This document shows, in pieces, positions 1-64,000 of a stretch of 64,000 nt of DNA. This DNA is from Flavivirga eckloniae. Its GTDB lineage: Bacteria > Bacteroidota > Bacteroidia > Flavobacteriales > Flavobacteriaceae. The stretch is from positions 3,301,001-3,365,000 of the forward strand of contig NZ_CP025791.1 in the NCBI RefSeq assembly GCF_002886045.1. The letters run 5' to 3'. The position numbers were made by a program, and so were the translations under genes. Positions within the stretch are counted from its first letter, which is position 1, and each line of letters starts with the position of its first letter. The notes below the pieces were generated by a model that saw only the letters and a program-made list of their open reading frames with translations, did no database searches and was not told where the DNA came from.

Positions 1-2
1 TT

Positions 3-965
3 GCACTATTAGTTGTGCGGTTTCTTTTTGGAGTAGGAGAAGCAGGCGCCTTTCCCGGTATGGCACGTGCTATTTTTAAATGGGTGCCTGTAAAAGAAAG
101 GGGTTTAGTTCATGGTATTAATTTTTCTGGAGGAAGAATAGGAGCAGCTATAGCATTACCAGTAGTGGCTTGGTTAATAAATCTTGTGGGCTGGAGAATG
201 AGTTTTGTAATACTTGGAGGAATAGGCGTTCTATGGGCTTTAGTTTGGTTTTGGTGGTATAGAGATAATCCTAAAAATCATAAATCGGTATCGGCAATGG
301 AGCTCAAAATTATAGAAGAAGGAATACAAGAAGAAGCCAAGGATAAAGAACCAATTTCTTTCAAGAAAATGTTCGGTTCACGTACCATGTGGTTGCTTAT
401 GATACAATATTTCTGTAGTAATTTTACGTTCTTCTTTTGTCTTACATGGTTGTTTCCATACTTAAAAACAAAATACAATCTAGATGTTGTAGAAGCAGGT
501 TTTTACGCTTCAGCACCTTTTATATTTGGCGCACTGGGAAATTGGTTTTCTGGCTGGCTGGTCGATTTTATTTATAAAAAGAATAAATGGGGATTGTCTA
601 GAAAATTAACTGCAATTATAGGATTTACACTTGCCACTATAGGTATTGTAGCCAGTGTGTATATGAATGAAGTAACAGGAGCAGTCATTTTTATATCCCT
701 AGCAGTTTTTGGAGCCGATATGACATTAAGCCCTTCATGGTCTACATGTTTAGATGTAGGAAAAGAACATTCGGGAACCGTTAGCGGAACAATGAATATG
801 GCGGGTAATCTAGGCTCTTTTTTCACAGCCTTAGCTTTTCCATATATGATGGCTTTAGCTGGTTCTCATACACCATTTTTCTTTTTGGCAGCAGCGTTGA
901 ATTTAATTGCAATTCCTATTTGGCTCTCAATTAAACCAGAAAAGGCATTACAGTTAACAGAATAA
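3..965 (+). CDS. MFS permease, anion:cation symporter type (5' partial)
   Basis: C-terminal about 320 residues of a major facilitator superfamily inner-membrane permease. The frame is open to the first base of the window, so the true start lies upstream. The visible part begins in the motif RFLFGVGEAGAFPG, typical of the hexuronate/aldonate anion:cation symporter subfamily. It continues through alternating hydrophobic helices, a charged central loop (IQEEAKDKEPISFKKMFGS) and six further helices. It lies 11 bp upstream of a cupin sugar isomerase and heads the visible part of a catabolic operon, so a sugar-acid or related substrate is likely. The exact substrate cannot be read from the sequence. 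Confidence 0.85.
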   Translation, partial: ALLVVRFLFGVGEAGAFPGMARAIFKWVPVKERGLVHGINFSGGRIGAAIALPVVAWLINLVGWRMSFVILGGIGVLWALVWFWWYRDNPKNHKSVSAMELKIIEEGIQEEAKDKEPISFKKMFGSRTMWLLMIQYFCSNFTFFFCLTWLFPYLKTKYNLDVVEAGFYASAPFIFGALGNWFSGWLVDFIYKKNKWGLSRKLTAIIGFTLATIGIVASVYMNEVTGAVIFISLAVFGADMTLSPSWSTCLDVGKEHSGTVSGTMNMAGNLGSFFTALAFPYMMALAGSHTPFFFLAAALNLIAIPIWLSIKPEKALQLTE

Positions 966-976
966 AAAAACAAAAC

Positions 977-1537
977 ATGATAAAATTTCAAGAATTCAAA
1001 GAAGTCTGTCAGAAATCAATTGAAATGATCGAAGAAGCGGGCTTATTGTTAACCCCCGAGGATAAAGAAAAGATCACTGCTGCCGATTTTGGATTAAGCA
1101 ACCTTAAAAAAGAAGGCATCCAAATATTAACCATGTTTCAAACAAACAGGATAGCAGGTAAAATATTGGTCTTACTCCCCTATCAAACAGAACCAGAGCA
1201 TTGGCACCCAACCGTTGGAGACGATCCGGGTAAAGAAGAAGTAATAAGGGCAATTAGTGGAGACTTGTATTTCTATATCCCCGGAGAAGATACCATGACG
1301 GAAGGTTTTATTGTAGAAGGGAAAGCCGATTGTTATACCATGCGTAACGAGGTTGTTATGAAACCAGGAGATCAATTGGAATTACCAGCAGGCACAAAAC
1401 ATTGGTTCCAGGCAGGTAAAAGAGGGGCGGTTATGTATTCGTTTTCAACTACAGTAACCGATTTAAATGACCAGTTTACAGACCCTAATATAAATAGGGA
1501 TACAATAATTGAAAAAGCGCCCCGAGGTGCATATTAA
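977..1537 (+). CDS. Cupin sugar isomerase, D-lyxose ketol-isomerase-like
   Basis: 186-residue single-domain cupin resembling the D-lyxose/D-mannose ketol-isomerase family. These metal-dependent cytoplasmic enzymes interconvert aldose and ketose. The likely metal ligands are visible: H75 and H77 in EHWHP, a glutamate in GKEE (87-88) and H142 in the second cupin motif LPAGTKHWF. There is no signal peptide, and the length fits the family. It lies between the MFS permease (11 bp gap) and a TIM-barrel sugar epimerase (19 bp gap), consistent with remodelling an imported monosaccharide. The family call is fairly secure; the actual sugar is inferred. Confidence 0.7.
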   Translation: MIKFQEFKEVCQKSIEMIEEAGLLLTPEDKEKITAADFGLSNLKKEGIQILTMFQTNRIAGKILVLLPYQTEPEHWHPTVGDDPGKEEVIRAISGDLYFYIPGEDTMTEGFIVEGKADCYTMRNEVVMKPGDQLELPAGTKHWFQAGKRGAVMYSFSTTVTDLNDQFTDPNINRDTIIEKAPRGAY

Positions 1538-1556
1538 TATATAAAGATTAAAATAA

Positions 1557-2516
1557 ATGAAACAGAGTATAATTACGGCGTTTTTAAGTAAAACACAAGA
1601 TAGATTTTCTGAGTATCATGAACCGACTGGGTTAAAAGAACGATTGGAAATTGTTCAAAAAATTGATGGCGTAACTGGTGTGGAAATCGTGTATCCTTAT
1701 GAAACAGAAGAAGCTGCTGCGACAAAAAAATTAATGGAAGATATGGGGTTGGAGTTTGCAGCAGTTAACGCAAATATTAAAAAAGAAACCAAATGGGTGC
1801 CTGGAGCATTATCAAGACCTAAAGAAAATTTAAGGAATGATGCCGTGCAATTAATTAAAGATGCTAAAGACTATGCCATAGCAGTTGGAGCGCCCTTGGT
1901 AACATGTTGTCCTTTATCTGATGGTTACGATAACCTATTTCAGGTTGACTATCAAAAAGGATGGAAGTATATGATTGATGCTTTTGCTGAAGCTGCAGAT
2001 TACAAGCCAGAAATGCCGTTGTTTGTTGAGTACAAAATCAATGAAACCAGGGTAAACTGCTTTTTAGATAGTTGTGCCAAGACAATTGTATTCTTAAAAG
2101 AAGTTCAAAATGCTGCTACAGGAGTAACCATAGATTTCGGACATTCATTGCTGGCTAAGGAAAATCCAGCAGAAGTACTTGCGATGTGCGAACAATCAAA
2201 TATAGATTATTACTTACATACAAACGATAATGACTGGCAGTTTGATTGGGATTTAATAGGTGGATCAAGAAACTTTTTACATACAGTAGAATTCTTCTTT
2301 TATGCCAAGGAATTTGGATACGACAAGTATTTCACTGCAGATGCTTCCCCTAGAATTTTTGACATGCTTGGTTTTTTCAGAGAACATGCCGAAATGAATA
2401 AAGCGATATGGAATATTGTAGAAAATCTCGATAGAGATCAATACAGACGCATGATGCATGAAGAAAAGCATATGGATTTAATGCGATTAGTAAGAAAAGA
2501 AATTTATAGACTATAA
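1557..2516 (+). CDS. Sugar phosphate isomerase/epimerase family TIM barrel
   Basis: 319-residue cytoplasmic protein of the xylose-isomerase-like TIM-barrel (AP endonuclease 2) superfamily. Probable divalent-metal ligands appear in the expected order: E158 in VEYK, D193/H196 in TIDFGHS, and H221 with D224/D226 in LHTNDND. Members epimerise or isomerise sugars, keto-sugars or inositols, and some act on 3-keto-glycosides. It sits between the D-lyxose-isomerase-like cupin and the GlcG-like gene; the next start is only 3 bp past its stop, indicating tight co-transcription. The specific substrate is unknown. The DUF1080 gene downstream makes a keto-sugar role worth considering. Confidence 0.75.
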   Translation: MKQSIITAFLSKTQDRFSEYHEPTGLKERLEIVQKIDGVTGVEIVYPYETEEAAATKKLMEDMGLEFAAVNANIKKETKWVPGALSRPKENLRNDAVQLIKDAKDYAIAVGAPLVTCCPLSDGYDNLFQVDYQKGWKYMIDAFAEAADYKPEMPLFVEYKINETRVNCFLDSCAKTIVFLKEVQNAATGVTIDFGHSLLAKENPAEVLAMCEQSNIDYYLHTNDNDWQFDWDLIGGSRNFLHTVEFFFYAKEFGYDKYFTADASPRIFDMLGFFREHAEMNKAIWNIVENLDRDQYRRMMHEEKHMDLMRLVRKEIYRL

Positions 2517-2519
2517 AAG

Positions 2520-2945
2520 ATGCCAAAAGCAACATTTAAAATAACCTATAGCGATGCTAAATCACTTATGAATGAAGCGGTTAAATCTGCAAAACATCAT
2601 CATGTACCAGGAGCTATAGCTATTGTAGACGAAGGAGGGAATCTGCTTCTATTGGAAAGTTTGGATAATACAATGAGCAGTGCCTCTAAAATAGCTATAG
2701 GAAAAGCGGCAACAGCAGCAGCGTTTAAAAGACCCACAAAGGCTATTGAAGATGTCGTTTTAGAGGGCAGGACACCAATGTTGGTTCTAGACAGTGCCAC
2801 ATCAGAATCCTATATTCCTTTAAAAGGTGGTTATCCAATATGGTATAAAGACGAATTAGTAGGCGCTATTGCTGTAGCAGGTACTATGGATGCTGAAATG
2901 GATGAGGTTGTTGTTTTAGAAGCATTAGAAAATAAAAATTGGTAA
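2520..2945 (+). CDS. GlcG/HbpS family protein (DUF336)
   Basis: 141-residue protein of the GlcG/HbpS family, with the characteristic alanine-rich start (IAIVDEGGNLL), the SASKIAIGKAATAAAF helix and the C-terminal GYPIWYKDELVGAIAVAG strand. Characterised relatives bind haem or small organic ligands and often lie in operons for glycolate, diol or sugar-acid catabolism; a general enzymatic function is not settled. There is no signal peptide, so a cytoplasmic location is likely. It starts 3 bp after the epimerase gene. A role as an accessory protein of the same pathway is inference from the operon. Confidence 0.75.
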   Translation: MPKATFKITYSDAKSLMNEAVKSAKHHHVPGAIAIVDEGGNLLLLESLDNTMSSASKIAIGKAATAAAFKRPTKAIEDVVLEGRTPMLVLDSATSESYIPLKGGYPIWYKDELVGAIAVAGTMDAEMDEVVVLEALENKNW

Positions 2946-2980
2946 ATTTTATAGGAAAAGAAAAGTACATTATTAAATAA

Positions 2981-5809
2981 ATGAAAATGATTCATTCAGT
3001 ATTCAAAAAAATAGGCATTATGAAACAAAGTTTTCATTTACAATATATTTTATTGGTGATAATAGGCTTTGTTTTGTTGCAAAGTTGTGAAGACAATTGG
3101 AAATGGGAAACCGTTACAGCAAAGGGAACGCCAACAGCTAGACATGAAGCAGGTTTAGTAGCCTTTAAAGATAAAATTTTATTAATAGGAGGGCGAAGAA
3201 TTAATCCAACTGATGAGTTTGATACTAAAACAAATACCTGGACAGCAAAATCGCCAACGCCTATAGAATTACATCATTTTCAACCAGTTGTTGTAGGCGA
3301 TGCTGTCTATTTAATTGGAGCAATGACTGGAAAATGGCCCAATGAAAAACCTCTTGATAAAGTCATTATTTATTATCCGGATGAAGATCGATATGAATAC
3401 AGTCATACCATACCAAAAGACAGACGTAGAGGCGGTGCAGGAGCAGTATATTATAACAATAAAATTTATTTGGTTGGTGGTATTACAAATGGTCATGTAG
3501 ATGGTTATAAACCCTGGTTTGATGTATACGATCCTAAAACAGGAGAATGGTTTGTTTTACCAGATGCACCAGATGCACGAGACCATTTTCAGGCTGCGGT
3601 AGCTAATAATAAATTATATGCTTTTGCAGGTCGAAGAACCTCCAAGAAAACAGATCAGGATATGGCATTGACTAGTAGTCATGGTAATGTCTATAATTTT
3701 GAAAGTAATAAATGGGAAGCAGTTACCGAAAATTTAAGAATAACAACAGAAAGAGCTGGTAACTCAGCCTTTGCATGGAATAATGAAATAGTTATAGGAG
3801 GTGGAGAAAGTTTAGCTCATGAAATTGCTCACAGTGAAGTAGAAGCCTATAATAGCAAAACTAGGACATGGAGAAATTGGCCATCTCTCAACCAAGGCCG
3901 ACATGGTTCTGGGTTTGCTATAGTTGGGGAGTATGTTTACACAGCATCTGGTAGCGGTAATCGTGGTGGTGGACCAGAACTCACCACCATAGAGCGTTTA
4001 AAATTACCAACAGATTTGGGAGATAAGAGCGATGAGTTCGTAGACCTTACGCCGGTTTACAAACAATGGCATACAGTTACCTTATCTTTTGAAGGACCTC
4101 AAACTTCAGAAAAGGCGGCAGACAATCCGTTTTTAAATTATCGTTTAGATGTCGTATTTAAACATGCAGAAACACAAGATACCATTCGTGGTTTTTATGC
4201 AGCAGATGGAAATGCATCAGAAACAGGAGCCGATAAAGGAAATATTTGGAAAGTTAGATTCTCGCCAAGCTTAAAAGGTGATTGGAGTTACTCGGCAGAT
4301 TTATATCATAAGGACAGTATAGCCCTAAAAGGAAATTTAAAACAAGCAGAATCTATTGCCATTTCGAATAAAGAAGGTCGTTTTTCAGTAATAGAATCAG
4401 ATAAGGATGGTCTAGATTTCAGAGCAAATGGTATTCTTGAGGCTTCCAAAGGTTATTTTAGGTTTCGAGACTCAAAAAAATATTGGATGAAAGGCGGAGC
4501 CAATAGTCCAGAAAACCTATTAGCATACATAGATTTTGATGATACCTATCGTCTTAAAACATCAAATAAGGATGGAGAGGCAAGTACAACAGAAGAAATT
4601 CATGCATATCCAAACCATTTAAAAGATTGGAAAGAAGGAGATCCAACATGGAAAAATGAAAAAGGAAAATCGTTAATAGGTGCATTAAACTATTTGGCTT
4701 CAAAAGGTATGAACGCTGTTTATTTTCTAACCATGAATATTTTAGGCGATGGTAAAGATGTATGGCCATATACCGATTCAGAAACGTTTGATCGTTTCGA
4801 TGTTAGTAAACTAGCACAATGGGAAATTGTATTTAAACATATGCAATCTAAAGGAATTATGTTGCATGTGGTATTACAAGAAACAGAGAACGAAACAATG
4901 TTGGATGGAGGAGATACAGGGCCTCTACGACAATTATACTACCGAGAATTAATAGCTAGATACGGGCATCACTTGGGGTTAATATGGAATTTGGGTGAAG
5001 AAAATGGATCAGCCCCTTGGAGCCTTATTGCGCAAAACGACAGACAAAGAAAAGATATGGCAAAGTTTCTTAAAGAAACAGATCCATATAAACATCCCGT
5101 ATTGTTGCATACACATTCTGAGGATCCACACAGATCGGTAATTTTAGATTCTATTTTAGGTTTTAAATATTTAGATGGCTTATCGCTACAACAGTCTGAG
5201 CGAGAACATGCAGGAGAGATTGTAGAAACATGGAAAAGCAAAGCCAAAGCAGTCAATCAAGATTGGTTGATAACGATGGATGAGATAGGGCTGTGGCATA
5301 CAGCAGCATTACCAGACGATAAAGATCCCAATCATAATACATTAAGGAGATATGCGCTTTGGGGCACATTACTGTCTGGTGGAGCGGGAGTAGAATGGTA
5401 TTTTGGCGCAAAGCACCCTCATAATGATCTAACGTCAGAAGATTGGAGGCAAAGAGATAGGCTTTGGGAGCTAACAAATTATGCTACTGGTTTTTTCCAA
5501 GATCATTTACCTTATTGGGAAATGGAACCAGAACATAAACTTATTAATTCTAAAGATGCTTATTGTTTTCGTAAAAAAGGAGATATATATGCCATATATA
5601 TAGCAGCCCCAGGTAGGCATACAATAAATTTGAAAGAAACAGAAGGAATGTTTACCTTACAATGGTTTGATCCGCTACAAGGAGGAGAATTACAAAATGG
5701 TACCGTAGAAAAAGTCATTGGAGGAGGTATAACAGCATTAGGAGGCCCTAAAAGTAAGAATAAGCAAGATTGGGTGTGTCTTATTAAAAAGATAAACGAT
5801 AAAAAATAA
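2981..5809 (+). CDS. Secreted Kelch / DUF5060 / glycosidase-like lipoprotein
   Basis: 942-residue predicted lipoprotein. A hydrophobic stretch ends in LLQSC, giving a lipobox. An internal ATG at 3020 (MKQSFHL) would give a more normal signal-peptide length and may be the real start. Residues about 50-345 hold six Kelch-type blades, such as KILLIGG, KIYLVGG and KLYAFAG. Residues about 360-460 resemble DUF5060 (VTLSFEGPQ), followed by a TIM-barrel glycosidase region of DUF4038 type. There E673/E674 in LIWNLGEENG and E768 in ITMDEIGL are candidate catalytic acids. A C-terminal beta domain resembles the putative collagen-binding module of these enzymes. It is probably exported to the periplasm or cell surface to process the glycan served by this operon. 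Activity is not established. Confidence 0.75.
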   Translation: MKMIHSVFKKIGIMKQSFHLQYILLVIIGFVLLQSCEDNWKWETVTAKGTPTARHEAGLVAFKDKILLIGGRRINPTDEFDTKTNTWTAKSPTPIELHHFQPVVVGDAVYLIGAMTGKWPNEKPLDKVIIYYPDEDRYEYSHTIPKDRRRGGAGAVYYNNKIYLVGGITNGHVDGYKPWFDVYDPKTGEWFVLPDAPDARDHFQAAVANNKLYAFAGRRTSKKTDQDMALTSSHGNVYNFESNKWEAVTENLRITTERAGNSAFAWNNEIVIGGGESLAHEIAHSEVEAYNSKTRTWRNWPSLNQGRHGSGFAIVGEYVYTASGSGNRGGGPELTTIERLKLPTDLGDKSDEFVDLTPVYKQWHTVTLSFEGPQTSEKAADNPFLNYRLDVVFKHAETQDTIRGFYAADGNASETGADKGNIWKVRFSPSLKGDWSYSADLYHKDSIALKGNLKQAESIAISNKEGRFSVIESDKDGLDFRANGILEASKGYFRFRDSKKYWMKGGANSPENLLAYIDFDDTYRLKTSNKDGEASTTEEIHAYPNHLKDWKEGDPTWKNEKGKSLIGALNYLASKGMNAVYFLTMNILGDGKDVWPYTDSETFDRFDVSKLAQWEIVFKHMQSKGIMLHVVLQETENETMLDGGDTGPLRQLYYRELIARYGHHLGLIWNLGEENGSAPWSLIAQNDRQRKDMAKFLKETDPYKHPVLLHTHSEDPHRSVILDSILGFKYLDGLSLQQSEREHAGEIVETWKSKAKAVNQDWLITMDEIGLWHTAALPDDKDPNHNTLRRYALWGTLLSGGAGVEWYFGAKHPHNDLTSEDWRQRDRLWELTNYATGFFQDHLPYWEMEPEHKLINSKDAYCFRKKGDIYAIYIAAPGRHTINLKETEGMFTLQWFDPLQGGELQNGTVEKVIGGGITALGGPKSKNKQDWVCLIKKINDKK

Positions 5810-5832
5810 TTCAAAACAAAAACAATATCAAT

Positions 5833-6780
5833 ATGTCAAATAGTATTAACATTCAGGGAAACAGATGGATCGTTTCAATTTTTATCATATCGATCTGCTT
5901 TTCTTGCACCAATAAAACACAGCAAAAACAAGATGATAAAGATATAGTTGAATGGACATATTTGATTGACGAGGAACTTTCTGAATGGGACAAATATTTA
6001 AGTTTTAAGCATCAAGTAGGCTACGATGGTAGTCATCCCATTGATTCTCTTGGAAATAAAATAGCACCCATAGGACTAAATGTTCCAGGTTACGACGTTT
6101 TCACAACTATCATAGAAAATAATGAGCCTATTATAAAAGTAAGTGGTGAATATTATGGTTGTTTAGCCACTAAAAAAGAATATGAAAATTATCATTTTCA
6201 ATTAAAATTTAGATGGGGAGATAAGAAATGGACTCCCAGAAAAAATCGTTTAAAAGACTCTGGTATTTTGTACCATTCAATTGGTGCTTTTGGAGCTGAA
6301 TATTGGCGATCATGGATGCTATCACAAGAATTTCAAATTATGGAAGCACATACAGGAGATTTTTGGAATCAAGCGACTTCTGCAATCGATATTCGTGCTT
6401 ATAGAGAACCAGGGTTAAATCCAATGGCACATGAAAGTCAAGATTATTCGAGTTTTGGTAAGGGAGGAGAAGCGGGAAGTTACTGTCTTAGAAGTAATAA
6501 TTATGAAAAGAAACCAGGAGAATGGAATACTCTAGATCTAATTTGCTTTAAAGGGAATAGTTTACATATCGTAAATGGTGAGGTCGTTATGGTATTGAAA
6601 AACTCAAGATATGTGAATGAAAATGGAGAGGTCGTTCCGTTAAATAAAGGTAAGATTCAATTACAGAGTGAAGCTGCCGAATTGTTTTTTAAAGACATCA
6701 AGATCAGATCAATTGAAGAAATGAAAGATATTCCTATTTGGATCTTTGATGGAGCTGTAGATAAATGGAACCCTAGTTAA
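5833..6780 (+). CDS. DUF1080 lipoprotein, 3-keto-glycoside hydrolase type
   Basis: 315-residue predicted lipoprotein (N-terminal hydrophobic segment ending SICFSC) with a single jelly-roll DUF1080 domain covering most of the protein. Family features include LKFRWGDKKW, an exposed GILYHSIG strand, the QEFQIMEAHTGDFW segment and a C-terminal IQLQSEAAELFFKDIKIR strand. Recently characterised DUF1080 proteins cleave 3-keto-glycosides. It follows the Kelch-glycosidase by 23 bp and precedes gluconokinase by 71 bp. No sugar 3-dehydrogenase is seen in this window, so a keto-glycoside route would need a partner elsewhere. Confidence 0.8.
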   Translation: MSNSINIQGNRWIVSIFIISICFSCTNKTQQKQDDKDIVEWTYLIDEELSEWDKYLSFKHQVGYDGSHPIDSLGNKIAPIGLNVPGYDVFTTIIENNEPIIKVSGEYYGCLATKKEYENYHFQLKFRWGDKKWTPRKNRLKDSGILYHSIGAFGAEYWRSWMLSQEFQIMEAHTGDFWNQATSAIDIRAYREPGLNPMAHESQDYSSFGKGGEAGSYCLRSNNYEKKPGEWNTLDLICFKGNSLHIVNGEVVMVLKNSRYVNENGEVVPLNKGKIQLQSEAAELFFKDIKIRSIEEMKDIPIWIFDGAVDKWNPS

Positions 6781-6851
6781 AGACTCAAGAAAGATGTGCA
6801 AACTAGTATCAAAATTTGGATTAAACACCACATGCTATTAAAAAAACAATA

Positions 6852-7346
6852 ATGCCACAAATTATAATCATAATGGGAGTAAGTGGTTGTGGTAAAACAA
6901 CCGTAGGGAAAAAGTTATCTGAAGAATTATCAATTCCCTTTTTCGATGGCGATGATTTTCATCCAAAAGAGAATATAGATAAGATGAATAATAATATAGG
7001 GCTTACGGATGCAGATAGATTGCCCTGGTTAGAGATACTATCAAGTAAAATTGAAGATTGGAGTACTTCTACAGGAGCTATTTTAGCTTGTTCAGCATTA
7101 AAAGAATCGTATAGAGACATACTAAAGAACAAGAACGAAAATATAATTTGGGTTTTGCTAAATGGAGAATTTGATCTGGTATTAAACCGAATTGAGAACA
7201 GAAAAAATCATTTTATGAAACCTGATTTATTACAATCACAGTTTGATACATTAGAAATTCCTTCTTATGGATTACATATAAACATTGATAAAGGAGTTAA
7301 AGATATTGTAAAGGAAATAACGAACAAAATAAACGAACATGCATAG
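6852..7346 (+). CDS. gntK: Gluconokinase
   Basis: 164-residue cytoplasmic P-loop kinase that phosphorylates D-gluconate to 6-phosphogluconate. The Walker A motif GVSGCGKTT is at residues 9-17. The family signature FFDGDDFHPKENIDKM follows, then the ACSALKESYRD helix and the RKNHFMKPDLLQSQFDTLE lid. Length is normal for the GntK family. It overlaps the 6-phosphogluconate dehydrogenase start by 8 bp, and the gluconate permease follows, so import, phosphorylation and oxidative decarboxylation are encoded together. Confidence 0.95.
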   Translation: MPQIIIIMGVSGCGKTTVGKKLSEELSIPFFDGDDFHPKENIDKMNNNIGLTDADRLPWLEILSSKIEDWSTSTGAILACSALKESYRDILKNKNENIIWVLLNGEFDLVLNRIENRKNHFMKPDLLQSQFDTLEIPSYGLHINIDKGVKDIVKEITNKINEHA

Positions 7347-8739
7347 ATCTGAGTTTGGTGTTATCGGTTTAGGTGTTATGGGTAAAAGCATTAGTTTAAA
7401 TATCGCAGAACATAGTTTTAAGATCTCTGTTTACAATAGGATTTCAGAAGGCGAAGAAACTATAGTTTCAGACTTTTTAAATGAGCATGAAAATTTCAAT
7501 GCAATTCAAGGTTTTACAGATTTAAAAATGTTTGCGAGTTCTTTGGAAAGGCCTCGTAAAATTTTAATCATGATAAAAGCAGGAGCAGCAATCGATACGG
7601 TAATACAACAATTGCTTCCAGTTTTAGAAGATGGTGATATTATTATTGATGGAGGAAACTCGCATTATAAAGACACCCAAAATAGAACCAATTACTTAAA
7701 AAGTAAAAATATAAATTTTGTGGGTTGTGGTATCTCTGGAGGTGAAGAAGGAGCACGTAAAGGGCCATCAATTATGCCTGGAGGAGATTTGGAGGCTTAT
7801 AGACAGATAGCTCCGATATTAGAAAAAATAGCAGCCAAAGACAGTTGGGGAAACCCATGTTGTACTTATATAGGAAGTGATGGAGCAGGACATTTTATTA
7901 AAATGGTTCATAATGGAATTGAATATGCAGAAATGCAATTGATAGCAGAAACCTATGCTTTACTATCCTATTCTTTAAATAATGAAGAGATCGCATCAAT
8001 TTTTAATAACTGGAATCAAGGAGATGCGTCTGGTTATTTATTAGAAATCACCTCTAAAATTTTACAAACAAAAGAAGATGGAAAGTATTTAATAGATCTT
8101 ATTTTAGATAAAGCACAAAATAAAGGAACAGGCTCTTGGTCAAGTGCAACAGCTTTGAGTTTAGGAATTCCAAATACAATGATTTCTTCGGCAGTTTTTG
8201 ATAGGTATCTTTCTTCTTTTAAAGATGAAAGGGTAAAGCTGTCTAAAAAAATAACTCGCGAACATAAAAATGAGTCAGTAGATGTTACACAACTTAAAAA
8301 AGCATATCAGTTTGCAAGAATAGTTAATCATCAACAAGGTTTTTTACTAATAAAAGAAGCATCAAGTACTTATAACTGGAACTTAAATCTTTCTGAAATA
8401 GCCAGAATATGGACAAATGGTTGCATCATTCGGTCTAGCCTTATGGAGAATTCTATAACTATATTGAAAAACAGTAATGACTATTTTAATGACGAGAATT
8501 CATTTAGTTATTTAAAGTCTAATGAAGACGCCATGGTTGAGGTTTTGCAATTTGGATTACAGCAAAGAATTTCATTAAACACAATAAGCGCAGCATATAA
8601 TTATTGGGTTTCAATGACAACCGAAAAATTACCAGCTCATATTATTCAAGCCCAAAGAGATTTTTTTGGAGCACATACCTATCAAAGAATAGATGCGAGC
8701 GATTCTGAATATTTTCATACTAAATGGGAGGAGTTATGA
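7339..8739 (+). CDS. gnd: 6-phosphogluconate dehydrogenase, decarboxylating
   Basis: 466-residue enzyme converting 6-phosphogluconate to ribulose 5-phosphate, CO2 and NAD(P)H. The Rossmann start GVIGLGVMGKSISLNIAEHS is followed by the substrate-site loop GCGISGGEEGARKGPSIMPG and the helix KMVHNGIEYAEMQLIAE, which holds the catalytic lysine and asparagine. Length matches the long homodimeric form. It overlaps gntK by 8 bp and the GntP permease start by 4 bp (ATGA). Placement beside gntK suggests a gluconate-inducible copy rather than a housekeeping pentose-phosphate gene. Confidence 0.95.
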   Translation: MHRSEFGVIGLGVMGKSISLNIAEHSFKISVYNRISEGEETIVSDFLNEHENFNAIQGFTDLKMFASSLERPRKILIMIKAGAAIDTVIQQLLPVLEDGDIIIDGGNSHYKDTQNRTNYLKSKNINFVGCGISGGEEGARKGPSIMPGGDLEAYRQIAPILEKIAAKDSWGNPCCTYIGSDGAGHFIKMVHNGIEYAEMQLIAETYALLSYSLNNEEIASIFNNWNQGDASGYLLEITSKILQTKEDGKYLIDLILDKAQNKGTGSWSSATALSLGIPNTMISSAVFDRYLSSFKDERVKLSKKITREHKNESVDVTQLKKAYQFARIVNHQQGFLLIKEASSTYNWNLNLSEIARIWTNGCIIRSSLMENSITILKNSNDYFNDENSFSYLKSNEDAMVEVLQFGLQQRISLNTISAAYNYWVSMTTEKLPAHIIQAQRDFFGAHTYQRIDASDSEYFHTKWEEL

Positions 8740-10079
8740 TAGACTTTACGCTTATTTCGGCAGTACTTATTGGTATAGGAGTTTTATTGTTTTTAATCTT
8801 AGTACTACGTATTCAGGCTTTCATTGCTTTGTTGATAGCTAGTATCGTTGTTGGCATTATGTCAGGTATGGATCCTGCGTCTATTATTTCAACAATACAA
8901 CAAGGTATGGGAAGTACATTAGGATTTGTTGCAACTGTTGTTGGGTTGGGTGCTATGTTTGGTGCTATTCTTGAGCATTCTGGAGGCGCAGAGGCATTAG
9001 CCAATTACTTACTCGCAAAATTCGGAGAGAAGAATGCTTCCTGGGCATTAATGATCACTGGGTTTTTTATAGCCATACCCGTTTTTTTTGATGTGGCCTT
9101 TATTATTTTAGTACCTCTGATATATTCCCTTCAAAGAAAAACAAAAAAATCGCTGTTACTCTATGGTATTCCATTGTTAGCTGGTTTGGCAATTACACAT
9201 TCCTTCATTCCTCCAACACCTGGACCTGTAGCAGTTGCAGACATTTTAAAAGCTGACCTAGGTTGGGTTATTTTGTTTGGTTTTATCGTTGGAATCCCAA
9301 CCGCGATTGTATGTGGCCCTCTATTTGGAAAATATATTTCAAAAAAAATATTTATAGAAGCTCCAACACTTAGTAAAACCACTGTAAAAAACTCGAATTT
9401 TCCTCCTGTTGGGCTTGTTATTTCAATTATCGCAATCCCAATTTTACTTATTGTTAGTAATACTTTAATCAATAGTCCATTATTTGCTGAAGACACAATT
9501 CCCATAAAAGTAAAAGCTTGGCTTGAAATGATCGGACATCCTTTTTCAGCATTAATTATAGCCAATCTCTTAGCATGGTATTTATTAGGCATTGACAGAA
9601 GATTTTCTGAAGAAACCCTATTAAAGATCACTACCAAATCAATGGAACCTGCAGGAATTATTATTTTACTAACAGGAGCAGGTGGTGTTTTTAAACAAGT
9701 ATTAGTAAATACAGGAACAGGAGAGATGTTGGCAAATTATTTTGCAAATGAAGGTGTTAGTATCATGTTGTTTGCCTTTTTAGCTTCAGCAACAGTAAGG
9801 ATTTTACAAGGATCTGCAACGGTTGCCATGATAACAGCTGCAGGAATTACAGCCCCTCTTTTAGCAGTAAACATTACTGATATAGACAAAGCCTTATTAG
9901 TTATAGCAATAGCTTCTGGAGCCTCTATACTATCTCATGTAAACGATAGCGGTTTTTGGTTAGTCGGTAAATATTTAGGACTTGATGAAAAACAAACGTT
10001 TAAAAGCTGGACGGTAATGACCTCTTTATTGGCAGTAACAGGTTTTCTAACAGTTTCGCTATTATCATTGTTTTTTTAA
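8736..10079 (+). CDS. gntP: Gluconate:H+ symporter, GntP family
   Basis: 447-residue inner-membrane permease of the GntP family, with about 12 hydrophobic segments and the family motif ITHSFIPPTPGPVAVADIL. I prefer the ATG at 8736 over 8724. It is preceded by GGAGGAG at 8727-8733, an unusually good ribosome binding site for this phylum, and it overlaps the gnd stop as ATGA. The family carries gluconate and related aldonates with protons. As the last gene of the gntK-gnd-gntP set it probably imports the gluconokinase substrate. Gluconate is likely, but another aldonate cannot be excluded. Confidence 0.92.
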   Translation: MIDFTLISAVLIGIGVLLFLILVLRIQAFIALLIASIVVGIMSGMDPASIISTIQQGMGSTLGFVATVVGLGAMFGAILEHSGGAEALANYLLAKFGEKNASWALMITGFFIAIPVFFDVAFIILVPLIYSLQRKTKKSLLLYGIPLLAGLAITHSFIPPTPGPVAVADILKADLGWVILFGFIVGIPTAIVCGPLFGKYISKKIFIEAPTLSKTTVKNSNFPPVGLVISIIAIPILLIVSNTLINSPLFAEDTIPIKVKAWLEMIGHPFSALIIANLLAWYLLGIDRRFSEETLLKITTKSMEPAGIIILLTGAGGVFKQVLVNTGTGEMLANYFANEGVSIMLFAFLASATVRILQGSATVAMITAAGITAPLLAVNITDIDKALLVIAIASGASILSHVNDSGFWLVGKYLGLDEKQTFKSWTVMTSLLAVTGFLTVSLLSLFF

Positions 10080-10303
10080 TTTAACGTAAAAACTCATGTT
10101 ATTTTATATACATAGTTAGTTTTTAGCAAAGTTTCGATAAAGTTTTACGCTTGGTCGATATCGCCCTTTTTCACAGTACACCCCTATCTAGATTACGTAA
10201 GTATCCTTAGGGAACATCTGGAATAGCTGATAGTTATTAAATCACGAACTGGATAACGTGCTATTTTACAGTGAATTAGGTGCTGGTTGCAACAGTTTTA
10301 TTT

Positions 10304-10326
10304 GCGAAACGTTTTATAACGTTATA
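10304..10326. promoter_or_regulatory. Candidate LacI-type operator plus overlapping palindrome
   Basis: GCGAAACGTTTTAT (10304-10317) shares the core AAACGTTT with the stronger palindromes upstream of the SSS operon and susC. A second perfect 12-bp palindrome, TATAACGTTATA (10315-10326), overlaps it with centres 10 bp apart. Both lie 50-70 bp before the beta-helix lipoprotein start, where an operator would be expected. The match is weaker than at the other two promoters. Confidence 0.4.
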
Positions 10327-10373
10327 TATTGAACCCAAAATCAAAAAGATCCCAAATCTTAAATTTTACGACA

Positions 10374-11879
10374 ATGAATAAACCTACACTATTATCTCTT
10401 TTGTTTTTAATAACGTTTCTAATGGTCAATTGTGGATCGGATGATTCAGACCCCATTGATGATAAACAGGAACAGGAGGTAACGATCGATCCTAATGCAT
10501 TTTACGTAGATAAGGATCACACAGAGGCAAGCGACGAGAATGATGGTCGTTATGTTGAAGATGGCGGTACAGGCCCATGGAAGACCATTCAAAAAATGCT
10601 TAATACGCTTGAAGCTGGACAAGTGGGTTATGTTAAGGAAGCATCAACACCATACATACCCGAAACAATTACTAGCGCTTTTGATGCTGTAGCATTCTTT
10701 GTTAAAAGAAGTGGTACAGAAAACAATCCTATAATCATAGCGGGATATCCGGGAGAACGCCCAAGAATAGGCTACAATAATCGCGAGGAAGCCTTGCAAC
10801 ATGACTACCATTCCGGTTTTGCCACCGACCATAATACCAGCTATGTTACCATTCGTAATTTTGAAATTTCGTATTTAACAGCTTCAGGAGTTTTTATGAA
10901 TCCAGATGTTGGTCTTACCAACCACAATATTGTGCTTGAACAATTATATATACATCATCTTTATGGTCCAGACAATACTGGGGGTGTAAGACTTGATGGT
11001 TGCAATAATTGTGTAGTAAGAAATAGTATTATCCATGACATTTATTCTATTAAACCAGGGCAAAACCCTTTTTCCAGTGAGCCGTATTTATTGCATTCGG
11101 GAATTCATGGTTATCAGCCTTCCAACTGTATCATTGAAAATAATAAGATTTATAATGTAGCGCGCGCCATATTTCAAAAGCAAGCCCATGAAGGTCATGA
11201 AAAATCTCATGTTGTGAGGAATAATATTATTTTCAATGCTAATAATACTGCGCTGGCATTAGAAATACAGGGTGCAGGAGCAGCGGCACCGAGAAATGCC
11301 GAGTTTTATAATAACCTTGTGTACGATTGTAATTCGGCAGTAAATGTACCATTACAAGACGTTGGTGAACAAGGGGACGGTCTAAAGATTTATAACAATA
11401 CTATTATTAATACACGAAGTATTGCTTATACCGAAGAGATGATAAACGTAGAGGTTTTTAACAATATTTTAAGCGGTATGCGACCATCTTGGTCTAATAA
11501 TACTAATCCAAGTATCGTTTTTTCAACAGCAGAAACTGTTGGTAAATATCCCTTTGTGAATGGCATAAGCTATTTTGACAACAACCTTTATTATAACATA
11601 GATGAAAACTGGACATTAGAAAGGCATGGTACTAACAGAGTAGATCTGAATTCACTGGAGGATTGGCAAAACACAACCGAGCCGGATTTTGGATTACCAA
11701 ACAAGCCAGATCAATTATCGGTTATTAACGATCCGTTGTTTACTGATGCACCATCAAGAGATTATACTTTACAAAGCGGTAGCCCGGCGCTTCAAGGAGG
11801 TCGAGGAGGAAATTACCCAACGGTATTAGGAGCTTTTAGAGCTGATGAGCAAATAGGTCCAGATTGGGATGTGCAATAA
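10374..11879 (+). CDS. Right-handed parallel beta-helix lipoprotein, possible polysaccharide lyase
   Basis: 501-residue predicted lipoprotein. I start it at the ATG at 10374 because this gives a normal signal peptide (MNKPTLLSLLF to LMVNCGSDD); a TTG at 10329 would add 15 hydrophilic residues. After an acidic linker comes FYVDKDH and a PWKTIQKML strand, as in DUF1565/pectate-lyase-like proteins. A long run of beta-helix coils rich in NN, NNxI and NNxxY ladders follows (residues about 150-400). The fold is shared by PL6, PL1 and GH28-type enzymes and by non-catalytic proteins; no decisive catalytic triad is recognisable. It sits alone after gntP with its own candidate operator and is probably surface or periplasmic. 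Confidence 0.7.
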   Translation: MNKPTLLSLLFLITFLMVNCGSDDSDPIDDKQEQEVTIDPNAFYVDKDHTEASDENDGRYVEDGGTGPWKTIQKMLNTLEAGQVGYVKEASTPYIPETITSAFDAVAFFVKRSGTENNPIIIAGYPGERPRIGYNNREEALQHDYHSGFATDHNTSYVTIRNFEISYLTASGVFMNPDVGLTNHNIVLEQLYIHHLYGPDNTGGVRLDGCNNCVVRNSIIHDIYSIKPGQNPFSSEPYLLHSGIHGYQPSNCIIENNKIYNVARAIFQKQAHEGHEKSHVVRNNIIFNANNTALALEIQGAGAAAPRNAEFYNNLVYDCNSAVNVPLQDVGEQGDGLKIYNNTIINTRSIAYTEEMINVEVFNNILSGMRPSWSNNTNPSIVFSTAETVGKYPFVNGISYFDNNLYYNIDENWTLERHGTNRVDLNSLEDWQNTTEPDFGLPNKPDQLSVINDPLFTDAPSRDYTLQSGSPALQGGRGGNYPTVLGAFRADEQIGPDWDVQ

Positions 11880-11915
11880 CTTTCAATATAAGTTGTTTGA
11901 TTAAAAATAAAACGA

Positions 11916-11956
11916 AAAATCCGTAATCATTTTAGAATTAATGTATTACGGATTTT
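11916..11956. terminator. Bidirectional terminator between convergent genes
   Basis: A perfect 12-bp inverted repeat (AAAATCCGTAAT at 11916-11927, ATTACGGATTTT at 11945-11956) with a 17-nt loop. On the minus strand the stem runs into a T-rich tract, so it suits the end of the long minus-strand operon; it can also stop readthrough from the beta-helix gene. Confidence 0.7.
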
Positions 11957-12136
11957 ACCTGTGCTGAGCATTGACTTATTCTCGAACCAAAATTTGAATA
12001 TATTCAAAAGTTTATTGAATTTATATTAACATAGAAGATTCACATTAATTTACACTTTTTACTTAATCGAACTCATGCTAATTTACCGTTCAAATTAAGG
12101 GCACACTTCCTTCTAAATAGAATTGGATTCTAAATT

Positions 12137-14077
12137 TTAATCTGCAACAATTACTTTAGCTGTTTTTTCAAAGCCCAAATACCCGTAACTCACAGTTACA
12201 TTTTTAGATGCTTTAGGTAGCTTTAATTCACCTTTAAATATCCCCGAATTAGCTGCTGTTTCTATTAGGTTCAATTTTTGATGTTTATCATCAATATATA
12301 CATCAACCCAACATTTATCTTTTTCATCACTTACATTTAATGCTGCTTTTAACTCAATAAAAATTTTAGTTTTGGGTTTTACAGCATTAATTTCTTTTCC
12401 TGTTTTATCTGTGATTTTAATAGTATGACTACCTAAAGTAGAAAAGGTTAACGTAGACATCCACCCTCTGTTAGAAATATTCCAGCCCTCTGTGGCATAG
12501 GCAACGTTGCTAAATGTTTGTCCGTTCATCTTTCCTTCAACAAATTCTATTTGAGTTGCTATAGGGAATTGACTATCTAATGGTGAGCCGTCTAGTGTTC
12601 CTCTAACGCTTCCTAATTCTCCATAACCACCTTCTAATGATTGTGGCCATCCGTTTTCTACACCTTCCCAATAGCCGCCAAGGCTTAACCTAGTTTTACT
12701 TTTGTTACTTAGGTGTGTGCCTACAGGATTTACCCCAAATACAAAGTCTACCTGTGCCCAACCGATGTTTCTAAGCTTATCGTCATTCAATAAGTGGCTT
12801 ATTAAAAACATGGAGCCACCTAATGCTGGAGCACCACCTAATTCTTTAGTTTTCGGATGCGCCCATTCTGTTTCTGAATGCACTCTATATTTCCAGAAAT
12901 TACTTGTTTTTTGTTTCATATGATATGTCCAAGCTTCTAGTTTTTCACGAGTACCTTCAGGAGTTAATCCTGGCGCAATCAACATAAAATATCCTAAAGA
13001 TTGAGGCGTAATATGTTCCGCATTTCTAATCCACCACATATGTCTTGGATTGTTGAAATCCCATTTAGTAATCACATCTTTTGCAGAGTCTTGTGCATAT
13101 TTTAAAAACTTATCAGCCTCAGGAGATTGTTCATTTTTTTCACATATATACATAAAGAGATTACTAAATATAGATTGACCAAAAGCATTCCCCATTTCAT
13201 TAAACTCTTGGAAACCTTTATCAACCCATTTTCTACTATAGGTCCAATAACGAACCACTTTGTGTCTATCATAAGCTTCCCATTTTTCAAGACATGCTTT
13301 ACGGTATTTTTGATACGTTTCTTCTTTTAAGTATGGCTTTAAAAACGAGTGGTAGGCTGCACAAACTGCAGCTAAATGATCAAGTGTATTCCAATAATCA
13401 TAATTCATTCGTGGCTCACCTTCATAACCTAAAGTACCGTGCCTATTTTTAACGGAGCCATTGTAATCAATATATTTATAGGCAAACTCTGCGTGCCATA
13501 AAATGAGATCAATTAAATCAGCGACCTTGTCTTCACCCAATTCATCTTTCCAATTGTCAAAAACTGCAGGATTACTGGCATATTGAAGTACTTCAAAGAT
13601 GGTTTCCAATCCAAAAGCACCACCATCTCTAGAAGGGCCACCGCTGTAAACTTTGCTCATATTATATTTATCTAAATCAGCAAAACCTCTAACATCAACA
13701 AAAAAATCATAACCCAACTTAGTTGATTTTCTTTCTAATAGATGTTCTTCAATCTTAAAAGGAACAGAAATACCGTGATCTTCTCCTTCAACTTCAATGA
13801 CATATTCATCTGTTGAAATAGGATTGAAGTCTGAAAACCACCCTTCGTAATTAAGAATTGTTCCTTTGTATTCAATTTCTTTGGTTCTCGTATTTCGAAT
13901 TACGAATGGTAAATCTTCGTTAGCACCATAACAAACAAAACGTTTTGATTCGTTTAAATTATAGCCTAATTGATTAACATAAGGAGGGTAATTAGGTTCT
14001 TCATCTTCAAATTGAGCAAATATCAAAGATGTACTTAAGATATAGACAAGTATTAAAAAACGTTTTATTGTTATCAT
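12137..14077 (-). CDS. GH9-like glycosidase with N-terminal Ig-like domain
   Basis: 646-residue secreted protein (signal peptide about 1-21, cleavage near FAQ). Residues about 28-115 form the cellulase N-terminal Ig-like domain (PYVNQLGYNLNESKRFV), followed by an alpha-toroid resembling GH9. The C-terminal toroid motif ATEGWNISNRGWMS keeps a glutamate (E530) where GH9 enzymes place the acid. The usual DAGD base/nucleophile motif is replaced around residues 146-153 by SGGPSRDGG, so catalysis is uncertain or diverged. Residues about 535-646 add a beta-rich domain. It is the last gene of the minus operon, 48 bp after a GH16 gene. Beta-glucanase-type activity is family-based inference. Confidence 0.7.
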   Translation of the reverse strand: MITIKRFLILVYILSTSLIFAQFEDEEPNYPPYVNQLGYNLNESKRFVCYGANEDLPFVIRNTRTKEIEYKGTILNYEGWFSDFNPISTDEYVIEVEGEDHGISVPFKIEEHLLERKSTKLGYDFFVDVRGFADLDKYNMSKVYSGGPSRDGGAFGLETIFEVLQYASNPAVFDNWKDELGEDKVADLIDLILWHAEFAYKYIDYNGSVKNRHGTLGYEGEPRMNYDYWNTLDHLAAVCAAYHSFLKPYLKEETYQKYRKACLEKWEAYDRHKVVRYWTYSRKWVDKGFQEFNEMGNAFGQSIFSNLFMYICEKNEQSPEADKFLKYAQDSAKDVITKWDFNNPRHMWWIRNAEHITPQSLGYFMLIAPGLTPEGTREKLEAWTYHMKQKTSNFWKYRVHSETEWAHPKTKELGGAPALGGSMFLISHLLNDDKLRNIGWAQVDFVFGVNPVGTHLSNKSKTRLSLGGYWEGVENGWPQSLEGGYGELGSVRGTLDGSPLDSQFPIATQIEFVEGKMNGQTFSNVAYATEGWNISNRGWMSTLTFSTLGSHTIKITDKTGKEINAVKPKTKIFIELKAALNVSDEKDKCWVDVYIDDKHQKLNLIETAANSGIFKGELKLPKASKNVTVSYGYLGFEKTAKVIVAD

Positions 14078-14125
14078 TTTAAAATATATTATAGTTTTTG
14101 AATCGTTGTGTCTTTTGATTTACAA

Positions 14126-14911
14126 CTATTTAGACTTTTTTTTATAATATCGTACGTAATCTACTTTCATGCTAGTTCCATCTACAGCATCAGTTAGTGT
14201 ACCATACCATTCTACTATTGCCAAACTTAAAAATATGGGAGATTCACTAAAACAAAATGTGTTTGCAATACGTCTAATTTCCTTCCCATCTAAATAGAAA
14301 ATCATTTCGTTTTCGTCCCATTTTAAACCGTATGTATGAAATTCTTCTGAAAAATCTACACCTTCAAAAGTTAAAGCTTCTGGGTCTCTAATACTAATTT
14401 TCTTTCCTACCTCGTTTATAACATGATCAGTATGGTTGTGAACATTCGTATTTATCTCATTAGGATAATGCCCTTCGTTGATGTCAATTTCAAATCGTTT
14501 CCCAGCTTTTGGTTGTGTTTTACCTTTAGTCATCAACCAAAAGGAATTGTTAGTAGTTTCTGCAGCGGCATATTTATAACGACATTCAAAATAACCGTAT
14601 TTAAACTTCTTTTTAGTCCAAATACTAGCAGACGTCCAGTCTTGACCTCCACGCTGTTCCTTTTTGTTTTTTAGATATAAAATACCATCTTTTACTTCTG
14701 CATTTTCACGCCATCGGCTACAAAGGATATGTCCACTTGGACCGTTTTGCGATTCCCATTTTTTATCTAATTTTTTGTCTTTATAATCAAAATCATCCTG
14801 CCAAACAAGTTTGAAGTTTTCTTCTATTTCTTGAGGCAATTGAGCAAAACAAGCTATTACTGTTAATTGAAATATTATTACTAATAATGCTTTGCTTGAA
14901 TTTGATTTCAT
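14126..14911 (-). CDS. Secreted glycoside hydrolase family 16
   Basis: 261-residue GH16 beta-jelly-roll enzyme with a signal peptide (cleavage near CFAQ). The catalytic motif ExDxxE is intact as EIDINE: E141 nucleophile, D143, E146 acid/base. The neighbouring sequence (GHYPNEINTN, CSRWRENAEVKDG) matches the adjacent GH16 paralogue closely rather than classical laminarinase, agarase or kappa-carrageenase signatures. It lacks any binding module. GH16 enzymes cut internal beta-1,3 or beta-1,4 linkages of glucans or galactans; which one is not decidable here. It lies 43 bp after the larger GH16 gene in the same operon. Confidence 0.88.
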   Translation of the reverse strand: MKSNSSKALLVIIFQLTVIACFAQLPQEIEENFKLVWQDDFDYKDKKLDKKWESQNGPSGHILCSRWRENAEVKDGILYLKNKKEQRGGQDWTSASIWTKKKFKYGYFECRYKYAAAETTNNSFWLMTKGKTQPKAGKRFEIDINEGHYPNEINTNVHNHTDHVINEVGKKISIRDPEALTFEGVDFSEEFHTYGLKWDENEMIFYLDGKEIRRIANTFCFSESPIFLSLAIVEWYGTLTDAVDGTSMKVDYVRYYKKKSK

Positions 14912-14954
14912 TTAAAATTGTTATCTAAATTTTATTCTAGGGTTATATGGAGAT

Positions 14955-16292
14955 TTATTTCTTCTGATAATATTTTACCCAATCAATTTTCATACTTGTT
15001 CCATCAATAGCACCTGTTACCTCTCCAGCAACTTCAAAAATTGCAAGGCTTAAATATATATTAAGTTCTTTATCACATAATGTATTAGGTATTTCTCTTA
15101 AAAGCTTATTATCAAAATAAAACTTGATAGTGCTTGCGTCCCAATCCATTCCATAAGTGTGGTATGCTTCAGCGTGATTATTTTCTATTTTAGCATCGAA
15201 ATTAGCCAATTCAACCCATTCGCCATTAACTTCTGCTTCAATCTTATAATCTGTTATTAACGCATTCCATTTTGTTCCATCTTGCCAGCCATTTATAAAT
15301 TGAATATGCCCAATTTCTTTTTCGGTTGGCCAATTAAATTCTATCCATTTTTCACCTTTTTTTTGAGATACCCAACTAGAACCAACATTACCATCTGCAA
15401 TACGTTCTACTGGAAATTCATCTCTAAGTACACCACTTGACGTTATGGTTACATCATTGCTTCTTACCAAGTTATTAAGCCCAGAAACATCAGTATCGGC
15501 TGAGTTTGAAAGCAGGTCTGTGGGGTAACAATCGGTATTTGGTTCGTAAATACGAAATTCTCTAATATGGAAATGTCCAGAATTATTTGAAGTAAAACGT
15601 ATTCGGTTTGTTTTTACAATGTCATTGAAAGAATGTGCATATGCTGGAGACGAACCAGGACTGTATGCGAAAGAATTAAATTCACTAGAACCATTTGTCC
15701 AATGGTGACGGTTTGTATTTACTTCATTAGGGAAATGTCCTTCGTTAATATCTAATTCACAACCTACTTCACTACTATTAATTCCAATTACTCTATCAAA
15801 CAGCCAAAAAGAATTATTTGTACCAGCAGCTCCTGCATATTTATATCTACATTCAAAATAGCCATACCCAAAAGTTTGTTTACTCCAAATACTACCGCAA
15901 GTCCAGTCTTGTCCTCCACGATTCTCTTTTATAGCTTTAAGTTCTAAAACACCATCTTTAACTTCAGCATTTTCTCTCCAACGGCTACAAAGAATATGTC
16001 CACTAGGTCCATTTTGAGATGTCCAATTATTTTCTAACATAGCATCGGGATAATCAAAATCATCTGTCCAAATCAAATCCCAATCAGATAAATTAATTTC
16101 TTCTCCAGGTAAAGTTAATTCCAAATTAAAATTTTCTGTACAGTCTAATGGATCTGGCTCTGGGTCTGGATCAGGATCTACCATCCCTGGTTCTTCGGAT
16201 CCTTCACTATCACTGCCACAGCTTACAATTATACTGCCTGTAAATACTAATACTATTATTAGAAATACGAAGATTGGATTTTCTTTTTTCAT
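14955..16292 (-). CDS. GH16 lipoprotein with internal discoidin-like insertion
   Basis: 445-residue lipoprotein (lipobox near IIVSC, then an acidic DPDPEPDP linker). The GH16 fold starts near residue 70; its motif ELDINE supplies E179, D181 and E184. After the motif strand, residues about 215-372 are absent from the neighbouring paralogue and resemble an F5/8 type C (CBM32-like) domain: RIRF and FHIREFRIYE strands, then RIADGNVGSSWVS, WIEFNW and YKIEAEVNGEWVELA. GH16 strands resume at YHTYGMDWD and continue to the end. The lipid anchor suggests surface attachment. The insertion probably acts in glycan binding (inference). Confidence 0.88.
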   Translation of the reverse strand: MKKENPIFVFLIIVLVFTGSIIVSCGSDSEGSEEPGMVDPDPDPEPDPLDCTENFNLELTLPGEEINLSDWDLIWTDDFDYPDAMLENNWTSQNGPSGHILCSRWRENAEVKDGVLELKAIKENRGGQDWTCGSIWSKQTFGYGYFECRYKYAGAAGTNNSFWLFDRVIGINSSEVGCELDINEGHFPNEVNTNRHHWTNGSSEFNSFAYSPGSSPAYAHSFNDIVKTNRIRFTSNNSGHFHIREFRIYEPNTDCYPTDLLSNSADTDVSGLNNLVRSNDVTITSSGVLRDEFPVERIADGNVGSSWVSQKKGEKWIEFNWPTEKEIGHIQFINGWQDGTKWNALITDYKIEAEVNGEWVELANFDAKIENNHAEAYHTYGMDWDASTIKFYFDNKLLREIPNTLCDKELNIYLSLAIFEVAGEVTGAIDGTSMKIDWVKYYQKK

Positions 16293-16332
16293 AATTTTTA
16301 TTCTTTTCTGTTTCGATTTGGTTTTATACTAT

Positions 16333-17436
16333 TTAATATTCGTTAAAAGGGATTACTAAAGAAAATGAATGTTCACTATCCTTTGGAAGTACTGCAATAA
16401 CCAATGCCTTTGGTGTGGCATCTTCAAAATATAGTTTTGGCATATCTGCAGTACGCTCGCATAGTGTTTCGGTACCGTTTGTCCATTCTAATTTTCCTGC
16501 TTTTAAAACAAGGGGTTGTTTTGCTAACGACCAGTCTAAGCCCTTTTCATCTGATGTATATAACACCATCGTGCCCTTATCGTATGATGTGAGAGAGCCG
16601 TCATGGTCTTTTCCTATGCAATAGTATTGTTCATCTTGAAACCATTCTACATGATCATCTAACGCAAATGTAGAAGCTTCGGTCTCAATGAACGGTATTC
16701 TAGTATCTTTGAATGGTCCTAATGGTGAATCTGATAATGCAGTAACATGCACTACTTTACCACCGTATTTACCCTCTTTTTCTTCTACATATTTGTAAAC
16801 CATCAAAAATGTACCATCGGGCCTTTTAGAAACTACAGGTGTAGACACCATTTTGCGTGTACTATCAATATCAATTAGGGGTTTACAAGACCGTTTCCAT
16901 TTACCGTTTAATTTTTTTGCTACAGCTACACCAATACGCTGATTATTACGGTTTACCCACCATTCGTCGTCCTTCATGGTTGGCATTCTATCATCTGGGG
17001 TTGTTTTCCAGTAACCGCTACCGCGATTTCCCATGTGGTATAGATAGTACTTATCTTCATGCTCAATAACGTGCGGATTGTGGGTGCAATCAGCATCCCA
17101 GTATTTTTTCCCTCTGGGAGGCAATACCAAGTTTTTAAACTTATAGGGGCCTGTTAAACTATCAGAAATAGCGTGTGCCACCTCAGAATGTGTTACCCAA
17201 CCATGATGCCCTCGTGATTTTAACCAACGTGAATAAATAGCATGAAATTTGCCATCTTTTCCTTTAAGAATGTTAGTACCCCAAATATTATAATCTTCGT
17301 CTTGAATAATGTTAGATTTATCAAACTTTTTTGGAAGAGCTTTTGCAAAATCTATCTGACTAAAGCTAGATATCGGTACTGATATTAATATTAATAAGCA
17401 CAATAATGATTGTTTGTAACTCATCACATTATTCAT
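16333..17436 (-). CDS. Five-bladed beta-propeller glycosidase paralogue A (GH43/GH117-like)
   Basis: 367-residue secreted protein (signal peptide ending near SSFSQ). Repeated blade motifs are typical of GH43/GH117-like five-bladed propellers: YNIWGTNILKGKDGKFHAIYSRW, THNPHVI, YYLYHMGN, NNQRIGVA and FLMVYKYV. It is one of three paralogues in this operon and overlaps paralogue B by 8 bp. At the position where the others read AEDP(F/Y) it has ALDDHVEW, so one putative active-site acid has changed from E to D and its environment differs. It probably removes a different terminal residue or has altered activity. The family assignment is by fold motifs only. Confidence 0.68.
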   Translation of the reverse strand: MNNVMSYKQSLLCLLILISVPISSFSQIDFAKALPKKFDKSNIIQDEDYNIWGTNILKGKDGKFHAIYSRWLKSRGHHGWVTHSEVAHAISDSLTGPYKFKNLVLPPRGKKYWDADCTHNPHVIEHEDKYYLYHMGNRGSGYWKTTPDDRMPTMKDDEWWVNRNNQRIGVAVAKKLNGKWKRSCKPLIDIDSTRKMVSTPVVSKRPDGTFLMVYKYVEEKEGKYGGKVVHVTALSDSPLGPFKDTRIPFIETEASTFALDDHVEWFQDEQYYCIGKDHDGSLTSYDKGTMVLYTSDEKGLDWSLAKQPLVLKAGKLEWTNGTETLCERTADMPKLYFEDATPKALVIAVLPKDSEHSFSLVIPFNEY

Positions 17437-18553
17437 TTGAAGTTTTTACAGGAATTTGCACATTAAAGGAATGTAACACGCCATTATCATCTATAGTATC
17501 TGAAGCACATAGCAAAGCTACTGGTTTTCCATTTTCAAGATACAATTGTGGCCTTTCTAAATGATCTACTTTTTGAGTACTTCCATCTTCCCAGTTAATC
17601 TCTAATTTGGAGACCAAAGCATTTTTAGATAAATTCCAATCAAACCCGTCTTCAGATTCAAATAACACCAATGACTTTCCTGCATCTGTAAAGGCTCCGT
17701 GCATGTCTTTTACAATTGCTCTATATTTTCCACTTTCATACCAGATAAAAGGATCTTCTGCTGGAAAATCATGTCCTTTTGCTGTAAAAACGGGTTTATC
17801 GTATTTTTTGAAAGGGCCTGTTGGACTATCAGAAGTAGCTACACAATGTACGACAGGACCACCCCAAATTCCAGGTTTCTTTTTTCCAACTGCTTTGTAT
17901 ACCATTAGAAAACCACCCTCAGGACGCTTAGTGATTGATGGATTACTAGTCATTAAAGCATCCAGAGCAGTACTATCTGCACTTACGTTAATTAGAGGTT
18001 GATCAAATCGTTTCCATGGCCCATCAGGACTATCAGAAACAGCAACACCTATGCGCTGATTGTTTCTGTGTACGGGATTTAATTTTATCTTTCCTGGTTT
18101 GCTATATATTTTTCCGTCACCCGTATTTCCCATGTAGTAGAGATAATATTTACCATCAAACTTATGAATGGTTGGGTTATGTGTGCAAAGGCCGTCCCAA
18201 TACTTTGCATCGCGAATAGATAGCGCAACATCTTTATGTTCAAATGGTCCAAAAGGACTTTTAGAAACCGCATGAGCAATCTCTGAATGGGAATCCCAAA
18301 CCCAACCTAAATCTTTTTTCCATCTGGAATAATACATATGGTACAGATTATCTTCCCCTTTAATAAGAGAGCCACCCCAAATACTCATAGTATCACTAAC
18401 GAAAATAGATTTGGGAGATACGTTACCTAATTCTATTTTAAAGTTTTCTATTTTTTTATCAGACCTATTAACCGGTTCTTTTTTGTCTTTTTTTTCTGCA
18501 CAAGCTATAAGTAGCATTAGTAACATCACTGAAATTGATAAAGGACACTTCAT
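17429..18553 (-). CDS. Five-bladed beta-propeller glycosidase paralogue B, lipoprotein
   Basis: 374-residue lipoprotein (LLMLLIACAEKK lipobox). It shares the propeller motifs of the flanking paralogues: MSIWGGSLIKGEDNLYHMYY, SEIAHAVSKSPFGPF, CTHNPTIHKFDGKYYLYYMG, NNQRIGVAVSDSPDGPWKRF and AEDPFIWYESGKY. Conserved acids in the blade centres fit an exo-acting GH43/GH117-like glycosidase in the periplasm or on the surface. It begins 1 bp after the GH2 stop and overlaps paralogue A, so the three are translated together. Substrate unknown. Confidence 0.7.
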   Translation of the reverse strand: MKCPLSISVMLLMLLIACAEKKDKKEPVNRSDKKIENFKIELGNVSPKSIFVSDTMSIWGGSLIKGEDNLYHMYYSRWKKDLGWVWDSHSEIAHAVSKSPFGPFEHKDVALSIRDAKYWDGLCTHNPTIHKFDGKYYLYYMGNTGDGKIYSKPGKIKLNPVHRNNQRIGVAVSDSPDGPWKRFDQPLINVSADSTALDALMTSNPSITKRPEGGFLMVYKAVGKKKPGIWGGPVVHCVATSDSPTGPFKKYDKPVFTAKGHDFPAEDPFIWYESGKYRAIVKDMHGAFTDAGKSLVLFESEDGFDWNLSKNALVSKLEINWEDGSTQKVDHLERPQLYLENGKPVALLCASDTIDDNGVLHSFNVQIPVKTSNE

Positions 18554-18554
18554 T

Positions 18555-21500
18555 TTAATTAGTTTTAGTTGCTTTGACTATTTGGGACCAATTACTTTCT
18601 TGTGAATTATTGGTTCTTTTTATTTTGAAATAAATGTCACTTTCCATGTTCAAATCAATTGACATCATACCACGAACATTTGAGGAAAACTCGTCGCTTA
18701 AACTATCTTTGGATGTACCATATTTTACAGTATAATCTTCATCACCAAAATCGCTCGAATAACCAATTACCAATTTATTATCGGTAATGAACGAATCCCA
18801 AATGATTGGAGGTAGCATGTTATTGCTGGTTGTTATTGTTATTTCTTCAGAAGGATTGCTTACTCCTTTATCATTCAACGCATGAAGTTTGAAACTATAG
18901 GTTCTTCCGGTGGTTAAACCTTTTATATCTATATAACTTGCTATAGTTTTATACGATTTCACAATGTTGCCTTCATCATTTTGATAGGTTGCAAAATATT
19001 CATAAGCATTAGGTACTTTATGAAATAGAATCCTAATCACATTTTTCCCTAGAATTATTTCAGAAATTTTGGGAGTTAAGGCGTTTTGAAATGAGATAGT
19101 CTTATCAAATCTGGAGTGTCCTGTAGAACTTACCAAATCTATAGTCATATCTAAAATGTTCTCTGGTAAATTGTTCCAAGAGATGGTATCTCTCCACAAA
19201 CCGTCTTCTGGTTTTAAAATTGGTAAATCCTTGCGGTTTTTTGAAACTACTTCCCCTTTAGAGTTTTTAAATTCATACTCTAATGTGTAGTCTTTCATCG
19301 TATAGCTTGGATAGTCGCTTCTTGATTTAATGATGATACTAATATCGGCTGTATTCTCTTCGAAATTTATATTTTCAATTTTAATATCCTCAACAGGTGC
19401 ATGTTCTTTTTTGATACGATCAAACAATCTTCGTTTTTGTCGCCATACGTTAATCAAACCCCAAACCCTATTTTCTTCTGCCGTAGTCGCTGCATAACCA
19501 CTTCTATAATCATTAAATGTCCACATAGATGTTCCTACTACAAATTCATTTTTGTTTCTAAAATTGCTCATCCATTCAGAGATAATTTCTTTATCACTGT
19601 CTAAACCAGTTGAAGGAAAAGGGCCAAAACCAAATTCTGAAATAAAAATGGGTTTATTTGGCCATTTGGTTCTTAAGGTATTTAATACGTCTTGTGGCTC
19701 CCCTTGCCAGGGATACAAATTGTGCATTATGATATCTGAATATGTGTTAGGATCTGTTTCTTGGGTATATTCATCTTTTTGCCCCGAATTACTAACACAA
19801 GTAACCAACCTATAGGGATCCAGTTCGTCTTTTACATATGTCATGGCTTCTTTACCGTAAGCCATATGATTATTTAATTCATTACCCACACTCCAACCTA
19901 TAATACTTGGGTGATTAATATCACGTTTTATCATGCCTTTAAGCCAGTACTTGGATAAAAAATAGTTTTTATTCGATAAGGCTAATTCTGAATTATTTGA
20001 AACTTTCATGTAAGGCCCATCGAGTACTAAAATTTCGTTGCTCTCATCATTTAAGCTCATTGAACTTTCACTTTTAAGTTGTGATAGTGGTTGATAGGCT
20101 GCTCTAAATTCATCATTATCTAAATCTCTTACATTAACTTCTTCAAAAAGTAAAATCCCTTTTTTGTCACATAGTTCTATTAGCTTTTCACTCTGTGTCC
20201 CGTGCATTATTCTCATAAAATTAGCTCCAGCTTCTTTCATAAGATCTACATCTTTTTCTAAAACCGCTTCTGGTTCTGAAGACCCCCAATACCTGCTTTC
20301 GCTAACTCTGTTAAACCCTCCTATACGCACGGGCTCTCCATTAAGTAGCATTTTAGAACTTGTTAATTCAATTTTTCTGATGCCGAAATTATCTGTTCTG
20401 GTATTCAATATAGTTTCACCATCAGAAATTGTAGTTTCTACCTTGTATAGTTTTGGATTATCGAAATGCCACAACTCAACATCATCGGAAGACAAGGTCG
20501 TTTCTAAATATATATCTTGGATTTTACGTGGCTCAATAACAATCTCATCTTCAAGTTTAGATATTTCTTTTGCATCAACTATTCTGGAATTAACTTTTAT
20601 AGTTCTTTTTTCAGAACTATTATTTTCAATACTTACCCTTAGTTTAATATCTGCGCTTCCTTTAGCCAAATCTGGTTCAGCATGTATGTATTGATAATCA
20701 ATCCTAACATCTTTATTTTTAGTTAGGGTAACATCCCTAATAATACCTCCCCAATTCCAAGTGGCACTAACAATAGCGCTATTATCTGCTTGAACAGCAA
20801 TAACGTTTTCTCCATTAAAATTTAATACATCTGTAACATCAAATTCAAAAGGTGTAAAACCGCCCCTGTTCATCCCAATATATTTACCATTGAGATATAC
20901 TTTTGAAAGGTGATACACCCCGCCAAACTTTAAATAGTATCTGTTGTCTAGAGCTTTAGTCCAATCCTTTGGAATATCGATTGTTTTTCTGTACCATCCT
21001 ATTCCTGTGTAATTAGAAAAATCATTAAGCATGCCCCAATGCCCAGGTACTTTTAAATTGTACCATTTAGAATCATCAAAATCTTTCTTAAAAACCTGTT
21101 TTGGCTCTTCTTTGGCTTTTAAATATTTTTCTTTGGAAATCTCTCTAAATATTACTGCATCGGCTGCCACAGCACCACTGGTAATAGCGGTTACCTCTAA
21201 ATAATTGGTATCTTCACTATTAAATTTAAAAATACCTAAGCTTATCCATTCGTTGCAAAACACTCTATGGTTTAAATATTTGGTAGTAATGCCCTGAGCG
21301 TGCTTAATATTGTATTGTGGCGTCATATGAGACGCAAAAGGAAATCTTGTAAATGCCTCATAATATCCTGATTTTTTAAAATTAGGATAATACCTTACAT
21401 ATGAGCTATCTGCTTTATTGCCACCGTCAAGATCTGTATTTGTAAACGTATGTTCCAAATAATCTTTACCATAGAGTGACGTATTTCTTTCAGCCATTTT

Positions 21501-21725
21501 TCGTAATCTCCAATTGCCATAAACCTCAACCGAGCTAGCATCATTATCAATAACTAAATCATTTTCTATTTCTTTTATGTTCAGGTAGTTGGAACCTTCA
21601 CCGTAAATGGCAAAAAATTTCCAGATCCCATTAAGCGAAAGAACGTTATCATTTGAAAGTTCTTCTTTAGTATTACTACACCCAATCAGGAATATTGCCA
21701 TTAAAAACAAAAACATATTTTTCAT
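18555..21725 (-). CDS. GH2 glycosidase with golvesin-like insertion and Fn3 domain, lipoprotein
   Basis: 1056-residue lipoprotein (FLMAIFLIGCSN). The GH2 sugar-binding jelly roll starts at LSLNGIWKF, is interrupted at residues about 95-200 by a golvesin/xanthan-lyase-like binding domain (YYEAFTRFP, HAQGITTKYLNH, AVAADAVIF), and resumes at FDDSKWYNLKVPGHWG. The immunoglobulin-like and TIM-barrel domains follow. E616 in WSVGNEL is the acid/base and E697 in FISEFGFG the nucleophile, as in beta-galactosidases and beta-glucuronidases. A fibronectin III-like domain (about 870-960) and a further beta domain close the protein. It likely trims beta-linked sugars from oligosaccharides made by the GH16 enzymes. 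It starts 4 bp past the third propeller gene. Confidence 0.87.
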   Translation of the reverse strand: MKNMFLFLMAIFLIGCSNTKEELSNDNVLSLNGIWKFFAIYGEGSNYLNIKEIENDLVIDNDASSVEVYGNWRLRKMAERNTSLYGKDYLEHTFTNTDLDGGNKADSSYVRYYPNFKKSGYYEAFTRFPFASHMTPQYNIKHAQGITTKYLNHRVFCNEWISLGIFKFNSEDTNYLEVTAITSGAVAADAVIFREISKEKYLKAKEEPKQVFKKDFDDSKWYNLKVPGHWGMLNDFSNYTGIGWYRKTIDIPKDWTKALDNRYYLKFGGVYHLSKVYLNGKYIGMNRGGFTPFEFDVTDVLNFNGENVIAVQADNSAIVSATWNWGGIIRDVTLTKNKDVRIDYQYIHAEPDLAKGSADIKLRVSIENNSSEKRTIKVNSRIVDAKEISKLEDEIVIEPRKIQDIYLETTLSSDDVELWHFDNPKLYKVETTISDGETILNTRTDNFGIRKIELTSSKMLLNGEPVRIGGFNRVSESRYWGSSEPEAVLEKDVDLMKEAGANFMRIMHGTQSEKLIELCDKKGILLFEEVNVRDLDNDEFRAAYQPLSQLKSESSMSLNDESNEILVLDGPYMKVSNNSELALSNKNYFLSKYWLKGMIKRDINHPSIIGWSVGNELNNHMAYGKEAMTYVKDELDPYRLVTCVSNSGQKDEYTQETDPNTYSDIIMHNLYPWQGEPQDVLNTLRTKWPNKPIFISEFGFGPFPSTGLDSDKEIISEWMSNFRNKNEFVVGTSMWTFNDYRSGYAATTAEENRVWGLINVWRQKRRLFDRIKKEHAPVEDIKIENINFEENTADISIIIKSRSDYPSYTMKDYTLEYEFKNSKGEVVSKNRKDLPILKPEDGLWRDTISWNNLPENILDMTIDLVSSTGHSRFDKTISFQNALTPKISEIILGKNVIRILFHKVPNAYEYFATYQNDEGNIVKSYKTIASYIDIKGLTTGRTYSFKLHALNDKGVSNPSEEITITTSNNMLPPIIWDSFITDNKLVIGYSSDFGDEDYTVKYGTSKDSLSDEFSSNVRGMMSIDLNMESDIYFKIKRTNNSQESNWSQIVKATKTN

Positions 21726-21729
21726 ATAG

Positions 21730-22884
21730 TTAGTCTTTAAGTTTTAGTGATACTCTTAAATTACAGGCATGCCCTCTATGAATCCCATTAACAGTTATTC
21801 CCAAAGCTCCGAATAAAAACGATGGCTCTCCTTCTTCTATCAATAATTGAGGACGTTCCAATTTATAATCCGTTTTAGAACCGTCTTTTAAGAGTATTCT
21901 ACTTGGTAAAACCAATGGATGCTTAGCCTGATGCCAATCGTATCCATTTTCTGAATTCATTAATGCAAAAGCACCTGTATCTCCTGTAAAACGCCCCTGA
22001 ATATCACACACAATGGCGTAATATTTCCCGTCCTGACTCCATACATATGGGTCTTCAGCAATCATATGCTCCTTTTCTGCCTCTTTTAACTCAAAAATTG
22101 TTGTTTTATGCTTTTTAAAAGGGCCTAAGGGATTTTCAGCAAAGGATACCATATAACGAACACGGTCTCCTTTTGAGACCTGATAACTCTCATCTTTATC
22201 TAAATCTATGGGTTGCCAATCTTTTTGTTTTCCTACAACTTTGTATACTGCAAATATGCCTCCATTTGGAGCTATATTAACTGCAGGATTCGATGTCATT
22301 AATGCATCTGGAGCATTAGGGTTTTCATCAACATCGATTACAGGATAGTCTAATCGATTCCAAGGACCTTCAGGTTTTTTAGACCAAGCTACTCCAATAC
22401 GCTGATTATTTCGGTATAACCACCAATCCTTATGCTTCATAGAAGTAGGCTGTTTTGCCTTAACAGGAGATGTTGTACCCATATAATACAGATAGTATTT
22501 TCCATCCTTTTTAAATATAGTCGGGTTATGAGTTGTTGTACCATCCCAAAAATCTTTTCCTCTTGCAGGTAGTGCAACGTTTACATCTTTATAAGGCCCT
22601 TCCGCTTTTTCTGCTACTGCGTAAGCAATCTCAGAATCAGTTACCCAACCCATATGCCCCAATTCATATTTCCATCTGGAATAATACATATGATATTTGC
22701 CATCATAACCTTTAATTACCGAAGCTCCCCAAATATGATAATCCGCACTAATCTTTTTATAATTTTCCGGAACAGGTTGAACCATAGCACCTAGGTTCAA
22801 ACCATTATCTTCTTGACATGACACAGATGCCATTGTAGAGAATAGGGCAACCACTAAAAGTTGTATTTTATGTTTTACCTGCAT
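21730..22884 (-). CDS. Five-bladed beta-propeller glycosidase paralogue C
   Basis: 384-residue exported protein (hydrophobic N-terminus ending VSCQEDNG, a possible lipobox). Blade motifs align with paralogues A and B: YHIWGASVIKGYDGKYHMYY, DSEIAYAVAEKAEGPY, TTHNPTIFKKDGKYYLYYMG, NNQRIGVAWSKKPEGPW and IAEDPYVWSQDGKYYAIVCD. The EDP acid motif is kept, as in B. Its start overlaps the end of the FAD oxidoreductase gene by 10 bp. An exo-glycosidase role is inferred from the GH43/GH117-like fold and its position between GH2 and transport genes. Confidence 0.7.
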   Translation of the reverse strand: MQVKHKIQLLVVALFSTMASVSCQEDNGLNLGAMVQPVPENYKKISADYHIWGASVIKGYDGKYHMYYSRWKYELGHMGWVTDSEIAYAVAEKAEGPYKDVNVALPARGKDFWDGTTTHNPTIFKKDGKYYLYYMGTTSPVKAKQPTSMKHKDWWLYRNNQRIGVAWSKKPEGPWNRLDYPVIDVDENPNAPDALMTSNPAVNIAPNGGIFAVYKVVGKQKDWQPIDLDKDESYQVSKGDRVRYMVSFAENPLGPFKKHKTTIFELKEAEKEHMIAEDPYVWSQDGKYYAIVCDIQGRFTGDTGAFALMNSENGYDWHQAKHPLVLPSRILLKDGSKTDYKLERPQLLIEEGEPSFLFGALGITVNGIHRGHACNLRVSLKLKD

Positions 22885-25154
22885 AATATTTCAAAAATAG
22901 CAGCGGGAACATCTTTTGACGGATGTTCTAATTCAACGGTAAACCCTTTTAAATTTAGAGGTTCCTCTGGTTTAAAGTCGTTTATGGTTTGATAGTTACC
23001 TTCAACTTTATAGAGTACATTACCCTCCAGGTCTTTTATCACATAATTACGTACGCAGAAAGGCACGACTTCTTCTGGGTGGCCCATCAGAGTTGATTCC
23101 ATTGGATGGTCATAATCCGGGTCTAAGAACAATTTGATTTCCGAGACAGTTTTAGCCTCATCCCATTCAACCTTAAAGGTTGGGGTCTCATCATTTAAAT
23201 CGGCTACCCAAGCATTTACTTCTCCCCAGGGACGTACATAACCATTGCCAATATTCTTACTACTGAAAGATCGAATTGAGGGATAAACTTTCATCGCTAT
23301 ATTTTGACCTTCCGGTCTTCTATGTGGTGTCCAGAATTCGAACTCATCCACCCCAATATTTGGCGGAGGCACTTGTTTTCCATTATTCGATACCGCTTTA
23401 TTAACGCCATTAAACACAGATAACACTCCTGTGTAACGTTTATTACTAGTTTTTAAACTAACCTTATCATTTGATAAAAATGTTACAAAAGCATATTGAT
23501 CCTGTGATACAGTGTTAGAAAACTCAATGGTAATATATTGCTCTCCTTGTTCTAAATGTATGGTTTGTTTTTCTAAAATCACTTCTGGAGAATAATTCTT
23601 AGGCTTTTCTGAAGTCCTTAACTGGGCTTCTAATTGAGTAGGCTCATCTGCTTGCACGAGTAATTTGAAATTATAATTCTGGCCAGCCTTAAATGGTAGT
23701 AATTGCGCAGTTGAAATATTTAGTTTGAACCAACTACCATCGAATGGAATCTCGGAAATTTCCAATTCTGAAGATACTTCAATTTTTGCACTATCAATTA
23801 AATTTGTTTTGCTTTTGACAGGAATATTAGGAATACTTTGGCCAATTATATTCAATTCATTTTGAAGATTTTCAATCTCACCATTTTTAAGAATATCGGC
23901 AGGTTTTAAACTTTTTTGAGTACACAAAGCTGCTGCCATACCTACCGCCTGGGCACATAAACCGGTTGTGGCCATAACCCGCGTAGAGCCAAAAGCCACA
24001 TGGGTAGCACTAATGATGCGTCCTGCTAAAAACAAGTTATCAATATCTTTACTTACGAACGAACGATAAGGGATTTGATATACTCCTTTAGAATGCCATT
24101 GCGTACATGCCGATAAGTCACTATAAATTCCATCAGCCGGATGTAAATCTATAGCCCAACCTCCGTGAGCAATAGCATCATCAAACTCTTGTTGTTCAAT
24201 CACATCTTGTTGTTTCATCATGTAAAGCCCTTCAAATCGGCGACTCTCACGCTTTCCGGGAATAGTGCCAACCCACTCTAAAGTCATATTGTCTACATCA
24301 TTAAACTCTCCTGAATTTTTGATGTAATCCCAAACACCATAAATGACCTTCCATAGTTCATATTTAATTTCTTCCGTATCATAAATCGTATCATGGCGTC
24401 CTCCATATTCAAACCACCAAAATCTACAACCGTTATCGTCTTTTCCAATCGCCTTATAACGCGGTATTTGTTTAATGTCTTTTAAAGCAAACTCTGGCGC
24501 TTTAAACTTTACGGGGTTAGAGGTATTCTTGCTATAAAAATATATGGAGTGCCCCAAGAGCTCTCCATAAGACTTATCCGGAGCAAACAGTTCTCCAAAC
24601 TCTTCTTTGGATTCAGCTCCCATTCTAAAGGATGCACCTGCACTAAATGCTACAATACCATCCCCTGAGGCATCACAGAACAAAGGTGCTTTTACCACAT
24701 ATTCGGTTGAATTTTGGGGATTAAACGCCTTTATGGATTCAATTTGAGTATCGCTGGATTTAGTAACATCATGAACAACGGTATTTAAAAGTAAGGTGAT
24801 GTTTTCTTCACTTAACACTTTTTCAAGTAGAATTGTATCAAAAATAATCGCATTTCCTTCTCTATTTCGGTACAAATTCTCCACCAAAATCTCATCTATC
24901 ACGCCACCTTCTCTAGCCCAGCGATTGTTATTTCCCATATGAGATGTTGCACCAAGTATCCAAAGCCGAACCTCAGAAGAGGCATTACCTCCCAAAACAG
25001 GACGGTCTTGAATTAATACTACTTTTGTACCTTTTCTTGCTGCTGTAATAGCTGCGCAAACTCCCGCTGTTCCTCCTCCGGTGATACTTAAATCACAAAC
25101 CAATTTTATCGTTTTATTATCTCTTTTCTCTTTATGGAATGTTCCTATTAACAT
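22875..25154 (-). CDS. FAD-dependent oxidoreductase with C-terminal beta domain
   Basis: 759-residue FAD enzyme of the FAD_oxidored type. The dinucleotide-binding start is CDLSITGGGTAGVCAAITAA, followed by PVLGGNASSEVRLWILGA and a second FAD contact at DNLFLAGRIISATHVAFGSTR. The last about 280 residues form beta-rich domains, including a sugar-binding-like jelly roll near the C-terminus (EIKLFLDPDYDHP). No export signal is visible, so it is probably cytoplasmic and acts on an imported saccharide or derivative. It follows the SSS symporter by 22 bp. The reaction is unknown; oxidation of a sugar to a lactone or keto-sugar would link to the aldonate genes at the left of the window (inference). 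Confidence 0.75.
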   Translation of the reverse strand: MLIGTFHKEKRDNKTIKLVCDLSITGGGTAGVCAAITAARKGTKVVLIQDRPVLGGNASSEVRLWILGATSHMGNNNRWAREGGVIDEILVENLYRNREGNAIIFDTILLEKVLSEENITLLLNTVVHDVTKSSDTQIESIKAFNPQNSTEYVVKAPLFCDASGDGIVAFSAGASFRMGAESKEEFGELFAPDKSYGELLGHSIYFYSKNTSNPVKFKAPEFALKDIKQIPRYKAIGKDDNGCRFWWFEYGGRHDTIYDTEEIKYELWKVIYGVWDYIKNSGEFNDVDNMTLEWVGTIPGKRESRRFEGLYMMKQQDVIEQQEFDDAIAHGGWAIDLHPADGIYSDLSACTQWHSKGVYQIPYRSFVSKDIDNLFLAGRIISATHVAFGSTRVMATTGLCAQAVGMAAALCTQKSLKPADILKNGEIENLQNELNIIGQSIPNIPVKSKTNLIDSAKIEVSSELEISEIPFDGSWFKLNISTAQLLPFKAGQNYNFKLLVQADEPTQLEAQLRTSEKPKNYSPEVILEKQTIHLEQGEQYITIEFSNTVSQDQYAFVTFLSNDKVSLKTSNKRYTGVLSVFNGVNKAVSNNGKQVPPPNIGVDEFEFWTPHRRPEGQNIAMKVYPSIRSFSSKNIGNGYVRPWGEVNAWVADLNDETPTFKVEWDEAKTVSEIKLFLDPDYDHPMESTLMGHPEEVVPFCVRNYVIKDLEGNVLYKVEGNYQTINDFKPEEPLNLKGFTVELEHPSKDVPAAIFEILCR

Positions 25155-25176
25155 TGAAACGTAATTTTATTTTTAA

Positions 25177-26832
25177 TTATTTAGATTTTTTTATAATGAA
25201 TAGACCTAGAAACAGAATGGCTGCTCCCATACCACCAACTAACCATTTAGCAGATTCTGCTATAAATGATAACAGGATTATTAGTACTCCTGTTGCTGCT
25301 ACGCCAATTCCAATGACTCTTGTGCCTCTTTTGTTACCGCTATTGTCTTCGCCTGATTCTTCTTCTGTAGCATTAGCAATCTTTGACAGCCTTATTTTTT
25401 CATAATTATCAAAGGCAGATGTATCATTTTTTGATTTAACAAGTATGATTTCTATTAAAGTCATTAACAAAATTGGTCCCCCCATACCTACAGTCATTTC
25501 CATGGCACGACTCAATTTTACATCTATTATATCTGGTGCAAAAAACCTAAAGAAAAAATTGATCACAAGAGACACAATAGTTACGAACAAAATGGTTTTA
25601 CCTGTTTGATGTTTTGAAAATAACGACCAGAGTGGAGGCAAAAACATTGCGCCACCTGTTAACGCTCCTAAACTTAAAACTACCTCAACAATGCCTCCCA
25701 TATAAGGAACTAACAAGGCAACTATTATGGTTAAAACTCCAAGAACTACGGTTGCTATTTTTGCAACTCTCATTAGCCTTGTAGTACTTGTTTTAGGAAA
25801 TATGTTTTTATATAAATCGTTTGTTAATACGCCCGCAGATATATTTAACGTTGTGTTTACAGAACTAGACGTTGCGAAAACCATCCCTCCTAACATGAGC
25901 CCCAACATACCCACTGGTAATACTTCTTTACACATGAGTAAATAGGCTCCTTCGTCTGCTAAATCTTGTAGATCTGGATTTAATACTCTGTAAATCATGG
26001 GAGGCAACATCCATATTATTGGGCTTATAGTATAAAGTGCCCCAAATAGCCAACCTACTTTTTTTGCATCCTTGGGAGTAGCCACACTCGTGTAACGTTG
26101 TACATAGGCCCAGTTTCCTGCTATAAAGAATAAATTATAGAGTCCAAAGGCTACCATAAATAAATCGGTATATTCTGAATTGGTGAAATCGAAGAAATGC
26201 TCAGGGGCATTCGCAATAAAATTGCCGACACCACCAATCTTATCGAAGGATAGTGGCAGTACAATTAATACCGCTGCGGTTAACACTATAAATTGTAAAA
26301 CATCTGTTACGATAACAGCCCATAACCCACCTACCGCTGTATAGATTAGTATAAGAACTCCCAATACAATAACACTGGTTGAAATAGGAATCCCTGTAGA
26401 TACTTCAACAATTTTAGCCACAGGATATAAAAAAGCTCCTGTAGTAAACAATGAAATAATCAAAAAGAGATAGGTGTAGGTTTTTTGTGTAGATTTTCCA
26501 AAACGATCCATAATATATTCTGCGGCTGTTAATGCTTTCGTTTTTTGCCATTTTGGAGCCAGAAAGAAACCTATTATTATTCCAGCAATACACATAGTCC
26601 ATTGTACTGATACAGCTACCCAACCACTTGAGTATGCTATAGACCCCCAAACAACAAATGTGCCTGCTGAGAAAAAACTCATAAAAAGGGATAAACCACT
26701 CATCCACCAAGGAAGAGCACCTCCAGCAGCAAAAAACGATTTCATGTTTTTACCTGCTTTTGAAAAACTCATTCCACATATAAAGACTAAAGCTGTAAAG
26801 ACTAAAATTATTATAATATCGATATTTCCCAT
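25177..26832 (-). CDS. Sodium:solute symporter (SSS family)
   Basis: 551-residue inner-membrane Na+-coupled transporter with about 13-14 hydrophobic segments. Family features include FFAAGGALPWWMSGLSLFMS near the N-terminus, LTAAEYIMDRFG, YTAVGGLWAVIVTDVLQF and ATSSSVNTTLNISAGVLTND, which contributes to the Na+ site. An acidic cytoplasmic linker (NATEESGEDNSG) precedes the last two helices. It is the first gene of the nine-gene minus operon, directly downstream of two LacI-type palindromes, and is likely the importer for sugars released by the operon's glycosidases. Confidence 0.88.
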   Translation of the reverse strand: MGNIDIIIILVFTALVFICGMSFSKAGKNMKSFFAAGGALPWWMSGLSLFMSFFSAGTFVVWGSIAYSSGWVAVSVQWTMCIAGIIIGFFLAPKWQKTKALTAAEYIMDRFGKSTQKTYTYLFLIISLFTTGAFLYPVAKIVEVSTGIPISTSVIVLGVLILIYTAVGGLWAVIVTDVLQFIVLTAAVLIVLPLSFDKIGGVGNFIANAPEHFFDFTNSEYTDLFMVAFGLYNLFFIAGNWAYVQRYTSVATPKDAKKVGWLFGALYTISPIIWMLPPMIYRVLNPDLQDLADEGAYLLMCKEVLPVGMLGLMLGGMVFATSSSVNTTLNISAGVLTNDLYKNIFPKTSTTRLMRVAKIATVVLGVLTIIVALLVPYMGGIVEVVLSLGALTGGAMFLPPLWSLFSKHQTGKTILFVTIVSLVINFFFRFFAPDIIDVKLSRAMEMTVGMGGPILLMTLIEIILVKSKNDTSAFDNYEKIRLSKIANATEEESGEDNSGNKRGTRVIGIGVAATGVLIILLSFIAESAKWLVGGMGAAILFLGLFIIKKSK

Positions 26833-26904
26833 TACATTACATAAATTTAAATTAAAGATAACTCATGCAATGCAATAGAAATAATGAGTTATATTTTTTA
26901 TCTC

Positions 26905-26949
26905 CGAAAACGTTTTCGAAAACATTGAATTTTACCGGAACCGCTTTCG
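26905..26949. promoter_or_regulatory. LacI-type operator pair upstream of the SSS operon
   Basis: CGAAAACGTTTTCG (26905-26918) is a perfect 14-bp palindrome with the central CG pair of LacI-family operators. A degenerate copy, CGGAACCGCTTTCG (26936-26949, three differences), has its centre 31 bp away, about three helical turns. Both lie 70-120 bp upstream of the SSS start. Related sites sit in front of susC, and a LacI-family gene is encoded nearby. Confidence 0.75.
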
Positions 26950-27073
26950 TGAAATTGCTAAACTTTCTTTATTACAAATTGTATTACTTCAAGAAATTCT
27001 ATCTTTTCTTTGCACTCAGATAATCATACTTAATTTTTTGTTAGCAATATTTAGCAAAGTAATTATATTTTAC

Positions 27074-27096
27074 AGTCAAAAAAGAGGCCATCTCTT
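27074..27096 (-). terminator. Possible terminator of the SusCD/ASPIC operon
   Basis: On the minus strand a short hairpin (AAGAG, five-base loop, CTCTT) is followed directly by a run of T. It lies 24 bp past the stop of the ASPIC lipoprotein. The stem is only 5 bp, so termination may be partial. Confidence 0.45.
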
Positions 27097-27119
27097 CTGC
27101 CAATACTTATTAACTCATC

Positions 27120-30100
27120 TTATTTAACCTTCAAAAGTTGAAGTGCTTCATTGTTCCTTAAAATCAAAAGTCCAAGTCCTTTATCCTCTAAAGCTATTTT
27201 TTTTACATTAATGACCTCTCCTTCAACAAATAAACCCTCTAAAAATTGTTTACTAAATCCTTCTTCATCATGTTCTAAATATATTCCATAGCCTGCATCT
27301 TGTCTCGGAGTTTCTACTTCGAAGCCATACAGGTTCCCAAAAAGAAGCAAATCTAAATCTCCATCTTTATTATAATCATGAGGAACAATACTTTTGATAG
27401 TTGTTACTTGAGCTTCATTTACCAATGGTTTTATCTTAAATGTACCATGTCCCTGGTTTTCAAAAAAACTAGAACTGAAATTAGTAGCTTTATGATTCAA
27501 CGCACTACTTATATTTTCTTTACCATAGACGGTCTCTAAATCTGCTAAAGCAAAATCGTGGTAATTTTTGAATTTCTTTTTAATAAATGGCATTTGTTGA
27601 GAACTGCACTCTCTTCCTCTTAGTGGATAGCTTACTCCATCCTGATTGTAGCTAAGCACTATATCAACGGTTCCTGTTTGGTCAAAATCCTTTGCATATA
27701 CCTGAAAAGGGGTTTCTTTAGATGCCTGATATTTTGAATTTAGTCCAAGATTCCCTGCTACAAAATCAATATCTCCATCATTATCAAAGTCTCCAGACTC
27801 CAAACTAAACCACCAGCCAACATTTTCATCTAGATTGGTAAGCGATGTGTCTTTTTTAAACGTTCCATTTTCGTTTTTAAATACAGTAAGTGGCATCCAT
27901 TCACCAACTAATATCAACTCCTTTAAATTATCTGAGTCTATATCCTCCCACTTTGCGTCTGTCACCATCCCTATATTTGCAAGTGCTTTATTTTCTATGA
28001 TAGCGAACTTAAAATCCCCTGAGTTTGACTCGTTTTTTAATAGGAAGCTCGTACCGGCATACGGATATAATCCTGGAGTTTGCCTTCCTCCAACAAAAAG
28101 GTCTGTATCTCCGTCACCATCAAAATCGTGTGGACAGACAACGGAACCACTAACATTCAAACCTGTGGGTAGCACAGTGCTACTTTTAGAAAAAAGCCCT
28201 TTATTGTTTATATACAATCTATCTGAATAGTATATAGAACTTTTGTTAAATTCGTTGCCCCCGCTAACCACATATAAATCTAAGTCACCGTCATTATCGG
28301 CATCAAAAAAAGTGGCATCTACATCTTCATGTTTTTTGTCTTTATTGAAAAGCCTTGTATTTGTTTTAGTAAACTTTCCTGTTTTGTTTTGCACATATAA
28401 AACCCCTGCATAGTTACTGGCTCCTCCAACATAAAAATCATCCAATCCATCACCGTTAACATCCCCTACACAAAGAGCTAGTTTATCTTCAGACATTTTA
28501 TGAGGTAGTAAACGTTCTCTTTCAAAATCATTAAATACGTTTTGATGGTTAAAGTGTTTAATTCCCCTTGTTCTTGCAATGTCTTTAAAATTGTTTTTAG
28601 TTTTTGAAGCAGGTAAAGTTTCAATATCAGACAAAGATGCTTCTGAATGATTTAATATAATTCTTTGATTACTTTTAATATTATTTATTTTCTGTACTTT
28701 ACTATCTGGCCAATAAACTGTTAAGTTCTTAACTTCTTGTAAATTGCCTAACCCAAAATGTAGCATCGTGGTGGTTGATGATTGAAATCCTTTAGTAGTA
28801 TACTGTTCTTTTATTTGAATACCATTAGATGTCTTAAGGGTTACCCGCGCGCCGATACCAAAAAGGTTATTTTTAGGTCCTTTTAAGTTAACCTTTAAAA
28901 AGTTTCCAAGATTTAATTCTCTGCTATTGTTTTTATATATGGTAGCTACATCATCCATATTATTTGTTATTATTTCTAGGTCTCCATCATTATCTAAATC
29001 TGCATAAGTAGCTCCGTTACTAGAACTTATTTTATCGGAACACCAAATTTTATTCTTTTTTTGAAATTGTAAATTTCCTTTGTTCTCATAGAAATAATTT
29101 GCTTTTTTTCTGGACGGCATCCGCTTTAAAATATTTTCATCTCTAAGCTTTTCTAACATAGATTTAACCTCTTTAGGTGCTTCCTCTATTTTTTCAGAAA
29201 AGACTTTTTCTTTATTTTGTCTATAGTGAATAAAGTCTACATTTCTAAAATCTCGCTTAATTCCATTAGAAACAAAAAGGTCCTTATCTCCGTCATTATC
29301 AATATCAAAAAACAACGGTCCCCAGCTCCAATCTGTGCTCGATATGCCCGAAAGAAAAGAAACATCTGAAAATGCCGGGGTATTATCAATAGGCCTGACT
29401 CCATTGTTAATTTGAAGTGTATTGTACATATATTGATAATGTAACCCTTTACTAACAAAATCATTAAACTGTTCTGGGTTCATCCCACTCATACTTGCCT
29501 TGATACTGTAATTGTCTTCAGGGGCCATATCTAAAGTTATGAAGTCCAACCAACCATCATTATTGAAATCTGCTATATCATTACCCATTGAAAAGTTGGA
29601 TGCATGACCTGTTGATGTTTTGAAAACTTCTTTGAATGTCCCATCGCATTGGTTCATATAAATTCTATCATTTGCAGCATAATCATGACTAACCAGTACA
29701 TCCGGCCAAGTATCATTATTCAAATCACCTATACTTAATCCGAGGCCAAAGCCAATTCCATCATTAATCAACCCTACTTCATCAGAGACATCATAAAATT
29801 TATTATTATCATTCCTGAACAACCTATCACTTGTTAATGGGGATTTTTCTTTTAAATAGTTATCAATATCATATAAAACCTTGGTGTCTGTGTTATGATT
29901 AATCAGAAACATATCCAGGTCTCCATCTTTATCATAATCAAAAAATGCTGCCTGGGTTGAGTAGTGCGGAAGGTCTAAAAGATAATCTTTGGCTTGTTCT
30001 TTAAAAATCGGCACGCCAGCTTCATTAATTCCCTGACTAACATATAACTCATTTCTTCTTACATCTGAATGTATAAATGGTCCTGATTTGCAAACATATA

Positions 30101-30530
30101 TATCTAAAAAACCATCTTGATTAATATCTACAGTGGCAACCCCTAAAGATAATCCTTCAGTACCTTTAACCTTTGAAATATTGGTAACATCTGTAAACTG
30201 CAGATTGCCTTTATTTAAATACAATTTGTTGGTATTTTGGTTAGAGATAAAGTATAAATCTACTAATCCGTCATTATTAAAATCTGCGGCTGAAACTCCT
30301 GCCCCATTGTATATATATTCATAGTTTAAGGCATTCATTTCAACACTTTCTGAAATTTTATTATTAAAGACTATTTTTGAAATAGAATCACTTAAAACTT
30401 CAAATAATTTCTTATTACTTCCTTCGGTAGTTCTAAAACCATGCGATTGGTTGTTAGTTTTATTACAGCTAATTATTGTCGCTAAAAAAACTAATTGTAT
30501 GAGCCATATGAAAACTTTTTTTTCTCCCAT
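27120..30530 (-). CDS. FG-GAP/VCBS repeat lipoprotein with ASPIC/UnbV domain
   Basis: 1136-residue lipoprotein (LVFLATIISCNKT). Two sets of FG-GAP/VCBS blades with Ca2+-binding DxNxDGxxD loops (DFNNDGLVD, DINQDGFLD, DYDKDGDLD, DVNGDGLDD, DFDGDGDTD) flank an ASPIC/UnbV domain at residues about 545-620 (GIGARVTLKTSNG, FGLGNLQEV, VYWPDSK). Proteins of this architecture commonly follow susCD pairs in Flavobacteriia and are thought to be surface exposed; their biochemical role is not settled. It lies 91 bp past the SusD gene and is probably part of the same outer-membrane complex or its transcript. Confidence 0.85.
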   Translation of the reverse strand: MGEKKVFIWLIQLVFLATIISCNKTNNQSHGFRTTEGSNKKLFEVLSDSISKIVFNNKISESVEMNALNYEYIYNGAGVSAADFNNDGLVDLYFISNQNTNKLYLNKGNLQFTDVTNISKVKGTEGLSLGVATVDINQDGFLDIYVCKSGPFIHSDVRRNELYVSQGINEAGVPIFKEQAKDYLLDLPHYSTQAAFFDYDKDGDLDMFLINHNTDTKVLYDIDNYLKEKSPLTSDRLFRNDNNKFYDVSDEVGLINDGIGFGLGLSIGDLNNDTWPDVLVSHDYAANDRIYMNQCDGTFKEVFKTSTGHASNFSMGNDIADFNNDGWLDFITLDMAPEDNYSIKASMSGMNPEQFNDFVSKGLHYQYMYNTLQINNGVRPIDNTPAFSDVSFLSGISSTDWSWGPLFFDIDNDGDKDLFVSNGIKRDFRNVDFIHYRQNKEKVFSEKIEEAPKEVKSMLEKLRDENILKRMPSRKKANYFYENKGNLQFQKKNKIWCSDKISSSNGATYADLDNDGDLEIITNNMDDVATIYKNNSRELNLGNFLKVNLKGPKNNLFGIGARVTLKTSNGIQIKEQYTTKGFQSSTTTMLHFGLGNLQEVKNLTVYWPDSKVQKINNIKSNQRIILNHSEASLSDIETLPASKTKNNFKDIARTRGIKHFNHQNVFNDFERERLLPHKMSEDKLALCVGDVNGDGLDDFYVGGASNYAGVLYVQNKTGKFTKTNTRLFNKDKKHEDVDATFFDADNDGDLDLYVVSGGNEFNKSSIYYSDRLYINNKGLFSKSSTVLPTGLNVSGSVVCPHDFDGDGDTDLFVGGRQTPGLYPYAGTSFLLKNESNSGDFKFAIIENKALANIGMVTDAKWEDIDSDNLKELILVGEWMPLTVFKNENGTFKKDTSLTNLDENVGWWFSLESGDFDNDGDIDFVAGNLGLNSKYQASKETPFQVYAKDFDQTGTVDIVLSYNQDGVSYPLRGRECSSQQMPFIKKKFKNYHDFALADLETVYGKENISSALNHKATNFSSSFFENQGHGTFKIKPLVNEAQVTTIKSIVPHDYNKDGDLDLLLFGNLYGFEVETPRQDAGYGIYLEHDEEGFSKQFLEGLFVEGEVINVKKIALEDKGLGLLILRNNEALQLLKVK

Positions 30531-30621
30531 AAAGAAAAATATTATTGTAATAAAACAAGGGGTGATAGTCCCCTTGTTTTCCTGATTAATTCAAACTATA
30601 AAAAAACTAAAACCAAACTAA

Positions 30622-32442
30622 TTAATAATTAGGATTTTGAGGTATATTAACATCTCCAGCAGCATCAATTTCTGCTTGAGGTATTGGCCACAGATAATCT
30701 CTATTAGGAGTAAAAAGCCTAGTTTCTAAATCTCTATAACTATGATCGCCTTTTTCTTTTCTTGGTTCAATAGGAGCTCCAGGATAAGTTACATACCCAT
30801 CATCATCTATATTTGGAATTAAGCCTAAATCTCCACCAATTACACTAAATCCATTTGCAGGTCCTCCTACGGCTGTTCCATTCATTACTTTTTCAGCAAT
30901 ACCCCACCTTCTAATATCGAATAAACGGAATCCTTCATCAGCTAACTCAACTTTACGTTCACGCCTAATTATTTTTCTAAGCTCCGCTTGATCCATGGTT
31001 GTTACTTCTGGATAAGGAATGCCAGAACCGTTATACGCACGCTCCCTCACTAAATTAATAGCATCTAATGTAGATTGGTCGATATTTCCAGATTCTATTT
31101 TAGCTTCAGCATAATTTAACAACACCTCGCCATAACGTATTAAAATTATTGGATGCTCTGCATTTACAGGTCTTACTGCAAGCTCTCCTTTTAAGGCAGG
31201 TTCATCAGAGAATTTTTTCCAAAAATAACCAGTGAATGATGTGAACCTATTAGCACCACCGCTATTATATGTTTTAAAAGTTCCTGTTACAGGATCCATA
31301 ACATTATCGGTTATGGTTACACCTGCCGGATTCGCTGAATTTGGATTAAAAACACGCTCTACTCTTTCTCCATTCTCTATCCTCCAACACCCTAAACTAT
31401 CACTATGCTGCCAAGTTTCATGGTTAGTCCATACATCTCCAGGTGTTACTATACTTGCCTTTAATCTTGGGTCTCTATTCTCAAAAGGATTTGCTGGATC
31501 GAAAGCTGGATCTTCATCTATTGGTAATCCATTTATAGTTTCGTAAGTATCTAATGTTTGCTGTAATGGCACTAATTGGCACCAACCTCCAAAACGCGAT
31601 CCTTGCCTTACAGATAAGCCATGTGTTTTTGTACCATCTGCAAAATTAATACTCAATAAAACTTCTTCAGAATCAATACTTGCTGCTGTAAATAAAGATT
31701 CATAATCAGAATGAAGCGTTATACCTGTATTCTGAACAGCTTGAGCCTTACTTATTGCAAGATCGTAATTACCATTATATAAAGCTATTCTTGAAGCTAA
31801 GGCATTAGCTGCATTAGCAGACGCTCTACCTCTTTCTTGAACATCATTTGGTAATATACTTGCTACAGTTTCTAAATCAGCTAATATATTAGTGACTATT
31901 TCTGCTTTAGGTGTTCTAGATAAAACTAAACCTTCATCATTTAATGACGTTATTACATCTGTTCTAAATGGCACATCTCCGTATAATTCAATTAAGTAAC
32001 TATAGAAAAAGGCTCTTAAAAATAATGCTTCTGCACGAATTTCACTAAACCTGTCAACGTTACTAACTTCTTCCGCTCTAGACATATTTTGTAACAACGT
32101 ATTAGCGCGTTGTACACCAATATAAAAATTAGACCAAAAGCCTGTACTTATACCACTAGTTGAAGACAAACTACCTTGAGTTACATCTGCAGTACCAGCT
32201 ACATTACCTCTACTAAAACCCAAATCGGTTGAGTGGTCCAGAACCTGAGGAAAAGGTACAGCCCTAACATATGCTAAGCTTTCATATACGCCAGCCAAAG
32301 CAATTTCTAATTCAGCTTCTGTAGAGAAAAAATTAGTATCTGCAGGAGCACTTGGGTCTTCTAAATTCAAAACTGTGTCTTCACAACTAGAAATTATAGT
32401 TGCAATGAAACACAAAACAAGAATAAATTTTATTTTTTTCAT
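30622..32442 (-). CDS. SusD/RagB-family glycan-binding lipoprotein
   Basis: 606-residue outer-membrane lipoprotein (FIATIISSCEDTVLNLEDP lipobox). It shows the SusD pattern: an N-terminal helical TPR-like region (AEALFLRAFFYSYLIELYGDVPF), a central binding region, and the C-terminal RReRkvELaDEGfRlfDirRWG block here written RRERKVELADEGFRLFDIRR. It captures oligosaccharides at the surface and lids the SusC channel. It is 17 bp downstream of susC. Confidence 0.95.
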   Translation of the reverse strand: MKKIKFILVLCFIATIISSCEDTVLNLEDPSAPADTNFFSTEAELEIALAGVYESLAYVRAVPFPQVLDHSTDLGFSRGNVAGTADVTQGSLSSTSGISTGFWSNFYIGVQRANTLLQNMSRAEEVSNVDRFSEIRAEALFLRAFFYSYLIELYGDVPFRTDVITSLNDEGLVLSRTPKAEIVTNILADLETVASILPNDVQERGRASANAANALASRIALYNGNYDLAISKAQAVQNTGITLHSDYESLFTAASIDSEEVLLSINFADGTKTHGLSVRQGSRFGGWCQLVPLQQTLDTYETINGLPIDEDPAFDPANPFENRDPRLKASIVTPGDVWTNHETWQHSDSLGCWRIENGERVERVFNPNSANPAGVTITDNVMDPVTGTFKTYNSGGANRFTSFTGYFWKKFSDEPALKGELAVRPVNAEHPIILIRYGEVLLNYAEAKIESGNIDQSTLDAINLVRERAYNGSGIPYPEVTTMDQAELRKIIRRERKVELADEGFRLFDIRRWGIAEKVMNGTAVGGPANGFSVIGGDLGLIPNIDDDGYVTYPGAPIEPRKEKGDHSYRDLETRLFTPNRDYLWPIPQAEIDAAGDVNIPQNPNY

Positions 32443-32459
32443 TTTATAACATTTTTTAA

Positions 32460-35400
32460 TTAAAATCCAATATTTAAACCTGCTGTATATACCTTAGATA
32501 CAGGATAAAAATCACCAGTATTAAAGTTTGGTATTAGTGGATCAATGCCATCAGGCATCTTATCAAAAGTGAATAAATTTTGACCTGAGATATAAATTCT
32601 GATATTATTAACATTTAGCTTTTTTATTAAATCTTGAGGCAATTTATATCCTAAAGTAATGTTTCTTACTCTCACATAAGACGCATCATGAGTCCAAGTT
32701 TCATTAACCCTCCAATTATGGTGAGCACTTAAAGCTGTTGGCCTTGGTAATGAAGCATCTGTATTTGTTGGAGTCCAATAATCTAATTGCCATTTTTGAA
32801 TTTTACCCGCATTGAAGAAAGACCATCCTGCATCTTGACTTAAATACACATCTCTGCCACTAACGCCCAATACAGAGACAAATAGATCAAACCCTTTATA
32901 ATTAGCAAAGACATCAAAGCCCCAGTTATTAGTATCAATATCACTACCTATTACTGTACGATCATCATTATTAATAATACCGTCGTTATTAAGATCTACA
33001 TACTTAATATCTCCTGGTTGAATTGCTCCAAAAGCTGGCACTGGCAAACCTGAATTTAAATCACCTCCTGTAAAATCACTTTCCTGATATAAACCATCTT
33101 CTTTAAAACCAAATATTGAGTTGATACTTTCTCCAACTCTGATAATTCTATCTCCTGGAGGCAATTCATTTAGCCCACCTAAATCTGTAACTTTATTATC
33201 AACAACTGAATAATTAGCATTAAATCCATATGTAAAATGATCTCCTATAGAGTCTTGCCACCCTATAGAAAAATCCCATCCTTTATTTTGCACTTCACCT
33301 GCATTTTGTGGAGGAACGGATGCAAAACCTGTAGATGGTTGTAATGTAACACCTAGTAATATATCTTTAGTTGTCCTAACATAATATTCTCCTGTAAATG
33401 TTAGTCTTTTGCTAAATAAAGAAGCATCGACTCCTATATTATATGTTTCACTTCTTTCCCATTGTAATTCTGAATTTGCTAAATTAGGTTGTGCACCTCC
33501 AACTGTGGGAACACCACCCAGAACGGGGTTTGCGTTTCCTACACCAAATTGCGATTGATAAATAAAATTTCTTGGGAAAGCAAGAGGATTACCAAAATAA
33601 TCAAGAATTGTTGCGCCATTAAATTGACGGTTTTCAAAAATAAATTGATTCCCTAATTGACCCCAGGAAGTTCTAAGTTTTAAACTCGAAACAAAAGAGT
33701 CTTCAGGAAAAAAATCTTCATCTGATATACGCCAACCAACTGAAAGCGATGGAAATGTGGCTGCTCTAAACCCATCTGAAAATCGAGAAGAAGCATCTCT
33801 TCTTACGTTAGCTTCAAATAAGTATTTACCTTTGTATGAATAGTTTACTCTACCAAATACAGATTCTAAACCACTTAGTGTAGCTCTACCATAGTTTTGC
33901 GAAGTATCAGCATCTCCATTATCTAAAGTACGGAAATCAGGTAAAATAAAACCTCCTCTACTTGCACCCCATGTTTCAGATTGGGTTTTTAAAAATTCGT
34001 AACCTACCAAGCCAGATAAACTATGATCTCCAAAATCTTTACTGTAATTTATAACAATATTAAAGTTATCTGCAAACCTTTCCTGTGTTTCCTTGGCAAC
34101 TGAAGATAAACCGAGTTGTACAGGTTCTGCAGTAGAACTACTTTTCCATACCCAAGGACGGTTAAAATCATCACGATTTATACTTGTATACTGTGGTGAG
34201 TAAGTTGCCGATATTGATAAATCTTCTATAGGTCTGTATGTTGCCTTAATAACACCTCTAAAGTAATTAGTAATTCTTTCATCTTGAGACCCACTATTAA
34301 CAAGTGCGATTGAGTTTCCTCCACTGAAACCTTCCCCCCAGGAACCATCGTCATTAATAGCTATAAATAAAGGCTGCAAACGGTTAGCTTGACGCGTTAC
34401 ATTCTGAAGGTTTGCAGGTTGGTTGTTAACTTCTCGTCTAAAATTCAAGTCAAAGGAAATATCAATTTTATTACCTAATTTTAAATCGGTATTAAATCTT
34501 CCGCTAACTCTTTCGAAATCAAAATTAGGTATATTTCCTTCTTGATTCATGTAAGACACAGAGGCTGCAATTTTTGCTTTTTCAGAACCTCCTCTAACAC
34601 TAAGGTTATGGTAATGCTGAAAACCTGGTTCAGAAAATAATAAATCTAACCAATCTGTATCTGGTAATGCTTCTGTTCCTAAACCAACGCCAGCTCTGTA
34701 TTGATCTAAAACAGAATCCGGGAAAGCTCCTGGGTCAGCATCATTAAATGCTTGCATGTATTCTAGAGCATTAGCAAACTCAAAGTTTTGGGTTTGTCCT
34801 TGCACACCAAAATAGGTATTGTAAGTAGTTTTTAAAATACCTTCCTTACCTCTATTTGTAGTTATTAGTATAACACCGTTTGAAGCTCTAGATCCATAGA
34901 TTGCTGCTGCCGAAGCATCTTTTAAAACAGAAATAGATTTAATATCACTTGGATCTATACCATTTATATCATCAGGAATTCCATCTACTAAAATAAGAGG
35001 GTTGTTATTTGCTCCCGATCCTATTGTCCCAAGACCTCTAATACGTATAGTAGCTCCATCACCACCAGGTTGTCCACTACTTTGTGTAGCACTTAATCCT
35101 GGTACTAATCCAGCTAAAGCCTGAGAGGTTTGCAAAACTGGTTGTCGGGCAATTTCTGAAGCGTTAATCGTTTCTACAGAACCAGTAAGATTGACTTTCC
35201 TTTGTGTTCCATACCCCACGACAACTACCTCATTTAAGCGAGCAGCATCTTCGATTAGAGTGACATCAATCTTAGTTCTACCATTTAGAGGAATACGTTG
35301 AGTTAACATGCCTACAAATGAAAAAACTAATGTAGCATCATCATTTACGGTAATACTGTAATTACCATCAAAATCGGCTTGAACCCCATTAGAAGTTCCT

Positions 35401-35534
35401 GCCTCTAAAATGTTTGTTCCCGGAAGTGGAACTCCTTGTTCATCAGTAACTATTCCTGTTACCGTTTTTTGTTGAGCCCATCCAGACAAACAAAAACTCA
35501 ACAGACCAATTACTAAAGTGTAATTTAGTTTCAT
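32460..35534 (-). CDS. SusC/RagA-family TonB-dependent outer-membrane transporter
   Basis: 1024-residue TonB-dependent receptor. Signal peptide about 1-20 (cleavage after GWA), then a carboxypeptidase-regulatory-like domain (VTGIVTDEQGVPLPGTNIL), the TonB-box/plug segment VVVVGYGTQRKVNLTGSV, the plug motif ILVDGIPDDINGIDPSDI with SAAAIYGSRASNGVILITT, and a long beta-barrel ending in an aromatic terminus (GLNIGF). It imports oligosaccharides across the outer membrane with SusD. It is the first gene of its operon and faces a divergent LacI regulator across 410 bp that hold three operator-like sites. Confidence 0.97.
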   Translation of the reverse strand: MKLNYTLVIGLLSFCLSGWAQQKTVTGIVTDEQGVPLPGTNILEAGTSNGVQADFDGNYSITVNDDATLVFSFVGMLTQRIPLNGRTKIDVTLIEDAARLNEVVVVGYGTQRKVNLTGSVETINASEIARQPVLQTSQALAGLVPGLSATQSSGQPGGDGATIRIRGLGTIGSGANNNPLILVDGIPDDINGIDPSDIKSISVLKDASAAAIYGSRASNGVILITTNRGKEGILKTTYNTYFGVQGQTQNFEFANALEYMQAFNDADPGAFPDSVLDQYRAGVGLGTEALPDTDWLDLLFSEPGFQHYHNLSVRGGSEKAKIAASVSYMNQEGNIPNFDFERVSGRFNTDLKLGNKIDISFDLNFRREVNNQPANLQNVTRQANRLQPLFIAINDDGSWGEGFSGGNSIALVNSGSQDERITNYFRGVIKATYRPIEDLSISATYSPQYTSINRDDFNRPWVWKSSSTAEPVQLGLSSVAKETQERFADNFNIVINYSKDFGDHSLSGLVGYEFLKTQSETWGASRGGFILPDFRTLDNGDADTSQNYGRATLSGLESVFGRVNYSYKGKYLFEANVRRDASSRFSDGFRAATFPSLSVGWRISDEDFFPEDSFVSSLKLRTSWGQLGNQFIFENRQFNGATILDYFGNPLAFPRNFIYQSQFGVGNANPVLGGVPTVGGAQPNLANSELQWERSETYNIGVDASLFSKRLTFTGEYYVRTTKDILLGVTLQPSTGFASVPPQNAGEVQNKGWDFSIGWQDSIGDHFTYGFNANYSVVDNKVTDLGGLNELPPGDRIIRVGESINSIFGFKEDGLYQESDFTGGDLNSGLPVPAFGAIQPGDIKYVDLNNDGIINNDDRTVIGSDIDTNNWGFDVFANYKGFDLFVSVLGVSGRDVYLSQDAGWSFFNAGKIQKWQLDYWTPTNTDASLPRPTALSAHHNWRVNETWTHDASYVRVRNITLGYKLPQDLIKKLNVNNIRIYISGQNLFTFDKMPDGIDPLIPNFNTGDFYPVSKVYTAGLNIGF

Positions 35535-35944
35535 AAAATTTTAGTTTTATTTAGTTAAAATATTTGGTCTAAAATTATATGCACTAAAGGTTGAAAATGC
35601 TATTTCTGCCAAAAGAATAAATAAAAACGTTTTCGGAAACGTTTTCGAAATCCGGTAACGTTTTCGAAATTAACAAATTAGTAAAGAAACATGTTATTTG
35701 AAAGCTGCAGCCTATCTTTAAAATAAATGAATTATTTTTACAGTATATGGGCATTTCGTAGATGATAAAGAGAGGTTTTTCCGTTAAAAAATGAGATAAA
35801 CACTTTTGTAGGAAAAACTTAAATTTCTCTTTGATAGAATTGCTTTATGAAAACAAAAACCTTTTTTCGAATTACTTTCGGAAATTTATAAATTGAAGCA
35901 ATCATTACTATTTTGTTTCAACAAGTCAACAAAGAATTATATAT
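35535..35944. other. Divergent intergenic region between susC and lacI-type regulator
   Basis: 410 bp with no credible gene. It contains the three ACGTTTTCG operator copies at 35622-35666. No perfect TAnnTTTG box was found for susC. A weakly related element (TTCGAATTACTTTCGG) lies near 35868-35883, closer to the regulator gene. Confidence 0.6.
35622..35666. promoter_or_regulatory. Triple LacI-type operator upstream of susC
   Basis: Three copies of ACGTTTTCG occur at 35627-35635, 35639-35647 and 35658-35666. The middle one forms CGGAAACGTTTTCG (one change from the perfect SSS-operon palindrome) and the last CGGTAACGTTTTCG (two changes). Centres are 12 and 19 bp apart, so the first two overlap and cannot be occupied together. 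They lie 88-132 bp upstream of the susC start, in the region shared with the divergent regulator gene. Confidence 0.72.
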
Positions 35945-36973
35945 ATGAAGCACGTAACCATTAAAGATGTTGCTAAGTACTTAAATGTATCTGTTTCCAC
36001 CGTATCTAGAGCTTTTAATGATAAGTATGATATTAGGAAAGAAACAAAAGAGCTTATACTAAAAACAGCCGAAGAAATGGGATATCACCCTAACCCGATA
36101 GCAAAGAAGTTAAGCCAGAACAGATCTCTGAATATCGGTGTTGTAGTTCCTGAATTCATTAACGAGTATTATTCTGAAGTTATTATAGCGTTACAAGAAT
36201 CCTTAGTTTCCAAAGGATATCAGGTATTGGTCATGCAATCTGATGAAAACGAGAAACAGGAATTAAAAAACGTAAAGACTCTAATATACGACATGGTTGA
36301 CGGTTTATTGATTGCCCCTACAATTGGGCATGAAAATATTTCTTACTATTTAAAAAGAATTAATGACGGGTATCCAATTGTATTTTTAAACCGAGTGGAT
36401 GAATCTATACCTGCTTCTAAAGTTATCTTCAACAATATAAAATGGAGTTTTTTCGCTACTGAGCATCTCATAAGACAGAAATATGAGAAGATTTATCACC
36501 TGTCAGGCTACAGGGATCTATGTGTTTCAAAAGAACGTATTGAAGGATTTAAAAAAGCTATGAATAAGCATAAAATATCGAAGGAGAATTATAAAATTAT
36601 AGAAGCAGGCTTATTAGCAAAGGAAGGTAAGGAGGTCATTGAAGACTTAATTTTTCACCACGATATACCTGATGCAATTTTTTGTGTAAACGATATGGTA
36701 GCTTTTGGAGCCATTAAAAAATTAAAAGACAATGGCTATAGAGTGCCAGAAGATGTGGCTATTATCGGTTTTACAGAAACCCGAATGGCAGAATTAGTAA
36801 CACCACAATTAAGTAGCGTTAAACAACCTACTTACGAAATGGCAAAAGCCGCTGGAGAACTTTTACTAAAAAAAATAAATAACAATGAAATCCCTGATGA
36901 AACTATAATTATGAACGGAGAATTAAATATTAGAAAATCTTCTGTAAAGGGAAATTTAACTGAGCTCCTTTAA
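35945..36973 (+). CDS. LacI-family transcriptional regulator
   Basis: 342-residue DNA-binding protein. An N-terminal helix-turn-helix with the LacI signature TIKDVAKYLNVSVSTVSRAF and hinge helix NPIAKKLSQNRS is followed by a periplasmic-binding-like effector domain (IGVVVPEF, DAIFCVNDMVAFGAIKKL, VAIIGFTE). It is divergent from susC and the only regulator in the carbohydrate region. By its family it should bind palindromes with a central CG, matching the CGAAAACGTTTTCG-type sites at 10304, 26905 and 35622. The effector is probably a sugar released from the glycan (inference). Confidence 0.95.
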   Translation: MKHVTIKDVAKYLNVSVSTVSRAFNDKYDIRKETKELILKTAEEMGYHPNPIAKKLSQNRSLNIGVVVPEFINEYYSEVIIALQESLVSKGYQVLVMQSDENEKQELKNVKTLIYDMVDGLLIAPTIGHENISYYLKRINDGYPIVFLNRVDESIPASKVIFNNIKWSFFATEHLIRQKYEKIYHLSGYRDLCVSKERIEGFKKAMNKHKISKENYKIIEAGLLAKEGKEVIEDLIFHHDIPDAIFCVNDMVAFGAIKKLKDNGYRVPEDVAIIGFTETRMAELVTPQLSSVKQPTYEMAKAAGELLLKKINNNEIPDETIIMNGELNIRKSSVKGNLTELL

Positions 36974-37500
36974 GGCTATAAATATATCCATTCACCAGCC
37001 TCTTTGTTTTATGTTTATTTAAATTTTGTCAGACTTAACATCTTAACCCTTCTTGAATGAAGGCTACACAATTTTGAAATGTTTTGATTAATCTCAAAAA
37101 ATTTGAATTAACAAAAATATCCGTGTTTTTCTTTCACTCTTTTTTTGGCACCTATTATACTGTCATTGCAATACCTAGCAGAAATAAAGACTTTTCAGAA
37201 GCTTTTTAAGCACACGTTTAGACACAATTATTGATGAAAAAAACCCAGTGCTATTGAACCCAAATAAACTAGATGATTTTTGTATGCAAGTTCGTTTCCT
37301 ATAAAAAGCTGAGTTCTGGCCTAAAGTGACACGATTAGACAATGACCAAGATGAAAATAATTATGTAAAAAAGAAAAAAAAGATTAGAGGAAAAGGTTTT
37401 GATATCACTTAATGATTGTGAAAGTGTAGTCATTGCTATTGAAAATAAGAAACTATCTTGAAACTCTTTATTTGTTGTACCTATGTTGTACCTGAGAAAT
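36974..37500. other. Gene-poor interval between regulator and tRNA-Leu
   Basis: About 530 AT-rich bases with no convincing reading frame, RNA gene or repeat. It separates the carbohydrate locus from the housekeeping region. Lying next to a tRNA 3' end it could be eroded island sequence, but I recognise no integrase remnant. Confidence 0.5.
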
Positions 37501-37533
37501 AAAAAAGGCTTCAACATTTCTGTTAAAGCCTTT
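37501..37533 (-). terminator. Rho-independent terminator of tRNA-Leu
   Basis: A 13-bp stem with one mismatch (AAAGGCTT.AACA / TGTT.AAGCCTTT) closes a four-base loop at 37517-37520 and runs into a T tract on the minus strand, starting 3 bp after the tRNA 3' end. Confidence 0.85.
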
Positions 37534-37535
37534 AG

Positions 37536-37617
37536 TACTCAAGGTGGGAATCGAACCCACACTCCCGAAAGAACTGGATTTTGAATCCAGCGCGTCTACC
37601 AATTCCGCCACTTGAGC
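37536..37617 (-). tRNA. tRNA-Leu (CAA anticodon)
   Basis: 82-nt class II tRNA on the minus strand. Acceptor GCTCAAG pairs with CTTGAGT (one G:T at the first pair). The D-arm is GCG/CGC, the anticodon stem CTGGA/TCCAG encloses loop TTCAAAA with anticodon CAA, there is a long variable arm (TTCTTTCGGGAGT), and the T-arm is GTGGG-TTCGATT-CCCAC. The CCA end is not encoded. A hairpin terminator follows. A second, interrupted copy of its 5' third lies upstream at 37905-37977. Confidence 0.95.
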
Positions 37618-37645
37618 GTTAATAAACTTAAAAGACAATTCAAAA

Positions 37646-37891
37646 TTACAAATTATCTCTAACTATACGGAGTTTTTCTTTGCCAACTCCAGATTTCCAA
37701 TACTTTTCTCTTTTTCTAGCCTCAATTCTAGTATCTAATGTTTCAGAATATATTAGCTTAAAAGGACAATATGCTCTTGTCGTTTTTTCCCGACCTTGAT
37801 TATGTCTTCCTAACCTCTCAGGGATATTAATTGTCATTCCAACATAAATATAATTCCTTGATAAACTTGAAATGGCGTAAACATAATACAT
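37646..37891 (-). CDS. Small GIY-YIG nuclease domain protein
   Basis: 81-residue single-domain GIY-YIG protein of the UPF0213/YhbQ-like type. The two motif strands are YVYAISS and YIYVGMT, the conserved arginine lies in ERLGRHNQG, and the catalytic-type glutamate is in EARKREKYWKSG, so the active site looks intact. It lies between tRNA-Leu (28 bp away) and an interrupted second copy of the tRNA 5' end that carries two hairpin repeats, suggesting it belongs to a small mobile unit. Free-standing members of this family have poorly defined roles. Confidence 0.88.
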   Translation of the reverse strand: MYYVYAISSLSRNYIYVGMTINIPERLGRHNQGREKTTRAYCPFKLIYSETLDTRIEARKREKYWKSGVGKEKLRIVRDNL

Positions 37892-37910
37892 CTTTCAATA
37901 TTTAAGCGCG

Positions 37911-37930
37911 CCTGCCTGTCGGTAGACAGG
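37911..37930 (+). repeat. Tag-plus-hairpin repeat copy 1
   Basis: CCTGCCTGTCGGTAGACAGG: a CCTG tetranucleotide followed by a 6-bp hairpin (CCTGTC, loop GGTA, GACAGG). It is inserted exactly between agcgcg and tctacc of the tRNA-Leu duplicate. Confidence 0.85.
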
Positions 37931-37944
37931 TCTACCAATTCCGC

Positions 37945-37964
37945 CCTGCCTACCGGCAGGCAGG
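37945..37964 (-). repeat. Tag-plus-hairpin repeat copy 2 (inverted)
   Basis: On the minus strand this reads CCTGCCTGCCGGTAGGCAGG, the same unit as copy 1 in opposite orientation. It differs at two positions that pair with each other (T-A in copy 1, C-G here), so the hairpin is kept. It is inserted exactly between ccgc and cacttg of the tRNA duplicate. Confidence 0.85.
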
Positions 37965-38058
37965 CACTTGAGCATTACGGACAGCAAAAATATATATTTT
38001 TTCGATAATTAATCACAAAAATACTAGTCAATATACTTTTTAGGTAAAAATAAATGTA

Positions 38059-38066
38059 TAAATTTG
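38059..38066 (+). promoter_or_regulatory. Bacteroidota -7 element for prs
   Basis: TAAATTTG matches the TAnnTTTG consensus exactly, about 55 bp before the prs start. The expected -33 region holds only TTTT (38037-38040). Confidence 0.5.
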
Positions 38067-38120
38067 CACCTCGTTTAAAATAAGGGTGCTGTTTTAGCGC
38101 TGCATAACAACCAGTTAACT

Positions 38121-39062
38121 ATGCCAATTGTAAATACCGAAGCCAAAATTTTTGCATGTACACAAAGTAGAGTTCTTGGCGAAAAAATAGCTAAGTCATT
38201 TGGTGCAGATTTGGGTAATGTAATTACTTCAACTTATAGTGATGGAGAATTTCAACCATCTTATGAAGAATCTATTCGTGGAGCCAGGGTTTTTATTATT
38301 GGATCTACCAATCCAGGACCGCAAAACTTGATGGAGATGTTGTTAATGCTAGACGCAGCTAAGCGTGCTTCTGCAAGACATATTACAGCGGTATTACCTT
38401 ATTTTGGTTGGGCAAGACAAGATAGAAAAGATAAACCTCGTGTTCCCATTGCAGCAAAATTGGTTGCGAAAATGTTAGAAGCAGCAGGAGCTACTCGTAT
38501 TATTACAATGGACTTACACGCCGATCAAATACAAGGGTTTTTTGAAAAACCGGTAGATCATTTGTTTGCATCTACTATTTTTCTTCCGTATTTAAAAAGC
38601 TTGGGATTAGACAATTTAACGATTGCTTCCCCAGATATGGGAGGTTCGAAAAGAGCATATGCGTATTCTAAAGCTTTAGAAAGTGATGTTGTAATTTGTT
38701 ATAAGCAACGCGCTAAGGCTAATATCATTTCGCATATGGAATTAATTGGTGATGTTACAGGTAAGAATGTTGTATTAGTTGATGATATGGTAGACACCGC
38801 AGGTACCTTAACAAAAGCTGCAGATTTAATGATAGAACGTGGAGCGTTAAGTGTACGAGCTATTTGCACACACCCTATATTGTCTGGAAAAGCATATGAG
38901 AATTTAAATAACTCAAAATTAGAAGAACTCATAGTAACAGACTCTATTCCTTTATCGCAAGAAAACGATAAAATTAGAGTTTTAAGCTGTGCGAACTTAT
39001 TTGCTGAGGTTATGGATAAAGTACATAACAATCAGTCTATTAGTTCAAAATTTGTAATGTAA
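38121..39062 (+). CDS. prs: Ribose-phosphate pyrophosphokinase
   Basis: 313-residue cytoplasmic enzyme making PRPP from ribose 5-phosphate and ATP for nucleotide, histidine and tryptophan synthesis. Visible signatures are the flexible-loop region YFGWARQDRKDKPRVPIAAK, MDLHADQIQGFF, and the PRPP-binding loop VVLVDDMVDTAGTLTKAADL. Length is normal. A perfect -7 box precedes it, and rplY follows in the same direction. Confidence 0.97.
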   Translation: MPIVNTEAKIFACTQSRVLGEKIAKSFGADLGNVITSTYSDGEFQPSYEESIRGARVFIIGSTNPGPQNLMEMLLMLDAAKRASARHITAVLPYFGWARQDRKDKPRVPIAAKLVAKMLEAAGATRIITMDLHADQIQGFFEKPVDHLFASTIFLPYLKSLGLDNLTIASPDMGGSKRAYAYSKALESDVVICYKQRAKANIISHMELIGDVTGKNVVLVDDMVDTAGTLTKAADLMIERGALSVRAICTHPILSGKAYENLNNSKLEELIVTDSIPLSQENDKIRVLSCANLFAEVMDKVHNNQSISSKFVM

Positions 39063-39106
39063 ATTAATAATTAATATAAATAGAAAATGAAAACGACTTG
39101 AAATAT

Positions 39107-39139
39107 AAATTCTATTAACTTTTATAATAGAATTTGTTT
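39107..39139 (+). terminator. AT-rich hairpin between prs and rplY
   Basis: Perfect 11-bp stem AAATTCTATTA / TAATAGAATTT with a 7-nt loop, followed by GTTTT. It could end the prs transcript or act in the rplY leader. Confidence 0.45.
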
Positions 39140-39186
39140 TCAACTAAGTTTACATAATACGAATAAATAACAATAAATAATAAATT

Positions 39187-39834
39187 ATGAAATCAATTAC
39201 AATCAACGGATCTCAAAGAGAAAGCGTGGGCAAAAAAGCGACAAAAGCCTTACGTAATGCTGGTCAGGTTCCTTGCGTGTTATACGGAGGAGAAAAGCCA
39301 GTTCATTTCGCAGCAGCAGAATTAGCATTCTCTAAACTTGTTTACACACCGAATGCGCACACTGTTGTAATTAATTTAGATAACGGTGAAACTTTAAATG
39401 CTGTACTACAGGATATTCAATTTCACCCAGTTACAGATAGAATCTTACATATAGATTTTTATCAATTATTTGAAGACAAAGAAATTGCTTTAAATATTCC
39501 AGTTCAACTAGTAGGTAACTCAAGAGGTGTTAAAAACGGTGGTGTTTTAAGAAGAAACAACAGAAAACTTCGTATTAAGGCACTTCCAGTTAACTTACCA
39601 GATTTTATAGAGATAGACATCACGCCTTTAAAAATTGGAGATAAAGTTTCAGTAGGAGATTTATTAAACGAAAAGTATACGTTCTTACATACAGATAATA
39701 CAGTAGTATGTCAAGTTAGAACTTCTAGAGTAGCAGTTGAAGATGAAGAAGATGATGAAGAATTAGAAGAAGGAGCAGAAGCAGCACCTGCAGGCGAAGC
39801 TGAAGGAGCAGAAGCACCTGCAGCTCAAGAATAA
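39187..39834 (+). CDS. rplY: 50S ribosomal protein bL25, CTC form
   Basis: 215-residue protein: an N-terminal bL25 5S-rRNA-binding domain ([36 protein letters not shown]) followed by the CTC beta domain and a low-complexity tail of Glu and Ala (residues about 190-215). The long form with a C-terminal domain is usual in Bacteroidota. It lies upstream of pth, a frequent partner gene. Confidence 0.96.
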
Positions 39835-39857
39835 AATATTCTTAACTTAAAATAATA

Positions 39858-39888
39858 AAAGCATTCTGTATTTTCAGGATGCTTTTTT
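39858..39888 (+). terminator. Rho-independent terminator after rplY
   Basis: AAAGCATTCTG / CAGGATGCTTT pair over 11 bp (one T:G) around a 6-nt loop and end in a T run. It covers the ATG at 39879, which argues against that ATG as the pth start. Confidence 0.75.
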
Positions 39889-39911
39889 ATTTTTACGGAA
39901 ATATTGAAGTT

Positions 39912-40541
39912 ATGTACCGGTTTTTATTCAAACTGTTTAAGGGAAAAAAAGAACCAGAATCACAAGAAGATTTAATGAAGAAGTACTTAATAGTTGGTTT
40001 AGGGAATATTGGAGAGAAATATGCCAATACACGTCATAATATTGGATTTAAAATATTAGACTATTTTGCAAATAAAGAAGCATTTACCTTCGAAACCCAA
40101 AAACTGGGGGATATGGCTACATATAAATTAAAAGGAAGAACCTTTATTTTTTTAAAGCCTAATACATACATGAATTTAAGCGGAAAAGCCATATTGTATT
40201 GGTTAACAAAAGAAAAAATACCCTTAGAAAACTTATTAGTTATTACAGACGATTTAAACTTACCTTTTGGAAGTATTCGTTTAAAGACAAAAGGAAGTGA
40301 CGGTGGTCACAACGGATTAAAGGATACTCAAGACAAATTAAATACAACCAAATACAATCGTTTTAGATTTGGTATTAGCGATGCTTTTTCTAAAGGCAGA
40401 CAAGTGGATTATGTTTTAGGAGAATGGACCCAAGAGGAGGCAGATAAACTTAAGGAACGTTTAGATAAATCGGTAGAGCTTATAAAATCTTTTGCTTTAG
40501 CTGGTGTTAATATTACTATGAATAGTTTTAATGGTAAATAA
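39912..40541 (+). CDS. pth: Peptidyl-tRNA hydrolase
   Basis: Releases peptides from prematurely dropped peptidyl-tRNA. The catalytic core runs from KKYLIVGLGNIGEKY, with the key histidine in NTRHNIGF and KPNTYMNLSG, DDLNLPFGSIRLK and GGHNGLKD following. Three in-frame ATGs are possible: 39879 lies inside the rplY terminator, 39912 gives a short basic extension (MYRFLFKLFKGKK), and 39975 gives the bare core of 188 residues. I chose 39912 because such extensions fit flavobacterial homologues, but 39975 is a real alternative. Confidence 0.93.
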   Translation: MYRFLFKLFKGKKEPESQEDLMKKYLIVGLGNIGEKYANTRHNIGFKILDYFANKEAFTFETQKLGDMATYKLKGRTFIFLKPNTYMNLSGKAILYWLTKEKIPLENLLVITDDLNLPFGSIRLKTKGSDGGHNGLKDTQDKLNTTKYNRFRFGISDAFSKGRQVDYVLGEWTQEEADKLKERLDKSVELIKSFALAGVNITMNSFNGK

Positions 40542-40634
40542 AAATCTGGCCTGAAAAGCGTTACTCAGAACGACTTGTGTTGATCACATTAGAAATGTGA
40601 GAATCTGTCTAAATTTATAACCATTATCACGGGT

Positions 40635-40661
40635 AAACCTCCCTGTCTGACAGAAAGGTTT
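40635..40661. repeat. Inverted repeat downstream of pth
   Basis: AAACCTCCCTGTC and GACAGAAAGGTTT are inverted copies with two mismatches and almost no loop, lying in the convergent gap between pth and the metalloprotease. No T run follows, so termination is not clear. Confidence 0.4.
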
Positions 40662-40694
40662 CTCAATAACATAATTAGACTCTAGAGTCCTTTG

Positions 40695-43600
40695 TTACTT
40701 TATAATTATCTTCTTAAGAGATTTTCTAACACCATCACTTACATTTAAAAAATACATGCCAGCTTGTGCTTTGGGCAAGCTTATTTTTTCATTAAAATCA
40801 CCAGCATGATTAAATTTTTTATCATAAAAATAACGCCCTCTAGCATCAAAAACCTGGACATTGATCTCTCTAAATGTTGAACTATTTAACCTGATTGAGA
40901 ATTCCCCATAGTTCGGATTAGGATAAACTACAAAATTTTCAAAACCAAAATTCTCAATATCCAAGGTTGCTATTACGTTTAAAGTGTAGTCTTCAACCTC
41001 TCCATCAAAACCATTTTCACAAAAAGAAGGAGATTGATCAAATTTTGTTGAAATCCTCATGATTGTATTTCCAAGAACAGCATCAATAGGAACAGTAATA
41101 GAAAATGGCGAAGCAGATGTAGGTCCATTAGTCACATTGTTCGCATTACCTAAGTTGTAAGTCTCACCAGGATCATTAAAACTACAGTTTTGGTTCCAGT
41201 CTATCCAAGCCATAGTCGCAGTGGTAAAACTACCATCGGTATTAACATTTACAGTTAAATCGTAAGAACTATCCCTATTTAAATCTGTAGATATTGATTT
41301 GTAATTTGAATAACCAGAAGGTTTGGCAGAAGTATTATCAAATGTGTTAAATTGAACTTGTGTAATACTTGTATTATATTGTGTGTTTCCGGCAGAAGAA
41401 CATATGCCATTGAAAAAAGGAAAAGTAATGTTTTTGTTTTTGGTGACAGAGGTTGATGCACCTGTTATTACTAAAGGATAATTCGCTTCCAAAACACCAT
41501 CTAAATCACTAATAGTCATGGTAACACTTCCAGAAGCACTTAAATTGGCTGGAGAAAAAACTACACTAGAACCTGGAGGGTTTCCATTAATACTAAAAGT
41601 TGTATTCTCAGAAAAACCATTCACTTGCACATAATCAAAATGAAATACAGCAGTAGTCTCACCACATACAAGTGGTTCCATAGTCTCTTCAACCATAAAG
41701 AATTCAGGATTTGGAGAAATGGAAAAATCAAAGTTAGAAACGTCATAAAAAATATTATCTGCGGCTTCAATTAACAATCTGGCCGAAGATGTATCTGGAA
41801 TTGATGGAACGGTATAAGTAAATGAACCATCGTTAGGAGTATTTGACGCTATACTTATGGGGAACGTCAATCCGCTATCTGTAGATAAGCTTATGTTTAC
41901 ATTTTGGCAGTTTATTGTACCATTTGTTGTTTGCCCAACTTCCCATTGAATAGTTTGTGTAGACCCTTGAACCCAAGAAATAGGATTGGTAACCGTAAAG
42001 GGAGTTACATCCTCAACAGTAATTTGCATGGTGTCGTAACTTGTTTGTCCGCCTGTAGCATCAGCAGGTGATCTATCTCTAACCGTTAACGCCCAATTTA
42101 AAGTTCGCGCAACTGTCGAAACGGTTTCCCAATCGCTACCTAAAGTAGGATTGGTTTGCGTAACGTTACCAGCAATAACACTACTAAATTTAGGAATATA
42201 CCTGTCTGGGGAGCTTGAAGGAGGTAGTGATCTATTGGTTGAGCCAGATGTTAGTTCTGGTCCAAAATTTTGGTAATTGGTCACGCCACTATCAATTTGT
42301 TCCCAACAGTAAGTTAAATTATCTCCTCCGTCCAGATCGGTAGCGGTACCTCTTAAAACATAAGCAGTGCCTTTAGGTATGTTGTAGTTACTCCCAGCAT
42401 TGGCACTTGGAGGGTTATTTGAAATAACCTCGGTTGCTTGGCAACTTTTACTGTTCAGGTTATCTAATATCTGTTTAATGCTGTGATAATGAAAATAATC
42501 ATCCCCGCTTAGTTCAACATTATTGGCACCTTCAATACCGGCATATCCCATAACGGTTGTTCCACTTCCAGGTTCAGAATTAACACCTGTGCCACTTTCA
42601 CTATTATCAAAAGCCCAGGTATGATTAGCTCCCATTTGGTGTCCAATTTCATGAGCAACAAAATCTATGTCAAAGGAATCCCCTTCAGGAACAGCGTCAG
42701 ATGGAGAGGTATAGGCGCTTCCTTTAGCATGAGATGACGAATTAACAGGGTTTTGACAAACACACCCAATGCAACCTGCATTTCCACCACCACCAGTGGC
42801 GCCAAATAAATGGCCTATGTCATAAGCGGCACTACCAATAACATTGGTTAATGTGTTTTGTACCTGTAAGCTCCACCCATTAGGACTATTAAAATTGTCA
42901 ACATCCGCACCAACACCAGCATCAGAATACGGGTCGGTAGTTGCATTAGTGTATATTAATTGAGTAGCATCAATAAGTTCAAAAGTTACAGCCATATCAG
43001 TCTCAAAAATTTCATTAACCCTACTCAAGGTGTTATTTATTGCTGCAAGAGCATCGGCAACGGCATCACCGTTTCCAGCATTACCATCATCATGATAAGC
43101 AGTGTATTCTGATGTAGTAGAAATTGCTATTCTAAATTTCTTTAAAGTTTGATCGTTGGCACCACCTTCATTAACCTTTGCGGTTTTTTCTGTTTTAGAA
43201 TTAAGCGATTTATTTACTTCATCCAAGGTTTTACATGCTAATCTATTTATAGAAGCATCTTTGCCATACTTATCATATAAAACGTATTTATTTGAACCTT
43301 TTGTTAAAGGCTGCATAAATACTGTGGGTTTATCGGTAGAAGAAATCATGGTATGTATACCTTGGGGAGATACACTCATTCGCAAACGAGACTGGGAATT
43401 ATTTGTACTAACACCCACATACGATTTTATGTTTGGGTATTTAGAAGCAAGTTGAGGAGAAAAAACGGGTGCTTCGTAAATCTTAAAAGACTGCATTTTG
43501 CCGTTAATCCCAGGTAAAACAATCGTAGTAGTTTCCTTTTTATTTTTAGAGCTCCTTAAGGTCGTAGAAGCGGTACTTTTTTTAAATGAAGACATATCAA

Positions 43601-43760
43601 GTTCAAAAAAATGAACCTCATTCTTGTTTAAATGAAATTTTGATAGTTTTTCAGAGTTTTCAAAATGCTCAACCTTTTTCCATGAAGAATTTTGAGAAAC
43701 AGCTGAAAATGCGAACAAAAGCATTGTTATTGAAAAAACATAATGTAGTTTTGTTTTCAT
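40695..43760 (-). CDS. Secreted reprolysin-like zinc metalloprotease with T9SS sorting domain
   Basis: 1021-residue protein. Signal peptide (about 1-22) and propeptide region are followed by a metzincin domain with the zinc motif HEIGHQMGANHT (HExxHxxGxxH) and Met-turn VMGYAG. Ig-like/PKD-type beta domains follow, then a GEVED domain (GFDGEVEDYTLNV) and a C-terminal type A T9SS sorting domain (YPNPNYGEFSIRL to KSLKKIIIK). It should be exported by the type IX system and released or anchored at the surface as a broad protease. It is a lone minus-strand gene between pth and ribF. Confidence 0.94.
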   Translation of the reverse strand: MKTKLHYVFSITMLLFAFSAVSQNSSWKKVEHFENSEKLSKFHLNKNEVHFFELDMSSFKKSTASTTLRSSKNKKETTTIVLPGINGKMQSFKIYEAPVFSPQLASKYPNIKSYVGVSTNNSQSRLRMSVSPQGIHTMISSTDKPTVFMQPLTKGSNKYVLYDKYGKDASINRLACKTLDEVNKSLNSKTEKTAKVNEGGANDQTLKKFRIAISTTSEYTAYHDDGNAGNGDAVADALAAINNTLSRVNEIFETDMAVTFELIDATQLIYTNATTDPYSDAGVGADVDNFNSPNGWSLQVQNTLTNVIGSAAYDIGHLFGATGGGGNAGCIGCVCQNPVNSSSHAKGSAYTSPSDAVPEGDSFDIDFVAHEIGHQMGANHTWAFDNSESGTGVNSEPGSGTTVMGYAGIEGANNVELSGDDYFHYHSIKQILDNLNSKSCQATEVISNNPPSANAGSNYNIPKGTAYVLRGTATDLDGGDNLTYCWEQIDSGVTNYQNFGPELTSGSTNRSLPPSSSPDRYIPKFSSVIAGNVTQTNPTLGSDWETVSTVARTLNWALTVRDRSPADATGGQTSYDTMQITVEDVTPFTVTNPISWVQGSTQTIQWEVGQTTNGTINCQNVNISLSTDSGLTFPISIASNTPNDGSFTYTVPSIPDTSSARLLIEAADNIFYDVSNFDFSISPNPEFFMVEETMEPLVCGETTAVFHFDYVQVNGFSENTTFSINGNPPGSSVVFSPANLSASGSVTMTISDLDGVLEANYPLVITGASTSVTKNKNITFPFFNGICSSAGNTQYNTSITQVQFNTFDNTSAKPSGYSNYKSISTDLNRDSSYDLTVNVNTDGSFTTATMAWIDWNQNCSFNDPGETYNLGNANNVTNGPTSASPFSITVPIDAVLGNTIMRISTKFDQSPSFCENGFDGEVEDYTLNVIATLDIENFGFENFVVYPNPNYGEFSIRLNSSTFREINVQVFDARGRYFYDKKFNHAGDFNEKISLPKAQAGMYFLNVSDGVRKSLKKIIIK

Positions 43761-43843
43761 AAATTTTTTTTAGGGCGTTTTTTATTAACGATCTATGAAC
43801 AAAGCTAGCTTTTTTAGACGGAATTAACAATTTAACTTGTTAA

Positions 43844-44782
43844 ATGGGTAAGGTAAAAAATATCGAAACATATAAACCTGTAGAGCCTACTGTGGTTACT
43901 ATTGGTACTTTTGATGGCGTTCATATAGGGCACCAAAAAATAGTTAAACATCTAATTTCTACCGGGGAAGCAGATGGGCTAAAATCTGTAATTCTAACAT
44001 TTTTTCCGCATCCGCGAATGGTTTTGCAGAAAGACTTTAATATAAAGCTAATAAACACTATTAACGAACGTCGCCAAATACTGAAGGGACTAGGGTTAGA
44101 TTACTTAATCATTAAAGAGTTTACCAAGAAATTTTCTCGTCTTACAGCCGAGGACTTTGTAAAACAGGTTTTGGTCGATAAGTTACATGCGAAAAAGGTC
44201 ATTATCGGTTACGATCATAGATTTGGAAGAAATAGAAATGCCAATATAGATGATTTAAAAAAGTTTGGAGAAGTTTATGGATTTGAAGTCGAAGAAATAT
44301 CGGCACAAGATATAAACGATGTGGCGGTTAGCTCTACAAAAATTAGAAAAGCCCTAAAAGAAGGGGATGTAATTAAAGCAAATGCCTTTTTGGGGTATAA
44401 TTTTTCAATAGCTGGAACAGTAACCAAAGGAAAAGGCTTAGGTAGACAATTAAATTTTCCAACAGCCAATATTAAAGTAGAAGAAGACTATAAACTTATA
44501 CCCAAGCAGGGATCTTACATTGTAAAAGCTATGGTTGATGAAGCATTAATTTATGGTATGATGAATATTGGTTTAAATCCAACAGTTAATGGCGAAAAAG
44601 AAACGATTGAAGTTCATTTTTTTAATTTTAATGATGATATTTACGGTAAAAATGTTCAAATTGAATTATTAAGCCGTATTCGAGACGAAGAAAAATTCGA
44701 ATCGGTTGAAGCCCTAAAAATGCAATTAAAAAAAGATAAAGAAACTGCGCTTACCTACATAGCAACACATCATGCTCAATAA
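43844..44782 (+). CDS. ribF: Bifunctional riboflavin kinase / FAD synthetase
   Basis: 312-residue enzyme making FMN and FAD. The N-terminal nucleotidyltransferase domain has TIGTFDGVHIGHQKIV and YDHRFGRNRN plus SSTKIRKALKEGD. The C-terminal flavokinase domain has TVTKGKGLGRQLNFPTANI and YGMMNIGLNPTVNG. It overlaps the next gene by 11 bp, so the HTTM protein is co-translated. Confidence 0.96.
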   Translation: MGKVKNIETYKPVEPTVVTIGTFDGVHIGHQKIVKHLISTGEADGLKSVILTFFPHPRMVLQKDFNIKLINTINERRQILKGLGLDYLIIKEFTKKFSRLTAEDFVKQVLVDKLHAKKVIIGYDHRFGRNRNANIDDLKKFGEVYGFEVEEISAQDINDVAVSSTKIRKALKEGDVIKANAFLGYNFSIAGTVTKGKGLGRQLNFPTANIKVEEDYKLIPKQGSYIVKAMVDEALIYGMMNIGLNPTVNGEKETIEVHFFNFNDDIYGKNVQIELLSRIRDEEKFESVEALKMQLKKDKETALTYIATHHAQ

Positions 44783-46088
44783 ATGGTTTTTTAAAAATAT
44801 TGATAACTCCCAATTAGTGGTTTTCCGAATTTTTTTCGGACTTCTTTGTTTTTTAGAATCGGTTGGCGCTATTTTTACAGGTTGGGTTAAGCGAACCCTT
44901 ATAGAACCAGAATTTACTTTTTCATTTATAGGTTTTGAGTGGTTGCAACCACTTCCGGGAAACGGCATGTATTATTACTACATCGTAATGGGAGTATTTG
45001 CATTATTCATTATGGTTGGTTACAAATATAGGTTAAGCGCTATATGTTTTGCCTTAATGTGGTCTGCGACTTATTTAATGCAGAAATCTGCCTATAATAA
45101 CCATTACTATTTATTGATGCTTTTAAGCAGCATCATGGCATGTCTGCCAGCTCATAGATATGCTTCAATAGACGTTAAACGAAATCCCAAATTAAGAAGT
45201 TTATCCATGCCACAATGGTGTCGCCTGGCAATAGTACTACAGCTTTTTATTGTTTATACCTATGCATCTGTTGCAAAGTTGTACCCAGATTGGTTGAATG
45301 CTACTGCCATAGAAATGTTTATGAAAGGTAAAAGGGATTACATCATAGTAGGTGAGTTACTTCAGCAAAAATGGTTGCATTATGTTTTAGCTTACGGCGG
45401 CATATTATTCGATGGTTTAATTGTACCATTATTGTTATTTAAACCAACAAGGAAATATGCTTTTGTGGCCTCTGTTTTCTTTCATTTGTTTAATTCGTTT
45501 GTATTCCAAATAGGCATTTTTCCTTACTTATCGTTAGCATTTACATTGTTCTTTTTTGACCCAGAAACGATCCGAAAAATATTTTTGAAGAAGAAACCTA
45601 TTTATGATTCTGAAGAAGTGGTAATACCAAAGTTAAGAACATCATTTTTAGCGATTTTCTTTTTTTATTTTATAGTTCAAATTGGATTGCCTCTAAGGCA
45701 TCATTTAATTGAAGATGATGTGCTTTGGACGGAAGAGGGACATAGGCTTTCATGGCGCATGATGCTTAGAACCAAAGGCAGCACGATAACCTATCGTGTT
45801 AAGAATAAAGACAACGGTAAAAGTTCGATAGTTAATTTAGATGACTATTTAACAAATAAGCAAAAGCGTTCCGCAGGTTCGAAACCAGATGTTATCTGGC
45901 AATTTGCACAGCATTTAAAACAAAAGTTTCTGGAAAAAGGTGAAGATGTAGCTGTTTATGTAGATTGCAAGATCAGTGTAAACGGAAAGCCCTATAAAAG
46001 ATTAATAAACCCGAAAGTAGACATAGCCAATGTTGAATGGAATACATTCAAACATAGTGATTGGATTTTACCCTCAAAAGAGGATTAA
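44772..46088 (+). CDS. HTTM domain membrane protein (vitamin K-dependent carboxylase-like)
   Basis: 438-residue protein with several transmembrane helices covering residues about 15-275 and a soluble C-terminal part. It matches the HTTM domain of vitamin K-dependent gamma-carboxylase homologues: LVVFRIFFGLLCFLESVGAI, QKSAYNNHYYLLMLLSSIMA and QLFIVYTYASVAKL. Bacterial members have no settled function. The overlap with ribF is seen directly; any functional link to flavin is speculative. Confidence 0.8.
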   Translation: MLNKWFFKNIDNSQLVVFRIFFGLLCFLESVGAIFTGWVKRTLIEPEFTFSFIGFEWLQPLPGNGMYYYYIVMGVFALFIMVGYKYRLSAICFALMWSATYLMQKSAYNNHYYLLMLLSSIMACLPAHRYASIDVKRNPKLRSLSMPQWCRLAIVLQLFIVYTYASVAKLYPDWLNATAIEMFMKGKRDYIIVGELLQQKWLHYVLAYGGILFDGLIVPLLLFKPTRKYAFVASVFFHLFNSFVFQIGIFPYLSLAFTLFFFDPETIRKIFLKKKPIYDSEEVVIPKLRTSFLAIFFFYFIVQIGLPLRHHLIEDDVLWTEEGHRLSWRMMLRTKGSTITYRVKNKDNGKSSIVNLDDYLTNKQKRSAGSKPDVIWQFAQHLKQKFLEKGEDVAVYVDCKISVNGKPYKRLINPKVDIANVEWNTFKHSDWILPSKED

Positions 46089-46105
46089 ATATCTTAGTAA
46101 TTCCC

Positions 46106-46113
46106 TAAATTTG
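46106..46113 (+). promoter_or_regulatory. Bacteroidota -7 element for serS
   Basis: TAAATTTG, a perfect TAnnTTTG match 20 bp before the serS ATG. No clear -33 TTTG lies at the expected distance. Confidence 0.45.
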
Positions 46114-46133
46114 TCGCTTAAATTTTCAAAAAT

Positions 46134-47405
46134 ATGTTACAAGTTCCTTTTATTAGAGAAAACAAAGAATTAGTAATCGAACGATTAGCAAAAAGAAATA
46201 TTGATGCTACTCAAATGATCCAAGATGTTATCTCCTTAGATGAAGAGAGAAGGCGTGTTCAGGCAGAATTGGATAACACTTTGGCAGAGTCTAATTCATT
46301 ATCGAAAGAAATAGGAAACTTGTTTAAATCTGGTGAGGCAGAAAAGGCAAACCTTTTAAAAGAAAAAACAAGTCAGTTAAAAGAAACCTCAAAAGAGCTT
46401 ACAGAAGCACTTAATAATAAATCTGAAGCATTAAACGAATTACTGTATAAAATTCCTAATGTACCAAACGAGATTGTCCCTAGTGGTAATACAGAAGAAG
46501 ATAATGAAGAGGTATTTAAAGAAGGAGACATCCCCGTTTTACATGATGGTGCTTTGCCTCATTGGGAGCTTGCCAAGAAGTACGATATTATAGATTTCGA
46601 ACTTGGAAATAAAATTACAGGAGCAGGTTTTCCAGTTTATAAAGGTAAAGGCGCACGATTACAACGAGCACTGATTGCTTATTTTTTAGATAAAAACACA
46701 GAGGCGGGTTACACAGAATACCAATTACCACATTTAGTAAACGAAGCTTCTGGTTTTGGTACTGGACAGTTACCAGACAAAGAAGGGCAAATGTACCATG
46801 TTACAGCAGATAATTTGTATTTAATACCAACAGCAGAGGTGCCCGGAACTAATATTTTTAGGGATGTGGTTTTAAGTGAAAGCGAATTACCAATAGGTAT
46901 TACAGGTTATACACCATGCTTTCGAAGAGAAGCTGGAAGCTATGGTGCTCACGTAAGAGGCTTGAATAGATTACATCAATTTGATAAAGTAGAAATCTTA
47001 CGTGTTGAACATCCAAGTAAATCATACGAAGCTTTGGATGGAATGGTCGAACATGTAAAAACCATTTTAAAAGAGTTAAAATTACCATATAGAATATTAA
47101 GACTTTGTGGAGGTGACTTAGGTTTTACATCTGCATTAACATACGATTTCGAAGTATTTTCTACAGCACAGGATAGATGGTTGGAAATCTCTTCAGTTTC
47201 TAATTTTGAAACCTTTCAGGCCAACCGATTAAAACTGCGTTTTAAAAATAGTAAAGGCAAAAATGAATTAGCACATACCTTAAATGGAAGTTCGTTAGCA
47301 TTACCACGGGTACTTGCCGGAATTATAGAAAATTATCAAACCAAAGATGGTATTGTAATTCCCGAAGTGCTTCAATCTTATACAGGGTTTAGTATTATCG
47401 ATTAA
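46134..47405 (+). CDS. serS: Seryl-tRNA synthetase
   Basis: 423-residue class II synthetase. The N-terminal long coiled coil (residues about 30-110, tRNA-binding arm) is followed by the catalytic core with motif 2 TPCFRREAGSYGAHVRGLNR and motif 3 NGSSLALPRVLAGIIENYQ. The serine pocket motif LIPTAEVPGTNI is present. Length is normal and the gene is preceded by its own -7 box. Confidence 0.97.
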   Translation: MLQVPFIRENKELVIERLAKRNIDATQMIQDVISLDEERRRVQAELDNTLAESNSLSKEIGNLFKSGEAEKANLLKEKTSQLKETSKELTEALNNKSEALNELLYKIPNVPNEIVPSGNTEEDNEEVFKEGDIPVLHDGALPHWELAKKYDIIDFELGNKITGAGFPVYKGKGARLQRALIAYFLDKNTEAGYTEYQLPHLVNEASGFGTGQLPDKEGQMYHVTADNLYLIPTAEVPGTNIFRDVVLSESELPIGITGYTPCFRREAGSYGAHVRGLNRLHQFDKVEILRVEHPSKSYEALDGMVEHVKTILKELKLPYRILRLCGGDLGFTSALTYDFEVFSTAQDRWLEISSVSNFETFQANRLKLRFKNSKGKNELAHTLNGSSLALPRVLAGIIENYQTKDGIVIPEVLQSYTGFSIID

Positions 47406-47539
47406 AAACAATTTTATTTTATATGTAAAATCTTACGCTAAAGTAGGGTTTAGATTCCTAATATCGACTAAGTGCGCATTTTGCATGCTGTTTAACGAAT
47501 ATATTTCGATTCCTTTTGTTTTCAGATATATATTTTAGA

Positions 47540-47574
47540 GGTTAGCTACACCAAACCGACAAACTGAGCTAACC
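47540..47574 (+). promoter_or_regulatory. Inverted repeat touching a small-ORF start codon
   Basis: GGTTAGCT (47540-47547) and AGCTAACC (47567-47574) are a perfect 8-bp inverted repeat with a 19-nt loop. The right arm ends on the base before the ATG of a 40-codon reading frame, so folding could hide its start. Confidence 0.4.
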
Positions 47575-47697
47575 ATGAAAAACATTAAACGCCTCGTAAT
47601 CTTAATTACCTTAATTTTTTTCGCAAGTAAAATATTATTTTCAGATTTTGAGATCTCAAAATCCGAGAACGAAGTCACTGCAGTTGTGAATAAATAG
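47575..47697 (+). CDS. Putative 40-residue membrane or secreted peptide
   Basis: Short reading frame with a basic start (MKNIKRL), a hydrophobic stretch of about 14 residues (VILITLIFFASKIL) and an acidic polar tail (DFEISKSENEV). This looks like a signal peptide or a single-span membrane peptide. It has an ATG and a hairpin directly upstream, and a strong terminator 100 bp downstream. No family is recognised, and chance cannot be excluded. Confidence 0.4.
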   Translation: MKNIKRLVILITLIFFASKILFSDFEISKSENEVTAVVNK

Positions 47698-47797
47698 AAT
47701 ATATTTAATTCATATATTAAAACTGTCCCCAATCATATAATTACAACGTTTTTTATTATTAACGGTAGTTAATGGAACATTTATTTTGGTTGGTTAG

Positions 47798-47827
47798 TGC
47801 CCGAATTTTATTCGGGCATTTTTTTTT
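47798..47827 (+). terminator. Rho-independent terminator
   Basis: TGCCCGAA / TTCGGGCA form a perfect 8-bp stem around TTTTA and run into eight or more T. It ends the serS/small-ORF transcript. Confidence 0.88.
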
Positions 47828-48049
47828 GCGAAACCCTCTTTTTTCATCCCTGAGACCTGTGTTGAACTTGTTTCAATAAGGCAGGAATCTCACGAATTGA
47901 ATCTAAAATAAAATGAATTCTCATGTCACGTTTTTGACCTGACTCAGATAACATTAATTTCAATTCGTTTTACCTAATAGTTTCACTAAATTTCAAAAAT
48001 TAGTAAATATTTACAATACCCACATTTTTACATTTCTTATATTTACGAT
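47828..48049. other. Intergenic stretch with degenerate dispersed repeat
   Basis: No gene seen. TTGAACTTGTTTCAA (47862-47876) is the core of a dispersed palindrome also present near 53563, followed by GGCAGGAATCTC, part of which recurs near 50393. The remainder is AT-rich leader of the TPR gene. Confidence 0.5.
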
Positions 48050-49825
48050 ATGAGATTTATTCAAATCATATTCCTGTTTATTAGCGTTACGGTATGCTCT
48101 CAAAACGATATTCTTGCAAAAGAATATATTAGAAAAGGAGACTTCGAAAAAGCATTGTACGAATACAAGAAGTTGTATGCCGGGTCCTCTTCTAATATTA
48201 ATTACATTAGTCATATTGTAAGTACCCATCAACAACTGGAGCAATACGACGAAGCCGAAATATTTTTGCTAGAAATAATGAAAAGGATGAATTATCCAGC
48301 ATTTTTAGTAGAATTAGGCTATAACTACCAGCTTAAAAATGATTTGGAAAACGCATCAATTCATTACAAAAAAGCTATAGCGAGTATAGATGTTAGAGCC
48401 AATAACGTATTTTCAGTTGCCAGAAGTTTTCAAAATCATACACTTTTAAACGAAGCCATTATATCTTACGAAAAAGCTATGGCGTTAAACTCCGATTTTA
48501 ATTTTAATCTGCAATTGGCTAAAATATACGGAGAGCAGGGAAACATAGAAAAAATGTTTACCGGTTATATTCAGTTTGTCGAATCCGAACCTGTTAACTT
48601 AAGTAATGTTAAAAGGTTAATCAGTGATTTTATAAGTGAGGATAGCCAAAACGAAAGCAATATAATATTTCGGAAAATTTTACTTAAAAAAATCCAGCAA
48701 GAGCCTAATTTACTTTGGAATGAAATGCTAAGCTGGTTATTTATTCAGCAAAAAGATTATAAAAAGGCGTTCATTCAGGAAAAAGCAATTTTTAACAGAC
48801 AACCAGATAATTTAAGAAGAATAGAAGAGCTGGCATTAATAGCCTCTCATGAGGGCAAGGGAGAGGTTGCTAGAGAAATTTTTACATATGTAATAGAAAC
48901 TGCTCAAGATGCAGGAACTAAGTTAAGAGCACATTACGATTTACTTCAATTGGAAACCAAAGAAAGCTCAAAAGAAGATTATAAAACGATTAATGCTAAA
49001 TATTTAGACTTGTTTAAAGAATTTGGATTGTTTTCTCAAACATTAAACCTGCAAATTGCCTATGGGCATTTTTTAGCATTTTATACGAATAAAACTAATG
49101 AAGCCTCAACGTTTTTGGAAAAATCATTAAAATTACCACTGTCTAAAATGCAAAAAGCAAAGGTAAAATTGGAGTTGGGAGATATTCTTGTGCTGGAAGA
49201 AAACTTTAATAAAGCTTTAATTTATTACACACAAATTCAGCGCAATTTAAAAAACAGTACTATTTCTCAAGAAGCGCGGTATAAAGTAGCAAAAGCGAGT
49301 TATTATAAAGGTGATTTTAAGTGGGCAGAATCGCAGCTTAAAATTTTAAAAGCGTCAACATCCCAACTTATTGCAAACGATGCACTCGACTTAAAACTAC
49401 TCATTTCCGATAATAAATATGAGGATTCTTTGCAAACAGCATTAAAACTTTATGCAAAGGCAGACCTACTTGCCTTTCAAAACAGAAACGAAGAATCTAT
49501 AACATTATTAAATAAGATTTTAAACGAGCACAAAACAGAACCCATAATAGCTCAGGCATTATATAAGCAGGCACAATTATTCGAAATTAAAAAACAATAC
49601 GAAAAAGCAGCAGCCAACTATGATGCCATTATTGCTAATTATAGAGAAGGTATTTTAATAGATGACGCCCTTTTTAAGCTAGCCAAAATTTATGAGGACC
49701 AATTGAATCTTCCAGAAAAGGCAAAAGCGCTGTACGAGCAAATTATTTTTAATCATGCCGATAGTATTTGTTTTGTAGATGCTAGAAAGCGATATAGGGC
49801 TTTGAGAGGAGATGCGATAAATTAA
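48050..49825 (+). CDS. Tetratricopeptide repeat protein, exported
   Basis: 591-residue protein with a signal peptide (MRFIQIIFLFISVTVCSQND) followed by TPR-type helical pairs along nearly the full length, for example KGDFEKALYEYKKLY, NDLENASIHYKKAIA, LNEAIISYEKAMALN and EKAAANYDAIIANYREG. It is likely a periplasmic scaffold or envelope assembly factor; no catalytic domain is present. It ends 1 bp before the acetyltransferase start. Confidence 0.85.
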   Translation: MRFIQIIFLFISVTVCSQNDILAKEYIRKGDFEKALYEYKKLYAGSSSNINYISHIVSTHQQLEQYDEAEIFLLEIMKRMNYPAFLVELGYNYQLKNDLENASIHYKKAIASIDVRANNVFSVARSFQNHTLLNEAIISYEKAMALNSDFNFNLQLAKIYGEQGNIEKMFTGYIQFVESEPVNLSNVKRLISDFISEDSQNESNIIFRKILLKKIQQEPNLLWNEMLSWLFIQQKDYKKAFIQEKAIFNRQPDNLRRIEELALIASHEGKGEVAREIFTYVIETAQDAGTKLRAHYDLLQLETKESSKEDYKTINAKYLDLFKEFGLFSQTLNLQIAYGHFLAFYTNKTNEASTFLEKSLKLPLSKMQKAKVKLELGDILVLEENFNKALIYYTQIQRNLKNSTISQEARYKVAKASYYKGDFKWAESQLKILKASTSQLIANDALDLKLLISDNKYEDSLQTALKLYAKADLLAFQNRNEESITLLNKILNEHKTEPIIAQALYKQAQLFEIKKQYEKAAANYDAIIANYREGILIDDALFKLAKIYEDQLNLPEKAKALYEQIIFNHADSICFVDARKRYRALRGDAIN

Positions 49826-49826
49826 G

Positions 49827-50339
49827 ATGATAGTAGCAGAAACAAATCGTCTTTTAGTGGAAAAATTCACTTTAAAAGACGCCTCCTTTTTTAAAGAATT
49901 AGTAAACACACCACATTGGTTAAAATATATAGGAGATAGAAGTATTAGAACAACCGAAGATGCAGAATCTTATATTAGAAATACCCATTTAAAAAGCTAT
50001 GAGGATTCTGGGTTTGGATTTTATAAACTCCTATTAAAAGAAGAAAGTAATAAACCTATAGGTTCTTGCGGATTGGTGAAAAGAGAAGGTTTGGACGATG
50101 TGGATATTGGTTTTGCTTTCCTTCCAGAATACGAAGGGAAAGGTTTTGGATATGAGTCTTCCGTTGCTATTTTAAAAATGGCTAAAGAACAATTCCGTTT
50201 AAAAAGAGTAGTAGCCATTACATTACCAACAAACTTAAACTCCATCAAACTATTAGAAAAATTGGGCTTTATATGTGAAAAAAAGGTAAAACTTTTTGAA
50301 GATGACGAAGAACTCCTGTTATTTGCAAAAAACATATAA
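49827..50339 (+). CDS. GNAT-family N-acetyltransferase (RimJ/RimL-like)
   Basis: 170-residue single-domain acetyltransferase. The acetyl-CoA binding region is visible as IGFAFLPEYEGKGFGYESSV, followed by the Asn-rich beta-bulge TLPTNLNSIKLLEKLGF typical of RimJ/RimL-like proteins. The substrate (protein N-terminus, amino acid or small amine) is unknown. The start is 1 bp after the TPR gene stop, so the pair is co-translated. Confidence 0.88.
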   Translation: MIVAETNRLLVEKFTLKDASFFKELVNTPHWLKYIGDRSIRTTEDAESYIRNTHLKSYEDSGFGFYKLLLKEESNKPIGSCGLVKREGLDDVDIGFAFLPEYEGKGFGYESSVAILKMAKEQFRLKRVVAITLPTNLNSIKLLEKLGFICEKKVKLFEDDEELLLFAKNI

Positions 50340-50344
50340 ATAAA

Positions 50345-50402
50345 TCTGTCATTCCAACATGTCACACTGAACACAGTCCAGTGTGTAGACAGGAATCTAC
50401 AA
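50345..50402. repeat. Degenerate dispersed repeat
   Basis: TGTCATTCCAACATGTCACA followed by the imperfect hairpin ACACTGAACACAGTCCAGTGTGT and ACAGGAATCT. It shares end words with the repeat at 47862-47890. Confidence 0.4.
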
Positions 50403-50412
50403 GCTAATTAAA

Positions 50413-50736
50413 ATGATAATTTACAACGTAACCGCAAACATAGACGAAAGCATTCATGATGAATGGTTGGCATGGATTAAAGAGCACATTCCTCAAGTAT
50501 TGGCAACAGGAAAGTTTGAAAAAGCGACACTATCCAGAGTCTTGGTAGAAGAAGACATGGGTGGCGTAACATACTCTATTCAATATAGATCGTATTCTCG
50601 AGAAGCTTTAGATGCTTACTATAAAGAAGATGCCGAAAAGCTAAGAAACGACGGACAGAAGAAATTCGCAGATAAGATGTTGGCTTTTAGAACAGAACTT
50701 CAAATTATTGATGAATACACAGTAAACTTTCAATAG
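50413..50736 (+). CDS. DUF4286 family protein
   Basis: 107-residue cytoplasmic protein matching the small DUF4286 family common in Bacteroidota (MIIYNVTANIDESIHDEWLAWIKEHIPQVL across its first third; YSIQYRSYSREALDAYY later). The predicted fold is a ferredoxin-like dimeric barrel. Function unknown. It sits between the acetyltransferase and ksgA, from which it is separated by a palindromic repeat. Confidence 0.8.
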   Translation: MIIYNVTANIDESIHDEWLAWIKEHIPQVLATGKFEKATLSRVLVEEDMGGVTYSIQYRSYSREALDAYYKEDAEKLRNDGQKKFADKMLAFRTELQIIDEYTVNFQ

Positions 50737-50769
50737 CTTACCATTTCCATTTAGCACATAGCCTAAAGA

Positions 50770-50795
50770 CCTGATAGGTTTTAAAACCTATCAGG
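50770..50795. repeat. 26-bp perfect palindrome
   Basis: CCTGATAGGTTTT followed by its exact reverse complement AAAACCTATCAGG. It lies between DUF4286 and ksgA without a following T run, so it looks more like a dispersed palindrome than a terminator, although it may stall transcription. Confidence 0.7.
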
Positions 50796-50851
50796 CCTAA
50801 ACTAATAGTTTAACTTAACGAGCTAAAGTTTTAAAGAACCCATGCATGTTC

Positions 50852-50867
50852 ATTGAGCGTAGCCGAA
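50852..50867. repeat. Fragment of GAGCG-GTCGAAG repeat family
   Basis: ATTGAGCGTAGCCGAA resembles CTGAGCGAAGTCGAA, the unit inserted in the dehydrogenase gene at 54426-54473. It lies just upstream of the ksgA promoter. Confidence 0.45.
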
Positions 50868-50890
50868 ACAAGGAATCCATTTATATAACT

Positions 50891-50898
50891 TACCTTTG
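50891..50898 (+). promoter_or_regulatory. Bacteroidota -7 element for ksgA
   Basis: TACCTTTG matches TAnnTTTG exactly and ends 14 bp before the GTG start, implying a leader of fewer than 10 nt. Confidence 0.5.
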
Positions 50899-50912
50899 TA
50901 CTTAAAACATCT

Positions 50913-51713
50913 GTGATTGTGGCGCATAACCCAAACCAACACCAAGTAAAAGCAAAAAAGTATTTAGGACAGCATTTTTTAAACGATGAATCTGTTGCAC
51001 AAAAAATTGCCGATACCCTCACTTTAAAAGATTATAAAAATGTTTTAGAGATAGGACCGGGAATGGGTGTATTAACAAAGTATTTGCTAAAAAAGAAGAT
51101 CACAACCTATGTGATAGAAATCGATACAGAATCGGTAGAATATTTGCAAGCCAATTATTTAAATCTAGCACCAAGAATTATAGAAAAAGACTTCTTAAAG
51201 TACGATTTAAATCATGTTTTTAAACAAGAACCGTTCGCTATAATAGGTAATTTTCCATATAATATATCGACCCAAATAGTTTTTAAAACTCTAGAAATGC
51301 GCGACCAAATCCCAGAATTTTCGGGAATGTTTCAAAAAGAAGTTGCACAACGTATTTGCTCTAAAGAAGGCAGTAAAGTATATGGCATTCTATCGGTTTT
51401 AACTCAGGCGTATTACAACGCAGAATATTTATTCACCGTACCACCAAATGTTTTTAATCCACCACCAAAAATAGATTCTGGTGTATTACGCCTTATCAGA
51501 AAAAAAGACTATGCATTACCCTGCGACGATGCTTTGTTTTTTAAAGTTGTAAAAACAGCATTTCAGCAGCGTAGAAAAACACTTCGTAACAGTTTAAAAA
51601 CATTCAATTTATCAGATAATTTAAAAGCAAATGTTATATTTGGCAAACGTCCAGAACAATTAAACGTTCAAGAGTTTATTGAACTCACCGGATTAATAGA
51701 AAAGGACGTATAA
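50913..51713 (+). CDS. ksgA: 16S rRNA dimethyladenosine transferase KsgA/RsmA
   Basis: 266-residue SAM-dependent enzyme that dimethylates two adenines near the 3' end of 16S rRNA. Motifs: [11 protein letters not shown] at the N-terminus, SAM loop [16 protein letters not shown], catalytic IGNFPYNIS, and the C-terminal [12 protein letters not shown]. There is no upstream in-frame ATG; the likely start is GTG at 50913 (or GTG at 50919). A -7 box sits directly upstream. mgtE follows 20 bp later. Confidence 0.96.
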
Positions 51714-51733
51714 ACCGTTTAAATTTTCCTTTT

Positions 51734-53110
51734 TTGTTAGAAGAAAAAGAAAACATACAATTTCAACTCACCGATGAACTCATTGAGCAAGTAAAGTTAT
51801 TGGTCGAAGAACAAAGCGACAAAGAACTACAAAAGCTTTTAAAAGAGTTTCACTACGCGGATATTGCCGAAATTCTAGATGAATTAAATCTAGAAGAAGC
51901 CATTTATGTTATAAAACTTCTGGATTCCGAAACTACTTCGGATGTATTAACAGAGCTCGATGAAGATAACCGGGAAAAGATATTAAAGAATCTATCGGAT
52001 AAAGAAATTGCCGAGGAAATTGAAGAGCTGGATACCGATGATGCCGTAGATATTATTTCGGAATTACCCGAAGAACGCCAGCAAGAGGTTATTTCGAAAA
52101 TTGAAGACGAGGAGCATAAAGCAGAAATTACAGAGCTTCTGGCCTACGATGAAGATTCTGCCGGAGGTCTTATGGCGAAAGAACTCGTAAAAGTTTATGA
52201 AACCTGGACAGTGGCAGGTTGTTTACGACGTATTAGAGGGCAAGCTAAAGAAGTTACTAGAGTACACTCCATTTACGTAGTAGATAAGCAGGAAAAATTA
52301 ATAGGTCGCTTATCTTTAAAAGACCTTATTGTAGCTAAAAACGATAAAAAAATATCAGACATCTACATATCAAATGTAGATTACGTTAAGGTTGATGAAG
52401 ATGTTGAAGATGTTGCCAAAATTATGGCAAAGTACGATTTGGAAGCTATTCCTGTAGTTAATGAAGACCAGATTCTCTTAGGAAGAATAACCATCGATGA
52501 TATTGTAGATGTTTTAAAAGAAGAAGCCGAAAAAGATTATCAATTGGCAGCGGGTATTACAGGGGATGTAGTCGCCGATGATAGTATTTTAGAGCTTACC
52601 CGAGCACGACTACCGTGGTTGGTTTTAGGCTTAGTAGGAGGTGTTGGAGCCTTTTTAATCATGGAAGGGTTTCAGGAATCATTTAAAGAAAAAGCAATTC
52701 TTTTCTTTTTCACCCCCTTAATTGCTGCAATGGCAGGTAATGTAGGTGTGCAGTCTAGTGCCATTATTGTACAAGGACTCGCTAACGACGATGTTAGAGG
52801 AAGTGTTAATAGCAGGTTGATAAAAGAGATGCTTTTAGCGGCACTAAACGGTATTATACTCGCTATTTTTCTGTTTTTATTTGTTTGGTTTTACAAAGGC
52901 GAGCTGGATAAAGCGATAGCCATATCGGTTTCGTTAGTAGCCGTAATAATTGTTGCGGGATTAATAGGGACTTTTGTGCCCTTGTTTTTGAATAAACAAG
53001 GTGTAGACCCCGCCATAGCAACAGGACCATTTATAACAACTAGTAACGATATTTTAGGGATTCTGCTTTATTTTTGGATTGCAGAATTAATAATAAGCCT
53101 ATATAGTTAA
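51734..53110 (+). CDS. mgtE: Magnesium transporter MgtE
   Basis: 458-residue Mg2+ channel. An acidic helical N domain (LKEFHYADIAEILDELNLEE, DTDDAVDIISELPEERQQEV) and tandem CBS domains (residues about 140-265) sense cytoplasmic Mg2+. Five transmembrane helices follow, with the pore motif PLIAAMAGNVGVQSSAIIVQ. No ATG is available; TTG at 51734 is the best start. It probably shares the ksgA transcript. Confidence 0.93.
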   Translation: MLEEKENIQFQLTDELIEQVKLLVEEQSDKELQKLLKEFHYADIAEILDELNLEEAIYVIKLLDSETTSDVLTELDEDNREKILKNLSDKEIAEEIEELDTDDAVDIISELPEERQQEVISKIEDEEHKAEITELLAYDEDSAGGLMAKELVKVYETWTVAGCLRRIRGQAKEVTRVHSIYVVDKQEKLIGRLSLKDLIVAKNDKKISDIYISNVDYVKVDEDVEDVAKIMAKYDLEAIPVVNEDQILLGRITIDDIVDVLKEEAEKDYQLAAGITGDVVADDSILELTRARLPWLVLGLVGGVGAFLIMEGFQESFKEKAILFFFTPLIAAMAGNVGVQSSAIIVQGLANDDVRGSVNSRLIKEMLLAALNGIILAIFLFLFVWFYKGELDKAIAISVSLVAVIIVAGLIGTFVPLFLNKQGVDPAIATGPFITTSNDILGILLYFWIAELIISLYS

Positions 53111-53188
53111 ACTACCTATTTGTTTTTGGATTATACTTTCGGGCTCAATATACATTTACAACCATTTCTGTTGTCTTAATTTTACAAT

Positions 53189-53554
53189 ATGGAAGCAATA
53201 AATATCAAGAATAAGTTTTCAAAATTTAGCAAAAACTGGCACCCACATCAAATTGCTGTAGTAGACGATATGCAAGTGATCTTAGCCAAAATAAAAGGTG
53301 AATTTGTATGGCATAGTCATGAGGAAGAAGATGAGTTATTTCAAGTTGTAAAGGGAACTTTGTATATGCAATTTCGAGATAGAACAGAAACAGTTAAAGA
53401 AGGTGAAATTATAGTAGTACCAAAAGGTGTAGAACATAACCCATGCACAAAAAATGATGAAGAGGTGCATGTGTTGCTTTTTGAAAAATTATCCACAGCC
53501 CATACAGGAAATGTAAAACACGAAAAAACCCAAACCCATTATCCGAAAATTTGA
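53189..53554 (+). CDS. Small cupin-domain protein
   Basis: 121-residue single cupin. Motif 1 is FVWHSHEEEDELFQVVKG and motif 2 GEIIVVPKGVEHNP, giving the usual two-His/Glu/His metal set. Such proteins include mannose-6-phosphate-isomerase-like and storage-like cupins; the substrate is unknown. It is followed by a palindromic repeat and the hydroxyacid dehydrogenase gene. Confidence 0.85.
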   Translation: MEAINIKNKFSKFSKNWHPHQIAVVDDMQVILAKIKGEFVWHSHEEEDELFQVVKGTLYMQFRDRTETVKEGEIIVVPKGVEHNPCTKNDEEVHVLLFEKLSTAHTGNVKHEKTQTHYPKI

Positions 53555-53562
53555 CTTCAGTC

Positions 53563-53583
53563 ATGCTGAACTAGTTTCAGCAT
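53563..53583. repeat. Dispersed palindrome
   Basis: ATGCTGAA / TTCAGCAT form a perfect 8-bp stem around CTAGT. The core GAACTAGTTTC resembles GAACTTGTTTC at 47864-47874. Confidence 0.6.
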
Positions 53584-53620
53584 TTCATAAATAGAACACT
53601 TACTTTTTACAAAGAATTAA

Positions 53621-54604
53621 ATGAAAATACTTCACTTAGATACCAATCACGAATTATTACTCAACCAACTTAACGATTTAGGATTTACCAATCACGAAGA
53701 TTATACATCGTCAAAAGAAACGATTGAAACTAAGATTAAAGATTATGATGGCATTATTTTACGAAGTCGTTTTACTATCGATGCGCCATTTTTAGATGCT
53801 GCAACAAACCTTAAATTCATTGGACGTGTTGGCGCTGGACTGGAAAATATAGATTGCGATTATGCCGAAAAAAAAGGAATAACACTAATAGCAGCTCCCG
53901 AAGGAAATAGAAATGCCGTAGGAGAACATGCTTTGGGTATGCTATTATCATTATTTAACAAACTTAATAAAGCAGACATAGAAGTTAGACAAGGTAAGTG
54001 GCTGCGTGAAGATAATAGAGGGGTAGAACTCGATGGTAAAACAGTTGGAATTATTGGTTATGGAAATATGGGGAAGGCCTTTTCAAGAAAATTAAGAGGT
54101 TTCGATGTTGAAGTGTTGTGTTACGACATTAAAGAACAAGTAGGAGATGCCAATGCAAAACAAGTGTCGCTAAGTGAGTTTCAGGAAAGCGTAGATGTGG
54201 TAAGCCTACATACACCTCAAACGCCTTTAACCTTGAATATGATTAATGAGACATTTATTAATCAATTTAAAAAACCATTCTGGTTTATAAATACTGCAAG
54301 AGGAAAAAGCGTTGTGACAAAAGATTTGGTTTCAGCGTTAAAATTGGGCAAAGTATTAGGAGCTGGACTTGATGTTTTAGAATACGAAAAATCATCTTTC
54401 GAAAATTTATTTAAAAGTAATTCAGGGTCGCAAAGCGAAGTCGAAGAGCGGTCACTGAGCGAAGTCGAAGTGCCGGAAGCTTTTCAATACTTAATGAAGT
54501 CGCAAAATGTTATTTTATCGCCACACGTAGCTGGTTGGACTATTGAAAGCAAAGAAAAATTAGCGCAAACCATAGTCGATAAAATTAAGGCCAAGTTTTG
54601 CTAA
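53621..54604 (+). CDS. D-2-hydroxyacid dehydrogenase (3-phosphoglycerate dehydrogenase-like)
   Basis: 327-residue NAD-dependent dehydrogenase without a C-terminal ACT domain. The Rossmann motif is VGIIGYGNMGKAF; the catalytic region has NTARGKS, GAGLDVLEYE and the histidine in SPHVAGWT. Residues about 269-285 (after FENLFKSN) are encoded by two tandem 24-bp units absent from the usual family loop between the GLDVLE helix and the SPH motif. The frame is kept, so the enzyme may still work with an enlarged surface loop. Phosphoglycerate dehydrogenase activity is plausible but not proven. Confidence 0.87.
   Translation: MKILHLDTNHELLLNQLNDLGFTNHEDYTSSKETIETKIKDYDGIILRSRFTIDAPFLDAATNLKFIGRVGAGLENIDCDYAEKKGITLIAAPEGNRNAVGEHALGMLLSLFNKLNKADIEVRQGKWLREDNRGVELDGKTVGIIGYGNMGKAFSRKLRGFDVEVLCYDIKEQVGDANAKQVSLSEFQESVDVVSLHTPQTPLTLNMINETFINQFKKPFWFINTARGKSVVTKDLVSALKLGKVLGAGLDVLEYEKSSFENLFKSNSGSQSEVEERSLSEVEVPEAFQYLMKSQNVILSPHVAGWTIESKEKLAQTIVDKIKAKFC
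54426..54473 (+). repeat. In-frame 2 x 24-bp tandem repeat in dehydrogenase gene
   Basis: Unit 1 (54426-54449) and unit 2 (54450-54473) share AGCGAAGTCGAAG and encode a Ser/Glu-rich 16-residue stretch. Similar words occur outside genes at 50852-50867 and 58829-58849, marking this as a dispersed repeat that entered a coding region. Confidence 0.75.
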
Positions 54605-54613
54605 ATTTAGCAT

Positions 54614-55024
54614 ATGAAAAAAACTGTTGTAGTTTTTGCTTTATTAGCTATTGCGCTTTTCACGCTTTTTAGAATTAGCAAATACACGTTGCTTGCAGGA
54701 GAAACCACAATCGAATTTGTTATAGTAGTTATAGCCATCGTGTTTTTTGTTATAGGCGTTTATATTAATAAAAAAAGTCTTCACAAACCGCAAAACATTA
54801 GCGATGAGATCGATCACAAAAAAATTAAAGAACTGGAAATTACTTCTCGCGAATATGAAGTCCTTCAAGCAATTTCACAAGGATTATCAAACAAAGAAAT
54901 TGCCGAAAAACTTTTTCTATCAGAAAGTACAATCAAAACACATGTTTCCAATTTGTTAGTAAAACTAAATGCCAAAAGACGCACACAAGCTATTCAAATT
55001 GCAAAAGACCATAAGATTTTATAG
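54614..55024 (+). CDS. Membrane-anchored LuxR-type helix-turn-helix protein
   Basis: 136-residue protein with two N-terminal transmembrane helices (residues about 4-20 and 32-50) and a cytoplasmic LuxR/GerE DNA-binding domain (ITSREYEVLQAISQGLSNKE, IAEKLFLSESTIKTHVSNLL). There is no receiver domain. It starts 9 bp after the dehydrogenase gene. Membrane tethering suggests control by the envelope or by release of the domain (inference). Confidence 0.88.
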   Translation: MKKTVVVFALLAIALFTLFRISKYTLLAGETTIEFVIVVIAIVFFVIGVYINKKSLHKPQNISDEIDHKKIKELEITSREYEVLQAISQGLSNKEIAEKLFLSESTIKTHVSNLLVKLNAKRRTQAIQIAKDHKIL

Positions 55025-55150
55025 ATTTAGAACTAGAGTATTGAGTATTTGGTACTTTAGTATGAGGGCTGTTTTAATAATCACTAGTAGTTTTATTACG
55101 TCAATTTAATGTAGAGACGGTATTATCATTAATTTTTAAAAATAAACAAT

Positions 55151-55522
55151 ATGACATTAGGAGCATTTTCGGTAAGTTTAAGCGTTAAAGATATCAACGC
55201 ATCAAAAGTATTTTATGAAAATCTAGGATTTAAGGTTTTTGCGGGCGATTTAGAAAGGAATTATCTCATTATGAAAAATGGTAATGTTTTAATCGGGCTT
55301 TTTCAAGGGATGTTCGAGGATAATATTTTAACCTTCAATCCTGGTTGGGATGAAAGTGCAAACAAACTGGATGCTTTTACAGATGTTCGGGACATTCAAA
55401 AACACTTAAAAAACAAAGCTACCAAATTTGAAAGCGAAGCAGACGAGAGTACTACAGGTCCGGCAAGTTTTGTTATAAAAGATCCCGATGGTAATGCTAT
55501 TCTTATAGATCAACATGTTTAA
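55151..55522 (+). CDS. VOC/glyoxalase-family protein
   Basis: 123-residue protein with one vicinal-oxygen-chelate domain: FSVSLSVKDINASKVFYENL at the start and SFVIKDPDGNAILIDQH at the end. Members bind metals and act on varied small molecules or give antibiotic tolerance. It precedes a DUF4199 gene by 15 bp. Specific role unknown. Confidence 0.85.
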   Translation: MTLGAFSVSLSVKDINASKVFYENLGFKVFAGDLERNYLIMKNGNVLIGLFQGMFEDNILTFNPGWDESANKLDAFTDVRDIQKHLKNKATKFESEADESTTGPASFVIKDPDGNAILIDQHV

Positions 55523-55537
55523 TAAAACACAGCAATT

Positions 55538-56044
55538 ATGCAAAGCACAATTAAAAAGTTTGGCCTTTATGGATGGTTAGCAGGAATTATATGCTTTCTC
55601 TCCAGCATTTTATTAACCAGAAGCTTAAGCATGTCTTTGCAAGAGGTTTTGGGGTATGTTGCCATGGTGGCATCACTATCATTTGTCTTTTTTGGAATTA
55701 AGCATTATCGGGATAAAGAGAACGAAGGTGTTATTTCGCTAGGTAAAGCCATTGGAATAGGTACATTAATATCGATTTTAACAGGTGTAGGTGTGGGGAT
55801 AGCCGATTATATTTATACAACCCTCATTAATCCAGATTTCTTAACGGAATATCTGGATGCGACTTTAAAAACCATGGAAACGACGCTTTCTGCCGATGAA
55901 TTCAAAATTAAAAAAGCCGAGCTTATAGCGCAAACGGAAGCATATGGAGACCCCATGTTTATGGCGTTTTTAATGTGCTTCACAGTAGTGCTTATTGGAT
56001 TTGTTATATCTTTAATATCTGGATTAATATTACAACGTAAATAA
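55538..56044 (+). CDS. DUF4199 membrane protein
   Basis: 168-residue integral membrane protein with four hydrophobic segments (residues about 12-30, 38-55, 70-92, 138-165) and a charged loop between the third and fourth. The pattern FFGIKHYRDKENEGVISLGKA matches DUF4199, a family frequent in Bacteroidota. Function unknown. It lies 8 bp upstream of the DUF1801 gene. Confidence 0.82.
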   Translation: MQSTIKKFGLYGWLAGIICFLSSILLTRSLSMSLQEVLGYVAMVASLSFVFFGIKHYRDKENEGVISLGKAIGIGTLISILTGVGVGIADYIYTTLINPDFLTEYLDATLKTMETTLSADEFKIKKAELIAQTEAYGDPMFMAFLMCFTVVLIGFVISLISGLILQRK

Positions 56045-56052
56045 TTAAAATC

Positions 56053-56517
56053 ATGCAATATGAAGCCGATTCGCCAGAAGACTATATAAGTCAGGTGCCG
56101 CAAGAACGCCAAGATGCGTTAAATAAACTTAGAAAAGTAATAAACGATAATTTACCAAAGGGTTTTGAGGAAGGGATAATTTATAAAATGATTGGGTTTT
56201 ATGTCCCCCACGCTGTGTATCCAGATGGCTATCACTGCGATCCAAAAATACCTTTGCCTTTTATGAGTTTTGCATCTCAAAAAAACTCAGTAAACCTTTA
56301 TCATAGTGGAATTTATGCTAAAAAGGAACTGTACGATTGGTTTGTAAACGAATACCCTAAACATAGCAAACGTAAGCTTGATATGGGGAAAAGCTGTGTC
56401 CGTTTTAAGCATATAGAGGATATTCCATATGAGCTTATAGGTGAGCTAACAACTAAGCTATCGGCAGAAGAATGGATTAGTATTTACGAAAGTGCTATTA
56501 AAAATCGAAAAAGATGA
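56053..56517 (+). CDS. DUF1801 domain protein
   Basis: 154-residue cytoplasmic protein of the DUF1801/YdhG-like type, with SPEDYISQVPQERQDALNKL, a YKMIGFY strand, and an active-site-like LPFMSFASQKNSVNLYHSG segment. Function unknown. It overlaps the next VOC gene by 4 bp (ATGA), and both belong to a run of small genes with tight spacing. Confidence 0.82.
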   Translation: MQYEADSPEDYISQVPQERQDALNKLRKVINDNLPKGFEEGIIYKMIGFYVPHAVYPDGYHCDPKIPLPFMSFASQKNSVNLYHSGIYAKKELYDWFVNEYPKHSKRKLDMGKSCVRFKHIEDIPYELIGELTTKLSAEEWISIYESAIKNRKR

Positions 56518-56900
56518 AAAACAGAGTAACAGGGATAGGTGGGGTGTTTTTTAAATCGAAAGACCCTAATGCAACAAAAGATTGGTACAAAAAGCATTTA
56601 GGATTTAATACCGATGATTATGGCTGTACCTTTTGGTGGAAAGATAAAGAAGGAAATGACTGTTCTACGCAATGGGGACCATTTTCTGAAGACACTAAAT
56701 ATTATGAGCCATCTAAAAAGGACTTCATGTTTAATTATCGTGTGGAAAATTTACACGAATTGCTTAAAATTTTAAAAGAAGAAGGTGTAACCATTGTTGG
56801 AGAAGTTGAAGAGTACGAATACGGAAAATTTGGTTGGATTTTAGATAACGATGGTAATAAAATTGAACTTTGGGAGCCTATTGATAAAGCCTTTTTGTAA
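56514..56900 (+). CDS. VOC/glyoxalase-family protein
   Basis: 128-residue VOC-domain protein (TGIGGVFFKSKDPNATKDWY, a central CTFWWKDKEG strand and FGWILDNDGNKIELWEP). It is translationally coupled to the DUF1801 gene by an ATGA overlap. It is only distantly similar to the other VOC protein at 55151. Substrate unknown. Confidence 0.86.
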   Translation: MKNRVTGIGGVFFKSKDPNATKDWYKKHLGFNTDDYGCTFWWKDKEGNDCSTQWGPFSEDTKYYEPSKKDFMFNYRVENLHELLKILKEEGVTIVGEVEEYEYGKFGWILDNDGNKIELWEPIDKAFL

Positions 56901-56938
56901 TTTAGCTTTATTACCAAATAAGCTCTAACCGCAAATAA

Positions 56939-57703
56939 TTGACATATTTAGAAATACTAGAATCATATAATTTAACTGCATTACAATGGTCTGCTATTTG
57001 TTTTGCAGTTTTTTTGTTGGGGTTGTCCAAGTCCGGAATTAAAGGAATAGGTATCATAATAGTGGTTATGCTGGCCTTTGTTTTTGGTGAAAAGGCTTCA
57101 ACAGGTGTGCTGTTGCCTATGCTCATCGCAGCCGATATTTTTGCAGTAATATATTATAACAGACATGCGCAATGGGGGTATGTAAAGAAGCTCATGCCAT
57201 GGATGATCATAGGTGTTTTAATCGGGGTATGGATCGGGAACGATATTTCCGAAACAGTATTCAAAAGAATAATGGCAGTAATTATAATTTTTTCTGTACT
57301 CATTATGTTTTATACAGAAAATAGAAAAACTACTAAAATACCAACAAACAAATGGTTTTCTGGTACTGCTGGATTTTTAGCAGGATTTACAACCATGGTT
57401 GGTAATCTGGCAGGTCCCGTTTCCAATATTTATTTTTTGGCCATGCGCTTACCCAAAAATGAGTTTATAGGAACCGCAGCGTGGTTATTTTTTATTATCA
57501 ACGTATTTAAACTGCCCTTTCATTTTTTCGTTTGGAAAACAATAAACAAGGAAACCCTTATTTTAAATTCTGTTTTAATTCCGGCTATAATCATTGGTTT
57601 TTTTGTAGGTGTGGCCATTGTAAAACTCATTTCAAATATAAATTACAGACGATTTATATTAATTGTTACAGCCGCAGGAGGCATAATCATGATGTTCAGA
57701 TAA
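56939..57703 (+). CDS. TauE/SafE-family sulfite exporter-like membrane protein
   Basis: 254-residue integral membrane protein with seven to eight helices. Family motifs are FLLGLSKSGIKGIG near the N-terminus and GFLAGFTTMVGNLAGPVSNI in the second half. The likely start is TTG at 56939; the next in-frame ATG is inside the second helix. The family exports sulfite or organosulfonates or moves other anions; the substrate is not known here. Confidence 0.9.
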   Translation: MTYLEILESYNLTALQWSAICFAVFLLGLSKSGIKGIGIIIVVMLAFVFGEKASTGVLLPMLIAADIFAVIYYNRHAQWGYVKKLMPWMIIGVLIGVWIGNDISETVFKRIMAVIIIFSVLIMFYTENRKTTKIPTNKWFSGTAGFLAGFTTMVGNLAGPVSNIYFLAMRLPKNEFIGTAAWLFFIINVFKLPFHFFVWKTINKETLILNSVLIPAIIIGFFVGVAIVKLISNINYRRFILIVTAAGGIIMMFR

Positions 57704-57777
57704 ATTTTTAAGCCCTATATGTAACGTTATTATAAGTTGATAGACATACAAATAGAGAGCATTAAAACCAAATAGTT

Positions 57778-58233
57778 ATGTCTGAAGAATCTAAAAAAAG
57801 TCAACCCAATGATAAAATTTATGTAGCTGAGGTTATAAAGGACGATTCCAATAAAAGTAAAGGCTCCACAAATGATAAAGCTGAAAAATTAAAGGCGGAA
57901 GCCAAGGAGATATATTATAAAGCCAAGGAAAAAGCTGGAGAGTTTTTTGAGGAAGCGAGCGAAAAATTAGAAGACTATACAGAAATTGCTAAAGAAAAAG
58001 GAGCCAAACTTTCCGTTGAAGCTAAAGAGAAGTATGCAGAAGCTAAAGAAAAAGCAAAAGAGTTTGCCGAAGAAGCAGGAGAAGAGCTAGATAAGGTCGC
58101 CGAAAAAACAGTTGTATTTGTAGATGAGGCAAGCGATAAACTAGAAGAATTTGCTGAAGAAGCTAAAGAAACACTATCTGAAGTGTCGAAAAAGACAAAG
58201 GGGTTTTTAAAAAGAATAATGGATAAGGATTGA
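57778..58233 (+). CDS. YtxH/LEA-like amphipathic helix-repeat protein
   Basis: 151-residue hydrophilic protein built almost entirely of Lys/Glu/Ala repeats with an 11-residue rhythm (AKEKAGEFFEEASEKLEDY, AKEKAKEFAEEAGEELDKV). This is typical of YtxH-, LEA- or apolipoprotein-like helices. There is no transmembrane segment or signal peptide. A role in stress protection or membrane association is family-based inference. The next gene begins with the same repeat type, suggesting local duplication. Confidence 0.75.
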   Translation: MSEESKKSQPNDKIYVAEVIKDDSNKSKGSTNDKAEKLKAEAKEIYYKAKEKAGEFFEEASEKLEDYTEIAKEKGAKLSVEAKEKYAEAKEKAKEFAEEAGEELDKVAEKTVVFVDEASDKLEEFAEEAKETLSEVSKKTKGFLKRIMDKD

Positions 58234-58322
58234 ATAGATAACACGCTGTTAATGTGGTGTTTTTGTGAATGAATTTAATTTTTTATTACCTTTATTATCA
58301 TAACCAAAAATTATAGAATATT

Positions 58323-58751
58323 ATGTCTGATGAAAAGAATTTAAGTGACGACCTAAACGATATGTTAGGTGATGCTAAAGAGGGTGCAAAAAAAGCAGCC
58401 GATAAAGCCGGAGAATTTGCGGAAGAAGCAAAAGAAAAAGCAAAAGAAACCTTCGAAGATGTTAAAGAATCTGCATCTGATTTTGCCGAAGGTGCAAAAG
58501 AAACTTTTGAGAATGTAACTGGTGAAAACAAAAAAGTATTAGCTGGAATCCTTGCCATTTTAATAGGATCTTTAGGGGTTCATAAATTTGTTTTGGGTTA
58601 CAATAAAGAAGGCATTATACAAATAATTGCATCTGTTGTTACTTGTGGAATTGCAGGAATAATACCATTTATTGAAGGGATTATTTATCTTACTAAATCA
58701 GATGAAGAGTTTTATAATACATATCAAGTAGGTCGAAAACCTTGGTTTTAA
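58323..58751 (+). CDS. TM2 domain protein with helix-repeat N-terminus
   Basis: 142-residue protein. Residues about 1-72 are Ala/Lys/Glu 11-mer repeats like those in the preceding gene (AKEGAKKAADKAGEFAEEAK). Residues about 73-130 are a TM2 domain: a first helix (LAGILAILIGSLGVHKFVLG), the conserved turn with YNKEG, and a second helix ending in IPFIEGIIYL. It is probably anchored in the inner membrane with the repeat segment in the cytoplasm. Function unknown. Confidence 0.87.
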   Translation: MSDEKNLSDDLNDMLGDAKEGAKKAADKAGEFAEEAKEKAKETFEDVKESASDFAEGAKETFENVTGENKKVLAGILAILIGSLGVHKFVLGYNKEGIIQIIASVVTCGIAGIIPFIEGIIYLTKSDEEFYNTYQVGRKPWF

Positions 58752-58803
58752 TCGAAAATAAATTCGAGAAATACTTAATTAGTTAAAAAAATAAAACAAC
58801 TTG

Positions 58804-58884
58804 TGAGGTTGTCTAAAAAGTTTTGTTAAGGAGCACAGTCGAAGAGCTCAAAATAGCATTTAATATACTTTTTAGGCAGCCTCA
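58804..58884. repeat. Long hairpin with embedded GTCGAAGAGC repeat
   Basis: TGAGGTTGTCTAAAAAG (58804-58820) and CTTTTTAGGCAGCCTCA (58868-58884) pair over 17 bp when two G:U pairs are counted on the plus-strand RNA. The 47-base loop holds GAGCACAGTCGAAGAGCTC, related to the repeat inserted at 54426-54473. It may also terminate the TM2 transcript, though no T run follows. Confidence 0.65.
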
Positions 58885-58936
58885 TTGTATCTTGTGTAAT
58901 TTTTAACTTATTGTTTAAGAGTGTTTTAAGTTGTTT

Positions 58937-59032
58937 TTAGAAAATTATAGCAACGCCATAACCTAAGGAATATGCACCTATAATAGTAGCTGTAATTAAC
59001 CAAATAGCAGATTGTGCTTTTTTATTGAACAT
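58937..59032 (-). CDS. Putative 31-residue single-span membrane protein
   Basis: Short minus-strand frame starting at an ATG: a basic N-terminus (MFNKKAQS) and one hydrophobic helix of about 23 residues with small-residue spacing (AIWLITATIIGAYSLGYGVA) to the end. The composition is like genuine small membrane proteins rather than random sequence. No family recognised and no promoter identified. Confidence 0.45.
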   Translation of the reverse strand: MFNKKAQSAIWLITATIIGAYSLGYGVAIIF

Positions 59033-59448
59033 GATGAGATGAGGTTTTAAATTAATAAGACTAATGTACAAAAGATAATTGCAAATAAGGGCTTTTTCTC
59101 ACAAAAAAACTAGAGTTGTTCTATAATAAAGTCATAAGCATTGTCGGCGAAAAAGTTATAGACGGTAAAAAGAATAATAGAAAAAAAACAATCTATATAA
59201 ACCCTTATTTTCCATCCAAAAATCATGTGCTTTTAGAAAAATGCTATAAATCAAAAAAAGTAACTTAATAGTTGTTAGTTCGTCCCGATTTTTTACTTCT
59301 ATTTCCTCAAAATTCTTTAAATTCGCATCCTTATAAGAATGTATAGTAAATGAGCACGAAAACTTTGATATTTAGCTGATTACCAAGAGTAGAAGGTTTA
59401 AAAACAAAGTTTACATCTGTCCATTAAAAAACAAATAAAAAATTGCAG
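59033..59448. other. Intergenic and ileS leader region
   Basis: About 400 AT-rich bases without a credible gene. TAAATTCG at 59318-59325 differs by one base from the TAnnTTTG -7 consensus and could start an ileS transcript with a leader of roughly 115 nt. No T-box or riboswitch structure recognised. Confidence 0.4.
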
Positions 59449-62400
59449 ATGAAATTTCCTGAATATAAAGGACTTGACTTACCAAATGTAGCAAATGAGA
59501 TACTGCAATATTGGCAAGAAAATAACATCTTTGAAAAAAGTGTTACAACAAGAGAAGGTAACGAACCGTATGTGTTTTATGAAGGACCGCCATCGGCAAA
59601 TGGACTTCCGGGAGTACATCACGTTTTAGCACGTGCCATTAAAGATATTTTTCCTCGTTACAAAACCATGAAAGGCTACCAGGTAAAGCGTAAAGCTGGT
59701 TGGGATACGCATGGGTTGCCAATAGAGTTAGGTGTTGAAAAGGAATTAGGGATTACCAAAGAAGATATAGGTAAAACCATTTCAGTAGAAGATTATAATG
59801 CCGCATGTCGTAAAGCCGTTATGCGTTACACAGATGTCTGGAACGACCTAACCCAAAAAATGGGATATTGGGTCGATATGGACGATCCGTACATTACCTA
59901 CGATCCTAAATATATGGAAAGCGTTTGGTGGTTATTAAAGCAAATTTATAGCAAAGAATTACTGTACAAAGGGTATACCATACAACCTTATTCACCAAAA
60001 GCAGGAACAGGGCTAAGCTCGCACGAGTTAAATCAACCCGGAACATATCAAGATGTAACAGATACAACAGTTGTTGCTCAGTTTAAAGCTAATCAGGAAT
60101 CATTACCAGACTTTTTGCAAAACGAAGGAGATATTCACTTTTTGGCATGGACGACCACACCTTGGACCTTACCAAGTAATACAGCCTTAACCGTTGGTCC
60201 TAAAATTGATTATGTGTTAGTTGAAACGTATAATCAATATACATTCGAGCCAATAAAAGTAGTTTTAGCTAAGAAATTAGTTAGCTATCAGTTTTCTGGG
60301 AAGTTCAATCAAGTAGAAGACAAATCAGAGTTATTAAACTATAAATCTGGCGATAACCAGCCAACCGGCAAAGCAGGAAAAATTCCGTTTTATGTTGTTA
60401 AAGAATTTATAGGGAAAGATTTAGTAGGAATCACTTACGAGCAACTATTACCTTACGCATTACCAAACGATAATCCAGAAAATGCGTTTAGAATCATTTC
60501 CGGAGATTTCGTAACCACAGAAGACGGTACAGGGATTGTACATACGGCACCTACTTTTGGAGCAGACGATGCCTTGGTTGCTAAACAAGCCAAACCAGAA
60601 GTGCCTCCTATGTTGGTGAAAGATGAAAATGGAAATCTGGTACCTCTTGTAGATTTACAAGGACGTTTTAGATCAGAAATGGGAGAATATGCTGGGAAGT
60701 ATGTAAAAAACGAATATTATAACGAAGGAGAAGCGCCAGATCGTTCTGTAGATGTTGAGATTGCCATTAAATTAAAAGAAGAAAACAAAGCCTTTAAGGT
60801 TGAAAAATATAAACACAGTTACCCAAATTGTTGGAGAACCGATAAACCAATTCTTTACTACCCGTTAGACTCTTGGTTTATTAAAGTAACCGATGTTAAG
60901 GAAAGAATGCATGAGCTTAACAATTCCATTAACTGGAAACCAAAAAGCACTGGAGAAGGGCGTTTTGGTAATTGGTTGGCTAATGCAAACGATTGGAATT
61001 TATCACGTTCACGTTATTGGGGAATTCCTTTGCCAATTTGGAGAACCGAAGATGGAAAAGAAGAAATCTGTATAGGATCTGTTGAGGAATTGAAATCTGA
61101 GATGACTAAAGCAGTTTCAGCTGGCGTTTTAGAAAAGGACATTTTTGAAGGTTTTGAAGTAGGAAACAATTCCGAAGAAAATTATGCTAAGATAGATTTA
61201 CATAAAAACATTGTTGATGCTGTTGTGTTAGTATCACCATCAGGTCAAAAAATGTTCCGCGAAAGCGATTTAATAGATGTTTGGTTCGATTCAGGTTCTA
61301 TGCCATATGCGCAATGGCATTATCCGTTTGAATTGCCTCCTAAATCCTTCAAAGGAGCACTTTCAGCAACTCCTGGATATCAAACAGCAAGAAAATCTTC
61401 GTGCGCATTACTTAAAACATTAAAGGAAGAGAGAAGGAAAAACCCAACTCAAGCAGAAACGATACTTTGGGAATCTTTGAGAGGGAAAAAGCTTGATAAT
61501 TATAAGTTTAGGCGAGAGCATATTATAGATGAGTTTATCGTAGATTTCGTTTGTTTGTCACAACGATTGGTAATTGAAGTCGATGGAGGGTATCACAATA
61601 AGCCCGAAGTTGTTGAAGCTGATAAATTAAGAACACAGATTTTAGAAGATTTAGGCTATAACGTAATTCGCTTTACAAATGAAGAAGTAATAGGCGATAT
61701 TGATGGTACCTTAGAGAAAATAAGCAATAAATTAAAAGTCCTTCCCTTAGGGAAGGATTTAGGATGGGCTTTTCCAGCAGATTTTATTGCAGAAGGAGTT
61801 GATCAAACAAGAGGTTGGTTCTATACACTACATGCTATAGGAACAATGGTTTTCGATTCTGTAGCCTATAAAAATGTGGTATCTAATGGACTTGTTTTAG
61901 ATAAGAACGGACAGAAAATGTCGAAACGTTTAGGGAATGCTGTCGATCCGTTTGAAACTTTAGGGAATTACGGAGCCGATGCTACACGTTGGTATATGAT
62001 TAGCAATGCAAACCCTTGGGATAACTTGAAATTCGATTTAGATGGCGTAGAAGAAGTAAAGCGTAAGTTTTTTGGAACACTTTATAATACGTACTCGTTC
62101 TTCTCTTTATATACTAATTTAGATAAGTTTAATTATTCTGAGGCAGATATAGCGATAGAAGAACGACCAGAAATAGATCGTTGGATTATATCAGAACTGA
62201 ATACGCTAATCAAAAAAGTAGATACGTTTTATGCAGACTATGAGCCTACTAAAGCAGCGCGTGCTATTTCAGATTTTACACAAGATTACCTAAGTAACTG
62301 GTTTGTACGTTTAAGTAGAAGGCGTTTTTGGAAAGGAGATTACGAGCAAGATAAGATTTCGGCATACCAAACATTATATACGTGTATGTTGACGATTGCT

Positions 62401-63276
62401 AAGCTAGGTGCTCCAATTGCACCGTTCTTTATGGACAGATTGTATTTAGACTTAAATTCGGTTACCAAACAAGAATCATTTGAAAGTGTGCATCTAGCAA
62501 ACTTCCCTGTTTATAATGAGGCTTTTGTAGATAAAAGCTTAGAACGTAAAATGGAAAGTGCTCAAACAATATCGTCGTTGGTTTTATCGTTAAGAGCTAA
62601 AGAAAAAATAAAAGTACGTCAGCCGCTTCAAAAAATAATGATTCCGGTTGATAATGCACAGCAAAAGGAGGAAGTTTTAGCAGTTTCCGAATTAATAAAA
62701 CATGAAGTTAATGTTAAAGAAGTTGAGCTTTTAGAAGAAGCCTCAGATATATTAGTAAAACAAATAAAGCCCAATTTTAAAGCACTTGGACCTCGTTTTG
62801 GTAAAGAAATGAAGCAAATAGCCAATACGATCAAAACGTTAAATGCCGAGGATATTAAAAAAATTGAACAAAATGGTGTTTTAGATGTTGAAATTAATGG
62901 AAAAAATATTACTTTAGAGCTTGAAGATGTAGAGATTACATCTCAGGACATAGAAGGTTGGTTGGTTGCAAACGAAGGATCGTTAACAGTTGCTCTTGAT
63001 GTTACAATATCTGATGATTTACGAAGAGAAGGTATTGCAAGAGAACTTATAAATCGTATACAGAATTTGCGTAAGGATTCAGGCTTTGAAGTAACAGATA
63101 GAATTGATGTCATGCTTCAAAAAGATGATAATGTTATAAATGCTGTTAATGCAAATATGACTTATATTAAAACAGAAACCTTAACCAATGAACTTGAAAT
63201 TATTGATAAATTAGACAATGGTATTGAGATTGCCTTTGATGATGTGAATACCAAATTGTTTATACAAAAACATTAG
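59449..63276 (+). CDS. ileS: Isoleucyl-tRNA synthetase with in-frame DUF559 nuclease-domain insert
   Basis: 1275-residue class I synthetase (start ATG at 59449; a TTG lies 6 bp earlier). It has the HIGH-type region NGLPGVHHVLARAIKD, a CP1 editing domain (WTTTPWTLPSNTA), KMSKRLGNAVDP and a normal C-terminal tRNA-binding part. Between DVWFDSGSMPYAQWHYPFE and FPADFIAEGVDQTRGW, residues about 629-773 are foreign: a DUF559/Vsr-like domain with AETILWESLRGKKL, FRREHIIDEFIVDF and LVIEVDGGYHNK. Without the insert the length is about 1130, normal for Bacteroidota. No stop or frameshift interrupts it, so the essential enzyme is presumably made as a fusion. Intein splice motifs are absent. Confidence 0.95.
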   Translation: MKFPEYKGLDLPNVANEILQYWQENNIFEKSVTTREGNEPYVFYEGPPSANGLPGVHHVLARAIKDIFPRYKTMKGYQVKRKAGWDTHGLPIELGVEKELGITKEDIGKTISVEDYNAACRKAVMRYTDVWNDLTQKMGYWVDMDDPYITYDPKYMESVWWLLKQIYSKELLYKGYTIQPYSPKAGTGLSSHELNQPGTYQDVTDTTVVAQFKANQESLPDFLQNEGDIHFLAWTTTPWTLPSNTALTVGPKIDYVLVETYNQYTFEPIKVVLAKKLVSYQFSGKFNQVEDKSELLNYKSGDNQPTGKAGKIPFYVVKEFIGKDLVGITYEQLLPYALPNDNPENAFRIISGDFVTTEDGTGIVHTAPTFGADDALVAKQAKPEVPPMLVKDENGNLVPLVDLQGRFRSEMGEYAGKYVKNEYYNEGEAPDRSVDVEIAIKLKEENKAFKVEKYKHSYPNCWRTDKPILYYPLDSWFIKVTDVKERMHELNNSINWKPKSTGEGRFGNWLANANDWNLSRSRYWGIPLPIWRTEDGKEEICIGSVEELKSEMTKAVSAGVLEKDIFEGFEVGNNSEENYAKIDLHKNIVDAVVLVSPSGQKMFRESDLIDVWFDSGSMPYAQWHYPFELPPKSFKGALSATPGYQTARKSSCALLKTLKEERRKNPTQAETILWESLRGKKLDNYKFRREHIIDEFIVDFVCLSQRLVIEVDGGYHNKPEVVEADKLRTQILEDLGYNVIRFTNEEVIGDIDGTLEKISNKLKVLPLGKDLGWAFPADFIAEGVDQTRGWFYTLHAIGTMVFDSVAYKNVVSNGLVLDKNGQKMSKRLGNAVDPFETLGNYGADATRWYMISNANPWDNLKFDLDGVEEVKRKFFGTLYNTYSFFSLYTNLDKFNYSEADIAIEERPEIDRWIISELNTLIKKVDTFYADYEPTKAARAISDFTQDYLSNWFVRLSRRRFWKGDYEQDKISAYQTLYTCMLTIAKLGAPIAPFFMDRLYLDLNSVTKQESFESVHLANFPVYNEAFVDKSLERKMESAQTISSLVLSLRAKEKIKVRQPLQKIMIPVDNAQQKEEVLAVSELIKHEVNVKEVELLEEASDILVKQIKPNFKALGPRFGKEMKQIANTIKTLNAEDIKKIEQNGVLDVEINGKNITLELEDVEITSQDIEGWLVANEGSLTVALDVTISDDLRREGIARELINRIQNLRKDSGFEVTDRIDVMLQKDDNVINAVNANMTYIKTETLTNELEIIDKLDNGIEIAFDDVNTKLFIQKH
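61338..61764 (+). mobile_element. Small DUF559 nuclease element with hairpin inverted termini inside ileS
   Basis: The insert is bounded by perfect 13-bp inverted repeats, TCCTAAATCCTTC (61338-61350) and GAAGGATTTAGGA (61752-61764). Each terminus is a CCTAAA tag followed inward by a hairpin: TCCTTCAAAGGA (61345-61356) on the left, and an 8-bp stem TCCTTCCC/GGGAAGGA with loop TTA (61739-61757) on the right. Between them the ileS frame encodes a complete DUF559 domain with PD-(D/E)xK-type acids (VDF then IEVDG, residues about 700-720). There is no in-frame ATG for independent translation. Confidence 0.8.
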
Positions 63277-63281
63277 AAATT

Positions 63282-63662
63282 ATGAGTACAGACGCAAATG
63301 TAAGATATTCTGACAAAGACTTAGCAGAGTTTAAAGAGTTAATAACGGAAAAGATAGAAAAAGCACAGCATGATTTAGATCTTATAAAAAGTGCGTATAT
63401 GAACGACCATAATAATGGAACAGAAGATACGTCACCTACATTTAAGGCCTTTGATGAAGGAAGTGCTGTTATGAGTAAGGAGTCTAATTCGCAACTAGCT
63501 ATTAGACAAGAAAAGTTTATTCGTGATCTTAAAAATGCGTTAATTAGAATAGAAAATAAAACATACGGTATTTGTCGTGTAACAAAGAAGCTAATTAACA
63601 AAGAGCGCTTAAAGTTAGTACCTCACGCTACTTTAAGTATAGAAGCAAAAAACATGCAGTAA
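63282..63662 (+). CDS. TraR/DksA-family transcription factor
   Basis: 126-residue DksA-like protein: an N-terminal coiled coil (residues about 8-50, FKELITEKIEKAQHDLDLIK), a linker and a C-terminal globular part YGICRVTKKLINKERLKLVP. Only one cysteine remains of the usual four-Cys zinc finger, as is common in the Bacteroidota branch. It is expected to bind RNA polymerase in its secondary channel and adjust stringent-type control. It starts 5 bp after ileS and precedes lspA. Confidence 0.9.
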   Translation: MSTDANVRYSDKDLAEFKELITEKIEKAQHDLDLIKSAYMNDHNNGTEDTSPTFKAFDEGSAVMSKESNSQLAIRQEKFIRDLKNALIRIENKTYGICRVTKKLINKERLKLVPHATLSIEAKNMQ

Positions 63663-63681
63663 TTATAAAATATAACATTCG

Positions 63682-63713
63682 AAACGTCTCGATTTTAAAC
63701 GAGGCGTTTTTTA
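63682..63713 (+). terminator. Rho-independent terminator after the DksA-like gene
   Basis: AAACGTCTCG / CGAGGCGTTT form a 10-bp stem (one T:G) around an 8-nt loop and end in T residues, 20 bp past the stop codon. Confidence 0.8.
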
Positions 63714-63726
63714 TTTAAAAAAAGAA

Positions 63727-64000
63727 ATGCCCTTAAAAAAATCTATCATACTCATCATACTTATTTTACTTGTAGATCAAATAAGTAAAATATATATAAA
63801 AACGCATTTTAGACTTCAAGAAAGCGTAGAAGTATTTAGCTGGTTTAAAATCTTTTTTATTGAAAATGATGGTATGGCCTGGGGGACTAAAATTAGTGAC
63901 TTCACTTCATTTATATCAGATAGAACTGCAAAAACAATATTAACATTATTTAGAATTGTTGCTATTACCGGTATAGGTTATTGGTTGTATACAGCAACTA
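63727..64000 (+). CDS. lspA: Lipoprotein signal peptidase (signal peptidase II), 3' partial
   Basis: The first 91 codons of the membrane aspartyl protease that cleaves prolipoproteins; the gene runs off the window end. It shows the first hydrophobic helix with LVDQISKIYIK (conserved first-region DQxSK), FSWFKIFFIENDGMAWG (the usual NxGxAxG region) and the start of the next helix. It is relevant to the many lipoproteins encoded in the carbohydrate region. The gene order ileS, dksA-like, lspA is typical of Flavobacteriia. Confidence 0.93.
   Translation, partial: MPLKKSIILIILILLVDQISKIYIKTHFRLQESVEVFSWFKIFFIENDGMAWGTKISDFTSFISDRTAKTILTLFRIVAITGIGYWLYTAT

Follow-up and report, generated by a model that had tools for sequence, protein, structure and literature searches.

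An In-Frame DUF559 Nuclease with Tagged-Hairpin Ends inside Isoleucyl-tRNA Synthetase: A Probable REP-like Mobile Element Kept as a Host Domain

Layout of the ileS Insert

The window, a stretch of 64,000 nucleotides analyzed as a whole and taken to come from a Flavobacteriaceae-type bacterium of the Bacteroidota, contains the gene ileS, which encodes isoleucyl-tRNA synthetase (IleRS) in one long frame, and within this frame, between HYPFE and FPADF, comparison with relatives delimits an insert of 438 nt (Table 1; G000 is the source genome, and all other G and L handles denote genomes or loci of relatives). Pfam assigns PF04480 (DUF559) to residues 662–764 at 111.5 bits against a cut-off of 20.6, with IleRS domains on either side, which confirms the complete in-frame nuclease domain claimed in an earlier, sequence-only reading. 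The block delimited there, 61338–61764, is real but slightly too small. The insert takes the place of a loop that reads NADLIDKGTT in most same-genus ileS alleles lacking it.

A perfect 13-nt inverted repeat, TCCTAAATCCTTC / GAAGGATTTAGGA, brackets the insert with its arms 401 nt apart; by our own arithmetic, about 0.006 such pairs are expected in the 901 nt searched, and the repeat search returned both arms where they had first been placed. Each end had also been described as a tag plus a hairpin. Both ends are indeed built in this way and the right hairpin is perfect, but the left one is partly decayed in the source copy. No clear target-site duplication was visible by eye at this insert or at the one in recG described below; at ileS, the host loop is replaced.

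Table 1. Features of the ileS locus, with positions counted from the first nucleotide of the window.
Feature	Position	Strand	Basis and remarks
ileS (isoleucyl-tRNA synthetase) frame	59443..63276	+	1277 aa from TTG at 59443; ATG at 59449; open reading frame and Pfam PF00133, PF08264, PF19302 around the insert
In-frame insert, 146 codons, residues 631–776, replacing a 10-residue loop	61333..61770	+	Comparison with empty relatives
Left arm of 13-nt perfect terminal inverted repeat	61338..61350	+	Repeat search
Right arm of 13-nt perfect terminal inverted repeat	61752..61764	+	Repeat search
Left outer tag CCTCCT	61336..61341	+	Sequence reading; an outward tag is the rule in internal copies
Left hairpin, partly decayed in the source copy, intact in G003 and G008	61345..61357	+	Sequence comparison
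GYQTA motif ahead of the nuclease domain (GYMTG, KYMTA, HWKTA in internal copies)	61375..61389	+	Alignment
DUF559 (PF04480) nuclease domain	61426..61734	+	Pfam E 2.4e-32; invariant columns; AlphaFold2; Foldseek
Right hairpin CCTTCCC-TTA-GGGAAGG, perfect	61740..61756	+	Sequence; R1 match at G000:C1:3362735-3362771
Right outer tag GGATGGG, nearly repeating the hairpin arm	61762..61768	+	Sequence; orientation rule tested

Distribution of the Insert among Relatives

Among 60 genomes searched, the source included, an IleRS match runs through the insert only in G000, G003, and G008; the case that would have refuted the earlier reading, the same insert in all relatives, therefore does not apply. Alignment with close relatives defined both the borders and the empty site: of 30 loci, 26 could be read with our motif, and among these 3 carriers stand against 23 without the insert. 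Within the genus, the site is occupied in 3 of 12 genomes and empty in nine, and the empty alleles retain the 10-residue loop (NADLIDKGTT or nearly so) that is absent in carriers. The same ileS loop holds a different insert of 21 residues in G006.

A host tree was built from the DNA of the ileS, recG, and leuS hosts of the 12 genus genomes plus 2 others. A clade of the three carriers is rejected on this tree (p-AU 2e-52), and since each carrier has an empty sister (G010, G009, and G001, all empty at ileS), at least three changes must have occurred. The flanks of ileS track the species tree almost up to the junction, which excludes large co-converted tracts; co-conversion of these flanks was looked for and not found, with 3 carrier-only sites against 42 at which each carrier matches its sister. 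Identity at 4-fold sites in the C-terminal half of the host is similar to that of the insert. Because the flanks follow the species tree and this half is as divergent as the insert, spread of the ileS insert after speciation is unproved.

These observations bear on the possibility of an old vertical insertion, now immobile, that entered ileS once in the ancestor of the genus and later disappeared on several occasions when empty alleles recombined with it. Such a history would fit the behavior of the flanks, the grouping of the three inserts together in the DUF559 tree (100/98), and a divergence akin to that of parts of the host gene; it is nevertheless unlikely, since the loop retained by the empty alleles and missing from the carriers cannot be restored by simple excision, and since, on our own reading of the host tree, this history would require alleles to have been replaced some five to seven separate times, always over very short tracts. 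Furthermore, insert dS lies below whole-host dS in 3 of 3 ileS pairs (median 0.46 versus 0.85), though not clearly below that of the C-terminal half.

Related Inserts in Other Host Genes

The source genome contains four PF04480 matches: the one in ileS, a free copy, a weak match in a 171-aa gene that reads as Vsr-like, and a second in-frame copy, found as the sequence-only reading had proposed to search for, which lies in recG (RecG domains by Pfam). Across the 12 genus genomes, the recG site is full in four (G000, G004, G005, G009), keeps both hairpins with the nuclease gone in G003, shows a left-end remnant in four (G001, G006, G008, and, more decayed, G010), and is empty in three (G002, G007, G011); the recG frame is open in all 12, whatever the state of the insert. 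Likewise, leuS carries a full copy in 6 of 12 genomes and is open in 12 of 12.

Of 299 genomes from across the family, 143 contain a match to PF04480. The hosts of in-frame copies include LeuRS, RecG, and MetH, and fusions occur at the N-terminus of HemD; Pfam confirms LeuRS, RecG, MetH, six HemD fusions, and HisD as hosts, and at L042 the frame ahead of the HemD fusion reads as HemC. From the window's family, 145 domain matches gave 120 unique ones and, after omission of four open reading frames shorter than 110 aa, 116 copies. Typed by motif, these comprise 46 internal copies (LeuRS, RecG, MetH, or IleRS; one of the LeuRS rows, L136, being a fragment cut from another row), 9 HemD fusions, 1 at an end of HisD, and 60 free copies, a set chosen by score and in-gene interest whose proportions represent no rate. 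DUF559 had been described as normally free-standing and outside synthetases; it is not always so, 46 of the 116 rows being internal to these four enzymes and 10 more fused to HemD or HisD.

In a wider set, Pfam identifies further in-frame hosts, namely HsdR (3 scanned), HsdM, HsdS, a type ISP enzyme, and DNA methylases, with DUF559 near the start of GlnD and at the ends of a GATase_5 protein and HisD. Copies in this set were selected through an open frame, so openness is no evidence there, and HisD alone among these hosts was placed in the domain tree. The metH gene of G248 carries the insert twice, at separate sites; the two copies share 81.2% DNA identity and pair as sisters in the tree (100/91). 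At the second site, L144, L150, and L054 have no such insert. Phage and plasmid sequences rarely contain relatives (2 of 50,697 and 38 of 72,556 records, respectively), and the element is therefore mainly chromosomal, like REPs.

Phylogeny of the DUF559 Domains

A tree of 114 DUF559 domains from the window's family places the LeuRS (23), RecG (11), MetH (8), and IleRS (3) copies and the HisD-linked copy, 46 rows in all, on one side of a branch (100/96) that includes no free copy. The IleRS copies adjoin the RecG copies, and the HemD fusions form a separate group (100/98) that includes one free copy. Internal copies also have in common a short GYxTA-like stretch before the domain. Because of this stretch and the single branch without free copies, the internal copies look like a lineage moving from gene to gene rather than repeated captures of free genes.

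For LeuRS, the conflict between insert and host trees is suggestive. The host grouping of G167/G259 with G001/G006/G008 is rejected for the inserts (p-AU 0.016, for a group picked after the tree was viewed), and a single clade of the genus inserts is not rejected (p-AU 0.08). The LeuRS inserts of G004 and G007 are 94.7% identical in DNA versus 86.7 and 83.1% in the 150-codon flanks; such a gap is absent in most of the 45 pairs compared.

Hairpins and Tags at the Ends of the Copies

Had the terminal structures been peculiar to ileS, the mobile-unit reading would have been refuted, but they recur. G+C-rich perfect hairpins lie within 150 nt on both sides of 30 of 45 internal copies, compared with 1 of 45 in shuffled sequence (45 of the 46 internal rows entered this position test, one flank being cut off); in the other 15 a perfect stem is wanting on at least one side. 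Hairpin density around internal copies falls from 0.91 and 0.78 per 100 nt beside the domain to 0.02–0.11 at 300–700 nt. Hairpins on both sides also accompany 22 of 60 free family copies (0 shuffled), and, in a cross-phylum sample of genome_contigs loci, the best 80 of at least 456 relatives of one query, 56 of 75 DUF559 domains versus 4 of 75 shuffled (75 of 81 domains entered this count).

In internal copies, the tag nearly repeats one arm of the hairpin, and at all but one of the 51 scorable ends it faces outward (50 of 51; 92 ends in total, 41 unscorable; 0 shuffled), a rule that was not sought beforehand, with at most 4 shuffled ends scored per set. Free copies tend to the inward orientation: 20 of 28 scored ends in the family (120 ends) and 64 of 81 in the cross-phylum sample (144 ends; best 80 of at least 456 relatives). 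Orientation is mixed in other in-frame copies, with 9 outward and 2 inward in the phylum set, 3 outward and 9 inward in the cross-phylum sample (again the best 80 of at least 456 relatives), and 3 outward and 2 inward in the HemD fusions.

Two other descriptions of the ends were set aside. A long plain inverted-repeat score between flanks was replaced because both ends carry the same kind of hairpin with differing sequence; it exceeds 99% of the null in 3 of 23 LeuRS, 2 of 11 RecG, 3 of 8 HemD, 4 of 8 MetH, 2 of 3 IleRS, and 32 of 60 free copies, and direct repeats, intended as a control, also pass this level in 43 of 60 free copies. Identity of the ileS element with CGTC-REPs fails in internal copies (LeuRS 1/24, RecG 0/11, MetH 1/8, IleRS 0/3). 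The CGTC-REP structure (CGTC tag, stem-loop, CCA tail) is found only at the family's free copies (25 of 60, versus 5 of 118 far windows), with two 260-nt windows taken per copy and one per far control, and the tag is not enriched among cross-phylum copies (2 of 81 versus 14 of 283 far windows; best 80 of at least 456 relatives).

Solitary Hairpins and Y1 Transposases

A covariance model, R1, was built from the ends of internal copies, many of them from the same genomes, so that part of the following counts arises by construction. R1 finds 32 places in the source genome at E <= 1, which include both ends in ileS and in recG; of the 30 places read, one is in frame in LeuRS, one lies within a 735-aa frame, and most others fall outside long frames. 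The tag-hairpin termini for which a genome search had been advised therefore recur beyond ileS, also as solo hairpins. In leuS, a solo hairpin occupies one site in G001, G006, G008, and G009 and a second site in 9 of 11 genomes compared (not in G010 and G011), one or two of them decayed.

At E <= 0.1, the nine genus genomes with internal copies have 7–33 matches and the three without have 5, 0, and 1 (exact p 0.0045, genomes of one genus not being independent); these counts include the ends of full copies, and genus genomes hold at most two or three internal copies each. Outside the genus, in a comparison of 37 genomes in all, four genomes with internal copies have 4, 4, 9, and 0 matches and 21 without have at most 1, with the weak or unlisted DUF559 matches of G012, G013, G014, G022 (second match), G024, and G029 treated as absence of an internal copy. 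Individual genomes depart from the trend: G021 has an in-frame copy and zero R1 matches, and G002 has 5 matches and no DUF559. Only 1 of 13 free-copy loci of the genus has an R1 match, and R1 thus marks the internal kind only.

The solo hairpins invite another explanation, in which a RAYT or other HUH transposase, or replication slippage, moves the tagged hairpins and the DUF559 frame merely rides between two of them. Y1_Tnp matches occur in 12 of 12 genus genomes, at 63 places, and in three of them (G000, G004, and G009) a Y1_Tnp frame has R1 hairpins at a distance of about 1.5 kb. However, in G000, from which alone the gene order was taken, these hairpins are separated from the Y1 frame by two other genes and sit where a hemE-like gene ends, so that they do not bracket it. 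No R1 hairpin at E <= 0.05 was found within about 1.5 kb at the 30 Y1_Tnp places examined of the 63 (95.7 kb), whereas internal DUF559 loci have them, partly by construction. Moreover, G002 and G010 possess Y1_Tnp yet have only 5 and 0 hairpins, and across phyla it is DUF559 genes that lie between hairpins, in the proportions given above. Passive carriage of the nuclease is accordingly improbable.

Properties of the Nuclease

Twelve columns of the domain (T30, E33, W37, D62, F63, E73, G76, H79, D88, R91, R104, and N107) are invariant in 49 of 49 rows, and the acidic and histidine residues of the active site, whose catalytic roles we assume, are present. AlphaFold2 models the nuclease of the insert with a pLDDT of 86.3, and Foldseek matches the model best to NGO0050 (3hrl, E 9e-8), followed by the homing endonuclease I-Bth0305I (3r3p, E 5.7e-5 and 9.6e-5; TM 0.75–0.79 of target) and, more weakly, E. 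coli Vsr (0.024). The model of IleRS with the insert in place was unusable (pLDDT 45.4, pTM 0.34) and was left out of the interpretation.

The insert has a median dN/dS of 0.10 in ileS (3 pairs), 0.12 in recG (45), 0.14 in leuS (15), and 0.13 in metH (15); the hosts range from 0.03 to 0.10. Such values indicate that the nuclease domain is under purifying selection and is maintained as a working protein, not merely as an open frame. Together with its invariant active site, they would also suit a domain domesticated for the benefit of IleRS, LeuRS, RecG, or MetH. A useful host domain would scarcely be so patchy in sister species (ileS 3/12, recG 4/12, leuS 6/12), recur in frame in proteins as unrelated as the restriction, modification, GlnD, GATase_5, and HisD proteins listed above, or leave bare hairpins at recG in G003, and domestication appears very improbable.

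The earlier claim of a permanent, unspliced domain finds support in these values and in ileS, recG, and leuS frames that are open in 12 of 12 genus genomes. Removal of the insert before the mature enzyme acts, by a novel intein, intron, or ribosome bypass, is suggested by the position in a conserved gene, which is typical of spliced elements, but can hardly be right, given that the frame is open at the ileS site in all three carriers, that the host loop is replaced rather than merely interrupted, that the six Pfam matches of the IleRS frame (synthetase families, DUF5915, DUF559, and MTES_1575) include no intein family, as the absence of intein splice residues had led one to expect, that 60800–62300 has no Rfam match at E <= 1 and hence no group I or II intron signal, and that amino-acid selection is strong.

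Discussion

The ileS insert is probably a copy of a small REP-like mobile element, made of a Vsr/EDxHD-type PD-(D/E)xK nuclease of the DUF559 family and tagged-hairpin inverted ends, that has been kept as a permanent domain of its host. This reading draws on presence and absence at the same site, several unrelated host genes, in-frame derivatives at recG, hairpin ends, selection on the nuclease, and solo hairpins that are commoner where internal copies occur. The sequence-only proposal of a minimal mobile unit that survives in genes by keeping the frame open finds support in the empty alleles, the same unit in recG, leuS, and metH, and the open frames; the nuclease may also drive the movement, by homing or by hairpin transposition.

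Under the mobile-element reading, the nuclease would be synthesized together with the host enzyme, as one of its permanent domains, and would nick or cut the tagged hairpins or the empty allele, whereupon host repair would copy the unit. In essential genes, only in-frame insertions and in-frame losses located in tolerant loops would survive. Since a loss must keep the frame to be viable, as the recG series suggests, the host gene would then shield the element from deletion, much as an intein is shielded but without splicing. Copies at the same site in several species are consistent with homing on an empty allele, and the two sites in one metH would point to hairpin transposition; both may occur. 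A broader proposal, which we put forward tentatively and at somewhat less than even confidence, is that DUF559 proteins are the dedicated mobilizing enzymes of a second, non-GTAG class of REP-like hairpins across many phyla, and that one clade of these enzymes has become a "domain transposon" that stays in frame, jumping between conserved genes of Bacteroidota-type bacteria and invading them anew with no splicing.

Several known systems resemble parts of this element. In-frame palindromic elements in conserved protein genes are known from Rickettsia as RPEs (PMC10969869; PMC3733652) and, like the DUF559 element at ileS, recG, and leuS, are palindromic and keep the frame. According to the available parts of these sources, however, they measure about 150 bp (PMC10969869), too short for this nuclease, whereas the DUF559 element spans 438 bp with a full nuclease between two tagged hairpins; the repeats of R. 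conorii, furthermore, bear a CGTC tag (PMC3733652), unlike the internal DUF559 copies. The REPtron (REP with RAYT/TnpA-REP) shares a nuclease-type gene between inverted tagged hairpins, a trait present at internal DUF559 copies, and solo hairpins elsewhere in the genome. As far as the accessible part of the source describes it, the RAYT belongs to the HUH/tyrosine enzymes, and its repeats bear GTAG tags (PMC3733652). The DUF559 element has instead a Vsr-like enzyme and tags that are rich in C/G and repeat the sequence of a hairpin arm, and Pfam finds DUF559 only, and no HUH/Y1 transposase gene, in the ileS insert.

I-Bth0305I (EDxHD) is the closest characterized enzyme by fold, and homing enzymes likewise invade conserved sites; in the portion of the paper available, it is placed with the homing enzymes of group I introns (PMC3943268), unlike the DUF559 element, which has no detected intron or intein and whose frame stays in the gene. 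Among Vsr-like endonucleases, NGO0050 is the top fold match, and VsrA of Caulobacter, of the same Pfam family as the insert, is presented in the accessible text as resembling Vsr and perhaps acting in repair (PMC12907096); a mobile in-frame form is undescribed in the literature searched. The open-access literature searched yielded no description of DUF559 with hairpin or inverted-repeat ends or of mobile in-frame copies. The DUF559 element is best grouped with the known REP-like elements, among which it uses a homing-type nuclease.

Conclusions

Mobile nucleases are thought, in the accessible part of one account, to persist in conserved genes because introns and inteins splice them out (PMC3943268). 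The mobile nuclease described here appears to persist in conserved genes without splicing, as a permanent domain. The transposase of the CGTC-REPs is left as an open question in the available text of an earlier study (PMC3733652), and DUF559 is a candidate enzyme for REP-like palindromes that lack a known transposase. The reading as a mobile element, probable as it stands, would also explain the presence of DUF559 inside synthetases, RecG, MetH, and restriction enzymes.

In-frame elements in recG, metH and synthetase genes

Besides the copy in ileS, the genome of the window (G000) carries a second in-frame DUF559 element in recG, where it is placed between the helicase domains of RecG, and across the genus this site is found in four states, namely full, two-hairpin, remnant and empty. 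The metH gene of G248 (L143 / L040) holds two DUF559 elements at two sites within a single gene; in L151, the second metH site is occupied by another stretch of ~35-45 residues that looks unrelated. The ileS gene of G006 (L016) has a different insert of 21 residues in the same IleRS loop as the DUF559 element, with a palindromic look (GTCAACCTGAACTTG... GTTCGGAACGAC). Extra variable stretches, absent from other species, lie between the SAFVY-like and GRDVEKMSK motifs in LeuRS of G008 (L123), G002 (L128) and G003 (L129).

Features located in the Flavivirga eckloniae genome
Feature	Locus	Coordinates	Product
recG with in-frame DUF559 element	L003	G000:C1:5583018-5586320	RecG, 848 aa
In-frame fusion of a RAYT-like Y1_Tnp domain with apparent HemF	L370:2803-4290	G000:C1:2809802-2811289	
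GAGTGAGATTCCTCCCTCGAGGGAGGATTAAGGAGGGTGTTTTT copies	L318, L320-L324, L328, L330-L332, L334, L335		

Free genes and solo hairpins

Among the best 80 of 456 relatives, drawn from many phyla (L230-L309), hairpins of the type CCCCTCTCCCC-AA-CCCCTCTCCC-GCAA-GGGAGAGGGG bracket DUF559 genes, with the tag mostly inward, an orientation opposite to that of the in-gene copies. G004 contains a tandem pair of free DUF559 genes with similar flanks (L069); the entire free element may have been duplicated recently. About a dozen near-identical GAGTGAGATTCCTCCCTCGAGGGAGGATTAAGGAGGGTGTTTTT copies lie outside long frames in the window's own genome and perhaps represent a recently amplified family of solo tagged hairpins.

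Fusions to haem-pathway genes

The DUF559 element is also read in frame as an N-terminal fusion to HemD (L042, L053, L055, L061, L145, L146, L148, L152 and L161); Pfam confirmed HEM4 in six of these nine, and their DUF559 domains form a separate group in the domain tree (support 100/98). At L370 the partner of the Y1_Tnp domain reads as coproporphyrinogen oxidase HemF, and G004, G005, G006, G009 and G011 likewise have Y1_Tnp frames, 495-535 aa long. The apparent Y1_Tnp-HemF fusion parallels the DUF559-HemD fusions with a different nuclease.
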